The notes below the pieces were generated by a model. The model ran no database searches. It saw only the letters and a program-made list of their open reading frames with translations, and was not told the origin of the DNA. Both the position numbers and the translations under genes were made by a program. From a virus: a stretch of DNA of 23,912 nt. This document shows positions 1 through 23,912 of the stretch, in pieces (within the stretch, counting starts at the first letter, position 1; every line of letters begins with the position of its first letter). The stretch is from positions 1-23,912 of IMG/VR virus record IMGVR_UViG_3300021370_000010, one strand, 5' to 3'.

Positions 1-1067
1 GTGAGGTTGCAGAACTGACCGCCTGTCGCCGGTATGCCCTTGCCTGTCTCGGGATCAATGCGCTGCCCACGTAGCACGATCTCGCTGCAGGGGTTTGTCC
101 CAAATTCATTGTTATGGTCGCGACCGATCATCTCTGCATGTCGCTGGGCTGCTTCGCGATTGAAGATGCCACGCTCACCTGAGCCACTCTTAGCCAGCGA
201 CAGCCACTCTTCCATGAACTCTGTCGAGGTGGGCGTGTGCTCATAAGCGACCGAGTTGTTCGACAGCGCAAAGTGCTGGTTGTCGATCCACCACTCGCCT
301 GACTTAGCATCGCGCATGTCATCGTCTCCGAGATCGCTTAGACTGATCAAAGCTGACCGTCTGACACCGCCTACGACCACCACTTGGCCTATCATGCAGA
401 CCAGCGAGTGAACTTCGATTGGTGTCAACTTGCGACCCTCTGCGCCTTTGAAGATCTTGACCGTGTGGTCAAAGAGCTTCTGCAGCGGCTCAGGCCCCGA
501 GGCACGTCCACCAAAGGTCTTAAGAGGGGCACCGGCAGGCCTCACACGGCTGAGATCCCAGTCAGGCTGTCTGCCCATCCACAGTAGATTGATGAGGTCT
601 TGGTACGCATATGCCCAGCCTTCCTTGCTGTCTTCGACAATGATCAACTCGGACCCGTCGATGATGAACGGCGGCACCTGTGGCAAGCTATCGACATACT
701 TCTGTTCGCAGCTAAAGCCGACCCCCGTCCCATTGAGTAAGATGTAGAGCACCTCGGAGAACGTCTGCGGGTGGTCGATAGGCGTGTAGGAGCAGTTAAA
801 GCCTGCAATGTTGCTTCGATCTAACGCCGGACCTGCACACATCAGCGCACGCATCGAGGGCATTACCTCGCACCCAAGGATCGCCTGCTCTAGCTCCTCA
901 ATGATCGGAGTATTCTCATGGTCCCCGCCAATCTCATTGAACACGACGTTGTCGATGTACCGACCGACAGTCTCAGGGTAAGATTCACGCTTGGCATCAA
1001 TGAACTTGGCATAGCGCGACGTGTGGATGAACCGCTGAAACTCGGTAGGTAGGTAGTTACTATTCAT
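1..1067 (-). CDS. nrdJ: Class II ribonucleotide reductase, N-terminal part (runs off window)
   Basis: The first 355 residues of an adenosylcobalamin-dependent ribonucleotide reductase, which makes deoxynucleotides for phage DNA synthesis. The ATG at 1067 overlaps the stop of the upstream DUF3310 gene (ATGAATAG). Visible hallmarks: MPSMRALMCAGPALDRSN around residue 70, the redox cysteine in NIAGFNCSY (C92), the class II signature LKTFGGRASGPEPL near 183-196, and NPCSEI at 325-330, whose C327 and E329 match the thiyl-radical cysteine and catalytic glutamate of this family. The frame is open to base 1 and ends in GGQFCNL, so the C-terminal barrel lies outside the window. Related genes sit after the replication genes in T7-like cyanophages and in SIO1-type roseophages, which fits the placement here. 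Monomeric class II enzymes use NTPs; which substrate this one uses cannot be settled from the fragment. Confidence 0.95.
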   Translation of the reverse strand, partial: MNSNYLPTEFQRFIHTSRYAKFIDAKRESYPETVGRYIDNVVFNEIGGDHENTPIIEELEQAILGCEVMPSMRALMCAGPALDRSNIAGFNCSYTPIDHPQTFSEVLYILLNGTGVGFSCEQKYVDSLPQVPPFIIDGSELIIVEDSKEGWAYAYQDLINLLWMGRQPDWDLSRVRPAGAPLKTFGGRASGPEPLQKLFDHTVKIFKGAEGRKLTPIEVHSLVCMIGQVVVVGGVRRSALISLSDLGDDDMRDAKSGEWWIDNQHFALSNNSVAYEHTPTSTEFMEEWLSLAKSGSGERGIFNREAAQRHAEMIGRDHNNEFGTNPCSEIVLRGQRIDPETGKGIPATGGQFCNL

Positions 1068-1299
1068 TGATTGGTCTGCCTTCTAGCTGATTTAGGCGCA
1101 TGTCGATATAGCGACGGGCCTTCTTGAGATCTGTGATTTCGCTTTCGTCTGGGGTCATGCCGACGTAGTGCTTGCTACCTGCGCGAACGACGTACTTGAT
1201 GACATTGCCTCGCCAGAAGCTCATGCCATTGCTCATGATGAAAATGATCGGCTCTATGGACCACTTGGCGTAGTGATCCGGTGATTTAATGATGCTCAT
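1060..1299 (-). CDS. DUF3310 family small protein
   Basis: A 79-residue protein with the DUF3310 pattern: HYxKWxIEPIxFI near the N-terminus, then FWRGNVIKYVVRAGSK, then DLKKARRYIDM. The family is common in phages and is often labelled as a putative nucleotide kinase, but its function is not established. It starts in an ATGA overlap with the upstream ORF and its stop overlaps the start of the ribonucleotide reductase gene, so the three are probably translationally coupled. The position beside a dNTP-synthesis gene suggests a nucleotide-metabolism role, which is inference. Confidence 0.85.
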   Translation of the reverse strand: MSIIKSPDHYAKWSIEPIIFIMSNGMSFWRGNVIKYVVRAGSKHYVGMTPDESEITDLKKARRYIDMRLNQLEGRPINE

Positions 1300-1829
1300 T
1301 TCTTTGGTCCCAGCTTATGCTTCTGGCGCAGGTATCGCTCGTCTCTCTCACGTTCCTTGGCATCGATCACATGACCGCAATTGGCCCTGCCTCTGGGTGT
1401 CAAACGCCACATGCCCTCGGTCTCTGCTGGCTCGATGAAGTCGCGCATTTTAAGGATGTCAAAGACGTGCTCGACGTGACGCTTGACGCAAAGCTGGCTG
1501 GTGGCGACGTTGGCTACCGTGTCCCCTAGATGATCCATCAGCAGCATGTGCTCATAGGTCCTTAGAGCGGCCTTGTGGACCGGCAGTCGGGCCTCTCTGG
1601 TGACTGCAGTCAGCGAATGCCGTGGCTCGGGCTCAGGCCTGTATATGTCAGCCTCATGAGCGGCTATGAGTTGAGCAAATACGCTCTCTTCTGCGCGGGT
1701 CATCGGTGCCAGCTTGCTGCCATTGTTGCGGTAGCTGAAAAGGTGCTTCCAATATCCGGTAAGTTTGACACCCTTCAGTGGGTGAGGCGCTGCGCCAGCA
1801 AAGTGGTGCTCTTTAACTTGTTTGTTCAT
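1296..1829 (-). CDS. Hypothetical protein with winged-helix-like C-terminal half
   Basis: A 177-residue basic protein that I do not recognise as a family. The C-terminal half (about 95-155: helices around HLGDTVANVATSQLCVKRHVEHVFDIL, then a strand-like segment ending WRLTPRGRA) has the look of a winged helix, since LTPRG is a common wing sequence in such folds. It starts at ATG 1829 behind a purine-rich AGAGAAGAGC, overlaps the 3' end of the exonuclease gene by 17 nt, and ends in an ATGA overlap with the DUF3310 gene. It could be a small DNA-binding regulator; the fold call is a guess from sequence pattern only. Confidence 0.7.
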   Translation of the reverse strand: MNKQVKEHHFAGAAPHPLKGVKLTGYWKHLFSYRNNGSKLAPMTRAEESVFAQLIAAHEADIYRPEPEPRHSLTAVTREARLPVHKAALRTYEHMLLMDHLGDTVANVATSQLCVKRHVEHVFDILKMRDFIEPAETEGMWRLTPRGRANCGHVIDAKERERDERYLRQKHKLGPKK

Positions 1830-2586
1830 TGCTCTTCTCTGGCTCCCATAGTTTGATTGTCGATGTGTCTTGGTCCCAGTCCTCGAACCTCAGTATTCTC
1901 GCGCACCTTGCTTGCTGCAGAGCGTCGGCTGCTGTCAGCCCCGCCTTGAGGTATGCGGCGACCACGAGATCCCAGTGAGGCTGTGGGCCAAGCACCTTGG
2001 CTGCTGTAACTGCTCCGATGCGGGGGCATCCCATGTACCCATCGGTCGGATCGCCAGTCAGGGATTGCGTAAGAAACGCCCGATCAGCATCGGCGACTGA
2101 GATGTCGTGGTGCTCACCTGAGACGGGGCGGTAGAGCTTGGCAGGCAGCGTGAGCATGTCCTTGTCATCGCTGACAATGATGCCTTTGCTGTCAGGCGCA
2201 GTCGCAAGAATGCCCATAATATCGTCGGCTTCTAAGAAAGGCTCTGAGTGCCAAAGGTAGGTGTCTCGTGCCCACTGCACCGCAGCCCCATAGCCCACCG
2301 GCTTGCGTACCTTCTTGCGACCACCTTTGTACGACGGCAGCACCTCTTTGCGGAAGTTGTCGCGGTCGCTAAAGCATAGGATGAAGTTGGCCGTATCGAG
2401 AGCTTCACAGACCTCCTGCAGCGTCCTCTGGAAGATCGACTTGGCCTCTTTGAGGTCAGTCTGTAGCGACCAAAGATCGTCGCCCCAGTCTACCTCTTCC
2501 TCGGCGGCAGCGCAGGCTCTGTATAGGTAGAGGTCGGCGTCAATCAGTAGTATCTTCTTGCTTAGTAACTGCTCTGAGTATTTCAT
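1813..2586 (-). CDS. 5'-3' exonuclease, T7 gp6-like (FEN/PIN-type)
   Basis: A 257-residue flap/5'-3' exonuclease of the kind that removes RNA primers and degrades host DNA in T7-like phages. Motifs in order: LLIDADLYLYRA (N-terminal metal-binding Asp, about 14-25), FSDRDNFRKEVLPSYKGGRK (arch/lysine region), EADDIMGILAT (second acidic cluster), IIVSDDKDMLTL, and LTGDPTDGYMGCPRIGAVTAAKVL, the helix-three-turn-helix with its conserved GDxxD-like and PxIG parts. Start ATG 2586 has CGGAGA upstream. The gene overlaps the preceding small ORF by 47 nt and follows DNA polymerase, as gp6 follows gp5 in T7. Confidence 0.92.
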   Translation of the reverse strand: MKYSEQLLSKKILLIDADLYLYRACAAAEEEVDWGDDLWSLQTDLKEAKSIFQRTLQEVCEALDTANFILCFSDRDNFRKEVLPSYKGGRKKVRKPVGYGAAVQWARDTYLWHSEPFLEADDIMGILATAPDSKGIIVSDDKDMLTLPAKLYRPVSGEHHDISVADADRAFLTQSLTGDPTDGYMGCPRIGAVTAAKVLGPQPHWDLVVAAYLKAGLTAADALQQARCARILRFEDWDQDTSTIKLWEPEKSNEQTS

Positions 2587-2929
2587 CTAATTGTCTCCGC
2601 ATTCTTATGCCTGATTCAGTTATTACCCAGTGGTTGCCCCACTGTTCGTTGCTCGGGTGTTCATCCGCAGCCGTCGTGATCCAGCCTTCCGACGCGGCCA
2701 TGCCTACGTAGAATGCACCCTCTCGGGCGAACCTGGATTTGACGGAAAAAGGCCGACGATGGGCACGGTCGAGGACAATGTAGATCGACATCGTGTGCGC
2801 CATTTGCTCATCAACCTCAGTGGGTGTGAGCCCAAGTTCTTCCAACGCTAAAATCGGATTCGATGGGGATGTTTGTTTTGAAAGCAGCGCCTGCTTCTTG
2901 CGCCACTCTTCGAGTGATATCACCGACAT
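2540..2929 (-). CDS. Hypothetical protein overlapping the DNA polymerase 3' end
   Basis: A 129-residue protein of unknown function. The start at 2929 is chosen because AGGAGG lies about 10 nt upstream, inside the polymerase gene, giving a 113-nt out-of-frame overlap with the polymerase C-terminus. A later in-frame ATG at 2803, after the polymerase stop, has only a weak GAGG ahead of it. The protein begins MSVISLEEWRKKQALL and carries a central part (IYIVLDRAHRRPFSVKSRF) and a C-terminal WVITESGIRMRRQ segment. No domain is recognised. It ends 47 nt inside the exonuclease gene, so pol, this ORF and exo form a tightly nested translational unit. Confidence 0.7.
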   Translation of the reverse strand: MSVISLEEWRKKQALLSKQTSPSNPILALEELGLTPTEVDEQMAHTMSIYIVLDRAHRRPFSVKSRFAREGAFYVGMAASEGWITTAADEHPSNEQWGNHWVITESGIRMRRQLDEILRAVTKQEDTTD

Positions 2930-4613
2930 GATCAGCGACCTCCTGTGTTTTACATGCAATCTGCACTTCGTCGTGAATCCAGCCGACCATGTAAGCTTGA
3001 TCGCTAATCTGCTTGAGTTCGTGGTCGATCAGAGCGACCCACTTCTTGCAGAGAATGGCCCCCGCCGACTGGAGTAGCTGGGAAAGGCACTTGTGCTCTG
3101 AGCCGCCACGTATGATGAGCTTTCGCCGGTCTAGGCCTCTGAGATAACCACGCCGCTTGAAGGTGCGGGAGATGCCTTTCTGGAGCGTAGCAAACGCTGG
3201 CACTTCGCGGGCATAGTTGGCCTTGAGCTTCTTGCCGAGCTTAGCATTGCCGCCAGCCACTGAGCCCACCAGAGCATCTCCTGCTCCATACATCATGGCG
3301 TAGACCACGGTCTTGGCAGTTGGGCGGTCTACCCCGAAAGCCTTGGCATTATAGGTGTGGATGTCGCCGTCGAGGATCTGGGCAGTGAAGTCATCGTCGT
3401 TGAGGTAATGGGCAAGGCAACGCAATTCTAAGCCTGCAAGGTCACTTCCTAACAGCAACCAACCATCGGGAACTGTGAACAACTCTCGGCACTCTTGGCC
3501 GTACTGGAGACGGGCGGCAGGCACCTGTGCAAGGTTTGGCGACCGATGGCTTGCGCGGCCAGAGATTGTGCCTCCCGAGACTATCGAATGCCTGATGCGA
3601 CCATCGCTATCGACGCGCTTCATCCACGCCTGCCTGCCCTCGGCTAGCTGTCCAATGCGCTTTTGCAGCATGAACATCTCAGCCAGCTTCTGCGCCTCGG
3701 GGTATTCAGTCAGAGCACTTAAGATCTTGTCATCGATCATGGCATGACCGTCGCCGGTGAATTTCCTAGGCTTCCAATCGTATTTGTCTCGGAGGCACTT
3801 CTCTATGTGACGCCTGCTGCTTGGGTTAAACTCAACCATCTTGGTTTTCTCGAAAGGCTCGTCTTTGATGTAGCCGCGCGTCTTGTTATTTCGGGCTGGT
3901 ATGAAGGTCTCAGCGACCTGCCAAGGTGGAAACAACGTATCGAGAGACTTCGTCAGTTCCTGCCTCTTACCTGCCAGCTTGGCATATAAAGTCGCCGCCT
4001 TGCCGAGATCGAAAGTCCAACCGTTGTTACCAATGCGAAAGCAGATCTCAGCAAGCTGGTGCTCAAGATCCACAGCCTTCTCCGAGGCATTGGCAGACAT
4101 CAGCCGGTGATATAGCTCGACAGTGACGTTGACGTCTTGGACGCAGTACGACAGCATTTCTTCGCTGAACTTCTCCCAGCCGCCGTCATAGTCATCTTTG
4201 AAGTTGCCGATACGCAGGCCCCAAGCCTTGAGGCTGTGTGAGCCCCAAAGGCGCTTAGGGAAGTCCTCGACGCTACGTTGTGTAGCAGCATCTTCGCCCA
4301 TAAGGTCGGCGTGGATCAGGCGCGAGAGCACCAACGTGTCGGTGACTTTGCCTTTCGGCTTGAACCAAGGGTGCACGATCTGGATCGCCGGTATATCGTA
4401 GCCTATGATGTTGTGGCCGACGATCTCATCTGCCTCTTGGAGGTAGCGCAGGCCCCGACACAGGGCGTCCCTGTCGCGGATGTCAAAGGTCTGCACACGG
4501 CCTGAGTCAAGGTCTCTCAGGACTAGGCAGTGTATGCGGTTGATGGTGTCGAGGAGGCCGTTGCTTTCTAGGTCAAAGGCAAATCTTTTGGATCGCGAAG
4601 CATAAGTGCTCAT
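2817..4613 (-). CDS. DNA polymerase, family A, T7 gp5-like with 3'-5' exonuclease
   Basis: A 598-residue replicative DNA polymerase. The N-terminal proofreading exonuclease shows FDLES (D14, E16), GHNIIGYD (D73) and YCVQD (D160). Polymerase motif A is GSDLAGLELR with metal-binding D391, motif B is RPTAKTVVYAMMYGAGD (about 430-445) and motif C is HDE (547-549). The C-terminus SVGRTWAHTH resembles the end of T7 gp5. The start at 4613 follows TTGGGAGA; upstream in-frame starts lie in the leader. It is about 100 residues shorter than T7 gp5 (704), and the stretch between exonuclease and motif A leaves little room for the thioredoxin-binding loop, so processivity may depend on something else. It follows the primase-helicase, as in T7-like phages. 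Confidence 0.97.
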   Translation of the reverse strand: MSTYASRSKRFAFDLESNGLLDTINRIHCLVLRDLDSGRVQTFDIRDRDALCRGLRYLQEADEIVGHNIIGYDIPAIQIVHPWFKPKGKVTDTLVLSRLIHADLMGEDAATQRSVEDFPKRLWGSHSLKAWGLRIGNFKDDYDGGWEKFSEEMLSYCVQDVNVTVELYHRLMSANASEKAVDLEHQLAEICFRIGNNGWTFDLGKAATLYAKLAGKRQELTKSLDTLFPPWQVAETFIPARNNKTRGYIKDEPFEKTKMVEFNPSSRRHIEKCLRDKYDWKPRKFTGDGHAMIDDKILSALTEYPEAQKLAEMFMLQKRIGQLAEGRQAWMKRVDSDGRIRHSIVSGGTISGRASHRSPNLAQVPAARLQYGQECRELFTVPDGWLLLGSDLAGLELRCLAHYLNDDDFTAQILDGDIHTYNAKAFGVDRPTAKTVVYAMMYGAGDALVGSVAGGNAKLGKKLKANYAREVPAFATLQKGISRTFKRRGYLRGLDRRKLIIRGGSEHKCLSQLLQSAGAILCKKWVALIDHELKQISDQAYMVGWIHDEVQIACKTQEVADHVGDITRRVAQEAGAAFKTNIPIESDFSVGRTWAHTH

Positions 4614-4616
4614 CGT

Positions 4617-4680
4617 TATAATCTCCCAACTAAGTGTCAAAATCCCAACCCTAAGAAAAGTTTCTGCTAGTTGGGTTTTA
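4617..4680 (-). promoter_or_regulatory. Leader with duplicated GTTGGGA and complementary ACCCAAC ahead of DNA polymerase
   Basis: Between the primase-helicase stop and the polymerase ATG the minus strand reads AAAACCCAAC (about 4668-4677), then GTTGGGATTTT (about 4639-4649), then GTTGGGAGA (about 4622-4630), the last carrying the ribosome binding site. AAAACCCAAC can pair with the first GTTGGGATTTT (one bulged A) or with the second GTTGGGA, so a terminator-like or RBS-masking structure is possible. Pairing is seen; regulation is inferred. Confidence 0.4.
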
Positions 4681-6318
4681 AAAAGGCACGTCGCTATCAA
4701 ACTCAGCATCAACCTCACTGAGCCGCCCACTAGCCATGTCATAACGCAGAGATCCTGCGTAACCGACTGAGCCAGTGTGGCGGTTCTTTAGTACAACCAA
4801 GTTCCTGAGCCCCGCTGTTGGGTCCTCGGCATCGACCTCTAGGCCTATGCAGGCATCAGCAAGCTGTGCAATCGCGTGACTGCCACGTAGCTGACTTAGC
4901 TGGACCTTAGCCCCGCCCTCGTGGCCTGCTTCGGACTGTGGTCGTCTCAGGTGGCTCACAACGAACAGAGCGATGTCTAGCTCTTGAACTAAGACACGTA
5001 GATCATTCATTATCTGATCGATCAGACGGCGCTCATCAGTCACCCCGCCCGTCGCCGCTGAGATTAACAGCGAGATATGGTCAAGGAATATAACCTTGCA
5101 ACCAAGCCCCTTGTTCATGTAGCGAATGCGGTTGCTTAAAACCTGCAGGTCTGAGCCGCCAAAGTGATCAAAGAAGTACACTTGCTGCTTCTGCACTAAG
5201 CTGTCGAAGCTGGCCTCGATCTCTTCGCGGGTCGCAGCGTCTGGGTCTACCGTGATGTTCTTGTTCATGTGAAGTCCGACAAGGCCTTGCAGGCTGCGCT
5301 TCGTCGTTTCCTCAAGCATCATCATGCCAACAGGGCCAGCTTTGCCGCTCTGGTGGATCGCGTAGGCGAACTCACGCACCAGCGTAGACTTCCCGACACC
5401 CGAGCCTGCCGCTATAGTAATCAAAGACGAGGTACGGATGCCCATCAGCAAATCGTTGAGCTTTTGGTACGGGTATTCTATCTCGGCCTTGGCATCTGCT
5501 TCGCCAACAATGTCACGCAGATCCGCAGCACTCACGATACCATCAGGTCGGAAGTCATTTGCCTGATGTATTGCGTTAATTAACTCTGCGCTTTTGCCTC
5601 CAAGCATACAATCATTTGGATCTTTGAAACCCAAAGGCATAGTGGCAATCTTTACCTTGCCGATTGGTAAAGCTTCGGCACAATCAAGGGCCGCTGATTG
5701 CCCAGCCTCGTCAGCGTCAAACATCAGCACGATTTCATCGAAATTGCTAAGGTAGTCGAGCGCCTTCATGAGTGATTTCTTTGCGGACTGTGAACCGCTG
5801 GGAATTGATACGGTGGCCCACTTGTGGCCTTGGATCTGCGACACGGTCATCGCGTCAATCTCGCCTTCGCACACCACGATCTTTCGGCCCTTCGACCACA
5901 AATGACTGCCGAACAGGGTCATTGCTTTGCCGTCGCCTACAACCGAAAACTGCTTGTCCTTGGTACGCAGTTTCTGAGCGACTGGGCGACCGGCGCTGTC
6001 ACGGTACGTCGCTATTTGCACAGTCTTGCCTTGGTTGTTTTTGCCGACTTGGTAGCCAAACTTGCGACACGTTTCTTCGGTTAATCCTCGTGCTCTGAGA
6101 GGCCGGTAGTCGCCTTCGATCAGGGGTAAGTGTGCCTGAGACTTAGACGGCAACACAGACACCCTCTCAGCGTCTCCTTGTACGTGCTCTGCACAGCCAA
6201 AGCAGTAGGTGTGACCATCGGTGTAGATACCAGCGTTGTCGCGAGAACCACACGCCTCGCATGGGACGTGGGCGACGAACTCGCTGGTACTCTCTTGTTG
6301 CTGATGATGAATAGTCAT
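4678..6318 (-). CDS. Primase-helicase, T7 gp4-like
   Basis: A 546-residue bifunctional primase and hexameric helicase, the replication-fork motor of T7-like phages. The N-terminal zinc-binding domain has C20, C23, C39 and C42. The TOPRIM primase core shows VVCEGEIDAMTV and VLMFDADEAGQSAA. The helicase half has Walker A AGSGVGKST, Walker B VIFLDHISLL and the QLRGSHAIAQLAD motif. The C-terminus is acidic and ends in Phe (DSDVPF), like the tail that docks T7 gp4 on its polymerase. The start at 6318 is taken because GGGAGA lies 7 nt upstream; an in-frame ATG 21 nt further up lacks this spacing. Length is close to T7 gp4 (566). Confidence 0.97.
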   Translation of the reverse strand: MTIHHQQQESTSEFVAHVPCEACGSRDNAGIYTDGHTYCFGCAEHVQGDAERVSVLPSKSQAHLPLIEGDYRPLRARGLTEETCRKFGYQVGKNNQGKTVQIATYRDSAGRPVAQKLRTKDKQFSVVGDGKAMTLFGSHLWSKGRKIVVCEGEIDAMTVSQIQGHKWATVSIPSGSQSAKKSLMKALDYLSNFDEIVLMFDADEAGQSAALDCAEALPIGKVKIATMPLGFKDPNDCMLGGKSAELINAIHQANDFRPDGIVSAADLRDIVGEADAKAEIEYPYQKLNDLLMGIRTSSLITIAAGSGVGKSTLVREFAYAIHQSGKAGPVGMMMLEETTKRSLQGLVGLHMNKNITVDPDAATREEIEASFDSLVQKQQVYFFDHFGGSDLQVLSNRIRYMNKGLGCKVIFLDHISLLISAATGGVTDERRLIDQIMNDLRVLVQELDIALFVVSHLRRPQSEAGHEGGAKVQLSQLRGSHAIAQLADACIGLEVDAEDPTAGLRNLVVLKNRHTGSVGYAGSLRYDMASGRLSEVDAEFDSDVPF

Positions 6319-6323
6319 AGCTC

Positions 6324-6335
6324 GGTCTCCCAACC
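6324..6335 (-). promoter_or_regulatory. GGTTGGGAGACC leader motif before primase-helicase
   Basis: GGTTGGGAGACC sits just upstream of the primase-helicase ATG. The same 12 bases occur before the integrase gene (11750-11761), and GTTGGGAGA occurs before DNA polymerase. The GGGAGA part serves as Shine-Dalgarno and also resembles the +1 to +6 sequence of T7-type promoters, so these could be translation leaders or phage-RNAP start sites. Confidence 0.5.
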
Positions 6336-6346
6336 ACAATGTGGCA

Positions 6347-6368
6347 GGGGCCAGCGTGAGCCAGCCCC
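6347..6368 (-). promoter_or_regulatory. GC-rich hairpin between wHTH-like gene and primase-helicase
   Basis: On the minus strand a nine-pair stem (GGGGCUGGC with GCUGGCCCC, two G-U pairs) closes a UCAC loop, 10 nt after the stop of the upstream gene. No U-tract follows, so it is less likely a simple terminator and more likely an RNA stability or processing element. Its arms resemble those of the hairpin at 6863-6888 on the other side of the same gene. Confidence 0.55.
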
Positions 6369-6378
6369 CGTGTGTGTA

Positions 6379-6831
6379 TTATGCAGCGACCTTTGCCTCT
6401 AGAGAGGCGATGTATGCTTGGACGTGCTTGGGCAGACGCTCTTTGTTAATGCGGCCTGACGCGCCTATCTCAGTGGCGGCTGTCGCAGCCTTGTCAATGT
6501 AGCCCCGCATGATGCTCGGGTCATCTTCAAGCAGTGCCTCTTTCAAATCTTCACCCTGCAGGGATAAGGTCACATTCTTCCTACATTTATGAGTCGGGTG
6601 CTTTGTCAATGTCAGCAGGGGGCTTAGTCGTGCAAGACGCCCGACATCCATTGGCGTCAAATCAAGCATCTGGCGTAGCTCTCGTAGTGCCAAAGGTCTG
6701 TTTGCTGCAAGGCACGCAGCAATCATCAGCAGAGAGTTTGCACTTTGCTTCGGCTGGTGCCTAATAATCATCATCAAATGGCTAAATGCGATATCAGACG
6801 CCGTGCCATTAAGTGTATCTAAGGTTATCAT
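6379..6831 (-). CDS. Small early protein, possible winged-helix regulator
   Basis: A 150-residue protein starting at ATG 6831, nine nucleotides after GGGAA; the open frame continues upstream but only through the 3' end of the endonuclease gene and a terminator. The central part (about residues 25-75: SLLMIAACLAANRPLALREL, then RQMLDLTPMDVGRLARLSPLL) reads like a MarR-type winged helix with an LRELRQMLDLTP helix-turn-helix. The C-terminal third is helical and charged (EDLKEALLEDD, INKERLPKHVQAYIASLEAKVAA). It sits between endonuclease I and primase-helicase and is flanked by two GC-rich hairpins. The DNA-binding assignment is tentative. Confidence 0.65.
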   Translation of the reverse strand: MITLDTLNGTASDIAFSHLMMIIRHQPKQSANSLLMIAACLAANRPLALRELRQMLDLTPMDVGRLARLSPLLTLTKHPTHKCRKNVTLSLQGEDLKEALLEDDPSIMRGYIDKAATAATEIGASGRINKERLPKHVQAYIASLEAKVAA

Positions 6832-6858
6832 TGTCAGTTTCCCATAGTAACTAAATGT

Positions 6859-6888
6859 AAAAGGGGCCACCAGTTTCCCAGCAGCCCC
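6859..6888 (-). terminator. Intrinsic terminator or processing hairpin after endonuclease I
   Basis: On the minus strand GGGG-CUGCUGG pairs with CUGGUGG-CCCC (four G-U pairs) around a GAAA tetraloop, immediately followed by UUUU. It begins 11 nt after the endonuclease stop. The U-tract supports termination or attenuation between the SSB/endonuclease pair and the downstream replication genes; in T7-like phages such hairpins can also be RNase III sites. Confidence 0.7.
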
Positions 6889-6898
6889 CCGCTCTCGC

Positions 6899-7366
6899 TT
6901 ATTCTGGCATTTGGCACTCAGCCAGCCAGTCGTCAGGAATCCACCTGTGTGCATACTTCCACCCATGCTTTTCGCAGTACGCGGCGTATGTGGTCGGGGA
7001 CCCTTTGTATAGCTTTGCCCTCTGATTGCTGAAGACAAAGCGTATATCGAGGTCGGGAGATTGATCCTTGATTAGAAGGTGTTTCTGTCGAGCTTCAACG
7101 GGCCATAATCCTTTGGTTTCGATGTAGATAAAGCCGCCGTCTTTCTTCAGCAGCTTGAAGTCTGGAGTGTACTTGGCACTCCTTTGCGGGACGACGTAAG
7201 AGACCTTGTCAGTCTCAAACATGACGGGCAATCCAGCTTGGGTTATCTGGTCGGCGACTTTTGCCTCTAGACCACTGCGATAACCATGCTTAATGCCATT
7301 GCTAGGCTTTCTTCGCTTGCCTGAGCGACGACTAGAAGTCCGAAAGGTCATCGTCTGGGATGCCAT
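6899..7366 (-). CDS. Endonuclease I (Holliday-junction resolvase), T7 gp3-like
   Basis: A 155-residue nuclease very close to T7 gp3, which resolves branched DNA and breaks down host DNA. Shared stretches include YRSGLEAKV, YTPDF, ETKGLWP, KHLLIKDQ, LDIRFVFSNQRAKLYKGSPT and YCEKHGWK. The catalytic set is E34, D69, E83 and K85 when counted from 7366. The start is ambiguous: GTG 7369, ATG 7366 and ATG 7351 are all in frame and none has a strong ribosome binding site, so the gene is probably coupled to the SSB gene, whose 3' end it overlaps by about 35 nt. The N-terminal 28 residues are basic and longer than in T7. Confidence 0.95.
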   Translation of the reverse strand: MASQTMTFRTSSRRSGKRRKPSNGIKHGYRSGLEAKVADQITQAGLPVMFETDKVSYVVPQRSAKYTPDFKLLKKDGGFIYIETKGLWPVEARQKHLLIKDQSPDLDIRFVFSNQRAKLYKGSPTTYAAYCEKHGWKYAHRWIPDDWLAECQMPE

Positions 7367-7901
7367 CACCGCCTAGGTCTTCGTTGGTTGGCGCAGAATT
7401 GCTACGCTTAGACTTCGAAGCGACAAAGCCACCTTCGACAGCGTCGAGGCCGTCATCCTCATCGTCATAACTGCCATCACTTAGTTCGATGATTTGCACT
7501 TTGTTTAAGTTGAGATTGATGCCTCGATTCACTTTCGACATCTCCCACTCGCCTATAGTCCCTACGCACTTGAGACGAGATCCAGAGTGTATTTGCGGAG
7601 CATCGGCAAAGTGGATGGGCGTCGTAGCCGCATCGACGAACTTGGGCTCATACTTAGTCTTCATCGTGAAGATTACGTCGCCAGTCTCGTCATCGACTTT
7701 GAAAGGCATCTTAAGACTATCTAGGCTCTTTGGCCCAAATGCATCTGTGCCAGCCTCGCGACACATAGCCATCAGTGGCTTTGCATCTTCGTGCGACATA
7801 ATTAGCCCAGTTTTATACTTATCATCTAGGTCGTCAGCTTGCGTCAAACGGGGGTAACGAGCGCGACCCTCGTTTGTCCTAAAGTTTATCTTGGTAGCCA
7901 T
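7332..7901 (-). CDS. Single-stranded DNA-binding protein, T7 gp2.5-like
   Basis: A 189-residue protein placed between RNAP and endonuclease I exactly where T7 carries gp2.5. The body (about 1-135) contains MSHEDAKPLMAMC, DVIFTMKTKYEPKF and SRLKCVGTIGEWEMSKVNRG, consistent with the OB-fold SSB of this group. The C-terminal tail is strongly acidic and ends PDDDLSDF; an acidic tail with a terminal Phe is the gp2.5 signature for contacting DNA polymerase and primase-helicase. ATG 7901 is preceded by AAAGGAA. A 24-bp repeat shared with the integrase leader and a perfect small hairpin lie just upstream, making this the likely head of the replication transcript. Confidence 0.9.
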   Translation of the reverse strand: MATKINFRTNEGRARYPRLTQADDLDDKYKTGLIMSHEDAKPLMAMCREAGTDAFGPKSLDSLKMPFKVDDETGDVIFTMKTKYEPKFVDAATTPIHFADAPQIHSGSRLKCVGTIGEWEMSKVNRGINLNLNKVQIIELSDGSYDDEDDGLDAVEGGFVASKSKRSNSAPTNEDLGGDGIPDDDLSDF

Positions 7902-7919
7902 GATCGTGGGTTCCTTTCG

Positions 7920-7935
7920 CAGACATTGGTGTCTG
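7920..7935 (-). promoter_or_regulatory. Perfect 6-bp hairpin in SSB leader
   Basis: CAGACA and TGTCTG pair around a CCAA loop, between the 24-bp repeat (7937-7960) and the SSB ribosome binding site. A hairpin right after a putative start site could stabilise the 5' end of the replication mRNA; the placement is seen, the function inferred. Confidence 0.45.
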
Positions 7936-7936
7936 T

Positions 7937-7960
7937 AGCGGTACCCACAATTCAAGGTTG
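7937..7960 (-). repeat. 24-bp repeat, copy 1 (putative phage promoter) before SSB
   Basis: On the minus strand the conserved core is GAATTGTGGGTACCGCT. The full 24-bp match with 11962-11985 is 22 of 24, with 17 consecutive identical bases. Both copies are intergenic, in the same orientation, and upstream of early genes, so a promoter for the phage RNA polymerase is the leading explanation. I found no third copy by eye. Confidence 0.6.
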
Positions 7961-7968
7961 TCGAGTGA

Positions 7969-9786
7969 TCAACTAAAGCAGTAGCGGCTTTCGAGCACTC
8001 CGTTGATGTCTAAGTCGCCTTTGACAGGCATAGGTGTCTCAAGCTTGGCATCAGCATTGGCTAGCTGCTCTCGCACCTCGGTCTCAAGTTTCTCAAAGAA
8101 GCAAGAGCCACCATAAATATCGACGAAGACCTGCCGTACTAAGTGATACATTGTGTCAGTGTCGGCAGCTTGGGTCGCGAATGAGTCGTGGATCATAAAG
8201 AAGTCTGTGATGCCTTTGTCCAACATCGCGCAGATCGTCAGCGCCATGTGTGCTGCGTCAGCGGCATGTATGAGATTTGGACTTACAGCATTGGATGCCT
8301 TGCGACTGTCAATCTCGCCGTGCTTATCTTCGACCATTGTTATCTGGGACCGCTTGTAGATCTTTGCTTCCCTGTCCCAAAGAAACACGCGCACCCTCAT
8401 ACGCTTGGTCTTTTGATAACGCTGAAACACCGGAAAGCCAGAGGCTGATGTCGAGCGCATAACCTTGTTCTCTTTGCTCAATGCCTCTGAAAGTCCGCGC
8501 AGATAATCCATTGCTCCTGAGACAGACTTGAGTGTCTCCCTGATCGTCTCGTACTGGATGTTCGCAAGGTACCGAGCAGCGTCTCGCTGGACATGGTCAT
8601 CGCCAAAGGGGTGCTTCTTGATCTCCCTGTACGCAGCTTTGCGCTCAAGTGGGACCATGAAATCTTCCATTAGCTGGTCGTACATTCCGTTTTGATTGCT
8701 GCTATAGCCGAAGGTCATTGTGGACCTTTTGCAGACCGTGCGCGTGATGCCAAAGTCCAGCCACAACCTTGCGAGGTCGCCAAGCGTCGGCGTGTAGCCA
8801 CGCTCGATCACGTTGCCATCCCTGTCGGTCTTGATAGCGTAGGGCAGCGTCTTGTCACTCGTCAGGTCTTGCTTGACGCGCTCTTCGACCGCCTTGGCTA
8901 CGACCGCATAAACATCCTGACAGGCGTCGTCAGGAACTAAGTTGACGAGGTATCCATCGACAGCGTTAAGGGTGGCGGCAGCATAGTGCTGAGTGCCTGA
9001 GTTTGTACCGTCCAAGCTCGGAGGCAAGTGACACACGTAGCCTGCGCCGTGATCGCAGTACTCAGCGTAAACCACGCAAGCAGCCAAGAACTGGAACGGC
9101 TTATCGGCGCGAGACCAGTCACCAAAGCTGGCTTTGTAATCCTCGGCGCAAGCAATGAGTTGATCGTGGTTTTCATCGACCCAAGCTACGCGGTCCTCGA
9201 AAGACTTCTTGCTGATTTTGTCAAAGTCACCGCAGTTGGCGAGGTGGACCTTGATCCACTTCGGATCTGTGACGGCCTTGCCCCGAGCAAACTGAAACAT
9301 CGCTTTGATGTGGTCAGCGCGGTGGTAATTGAACGTCGAGAGCATGTACATGCGGCCGCGGAAGTCCATGTTCCACGGGGTGTAGAACTGGTCGTAAGAT
9401 TGCATATCTCGCGCAGTCTTAAGGTCGCTGTTCATACAGTGGCGGTTTGCCACGACCTCCCGACGCTTTAAGTGCCACTTGCGTAAACCAGCGCGATGCT
9501 GAGACTTGACCTTGTCGCCCAGGCCTTCGTAGTCGTCGGGTAACACAGGTCGCGCAGGTGCTTCGGCTGCTGGGAAATTAGAGAACATCTTGGCCTCGTC
9601 CCAGCACCATTGTACCGCATCGACCACAGTGTCGTTTATTTTAAGCGGTGTTGCTTGTAGGGCATTGACAGCCCTTACGTAAGCTGGTGCCTTTGCTTCG
9701 ATGCTTCGATGCGGCCATGTCGGCCTCGACGGCGCGTCTCTGAGCGCCGGTAGCACCGCGTACCAAGTTGATGTCACCGCCTGCAC
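7969..9786 (-). CDS. Single-subunit phage RNA polymerase, catalytic part (frame-shifted from N-terminal part)
   Basis: The palm and fingers of a T7-type RNA polymerase, which transcribes phage genes independently of the host enzyme. Visible motifs: YTPWNMDFRGRMYMLSTFN (matches T7 YNMDWRGRVY), LDGTNSGTQHY with the first catalytic Asp, RTVCKRSTMTFGYSS (fingers Lys and Tyr), and MIHDSFAT with the second catalytic Asp. All catalytic residues are present. The frame upstream is closed by TAA at 9787-9789; the GTG at 9786 is only an open-frame start, and real homology begins near AKAPAYVRAVNALQ (about 9640-9690). The N-terminal domain lies in another frame (9641-10783). If the two were joined the protein would be about 937 residues, near the T7 size (883). 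Confidence 0.93.
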   Translation of the reverse strand: MQAVTSTWYAVLPALRDAPSRPTWPHRSIEAKAPAYVRAVNALQATPLKINDTVVDAVQWCWDEAKMFSNFPAAEAPARPVLPDDYEGLGDKVKSQHRAGLRKWHLKRREVVANRHCMNSDLKTARDMQSYDQFYTPWNMDFRGRMYMLSTFNYHRADHIKAMFQFARGKAVTDPKWIKVHLANCGDFDKISKKSFEDRVAWVDENHDQLIACAEDYKASFGDWSRADKPFQFLAACVVYAEYCDHGAGYVCHLPPSLDGTNSGTQHYAAATLNAVDGYLVNLVPDDACQDVYAVVAKAVEERVKQDLTSDKTLPYAIKTDRDGNVIERGYTPTLGDLARLWLDFGITRTVCKRSTMTFGYSSNQNGMYDQLMEDFMVPLERKAAYREIKKHPFGDDHVQRDAARYLANIQYETIRETLKSVSGAMDYLRGLSEALSKENKVMRSTSASGFPVFQRYQKTKRMRVRVFLWDREAKIYKRSQITMVEDKHGEIDSRKASNAVSPNLIHAADAAHMALTICAMLDKGITDFFMIHDSFATQAADTDTMYHLVRQVFVDIYGGSCFFEKLETEVREQLANADAKLETPMPVKGDLDINGVLESRYCFS

Positions 9787-10783
9787 TTAGGTCCGTGAGG
9801 TAGCCGCCATCGGTAAACGTCGTCCAAGGGATCGGTGGTACGACCATAGGCTGGTATACTGGGGCCATCCACCGAGCATCCATGTCGTTGTCTTCCAAGA
9901 GTTGCCGAGCCTCGGGTGTCAGATCGATGAACCGCTTCGACTTCGTTGCCGACACATATTCGGTCGTGACTTGGAAGATATCAGTGCTGCTGAGCACGCT
10001 GTTGATCACAAAGGTGCCAATGACAGCGCGGTCTTTCTTTCGCAGCTTAGAGTGCGAGGCCAGCATAGCCGAAGGTCTGTAGCCCTCCTTGGTAGCAATG
10101 TGTCTGATGGCCTTCTGACGGTACCTCAGTGCGCTGTGAGCTTTAGTGACCTGCGCCTCAACCCGCTTCGCCATGACCTTGTCAAAGGCAAGGAACTCAG
10201 CCCACCACGCTTGGTGCTCGATAGCTTTGGAAATGCGAAAGCCAATGCTGTCTATGCCTGACGTGAGTGATCCTTGAGAGCCTACTGCGTCCATCATGGT
10301 GCTTAGACCTATAAACGCCAAGGTCTCAGGTGCGTCTATGTCTTTAGCTATCTTCACCCAAAGCGGAGGCGCACCGGCTCCTGCAATAGCCTGGCGCAAG
10401 CTGTCTTGGATTGCCTGCGCTACGTGGCCGACAACGCCTTCGATCAATCTGTGGGGTTCGTTTGCTTTAGAGTACGCTGCGACACCTGTCAGGTTGCCGT
10501 CTTGATCGTACTTCGCTCCTGCCTGTGATGCCTGCCTGCTGATGTATCTGTCGTGACCTTCGTCGGCCATCTGTTGTTCCCGTGCAACTTGGATATCGAA
10601 GAGAGGGGCTGGTGGGGCTTTGTTTGGGTTAAGCCATGACGAGACTGGTGCCACGCCGACGCTGCCTTGGCCGACGTTTCCTTCGAGAGCCGGTGCTACA
10701 ATGTTAGCATCTTCCCACGCTTTGACGTCCTTTGACCATCCTTGATGCGAGGTGTCGCCGGTCCTTTGATAATCGTTAACCAT
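9641..10783 (-). CDS. Single-subunit phage RNA polymerase, N-terminal part (ends in frame break)
   Basis: The N-terminal domain of the RNA polymerase. The start at ATG 10783 has GGGAGA 7 nt upstream and follows the integrase stop by 17 nt. The sequence runs through QQMADEGHDRYISRQ, an RLIEGVVGHVAQAIQD segment, WWAEFLAFDKVMAKRV and PIPWTTFTDGGYLTDL, the last corresponding to PWTGITGGGYW in T7 RNAP. Sense continues to about LVRGATGAQRRAVEADMAA, after which the frame gives SKHRSKGTSLRKGCQC and a stop at 9641 while the homologous sequence continues in the +1 frame. The shift must lie between 9641 and 9789 and most likely at the tandem repeat 9695-9712. Real frameshift, slippage variant or sequence error cannot be told apart here. 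Confidence 0.9.
   Translation of the reverse strand: MVNDYQRTGDTSHQGWSKDVKAWEDANIVAPALEGNVGQGSVGVAPVSSWLNPNKAPPAPLFDIQVAREQQMADEGHDRYISRQASQAGAKYDQDGNLTGVAAYSKANEPHRLIEGVVGHVAQAIQDSLRQAIAGAGAPPLWVKIAKDIDAPETLAFIGLSTMMDAVGSQGSLTSGIDSIGFRISKAIEHQAWWAEFLAFDKVMAKRVEAQVTKAHSALRYRQKAIRHIATKEGYRPSAMLASHSKLRKKDRAVIGTFVINSVLSSTDIFQVTTEYVSATKSKRFIDLTPEARQLLEDNDMDARWMAPVYQPMVVPPIPWTTFTDGGYLTDLSAGGDINLVRGATGAQRRAVEADMAASKHRSKGTSLRKGCQCPTSNTA
9695..9712 (-). repeat. 8-bp tandem repeat at the RNA polymerase frame break
   Basis: ATCGAAGC is repeated twice, with a partial extra GC, on the minus strand. Adding one more 8-bp copy would put the N-terminal and catalytic parts of RNAP in one frame (reading MAASKHRSIEAKAPAYV); removing one copy would instead run into a stop. 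This makes loss of one of three copies by slippage, or collapse in assembly, a specific explanation for the broken frame. Confidence 0.75.
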
Positions 10784-10799
10784 GTTACTATCTCCCGTT

Positions 10800-11744
10800 T
10801 TATGTGTTTCTGCTATTGTTGCTAAACCTTCTTCCCATTTGAGCGCCGACATCCGCCGCCGCGTCTCCCTTGATATGCACGTAACCGTCGGTGGTCTTGA
10901 GCGACTTATGCCCTAGGAGACGTGCGATAAGTATCGTGTTGATCTGCAGATCATTTGCCATCGTACTAGCCGCTGTGTGCCGCAGACTGTGAAAGACAAA
11001 CGATGTATCATTTGGTGCGATGGCCTGACGTGCGGCCCTCATAGCGTCGTAAAACGGATGTTCGCGGAAGTGCAAAGCAGGCCGATTGTCGAGCTTTGCT
11101 AAAGCCTCAAGCACCGCGCCGTTGGCAGGCACACGCCGGTCATCGCCGTTCTTGGTTTGCTCTAGCACCAGCCACGCACCGTTTTCATCGTGTTCGATGT
11201 TGTCGGGATCGAGGGACCGTATCTCGCCGAGACGCATGCCTGTGTTGATGCCTATGATGACAAACTCTCGCACAAAGCGGTAGTCTTCTGGCAGGTTGTT
11301 CGTCCCTCTGCACAACTCTCTCGGCCAATCTAAGAACTTAAGCAAAGCATCCAACTCGCGGTCACTCAGGAACCGGCGCTTGTGCTGCTCATGCTTACCA
11401 ATCTTACGGAACTTAACGCGGGGTGCCTGCTGTATGAGACCCATTTCTTCCGCGTGTTTAAAGACAGCAGACAGACAGGCGACGTACCGATTCGTTGTTG
11501 CTGGTGAACATCCATTGGGCTTTCGCGGCGTCTGCTCAGTTTCAATATGAGCCATGAACTCATAGATATGCTGAGATCTGAAAGAGTCAAGTAATTGACT
11601 TCCGTAGTCAGAGAAGGCGCAGAACCTCCGCATCTTCGCGAGGGACTTCTTTTCGTGAGGCCCGTTGCCCCAAATGATACGTGAGTGCGTGGCAACGAAG
11701 TCTGCTATCGTAACAGTTGATTTACGTGCGTTGACATTGGTCAT
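10800..11744 (-). CDS. int: Tyrosine-type site-specific integrase
   Basis: A 314-residue phage integrase. The N-terminal SAM-like core-binding domain (about 10-110) contains TNRYVACLSAVFKHAEEMGLI, and the catalytic domain follows. The catalytic set is visible: R171 (TGMRLGEIRSL), K198 (EQTKNGDDRR), H252 and R255 (HSLRHTAAS), H279 (LLGHKSLKTT) and the nucleophile Y288 (DGYVHI). The start at 11744 has GGGAG 8 nt upstream and a GGTTGGGAGACC leader; the open frame extends another 79 codons upstream but into the repeat and attP-like region, so the longer form is not favoured. It lies directly before RNAP, the same order as in some T7-like cyanophages and pelagiphages, and indicates that the phage can be temperate. 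Confidence 0.97.
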   Translation of the reverse strand: MTNVNARKSTVTIADFVATHSRIIWGNGPHEKKSLAKMRRFCAFSDYGSQLLDSFRSQHIYEFMAHIETEQTPRKPNGCSPATTNRYVACLSAVFKHAEEMGLIQQAPRVKFRKIGKHEQHKRRFLSDRELDALLKFLDWPRELCRGTNNLPEDYRFVREFVIIGINTGMRLGEIRSLDPDNIEHDENGAWLVLEQTKNGDDRRVPANGAVLEALAKLDNRPALHFREHPFYDAMRAARQAIAPNDTSFVFHSLRHTAASTMANDLQINTILIARLLGHKSLKTTDGYVHIKGDAAADVGAQMGRRFSNNSRNT

Positions 11745-11749
11745 ATCGT

Positions 11750-11761
11750 GGTCTCCCAACC
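11750..11761 (-). promoter_or_regulatory. GGTTGGGAGACC leader motif before integrase
   Basis: Identical over 12 bases to the motif before primase-helicase at 6324-6335. Here it is preceded by AACACTG; in the polymerase leader GACACTTA precedes GTTGGGAGA at equal spacing. The CACT-5 nt-GGGAGA arrangement loosely recalls T7-family promoters, but GGGAG also serves as the ribosome binding site. Confidence 0.5.
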
Positions 11762-11829
11762 CAGTGTTAATCTGAGAGGCCCAATATATACTAATGTTTT
11801 CAACAACTTCCGCTGCGTGCGTCTCCGCG

Positions 11830-11862
11830 AGGGAGTTACAGTCCCCTGCCACACCTTGCGGC
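11830..11862 (-). other. tRNA-like D-arm plus anticodon arm (Tyr-like GUA), possible attP core
   Basis: On the minus strand GCC and GGC close a 9-nt loop containing GG (D-arm-like). Then comes a single A, then a 5-bp stem GGGGA/TCCCT (one G-U) with the 7-nt loop CTGTAAC, which would present anticodon GUA. U8, A14, a T-arm and acceptor stem are not evident, so this is not a functional tRNA. Integrases often recombine inside tRNA genes, and this could be the shared core. Chance resemblance remains possible. Confidence 0.35.
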
Positions 11863-11961
11863 CTGTCGCCCATCAATAGTATACATGGGTCCAGCCCTGT
11901 ATTTGCGTAGATAATCGTGCGTCTCAGAGATTGCAAGTGTTTTCTTTGATCCAGTGCTAAC

Positions 11962-11985
11962 AGCGGTACCCACAATTCCAAGTTG
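11962..11985 (-). repeat. 24-bp repeat, copy 2 (putative phage promoter) before integrase
   Basis: The second copy of the GAATTGTGGGTACCGCT repeat, 22 of 24 identical to 7937-7960. It lies about 220 nt upstream of the integrase start and adjoins the 11-12-bp direct repeats. The two copies bracket the integrase-RNAP block. Confidence 0.6.
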
Positions 11986-12014
11986 TAAGTAAAGTTGTAC
12001 GTAAAGTTGTACGT
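11980..12014. repeat. Three short direct repeats (integrase arm-site candidates)
   Basis: Plus strand AAGTTGTAAGT (11980-11990) followed by two identical AAAGTTGTACGT units (11991-12002, 12003-12014). Spacing of one helical turn suits multiple protein binding. Beside an integrase gene, arm-type integrase sites are the natural reading; repressor operators are the alternative. Confidence 0.6.
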
Positions 12015-12052
12015 GTCGGGGTCGCGCTTTTGATGTCCCCTGCGCCAAGTTG

Positions 12053-12076
12053 AAAAAACACCGATACTAGTCGGTG
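12053..12076 (-). terminator. Intrinsic terminator closing the late/lysis operon
   Basis: On the minus strand CACCGA and TCGGTG pair around CTAGTA and are followed by six Ts. It starts 15 nt after the last lysis-region stop codon (12091). It separates the structural/lysis transcript from the integrase-early transcript. Confidence 0.88.
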
Positions 12077-12090
12077 CTTAAGCTTTAGTA

Positions 12091-12306
12091 TTATAATGCG
12101 ACATCGTCTTTAAGATCATTCGGTCCCCACATTATGCAGCGGGCTCCTGCGATCTTCGAGTTAGGATACGTGCGGACAAGGTGCGGGATGCCCACTTCGG
12201 CAAAGTTTTCAATGCATTCTTCCTCGGTTGCGAAAGCTGGACCCCCGCCGCTCACGCAGCTAGGGGTCGGTAGGGCTGTGCAGACAAGCACTATGGCGGT
12301 CCACAT
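12091..12306 (-). CDS. Small exported protein, unknown function
   Basis: A 71-residue protein starting in a TGATG overlap with the endolysin stop, so it is translationally coupled. The N-terminal hydrophobic stretch TAIVLVCTALPTPSC looks like a signal peptide or lipoprotein-type signal, leaving a short domain with Cys residues (EEECIENF, ARCIMW) that could form a disulphide. Its place right after the endolysin and before the terminator would suit a small spanin-like or lysis accessory factor, but no family is recognised. Confidence 0.7.
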   Translation of the reverse strand: MWTAIVLVCTALPTPSCVSGGGPAFATEEECIENFAEVGIPHLVRTYPNSKIAGARCIMWGPNDLKDDVAL

Positions 12307-12845
12307 CAGTTAGATCCCTCTGCAGCCATCTTGAGTGCCTGGTCGCGGGTCTCGTCGTTTCGGCGTAGCCATCCTCTGCCATAGCGATCAAAGTCGCTTA
12401 GGCGGCGATAGAAAGCCTCACGTTGTTTGTGTACATTGTTGATCGTCAACATGGCATCCTCTTTGTCTAGTAAAGCGAGTGTCTTGGGACCAATGACACC
12501 ATCAGGAGAGGCACCGCAGGCCTTTTGCATCGCACGGCTCGGGCGCTTGGCTCCTGAGTTTACACACCAGTCAAACGCGGACCAATCGAGGCCTGCCTTG
12601 AGTTCATCGCCCTTCACAGCGTCCCAATACCAAGCACGATACATCTCGCCGATATCTTTGGGTTCTAGTGCCCTCATTGTGTCGTGGTCGGCGGGCTTAC
12701 CAGTCCACTTTTCCCAGACGGCTGAAGTCACACCCAACATGGTTGAGCCACCGTTCCTGTTGCCACGGTCGTGGGGATCTGAGGTAAAGCCGCCTTCGTG
12801 TTCGAGTAACATTTCAAGGCAGTGATCGAAGTTCTCAATTGTCAT
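12306..12845 (-). CDS. Endolysin, glycoside hydrolase 108-type muramidase
   Basis: A 179-residue peptidoglycan hydrolase. The N-terminal catalytic domain begins with HEGGFTSDPHDRGN, in which E17 is the expected catalytic glutamate of the GH108 (DUF847) family, followed by the GVT element and WYWDAVKGDEL. The central FDWCVNSGAKRPSRAMQKACG and DGVIGPKTLALL correspond to the C-terminal peptidoglycan-binding part of the family (PG_binding_3-like). No signal peptide is seen, consistent with release through the holin encoded two genes upstream. AAAGAGAG precedes the ATG at 12845, which lies 11 nt inside the preceding 45-codon ORF. Confidence 0.93.
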   Translation of the reverse strand: MTIENFDHCLEMLLEHEGGFTSDPHDRGNRNGGSTMLGVTSAVWEKWTGKPADHDTMRALEPKDIGEMYRAWYWDAVKGDELKAGLDWSAFDWCVNSGAKRPSRAMQKACGASPDGVIGPKTLALLDKEDAMLTINNVHKQREAFYRRLSDFDRYGRGWLRRNDETRDQALKMAAEGSN

Positions 12846-12972
12846 CTTTGCTCTCTTTCTTTGAATTATGGATTAAGGCCGTTTGGTCGCGCACAAGACG
12901 TCTTTGCCGCTCAAGCTCTAGCCATTGGGCATCGATGTCATTAAGCGCGGGGAAGGGGACAACGACGTTCAT
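12835..12972 (-). CDS. 45-residue ORF between holin and endolysin
   Basis: A short ORF (MNVVVPFPALNDIDAQWLEL, then a charged helix ending KKESKDDN) that starts in an ATGA overlap with the holin stop and ends 11 nt inside the endolysin gene. The exact start-stop coupling on both sides argues that it is translated. The sequence is hydrophilic and helical, with no membrane segment. No function can be assigned; its place in the lysis cassette is the only hint. Confidence 0.6.
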   Translation of the reverse strand: MNVVVPFPALNDIDAQWLELERQRRLVRDQTALIHNSKKESKDDN

Positions 12973-13325
12973 TTCTTGCCGCCAAAGAACTTGCTGACCG
13001 CCCTGATGCCTAGTGAGCTTGCGACCACAGCGCCTAGGCTGACTTGGTACCAGTCTGGCATAGTGGACAAAGCAGCAAAGCCGTCATCGACAATCTTGCG
13101 CCCGCCTTCACCGCAGAAGGCTAGCAACATGGGTATACTGAATATCAATGTAATATATTCGTCGCGCCAGGAATGCTGAGTAGCCTTGATTGCCTCAAGA
13201 TCCCAGTCGATTTCTCCGGTAGATTGCTTGAGCTTGATCTGAGCATTGGCCTTCTGGATCGCGGTCTTGCCGTCAATGTAAGACGTCGCCAGCCCGCTTA
13301 CTGCGGAGACTATTGCGCCGATCAT
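12969..13325 (-). CDS. Holin, GTA 3-TM type
   Basis: A 118-residue membrane protein. It has an N-terminal weakly hydrophobic helix, a hydrophilic helix (AIQKANAQIKLKQSTGEIDWDLE), the hallmark SWRDEYITLIFSIPMLLAFCG segment, and a second membrane helix WYQVSLGAVVASSLGIRAV before a basic tail FFGGKK. The W-DE-hydrophobic-IP pattern matches the three-TM holin family first described in alphaproteobacterial gene transfer agents. The start overlaps the stop of the upstream membrane protein (ATGA). Location upstream of the endolysin supports the lysis role. Confidence 0.82.
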   Translation of the reverse strand: MIGAIVSAVSGLATSYIDGKTAIQKANAQIKLKQSTGEIDWDLEAIKATQHSWRDEYITLIFSIPMLLAFCGEGGRKIVDDGFAALSTMPDWYQVSLGAVVASSLGIRAVSKFFGGKK

Positions 13326-13522
13326 TTCTCATGTCCCAGCCAGACGGCAAAGCAGCCGCTAAGTGAGCCCATGCAGATGGATACGAGCGCTGATTGCTGT
13401 GTGTTTGGCTCGGGAATTTGCATAAACCAATGCACACTTTGGTAGGTCAATATCATGACACAGATCATCATTATGCGCGGCAAAAGCTTCCAAGCAAGTA
13501 TGCGCTCCATTGCTATAGTCAT
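13322..13522 (-). CDS. Small two-TM membrane protein
   Basis: A 66-residue protein with AAGGAG ahead of ATG 13522 (the open frame extends 30 nt further). It has two likely membrane helices: LLPRIMMICVMILTY and, near the C-terminus, VSICMGSLSGCFAVWLG. It ends in an ATGA overlap with the holin. It may be an accessory holin or antiholin; nothing but size, topology and position supports that. Confidence 0.7.
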   Translation of the reverse strand: MTIAMERILAWKLLPRIMMICVMILTYQSVHWFMQIPEPNTQQSALVSICMGSLSGCFAVWLGHEK

Positions 13523-13532
13523 ATGTCTCTCC

Positions 13533-13988
13533 TTATTGCATGGCCCAAACAACGAGGGCGATTATGGTGACGACGAGGATGCCGAGGATCAATGATGCTC
13601 CGACCGTCGCGGCGCTCTCCAGTTCCTCTTTGCGGACCTGAGCGGCACGGGCATCAGCGGCTGCTTTGTGCTTTGCGGCTAAGGCCTGCTCTTTCTGGAG
13701 CGAGACAACCTTCTGCCATACACCCCAATCCCAGCGGGCCATGATCAGTTGCTTGGCCGCTTCAATGGCCTCTTTTGCCAGCTCTTCTTGAATGACGATT
13801 TCTGTCGCTGATTGCCCTGTGGCCTTCGCTTGTCTTTTCTGCTGGCGTATTTGCTGAGCGCCGGTAAACAGGTTGTCTAGGTCAGTGGTGATCTGACTGA
13901 TGTCTTTGGCCGAGCCTATGGTGCTTTTGATGCCATCAATGCTGGCCTTGACCAGTGCTGCTCCCGCTAATATCTCGGCCACTGGCAT
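13533..13988 (-). CDS. Hypothetical protein with coiled coil and C-terminal membrane anchor
   Basis: A 151-residue protein of unknown function. It has an Ala-rich N-terminus (MPVAEILAGAALVKASIDG), a long helical middle rich in Gln, Lys, Glu and Ala (about 35-125), then one membrane helix (VGASLILGILVVTIIALVVW) and only three residues after it. The ATG at 13988 has AAGGA about 9 nt upstream. A tail-anchored coiled coil next to the holin could be a virion or lysis accessory; the N-out/C-in arrangement does not match a classical i-spanin, which has an N-terminal anchor. Confidence 0.75.
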   Translation of the reverse strand: MPVAEILAGAALVKASIDGIKSTIGSAKDISQITTDLDNLFTGAQQIRQQKRQAKATGQSATEIVIQEELAKEAIEAAKQLIMARWDWGVWQKVVSLQKEQALAAKHKAAADARAAQVRKEELESAATVGASLILGILVVTIIALVVWAMQ

Positions 13989-14012
13989 GGGCGTTGTTCC
14001 TTACTTCTATGC

Positions 14013-14273
14013 TTAGTATTTAGCGGCGACCATCAGATCTATGGCGTCTCTGATCGCCTCAAGATTGGCGTCGATACGCGCCATAGTGACCGCTTGGCTG
14101 TGTGCTGTGTCCTCGATCTGAGACATGCGGGATGAGATCTTCTGCACGTCAATCGTGTTGGCTTCGATGTCCTTCACCATGCCTGAGACGGCCCAGACGA
14201 TAGCCGCACCTTGTCCAACTAAAGTCAGTACGATTGCAGCACTTGCCCAGTCGTTTTGCCTCTTCACTGCCAT
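14013..14273 (-). CDS. Membrane-anchored coiled-coil protein
   Basis: An 86-residue protein. A single N-terminal membrane helix (AAIVLTLVGQGAAIVWAVSGMV) is followed by a heptad-like helix (about 35-85). Its topology resembles an inner-membrane spanin, but no outer partner with a clear lipobox is recognised. The start is 4 nt after the stop of the adaptor gene with no strong ribosome binding site, so re-initiation is likely. Function uncertain. Confidence 0.7.
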   Translation of the reverse strand: MAVKRQNDWASAAIVLTLVGQGAAIVWAVSGMVKDIEANTIDVQKISSRMSQIEDTAHSQAVTMARIDANLEAIRDAIDLMVAAKY

Positions 14274-14277
14274 GCGC

Positions 14278-14886
14278 TCAATCCGCGTAGATGGCGCTAG
14301 GCCGCATGACTTGTATACTGCCTGACTGCGCGGCCTCGTTTGCTTGCTCCTGTTCCTCAGCTAAGAACTGGGTGTACTTTTGCTCGAAGATGGGGCCGCG
14401 CTCATCAAGGAAATAGTCGGCGGCATACGACAGCGCAGAGTACATGATTAGGTCAGCGGACGTCGCGGCAAGCGCGTTCTCATCGCTGTCTGCTGTCATA
14501 GTGGCAAACGGGCCATAGTAGCTCACGTTGACCGTGCCACTACTGGGCTCGGGAAACAGCAGTATCGTCGTGCCTTGCTGGCTGAAGTGCGTGGCCGTGC
14601 CGGTTTGTCCGGTAGCTTTGAACTCAAGCATCTCATGCAGGGGCACCCGCGTCAGGGCGCTGTTGTTGTGGTAGATGTCGATGACTTCCAGAGCGGTCGC
14701 AGGTAGGGCGATAGACGCTGTCTGGCTGCTGATCGCATACGTCTGGATGGCCTCCATTGATGGGATACGGAGGACGCGCTGAATGCGTGAGATGCCTTGG
14801 TCAACGAAGGTGTCAGCCAAAGCGTTCGTGCAGTCGCTGCGGTTCAGCAGCGCCTTGAAGTGTGTACGGATGGCACCTTTGTTCAC
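14278..14886 (-). CDS. Head-tail connector/adaptor protein
   Basis: A 202-residue structural protein starting with GTG at 14886, with AAAAGGA 8 nt upstream. The helical N-terminus (FKALLNRSDCTNALADTFVDQGISRIQRVLRIPSME), the beta-rich middle (ALEVIDIYHNNSALTRVPLHE, TILLFPEPSSGTVNVSYYG) and the helical end (ADLIMYSALSYAADYFLDE...) give the helix-beta-helix layout of the adaptor/connector proteins that sit below the portal in podoviruses (T7 gp11-like or SU10-adaptor-like). Order after portal, scaffold and capsid agrees. Which of the connector families it belongs to is not certain. Confidence 0.75.
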   Translation of the reverse strand: MNKGAIRTHFKALLNRSDCTNALADTFVDQGISRIQRVLRIPSMEAIQTYAISSQTASIALPATALEVIDIYHNNSALTRVPLHEMLEFKATGQTGTATHFSQQGTTILLFPEPSSGTVNVSYYGPFATMTADSDENALAATSADLIMYSALSYAADYFLDERGPIFEQKYTQFLAEEQEQANEAAQSGSIQVMRPSAIYAD

Positions 14887-14889
14887 GGG

Positions 14890-15210
14890 CTAATTCCTTT
14901 TATTCGTCGCCATAAAGTAGTCCAGAGACTGGTCACGCAGACGCTTGGTGATCTCTTTGACGCTGTGCTGGTAGAGGTCGAAGCCTTCGCGGAGCCATTG
15001 TTCGTGAACGGCAACGGGTATCGACGCAACGCGCTGAAACTCTTTTTCACGGGTTTCACTACTCGCGTTTCGGCTGTCTTTAAGGTCATCCATGAAGGCG
15101 GTGGTGATGTTCTGGGTATTCTTAAAGGTGACACGGTCTCCCTCCTGCAAATACTCTGTTTCAACGCCCAGCAATGTGCGGGCGGGCTTGTTCTTTGTGT
15201 CTTTTGTCAT
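14890..15210 (-). CDS. Hypothetical virion-region protein
   Basis: A 106-residue charged protein (LLGVETEYLQEGDRVTF, IPVAVHEQWLREGFDL, KEITKRLRDQSLDYFMATNKRN). It lies between the capsid hairpin and the connector gene, its stop 3 nt before the connector start. The start at ATG 15210 is chosen because the open frame further upstream runs into the large hairpin. No Shine-Dalgarno is visible, only C-rich sequence, so initiation is unusual or the start is wrong. No family is recognised; the position suggests a minor head or connector component. Confidence 0.65.
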   Translation of the reverse strand: MTKDTKNKPARTLLGVETEYLQEGDRVTFKNTQNITTAFMDDLKDSRNASSETREKEFQRVASIPVAVHEQWLREGFDLYQHSVKEITKRLRDQSLDYFMATNKRN

Positions 15211-15245
15211 GTGTGGGGGTGCTCGATATTGTTGTGGTGTGGTGG

Positions 15246-15317
15246 AAAAGAGGACCGGCGGGGGAGACGAAGTAAGGAGAGCAGCCAACCTTCGTCTGCT
15301 TGGTCCCGCCGGACCTC
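15246..15317 (-). terminator. Large stem-loop with U-tract after the capsid gene
   Basis: On the minus strand GAGG-U-CCGGCGGG pairs with CCCGCCGG-U-CCUC (12 pairs, one U-U mismatch). An inner helix AGACGAAG/CUUCGUCU closes a loop of about 17 nt, and UUUU follows the outer stem. It begins 22 nt after the capsid stop. T7 has its late terminator right after its capsid gene, and the same arrangement would lower transcription of downstream genes relative to capsid. Confidence 0.8.
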
Positions 15318-15339
15318 AATAGCTTACACGGGCCTAGGT

Positions 15340-16481
15340 CTAGGTAAGGCCAGTGATCATGTGGCTGTCAGCAAAACTCATGTGTTTTACTGAGCCTTCG
15401 TAGACAATCTGGTGCTTGTCCGAGTCGCCTGTCTTCGCCAACAAGGTCCGCGTGTAGGGGCGCAAGACAACCTGTTTGAACATCGACGGGTCAATCAGCC
15501 ATGCAACCGTAGAGAGACTATGACGGTTCAACACACACTTATAAGTGCCGAAAGGGCCTACATAGATATCGATCACATTCACCAGCGTCTTGGTGCTAGC
15601 AAACTCACGATTACGACCTGACGCAGCCGCGAAATTCGCCACGATCAAAGCGTCCGCAGGCTTGATCATCAGCACGTCTGGGGTCGATCCTGCTTCATAA
15701 GCAGCTTGGCCCGCAGTGAGGATGTGCGTCTCGGTCAGAGCAGCAGATCCTGCCGCTGTCGCAGCCGTGATCATTTGATCGACTGAGGCCATCTTACGCG
15801 CAGCCGAAGCTGTGCCCGTGACGGCGGCTTGAGATACACCAACGTATGCCCGCTCCTGATCACGCTTCATCTCTTTGAGCACACGTCCAAGTTGATAAGC
15901 GGTTTCCTTTGCTCTACCGTAAGTCTTGATGACATCGGCAGTGGCTGAGACTTGGAAAGCCTTGGTCAGGATCTGCGAGGTGTTAGATCGCATGGTTGTA
16001 GGTGTCAGAGTACCAATAGTGGCATCTGCCCCTTCAATAGCGGCATTGACGCCTGCTGCTGCAAGGCTGTCTTCCTGCCATTCAAAAGTACGAGCATGTG
16101 TTTTCTCGGACTTCATCAAAGAAGTGAAGGGGGTATCGGTTGGAGTTATGTCGGTTATGCATTGTGTTCGTCTAAGGTCGTAAGGCTTAGACCGCCCGAG
16201 GGCTGCTATAGGTTCATAATCCCCATAGATCAGATCATATCATCACCCTGTTTTCACAGGGGCTGTGCGCTTCGGACCACTTGGCCCTACTCCCCGAAGG
16301 GATGATCGTTGCACCTTCCCTCACATTTGCAAGGGCTTGGCTCAGGATTGTCCAGCGTGGGATGTTCCCTGAGTTCACACAGTTTGTTTTGACGCATTAC
16401 TGCGAAAGGGCACCATTGTTACCTAATGCCCGAAACGTCTTCAGCTTGACCCACTTGATTGTAGGTTGTGTAAGTAGCCAT
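15340..16481 (-). CDS. Major capsid protein, SU10/DUF5309 type, split by a group I intron
   Basis: Exon 1 is 16426-16481 and exon 2 is 15340-16159; joined they give 876 nt, 291 residues. ATG 16481 has a near-perfect AAGGAGGT 6 nt upstream. Exon 1 encodes MATYTTYNQVGQAEDVSG plus two bases of the next codon; exon 2 continues ITDITPTDTPFTSLM, then THARTFEWQEDSLA, RSNTSQILTKAFQVS and QLGRVLKEMKRDQE. The FEWQxDSL and ELKRD-like elements and the TDTPF N-arm are typical of the SU10-type (DUF5309) capsid family. Without splicing, translation stops after 19 codons (in-frame TAA at the start of the intron). An internal start in exon 2 would lose the first 34 residues, including the conserved N-arm. The gene follows the scaffold by 28 nt and is followed by a strong hairpin. 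Confidence 0.93.
16160..16425 (-). ncRNA. Self-splicing group I intron (IA-type, T4 td-like) in the capsid gene
   Basis: 266 nt, no ORF. Numbering from the intron 5' end: the internal guide GUGCCC (13-18) pairs with exon-1 end GGGCAU, giving P1 with the required U-G at the splice site. AUG (10-12) pairs with exon-2 CAU (P10), and the intron ends in G266. P3 is CUGUGUG (44-50) with CGCACAG (157-163), and P4 is CUCAGG (53-58) with CCUGAG (80-85). P7 is GAUCAU (119-124) with AUGAUC (188-193). P7.1 is a UUCG-loop stem (124-135), P7.2 is GGGCC/GGUCC (139-152), and P8 is CCCUGU-GAAA-ACAGGG (165-180). P9.2 is GUCUAAG/CUUAGAC (234-256). The core, with P7.1 and P7.2, closely resembles the T4 td intron as I recall it, with compensatory change in P7. 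Confidence 0.95.
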
Positions 16482-16508
16482 TGAGCTACCTCCTTAGTTG
16501 CAGTTGGG

Positions 16509-17561
16509 TTAGGCTTCCCAGCGTGCAAGTAAGGCCTCTGCTATATCATCAGCATCACCGCTCTTTGATCTCAGCACGTCGTGAGCTTTCTTAACTCGAC
16601 GGGACTTACTATCCTCGCGGACTGGTGATTTGGTTGACCTTAAGATCTTCTTGCCTTTGTTGCCGTCCTTGGCCCTGATCACCTTAGCTTTCTGCTTTTT
16701 AGTCTCGGCAGTCGCTTTGGTTTGGTCGTATAGACGGGCTTTGTTAAGCAACATGATTACCTGTGGATCGACGTATTGATCGACTTGCTCTTGGGGTAAT
16801 CCTTGGCTGACCGCATAGGCTCGGATGTCATTGTAAACATCGTTGCCCCAGTCAGGCATTTGGCTCTGAAGAACCTTTACGCATTCACTCGCGGCCTGCT
16901 GATGCAGCACTTTCTGCTGGTCTTGGGCATCGCGGTAAAAGGCGTCGGCCTCTTCTTTGAGGAACTTTAGGTCGGCTTCTGCGTCTTTGCTTTCGGACCT
17001 GAGCTTCGCAAAATCGTCAGCATCCATTTGGCGGCTGGCGACTAGCATATCTACCTCGTTATAAGGCTTGGCTCGGGCTTCTGCTCTTTCGAGAAGCGTT
17101 TGATAACTGATGCTTGCCTTTTGATAGGCAGCGTCGGCCTCTTTGCGCTGGGCAGCGAGGTCTTGAGACTTCCGTGTCAGGCTGGCTTCTTGGCCGTGCA
17201 GACGTTTCAAGGCGGCAATGGATACCCGCTGCGTTTCCCCGTCAACAATGATTTCGACTTGAGTATCGTCATCTATTGACAACTCTACTTCGTCTGCTTC
17301 ATCGGTCTCGGGTTCTTCGCTTTCGTCGGGGTCCTCGTCGTCCTCTTCGTCGGTCTGCTCGGTCTCGTCATCCTGATCTTCGTCAGACGTATCCTCTAGT
17401 GTCTCATCTTCGTCGTCTTCGTTGCGAGGGTCGTCCGTTGCCTCTTCATCCTCTTCGGATAGGGTTTCCCCGTCCTCCCAGCGACTAAGAATGGCGTCCG
17501 CAGCGTCATCGGCATCGAGGCTGCGTGGTTGAGAATCTTCGTTTAATTGCACGTTACTCAT
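16509..17561 (-). CDS. Scaffolding protein
   Basis: A 350-residue, very acidic protein upstream of the capsid gene. The region of about 35-100 is almost all Glu, Asp and Thr. A small structured part (VEIIVDGETQRVSIAALKRLHGQE, about 105-125) then leads into a long coiled coil (about 125-245) and a basic C-terminal region (KKQKAKVIRAKDGNKGKK) that probably contacts the acidic capsid interior. The N-terminus carries DADDAADAILSRWED and the very end DADDIAEALLARWEA, two versions of the same peptide. ATG 17561 lies just after the stop of the preceding gene, with AGAGGA about 12 nt upstream. Scaffold identity rests on composition and position. Confidence 0.87.
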   Translation of the reverse strand: MSNVQLNEDSQPRSLDADDAADAILSRWEDGETLSEEDEEATDDPRNEDDEDETLEDTSDEDQDDETEQTDEEDDEDPDESEEPETDEADEVELSIDDDTQVEIIVDGETQRVSIAALKRLHGQEASLTRKSQDLAAQRKEADAAYQKASISYQTLLERAEARAKPYNEVDMLVASRQMDADDFAKLRSESKDAEADLKFLKEEADAFYRDAQDQQKVLHQQAASECVKVLQSQMPDWGNDVYNDIRAYAVSQGLPQEQVDQYVDPQVIMLLNKARLYDQTKATAETKKQKAKVIRAKDGNKGKKILRSTKSPVREDSKSRRVKKAHDVLRSKSGDADDIAEALLARWEA

Positions 17562-17565
17562 GGTG

Positions 17566-17838
17566 CTACTCGTCCTCTCGACTGTTGTCGTCATTATCAA
17601 TGGCGCGGTCGTTGATCTCATCGCGGATCGACACCCATTGCTTCAGTGTATTTGCCACGTCTACTAGTGCTCGATAGTGGCGGTAGTTGGTCTCTCGTCC
17701 TGCGTCATCTGACGGGTCGGAGTTGACGTAGGTAGTGAACGTCCCTTCGACCAACGTGTTGACGCAGGCATTGAATGCAGTGCTAGACAATAGCTGCTCT
17801 GCCTCGTCACCTTGCGTGACAAGTTCTTCTTCAGTCAT
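17566..17838 (-). CDS. Small acidic protein between portal and scaffold
   Basis: A 90-residue acidic helical protein (EELVTQGDEAEQLLSS, TTYVNSDPSDD, HYRALVDVANTLKQWVSIRDEIND). AAGGAGAGCAC precedes its ATG, the same extended ribosome binding site as at 22172. Small proteins in this slot, between portal and scaffold, are frequent in podoviruses with P22/SU10-type portals, but their role is not known to me. Confidence 0.75.
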   Translation of the reverse strand: MTEEELVTQGDEAEQLLSSTAFNACVNTLVEGTFTTYVNSDPSDDAGRETNYRHYRALVDVANTLKQWVSIRDEINDRAIDNDDNSREDE

Positions 17839-17864
17839 AGTGTGCTCTCCTTGGTGGTAGTGCC

Positions 17865-19892
17865 TTAGCCTGTTGGCGAGGCTATCGCTCTGACATCAGT
17901 TGCTGTCTTCGCAATCTCTAGCTCTGCTGTATCGACCATAACCTTATGATCTAGCTGGCTCTCTTTGAGGTCTAGGTTGTCGCTCTGCACGGCAAACGAT
18001 TGCTGTGCTTTCATGCTATCTAGCTCAAGTTTCATTTGTGCCATCTGCGCGTCCACCTGCTGCTTGGCTTCTGCCAAAGCGGTCTGACGCTCTTGGATCT
18101 GCATCTGCTGTTGCTGCATTTGCATTGCCATCTGCTGCGCTGGATCAGGCTGTGGTGGCGGTAGCTGCTCAGGCGGTGTCAGATAGTCTTGGACGTTCTT
18201 AATGCCCGAGTTCTCCATGACATGTGACATCAGCTTGTATTGGTTTGGCGCTTGATACATGGAAGACAGGGTCGGATCTTGCGACATGAGCCCGTGCAAC
18301 GCAAGATACTTCTGCGCCTCTTGCTCTTGTTCGCCGTATCCGAGGTGCATTTCGACAGTAACATCGCGCTTTGATGCCCATTGCGCTGGGCTGATCTCGA
18401 CGTAGTCACCGGCTAGCTCCACGACCTTCTCGTCGGTCTCATTCTCAACGCAAAGCTGATACACAATCTGATACAAGGGCCGCAGGAAGTTGTTTGCGAA
18501 GTTCCTGGCGATGATCTTCTGCCGTTGCTGGCTCATCGTTGCAAGCTGCTCGACCATAGCTGCTGAGTTTTGCTTGCTAACGGCGTCTTTGTTTGTGCCT
18601 TGGCTAAGACGGCTTACGCCCGTGGTGTCCTCTTTGTCTTCGTCCAGCATCTGGATTGTATTGAAGATAAACGGGTTCAGAGGTGCCTGCTGCATGGGCA
18701 CAATAGCGTCAGGTCGGGTGACGTTAACAATGCCGCCGACGCGACCATCGATAAGCTCACGAGGGTTGGTAACACCGCCTTTCGTGACCACGTATCTCGG
18801 GTTGTTGGTGATCATCGCGTGGTCAAGGATAGACCTTGTCAACACCGTGCGGGCGTTCTGGATTGGCACTACTTTAGAGGCAAAGTTGTTGCCCCAGAAG
18901 CTGTGTGGGATCGGCAGCGGGGTAAAGCAAACGAAGGGCTTGCGGTTCACTCGCTCCTGCTCAAGCAGGACATTGCCAGCTTTGACCAAGCGGTAAAGCT
19001 CTGCCTCGCCGGTGGCCTCGACATCGAGCATCGTGAAGCATTCGTAGCAGGTGACAGAGCGAACCTGGTCCTGGTAGCCAGCGGCGTTGAAGCCTCGGTC
19101 GCTGCCAATCTCTTCGTGCCGCGCTAAGACCTCTGGGTCAGTCTCCATCTCTGTGTCTTCGTGGTCTCCGATCTTGTCGATCAGTTCCTCGTCGTAACCC
19201 ATTTGTCGAAGCTCTGAGATCGTCTTAGTTGACCGGTGAGCACAGAATAAAACGTCATTGAGATCCCGTGCTTGCGGCTCAATCAGAAACTCCTCGGGGG
19301 CGACGTTCTCAATAACAACCTGAGAGGTGTCTTGCGTCACGCGAATGTCACCGCTGTAAAAGCCGAGGCTTTCCTCGATCTCTTCGATCTCGGTGTTGTC
19401 CTGAGCAAGCACGGCATCAAGCTCGTCTTCTGTGAGGTCCTCGACATACTCTAGGTGGCTCTCTGTCTGTTCTTTCCAGTAGACGCGAACAATGCCGCAG
19501 CGGGCAATGAGGCCGTCGTGGATAGCGGTGCTCATTACAGAGTAGAGGTCGTTCTGCCGGTGGGCCACGTAGTCGGTGTATTCAGTGCAAACCTCCGCCA
19601 TCTTAACGTCGTCGGCGTTCTGTGGGGAAAAGCGTACAGTCTTGTTGCCGCTGGCAAAGGTCTCAAGCAGCGCAGCTTTCATCGACTCGACGCTGTCATA
19701 GACGTCCATGCTGACATAGCTGCTGTTACCGTCGTGGGCCTTCTTGGGCAGGGTGGCGTTGTAATAATCGACTGCCTTCTTGCGTTCTCTGCTGATCTGG
19801 CTGTCATAGTAACCAACGCTGCGGCGAATGTTGGCATCAAGGATCTTGACGATGCCCTCGTCGTCCAGCTTTTTGTAATCTTTGGTTTTCAT
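17865..19892 (-). CDS. Portal protein, P22/SU10 type
   Basis: A 675-residue protein that forms the dodecameric DNA-entry ring at one head vertex. The N-terminal part (RRSVGYYDSQISRERKKAVDYYN, SSYVSMDVYDSVESMKAALLETFASG) and the centre (VAPEEFLIEPQARDLNDVLFCAHRS, FTPLPIPHSFWGNNFASKVVPIQNARTVLTRSILDHA) match the P22-like/SU10-like portal family rather than T7 gp8. The C-terminal 130 residues are a Pro/Gln-rich stretch (QMAMQMQQQQMQIQ, about 590-605) and a long helix, likely the barrel. The ATG lies 1 nt from the terminase stop (ATGGTATGACATG), so the two are coupled. Confidence 0.92.
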   Translation of the reverse strand: MKTKDYKKLDDEGIVKILDANIRRSVGYYDSQISRERKKAVDYYNATLPKKAHDGNSSYVSMDVYDSVESMKAALLETFASGNKTVRFSPQNADDVKMAEVCTEYTDYVAHRQNDLYSVMSTAIHDGLIARCGIVRVYWKEQTESHLEYVEDLTEDELDAVLAQDNTEIEEIEESLGFYSGDIRVTQDTSQVVIENVAPEEFLIEPQARDLNDVLFCAHRSTKTISELRQMGYDEELIDKIGDHEDTEMETDPEVLARHEEIGSDRGFNAAGYQDQVRSVTCYECFTMLDVEATGEAELYRLVKAGNVLLEQERVNRKPFVCFTPLPIPHSFWGNNFASKVVPIQNARTVLTRSILDHAMITNNPRYVVTKGGVTNPRELIDGRVGGIVNVTRPDAIVPMQQAPLNPFIFNTIQMLDEDKEDTTGVSRLSQGTNKDAVSKQNSAAMVEQLATMSQQRQKIIARNFANNFLRPLYQIVYQLCVENETDEKVVELAGDYVEISPAQWASKRDVTVEMHLGYGEQEQEAQKYLALHGLMSQDPTLSSMYQAPNQYKLMSHVMENSGIKNVQDYLTPPEQLPPPQPDPAQQMAMQMQQQQMQIQERQTALAEAKQQVDAQMAQMKLELDSMKAQQSFAVQSDNLDLKESQLDHKVMVDTAELEIAKTATDVRAIASPTG

Positions 19893-19893
19893 G

Positions 19894-21474
19894 TCATACC
19901 ATCTCTATGTAATGATCGTCGGTAGATTCTATAGGCTCCCAAGCGCCTTCGTGGATGTGGTTGGCTAAGGCCAGCGACATGACGCAATCGTCAAAGCAGC
20001 CAGACTCGGCCTCCATCGCGCCGCTTTCGGTCACAATGTACGTGAGCATCTCGCGGATCGTGACCTTGCAATTAAGTTCTAGCTCGTCGTCGCGGTGACT
20101 AGCTCGTAGCTGATCGATGATCAGGGGTTTGGTCTTGGACGTCGTAGTGAAACCCAGCTTCACGGTCTCGCGGTCTGTCAGCTTATCGACTTGGACCTCT
20201 GTGTAGAAGTTGGGATAGGCCATGTCTTTGCCGAGCCGCGTACACGTCAGAATACCGTGGCTGTTGTTCTCAACAATAATCAAGGCCTCATTGTAATACT
20301 CGCCCAGAGCATAGAGCACGTTCGCAAAGTAGTCGGGATGCACATGACTGCGCCACACAGCGACCTGACGCTTTTTACTGTCGAGCACTTGAGCGCAGCT
20401 ATAGTCACCGCCTCGCACGCCCATGCTAACATCGGCTCCTATGGCATATTGTTCGCCGTCAACGTGGGGTCTATAGATCGAAAGCTCTCCCCGAGCGTTG
20501 TCGAGCCACTCGCCGCCCTCAAGGGCCAGCCGTTGCTGTAGCTCCTCGGTCTCAGACAAACGAGACAGGAGCTTGTCGGGGTTAAACACTGGTCGCCCAG
20601 TTGTCAGGAACGCTTGATCTGGAAAGCTTGGATATTCTTGATTCCAAAGATCGAGGCCGTTCTGCGCGACCTTGCGACGGCGAAACATAAGCTGCTCGTC
20701 ATCGAGGTCATACTCGGCAGCAAGGTCTTCCTCGTCGGGGGTGCGCTCGAAGTTGTCGGGGACGGGCTCACGATAATCGGGGTCACAGAACCATGCGATG
20801 AACACAGGGACGAACCCGTTGGTCCCATCGACGGCCCCTTTCCAAAGGTCATAGAATACACCGCTGATACCATTCGCTGTGCTCTCGACAAAGATCGCCG
20901 TGCCGTTAGTGTTGGGCACCGCTTGCGTCAGACCATTCCAGTTCTCAAGGGCGGTAGACTTCTGCCAGAAGGCAAGCTCACTCGCGTGAACATGGGTCAA
21001 CGTCTCGCCCCGACCAATACTCTCACCGCCTGCTGTCGCGACCACAAAGCTGCTGTCGAGCACGTCGAAGCTCAGTTCTCGGCGTGACGAGTACTTGGTG
21101 TGAGGCTTAAGGATCTCAGGACAATTCTCATGGTAACGCTTGGTCATGTCAAAGAGAGCGCGAGTACTGTCCGAGTGGTGTGTGATGACCATCGCCTTGC
21201 TGGCGTTACGTTGGCTGACGCTGAAGTAGAGATAGCCACCAGTATACGTTGACAACCCTTGCTGACGAGCTTTGAGGATGATGATCCTGACCTTGCCTTC
21301 AGACGCCATCTGTTCCTCGACGGCATCGTTAAGGATGGTCTGGGCGTTGTTTAGTTTGAGCGGTGCAATCTCACCCGCCTTGGTGCGGATCTTTAGTGCG
21401 CTGGGCGCATAGAAACTGAAGTCATTTAGAAGGCGTTTCCTCACTGCTACCAATTTGGGGTCTAATGCTGTCAT
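19894..21474 (-). CDS. terL: Terminase large subunit
   Basis: A 526-residue packaging motor. The ATPase domain has an adenine/Walker A-like LKARQQGLST (67-76) and the Walker B region LTHVHASELAFW; the coupling segment is AIFVESTANG. The nuclease domain has GADVSMGVRGGDYS (first metal-binding Asp), IIVENNSHG and DDCVMSLALA near the C-terminus, the RNase H-like acidic set. The gene overlaps the small subunit by 53 nt and its own stop abuts the portal start. AAGAAGAGAGCAC precedes the ATG. Confidence 0.95.
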   Translation of the reverse strand: MTALDPKLVAVRKRLLNDFSFYAPSALKIRTKAGEIAPLKLNNAQTILNDAVEEQMASEGKVRIIILKARQQGLSTYTGGYLYFSVSQRNASKAMVITHHSDSTRALFDMTKRYHENCPEILKPHTKYSSRRELSFDVLDSSFVVATAGGESIGRGETLTHVHASELAFWQKSTALENWNGLTQAVPNTNGTAIFVESTANGISGVFYDLWKGAVDGTNGFVPVFIAWFCDPDYREPVPDNFERTPDEEDLAAEYDLDDEQLMFRRRKVAQNGLDLWNQEYPSFPDQAFLTTGRPVFNPDKLLSRLSETEELQQRLALEGGEWLDNARGELSIYRPHVDGEQYAIGADVSMGVRGGDYSCAQVLDSKKRQVAVWRSHVHPDYFANVLYALGEYYNEALIIVENNSHGILTCTRLGKDMAYPNFYTEVQVDKLTDRETVKLGFTTTSKTKPLIIDQLRASHRDDELELNCKVTIREMLTYIVTESGAMEAESGCFDDCVMSLALANHIHEGAWEPIESTDDHYIEMV

Positions 21475-21991
21475 CTGTGCTCTCTTCTTTGTCTTCTAAC
21501 TGCAGCGGCTCATCCTGTGGCCCGTCGTGCTCAATCAGTAACGATGACAAGAAGCTCTCAGCTTTGCCCACAGTGACCTCTACGCTGGCCGCTGGCTTCG
21601 ATCTAGTGAAGTCTAAGACCAGCCGTGCAGCCGTCAGCTTGTCGCGGTTCTGGGAAGGCTCTCGCATGATGGCTACTGCAGCGCGGAGGGCTTCCTTGCT
21701 GTACTCATCGTTTATGTCAAATTGATCACTCATGATCTCGACCACCTTGTCTGCTTCTGCTCTGGCCTTTTCTCTGATTGGTACAAGCTGTGCTGCTGTA
21801 TAACCATCGACTACACCGACTGGCCTGCCTGCGTTCTTTCTGGGCTTGTTTGACCATTGCTTTCTTAGAGCGCGGCCTTCTGGCGTCTTCATTAGATTAG
21901 TGAAATAGTTATTCTGCTTTGGTGTGCTCTTTTGCGGATACTTTAGTTCTTCTTTTGCTGCCCGTTTTCGGGGCTTCTTTGGTGCGCCCAT
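21422..21991 (-). CDS. Terminase small subunit (probable)
   Basis: A 189-residue protein immediately upstream of, and overlapping, the large terminase gene. The basic N-terminus (about 1-55, Lys/Arg-rich, GRPVGVVDGYTAAQL) suits DNA binding, the helical middle (about 65-130, EADKVVEIMSDQ, YSKEALRAAVAIM, NRDKLTAARLVLDF) suits ring assembly, and the C-terminus is acidic. AGGAG sits 7 nt before ATG 21991, inside the preceding ORF. Identification relies on position and general layout; sequence in this family is poorly conserved. Confidence 0.75.
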   Translation of the reverse strand: MGAPKKPRKRAAKEELKYPQKSTPKQNNYFTNLMKTPEGRALRKQWSNKPRKNAGRPVGVVDGYTAAQLVPIREKARAEADKVVEIMSDQFDINDEYSKEALRAAVAIMREPSQNRDKLTAARLVLDFTRSKPAASVEVTVGKAESFLSSLLIEHDGPQDEPLQLEDKEESTDDSIRPQIGSSEETPSK

Positions 21992-22172
21992 TGGCTAGCT
22001 CCTGCTTAACAATTCTCAGTGATTGCTGTGCCGCACCGCAAAGCTGGTCAGGTGGCAACGCGGCTTCCATCTCTTTGTAGATCGACAATTTGTCGGGGCC
22101 TGACAGGGACGCTCCGCGCAGCCACTCAAGCTGCTTAAGTATGTCAACGAAATCAAGTGCTGTGATACGCAT
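21909..22172 (-). CDS. Hypothetical protein upstream of terminase
   Basis: An 87-residue protein with AAGGAGAGCAC upstream of its ATG and an 83-nt out-of-frame overlap with the small terminase gene. The helical body (VDILKQLEWLRGASLSG, KLSIYKEMEAALPPDQL, QSLRIVKQELA) is followed by a basic tail (KTGSKRRTKVSAKEHTK), which is the part encoded in the overlap. No family is recognised. The clear ribosome binding site and helical character argue that it is real. Confidence 0.65.
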   Translation of the reverse strand: MRITALDFVDILKQLEWLRGASLSGPDKLSIYKEMEAALPPDQLCGAAQQSLRIVKQELANGRTKEAPKTGSKRRTKVSAKEHTKAE

Positions 22173-22202
22173 TGTAAGGTGCTCTCCTTATTAGGTTATT
22201 AG

Positions 22203-23912
22203 TTACGCGGCGAACTGCTGTTGCTGTGACAGAGCACCGGCTTGGGGTGACAACGCGCCCGCAGGCATCTGTTGTCTCATTTGTTCTTCCTCTTCTTCCT
22301 CGGCGCGACCGTTGAGCATCATGGCGAGAACGACGGCCAGAGATACGGCAAAAGGGTGACTGAAGAATTGAATGCGCGGGTTTTGGGCGTTGCGAAACTG
22401 CTCTTGCAAAACCTTGGTCGTAAGCGGCATCACCTTCTTTGCAAGCTTTGGGTTTGCAAGGTACACCCACACAGGGTCAACAGCGATTTCTTTAAGGCTT
22501 CGGATGTAAGTGCGGTGGTTATCAAGCTTCTTTTCGTGGTCTTTAAATGCTTGCTGCATAAAGTTATCTTCTGACCCTAGCAGTTCCGCATGAGCCTTTT
22601 TCTCTTGTTCAAAGTATTCTATTGCGGAGGCAAGAGTGCGTATTTCTCTCTTTTCTTTCGGGTTGTTTTCTAAATAAACTTCAACCTTGTCTTGTAGATT
22701 TATAAGCTCTTTGACGATAGCACTTTTGTTCTTTGCGCCCTCTGTTTCCAAATAGGGCATCAAAGCACTCTCAAAGCTACGGCTATTGTAAAGAGGACGT
22801 TGCCCAGTCAGATCATTGTAACCTTTGGCATCAATCTCATTTGTAAAACCAAAGCCAGAGGGCCCTGTGGCAATGCCGTGGCCGATCTCATGTAATAGAG
22901 TAGTCAGGCCCAGCAAATCAGTAACCCGACCAAGCTTAGGGGCGTAGGCGTTTGGATTTAAAGCCCAGACAGTGCCTTCTTGATTAGATTGCCCCCTCGT
23001 AAATGCCCCCCGCACCATTTCGTTATTAGATTTACCAAAGTCAGAAATCATTGCTTTTTGGTCATCAAACATTTTAACGGTGATATTTAGAGCCTTCGCA
23101 AGCGCAAGCGCCGTGTCGATGTCTTGGATGCCGTTCTCGTACTTAGTGCCCTTCTTACCGATCTCAAAGACAGGGCGCACGACGGGTAACTGCGCCTTCA
23201 CCTGATCGGGCGTGGCAGGCTGGGAGCCGAACATCTTGTTGACGAGCGACTTCATGTTGAAGGGGGATTGCTGTTGTGGCGGCTGGGCAGGAGGGGTCGC
23301 TAGGACTCCAGTATTCCCTTGCTGGGCGAGGTCTTGGTCGAAGGATTGTCCTGCATCGGGACCGGTTGGCCCTCGTCCTCCGCGTCCATCTCCGCTAAGA
23401 GATCCCAGTCCACTTCCGCTAGTGCCTGCTTTGCGTAAGTTGACAATCTTGCGGGCTTGCTGGCGCAGAACACGCTCGACATACGGCATGATGTGTCGGT
23501 TGATTAGGCTTTCGCTAATGCCGTCTGACTTAAGCCTGCTTACGACATCCATAGCAGCAAGGGCGGCTTCGGTGCCAAGGTTGTCCCCCAGTTGATCAAA
23601 GGCAGTCTCTAGTCTCCCGCGCTCGGCAGAGGTTAGGCTGGTGTTTGCAGCGAGGCCTTGGCGCAGTCTCTCTAGCAGGGCCCGATTGCTGTCTATCCCT
23701 GACTGCTCGGCTGGACTGCGGCCCTGTGGCTGCTGTTGGGCGGTGCCTGCTGATGACTGGGATGCAGAGGGTCCGAAGCCTGCGAGGCGGCGTTGGTTGC
23801 GGGCGTCGTTGCCATCGGGTTCAGCGATGCGTAATCCATCGATGGTGGCATCCGAAGACAGCACACTGTTTAGAATACTGATCCAATCGGTGAGGCCTGT
23901 GATCTGGTTGTT
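22203..23912 (-). CDS. Large presumed virion protein with metalloprotease motif, C-terminal part (partial)
   Basis: The frame is open to the window edge, so the true start is outside and GTG 23864 is only an internal codon. The visible 569 residues are low-complexity (Gly, Gln, Pro) for the first 200 or so, then contain a compact domain with LLHEIGHGIATG at 22878-22892 (HExxH zinc-protease signature). A charged helical stretch, a hydrophobic segment PFAVSLAVVLAMML near the end, an acidic run and a Gln-rich tail follow. The size, composition and position ahead of the packaging genes suggest an ejected internal virion protein or other large polyvalent phage protein; a third zinc ligand cannot be assigned with certainty. 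Confidence 0.7.
   Translation of the reverse strand, partial: NNQITGLTDWISILNSVLSSDATIDGLRIAEPDGNDARNQRRLAGFGPSASQSSAGTAQQQPQGRSPAEQSGIDSNRALLERLRQGLAANTSLTSAERGRLETAFDQLGDNLGTEAALAAMDVVSRLKSDGISESLINRHIMPYVERVLRQQARKIVNLRKAGTSGSGLGSLSGDGRGGRGPTGPDAGQSFDQDLAQQGNTGVLATPPAQPPQQQSPFNMKSLVNKMFGSQPATPDQVKAQLPVVRPVFEIGKKGTKYENGIQDIDTALALAKALNITVKMFDDQKAMISDFGKSNNEMVRGAFTRGQSNQEGTVWALNPNAYAPKLGRVTDLLGLTTLLHEIGHGIATGPSGFGFTNEIDAKGYNDLTGQRPLYNSRSFESALMPYLETEGAKNKSAIVKELINLQDKVEVYLENNPKEKREIRTLASAIEYFEQEKKAHAELLGSEDNFMQQAFKDHEKKLDNHRTYIRSLKEIAVDPVWVYLANPKLAKKVMPLTTKVLQEQFRNAQNPRIQFFSHPFAVSLAVVLAMMLNGRAEEEEEEQMRQQMPAGALSPQAGALSQQQQFAA

Follow-up and report, generated by a model that had tools for sequence, protein, structure and literature searches.

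Small group IA introns without nuclease genes occupy many sites of one phage capsid gene and have probably spread by gene conversion

How does a phage make its major capsid protein when the gene runs into a stop codon almost as soon as it has begun, and how did the interrupting sequence come to lie there? Both questions are raised by a 23,912-nucleotide stretch of DNA from an uncultured phage (IMG/VR record IMGVR_UViG_3300021370_000010, positions 1–23,912; hereafter the window), in which the capsid reading frame opens at 16481 on the minus strand. It begins behind a ribosome binding site, AAGGAGGT (16495–16488, minus strand, read from the sequence), just as the original prediction had claimed, and without splicing it would stop after 20 codons rather than the 19 first counted. 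Upstream lies a gene that is scaffold-like by position and has no Pfam match (16509–17621, minus strand), and downstream a small gene matching phrog_3982, of unknown function, with no nuclease match (14890–15288, minus strand).

Excising positions 16425–16160 joins a first exon of 56 nt (16481–16426; 18 codons plus 2 nt) to a second of 820 nt including the stop codon (16159–15340), all on the minus strand, restoring the codon AT|C at the join and giving a protein of 291 residues. The joined protein matches the Pfam family SU10_MCP (PF17236) over residues 5–291 (249.7 bits, E 5.6e-74), so that the capsid that the original prediction expected from this join is indeed recovered, and of SU10 type. 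Eight IMG/VR contigs (L002–L009) carry capsid proteins 96–98% identical to it, with no interruption at this site and the same join in continuous sequence. Their genes begin at an ATG matching the start in the window, and a natural start at the internal position was not seen among these close relatives. The 266 nt intron (16425–16160) thus has the coordinates first proposed for it, and the intron-split capsid gene is confirmed as a real observation. Splicing in the cell would yield an SU10-type major capsid protein of 291 residues, and a routine gene call would lose the N-terminus as predicted, by 32–33 residues and not 34.

The insert was matched by the Rfam group I intron model RF00028 from 16435 to 16206 (minus strand) over the full model length, with 60.5 bits (E 2.7e-13) against a curated cut-off of 50 bits, and this was the sole Rfam family detected in the window. 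By inspection, the base before the intron is U and its last base is G. The 5′ exon strand of P1, GGGCAT (16431–16426), ends in the U.G pair at the splice site and covaries with the internal guide strand GTGCCC (16413–16408); across the family the two change together, from GGGCAT/GTGCCC in the window and L010 to GGACAT/GTGTCC in most relatives and AGACAT/GTGTCT in the L058 group. The adjoining ATG (16416–16414) forms P10 with CAT at 16159–16157. P10 tracks the 3′ exon across the family (a mean of 4.0 bp versus 2.0 when shuffled, with 0 of 2000 shuffles as high), but in the window it has just 3 bp (CAU/AUG) and is weak for fixing the 3′ splice site by itself; the claim that P1 and P10 each fix a splice site therefore holds for P1 and not fully for P10.

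An alignment of 25 introns, 24 from this site and one shifted relative, gave standard pairs in 99.0% of 1600 pair cells, and both sides change in 35 of 64 pairs, those of P7 and of P1, the helix of exon and guide, among them; when the partners were slid by one to three columns just 28–42% paired. Double changes occur in P3 (1/7 pairs), P4 (4/7), P6 (2/4), P7 (2/5) and P8 (2/4), all of them 99–100% paired. P7, with strands GATCA (16307–16303; alignment columns 133–137) and TGATC (16237–16233; columns 203–207), reads GAUCA/UGAUC in the window and GACUA/UAGUC or GACCA/UGGUC in relatives. The IA-type extra hairpins between P7 and P3′, P7.1 (columns 138–149) and P7.2 (columns 153–166), covary in 3/3 and 3/5 pairs respectively, and the presence of these helices and the covariation in P7 that had been put forward for this intron are borne out. 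Its 266 nt leave no room for a nuclease gene. Judged by sequence and covariation, the insert is a group IA (td-like) intron without an endonuclease and is predicted to be self-splicing, which supports the group I interpretation with which the analysis began. In its core, in P7.1 and P7.2, in the U.G at the 5′ site and in the terminal G it is like T4 td and other group IA phage introns, a likeness of features rather than one drawn from comparison with the T4 sequence. T4 td carries I-TevI; unlike it, no intron of the core family described here has space for a nuclease. As a ribozyme the window intron is thus an ordinary member of its class, and the new part is the crowding of such introns in one gene.

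Introns of this core family occupy at least 11 sites of the capsid gene, at 51, 56 (that of the window), 68, 152, 167, 179, 259, 319, 347, 656 and 664 in the coding coordinates of the window. They are about 240–280 nt long, have no ORF and leave no space for a nuclease. At least one intron was present in 64 of 227 collected capsid loci (43 distinct), and the other 163 were scored uninterrupted, L097 wrongly so as it carries an intron; these counts are not a prevalence, since the searches were biased, either to intact genes or to a single intron lineage, and some of the loci counted overlap on the same contig. The capsid gene of L082 holds four introns and those of L091 and L117 three each, every one reaching the RF00028 cut-off. 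In L082 (positions 3–1765) about 1 kb of intron lies within less than 0.9 kb of coding sequence. Splice sites in the relatives come from a finder that gave one best in-frame join per intron and demanded T before the intron and G at its end, so that the T/G rule in the relatives is not independent evidence. Some automatic joins made with a distant query were rejected as artefacts, namely a ‘site 337’ in L238 and L240 (by eye site 319, with an intron of 241 nt) and intron lengths of 277–415 nt in L239, L241, L243 and L258; a ‘site 644’ in L255 was also discarded, the true junction by eye being GGCTCCGT|CAGCC. The divergent capsid genes of L238, L240, L241 and L258, which are like that of phage C72C1, have introns of another lineage where site 68 would lie, and that position has therefore been invaded at least twice. 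In C72C1 itself (OQ984150.1), whose capsid is distant, a group I intron splits the capsid gene at the equivalent of site 319. In the record (L283, 8530–9731) the capsid appears as two ‘major head protein’ coding sequences, and three small ORFs are placed on the opposite strand over the intron, which is itself unannotated.

Where RF00028 matches were mapped, in 46 whole records, all lay inside the capsid gene, and the intron-free records among the 46 gave no matches; many or most of these records are fragments, and among them are 14 intron-free records of 32–43 kb and a single intron-bearing record of 40 kb. Fifty-three contigs contain the core pattern of the site-56 lineage, and those with the intron are capsid genes. 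About 15 contigs with the pattern outside capsid genes proved to have in common an unrelated AT-rich sequence with no intron and were set aside as chance matches. Unrelated phages also have introns of this broad class, at lower identity, in genes for polymerase, terminase and other proteins.

The original prediction had called a capsid intron without a homing endonuclease unusual. The lack of an endonuclease stands, but capsid introns are known from mycobacteriophage LittleE (819 bp, with a nuclease ORF) and lactococcal phage Tuc2009, and the tail-gene intron of phages BAKA and Optimus lacks a nuclease gene in BAKA, where it measures 265 bp (PMC3706429). The virion-gene introns of LittleE and of BAKA/Optimus are efficiently spliced (PMC3706429); they lie in virion genes like those described here, but at one site per gene and in phages of unrelated hosts. 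In the Bastillevirinae up to three group I introns occur per gene, some of them ORF-less; their mean length is 802 nt and they mostly interrupt genes for a polymerase, terminase or reductase (PMC11878797), and phage Twort is cited there for a gene with three introns. Compared with these, the present introns are about 240–280 nt, confined to the capsid gene and up to four per gene, with no nuclease found. Capsid introns and ORF-less introns are thus already known, whilst no description of a phage capsid gene with several ORF-less introns was found in a literature search that lay outside most subscription journals, and the crowding appears to be new.

The introns have travelled separately from the genes that hold them. 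At site 56 the window and L012 share 94% identity in the intron but 71.7% in the exons, and at site 167 L011 and L026 share 94.5% and 71.4% respectively. Pairs of intron-bearing and intron-free genes that are 96–98% identical differ mainly beside the insertion: L058 and L035 at −51 to −3 and +1 to +19 and then nowhere before +68, L059 and L037 at −24 to −3 and +1 to +13, and L081 and L016 from −6 to +13. Pooled over 17 site comparisons, in which several test pairs share history, intron-bearing genes differ from their nearest intron-free counterparts at 94 of 670 positions within 20 nt of the insertion (14.0%) and at 381 of 9357 elsewhere (4.1%), the differences clustering within about 30 nt of insertions. 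The base of the nearest intron-bearing but otherwise distant gene is matched by 71 of 90 near differences (79%) and by 223 of 547 far ones (41%). Part of the flank excess is background, since intron-free pairs of like divergence also vary more near the sites (ratio 1.2–2.1; at site 56, 7.4% versus 4.0%), and the clearest cases, L058, L059, L062 and L072, are related events. In the window itself, compared with L003, its nearest relative in DNA among those compared (93.6% nt, capsid uninterrupted), differences fall at positions 12, 36, 45, 51, 53 and 54 and next only at 197, and its converted tract would be at most about 20 nt, a figure resting on few differences. Despite the background, the direction of the signal is as expected of DNA copying with short flanks, and the clustering together with the donor-like matches makes it likely that the introns spread between equivalent sites by gene conversion of DNA, with short stretches of flanking exon converted along with them.

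A different route has to be weighed for moves to new sites. The intron tree groups mostly by site, with exceptions: the site-68 introns of L080 and L097 nest in the site-56 clade (support 98/97), site 68 being 12 nt downstream of site 56 behind a second GGACAT and P10 being re-matched to the new exon (CAC/GTG); the site-152 intron of L082 clusters with site-259 introns, with AGCCT targets in L082 and L104; and introns of sites 167 and 664, which have the target CCGT in common, cluster together. Related introns thus tend to share a guide target even at different sites, which is what would be seen if excised intron RNA entered capsid mRNA at a guide match of 4–6 bases by reverse splicing and was then copied back into DNA, a proposal described previously (PMC6083498, PMC3984707) that requires just those few matching bases (PMC3984707). 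A common target, however, is required for splicing after an insertion of any kind, no reverse transcriptase was noted in the general annotation of the window ORFs or of the 40-kb record G014, and the clustered, donor-like exon changes beside insertions favour DNA copying for spread at the same site. A pure reverse-splicing origin of the flanks was dropped after the pairwise and pooled comparisons, and as an account of the introns in general we regard reverse splicing as unlikely.

Less probable again, and disfavoured, is that the introns were inherited vertically and lost many times, their likeness reflecting slow change in the ribozyme. Structured RNA is constrained, and introns are indeed more alike than their exons in nearly all same-site pairs (433 of 446), so that the pattern is general. 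Against this, the capsid proteins of the intron-bearing L058, L059, L062 and L081 are identical to those of intron-free contigs, site-56 intron presence requires at least 18 changes on the capsid protein tree, members of the window and L012 clades are 87–94% identical and yet have different intron sites or none, and the near differences match donor-like sequences. A patchy distribution and co-converted flanks are together the mark of a mobile intron, and both are seen here, the second with the background noted above. Scarcely credible is the reading of the insert as a degenerate, non-splicing remnant in a phage that is dead or whose capsid is truncated or internally started: splicing is here a prediction from the sequence and the frame offers internal starts at 16119 (TTG) and 16116 (ATG), but the ribozyme is full length with all core pairs kept, its guide changes follow the exon, and the reading frames are intact on either side with intact relatives beginning at the same ATG.

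Gene conversion of an endonuclease-free group IA intron, one of a set occupying at least 11 sites, remains in our view the highly probable explanation of the locus as a whole. The guide would pair with the six bases that end exon 1, cleavage by the P3/P7/P8 core would take place there and at the terminal G, and joining of the exons at codon AT|C would give the 291-residue capsid protein. The small introns at these sites of one gene would move between phages at the DNA level, a break at the empty site being made, most likely, by a nuclease supplied in trans and then repaired by gene conversion with short flanks. In cyanophage S-PM2 an ORF-less psbA intron is paired with F-CphI, the product of an adjacent nuclease gene, in collaborative homing (PMC6083498, PMC3984707), and the present ORF-less introns could likewise spread by a nuclease encoded elsewhere, although no such gene was found here. 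HNH_3 and GIY-YIG profiles matched in 0 of 46 records, mostly fragments, and HNH and LAGLIDADG_3 in 0 of 16, positive controls having worked in both cases; the Endonuclease_7 profile was uninformative as its control was silent. PHROGs searches of 20 window ORFs and 10 ORFs of a 40-kb relative returned a T7-type endonuclease and no homing nuclease. With no HNH, GIY-YIG or LAGLIDADG nuclease in these records the proposed cutter is hypothetical; it may belong to a different nuclease family or be supplied by other phages. We put forward more tentatively, as an idea that is rather doubtful, that the capsid gene serves as a shared landing platform for nuclease-free introns, which would spread at the same site by short gene conversion after nuclease breaks and reach new sites where the guide meets a second match in the gene, as in the 12-nt step from 56 to 68.

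Elsewhere in the window a tyrosine integrase (10800–11981, minus strand) lies beside a T7-like RNA polymerase (7969–10852, minus strand), a pairing that points to a temperate phage related to the T7-like ones, with a head of SU10 type. The polymerase is in two overlapping ORFs in different frames, broken at about 9687–9716, and is one ORF of 819 residues in a 40-kb relative; the split is either a sequencing error or a real frameshift. Weak second capsid-like matches were seen downstream in a search with composition filters off. As to the host, just four genome contigs came to light, and none of them points to one with certainty. L203 (8001–8891), on a contig of 17 kb from a Gammaproteobacteria MAG, encodes a capsid protein with the same sequence as that of L187; instead of a prophage, the contig may represent phage DNA that was binned with the MAG.

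These introns bear on the continued spread of group I introns that lack a nuclease gene, as they are apparently still moving between phages though none carries such a gene. Annotation is affected too, as in OQ984150.1, where the capsid gene is split and filled with small ORFs. Dozens of nearly identical capsid genes, some with introns and some without, can be compared; as there are at least 11 sites and donor-like sequences can be traced, it would be possible to measure the flanks that every move has left behind; and since a capsid gene must be expressed in bulk, four introns in one such gene would be a hard test of the cost of splicing.
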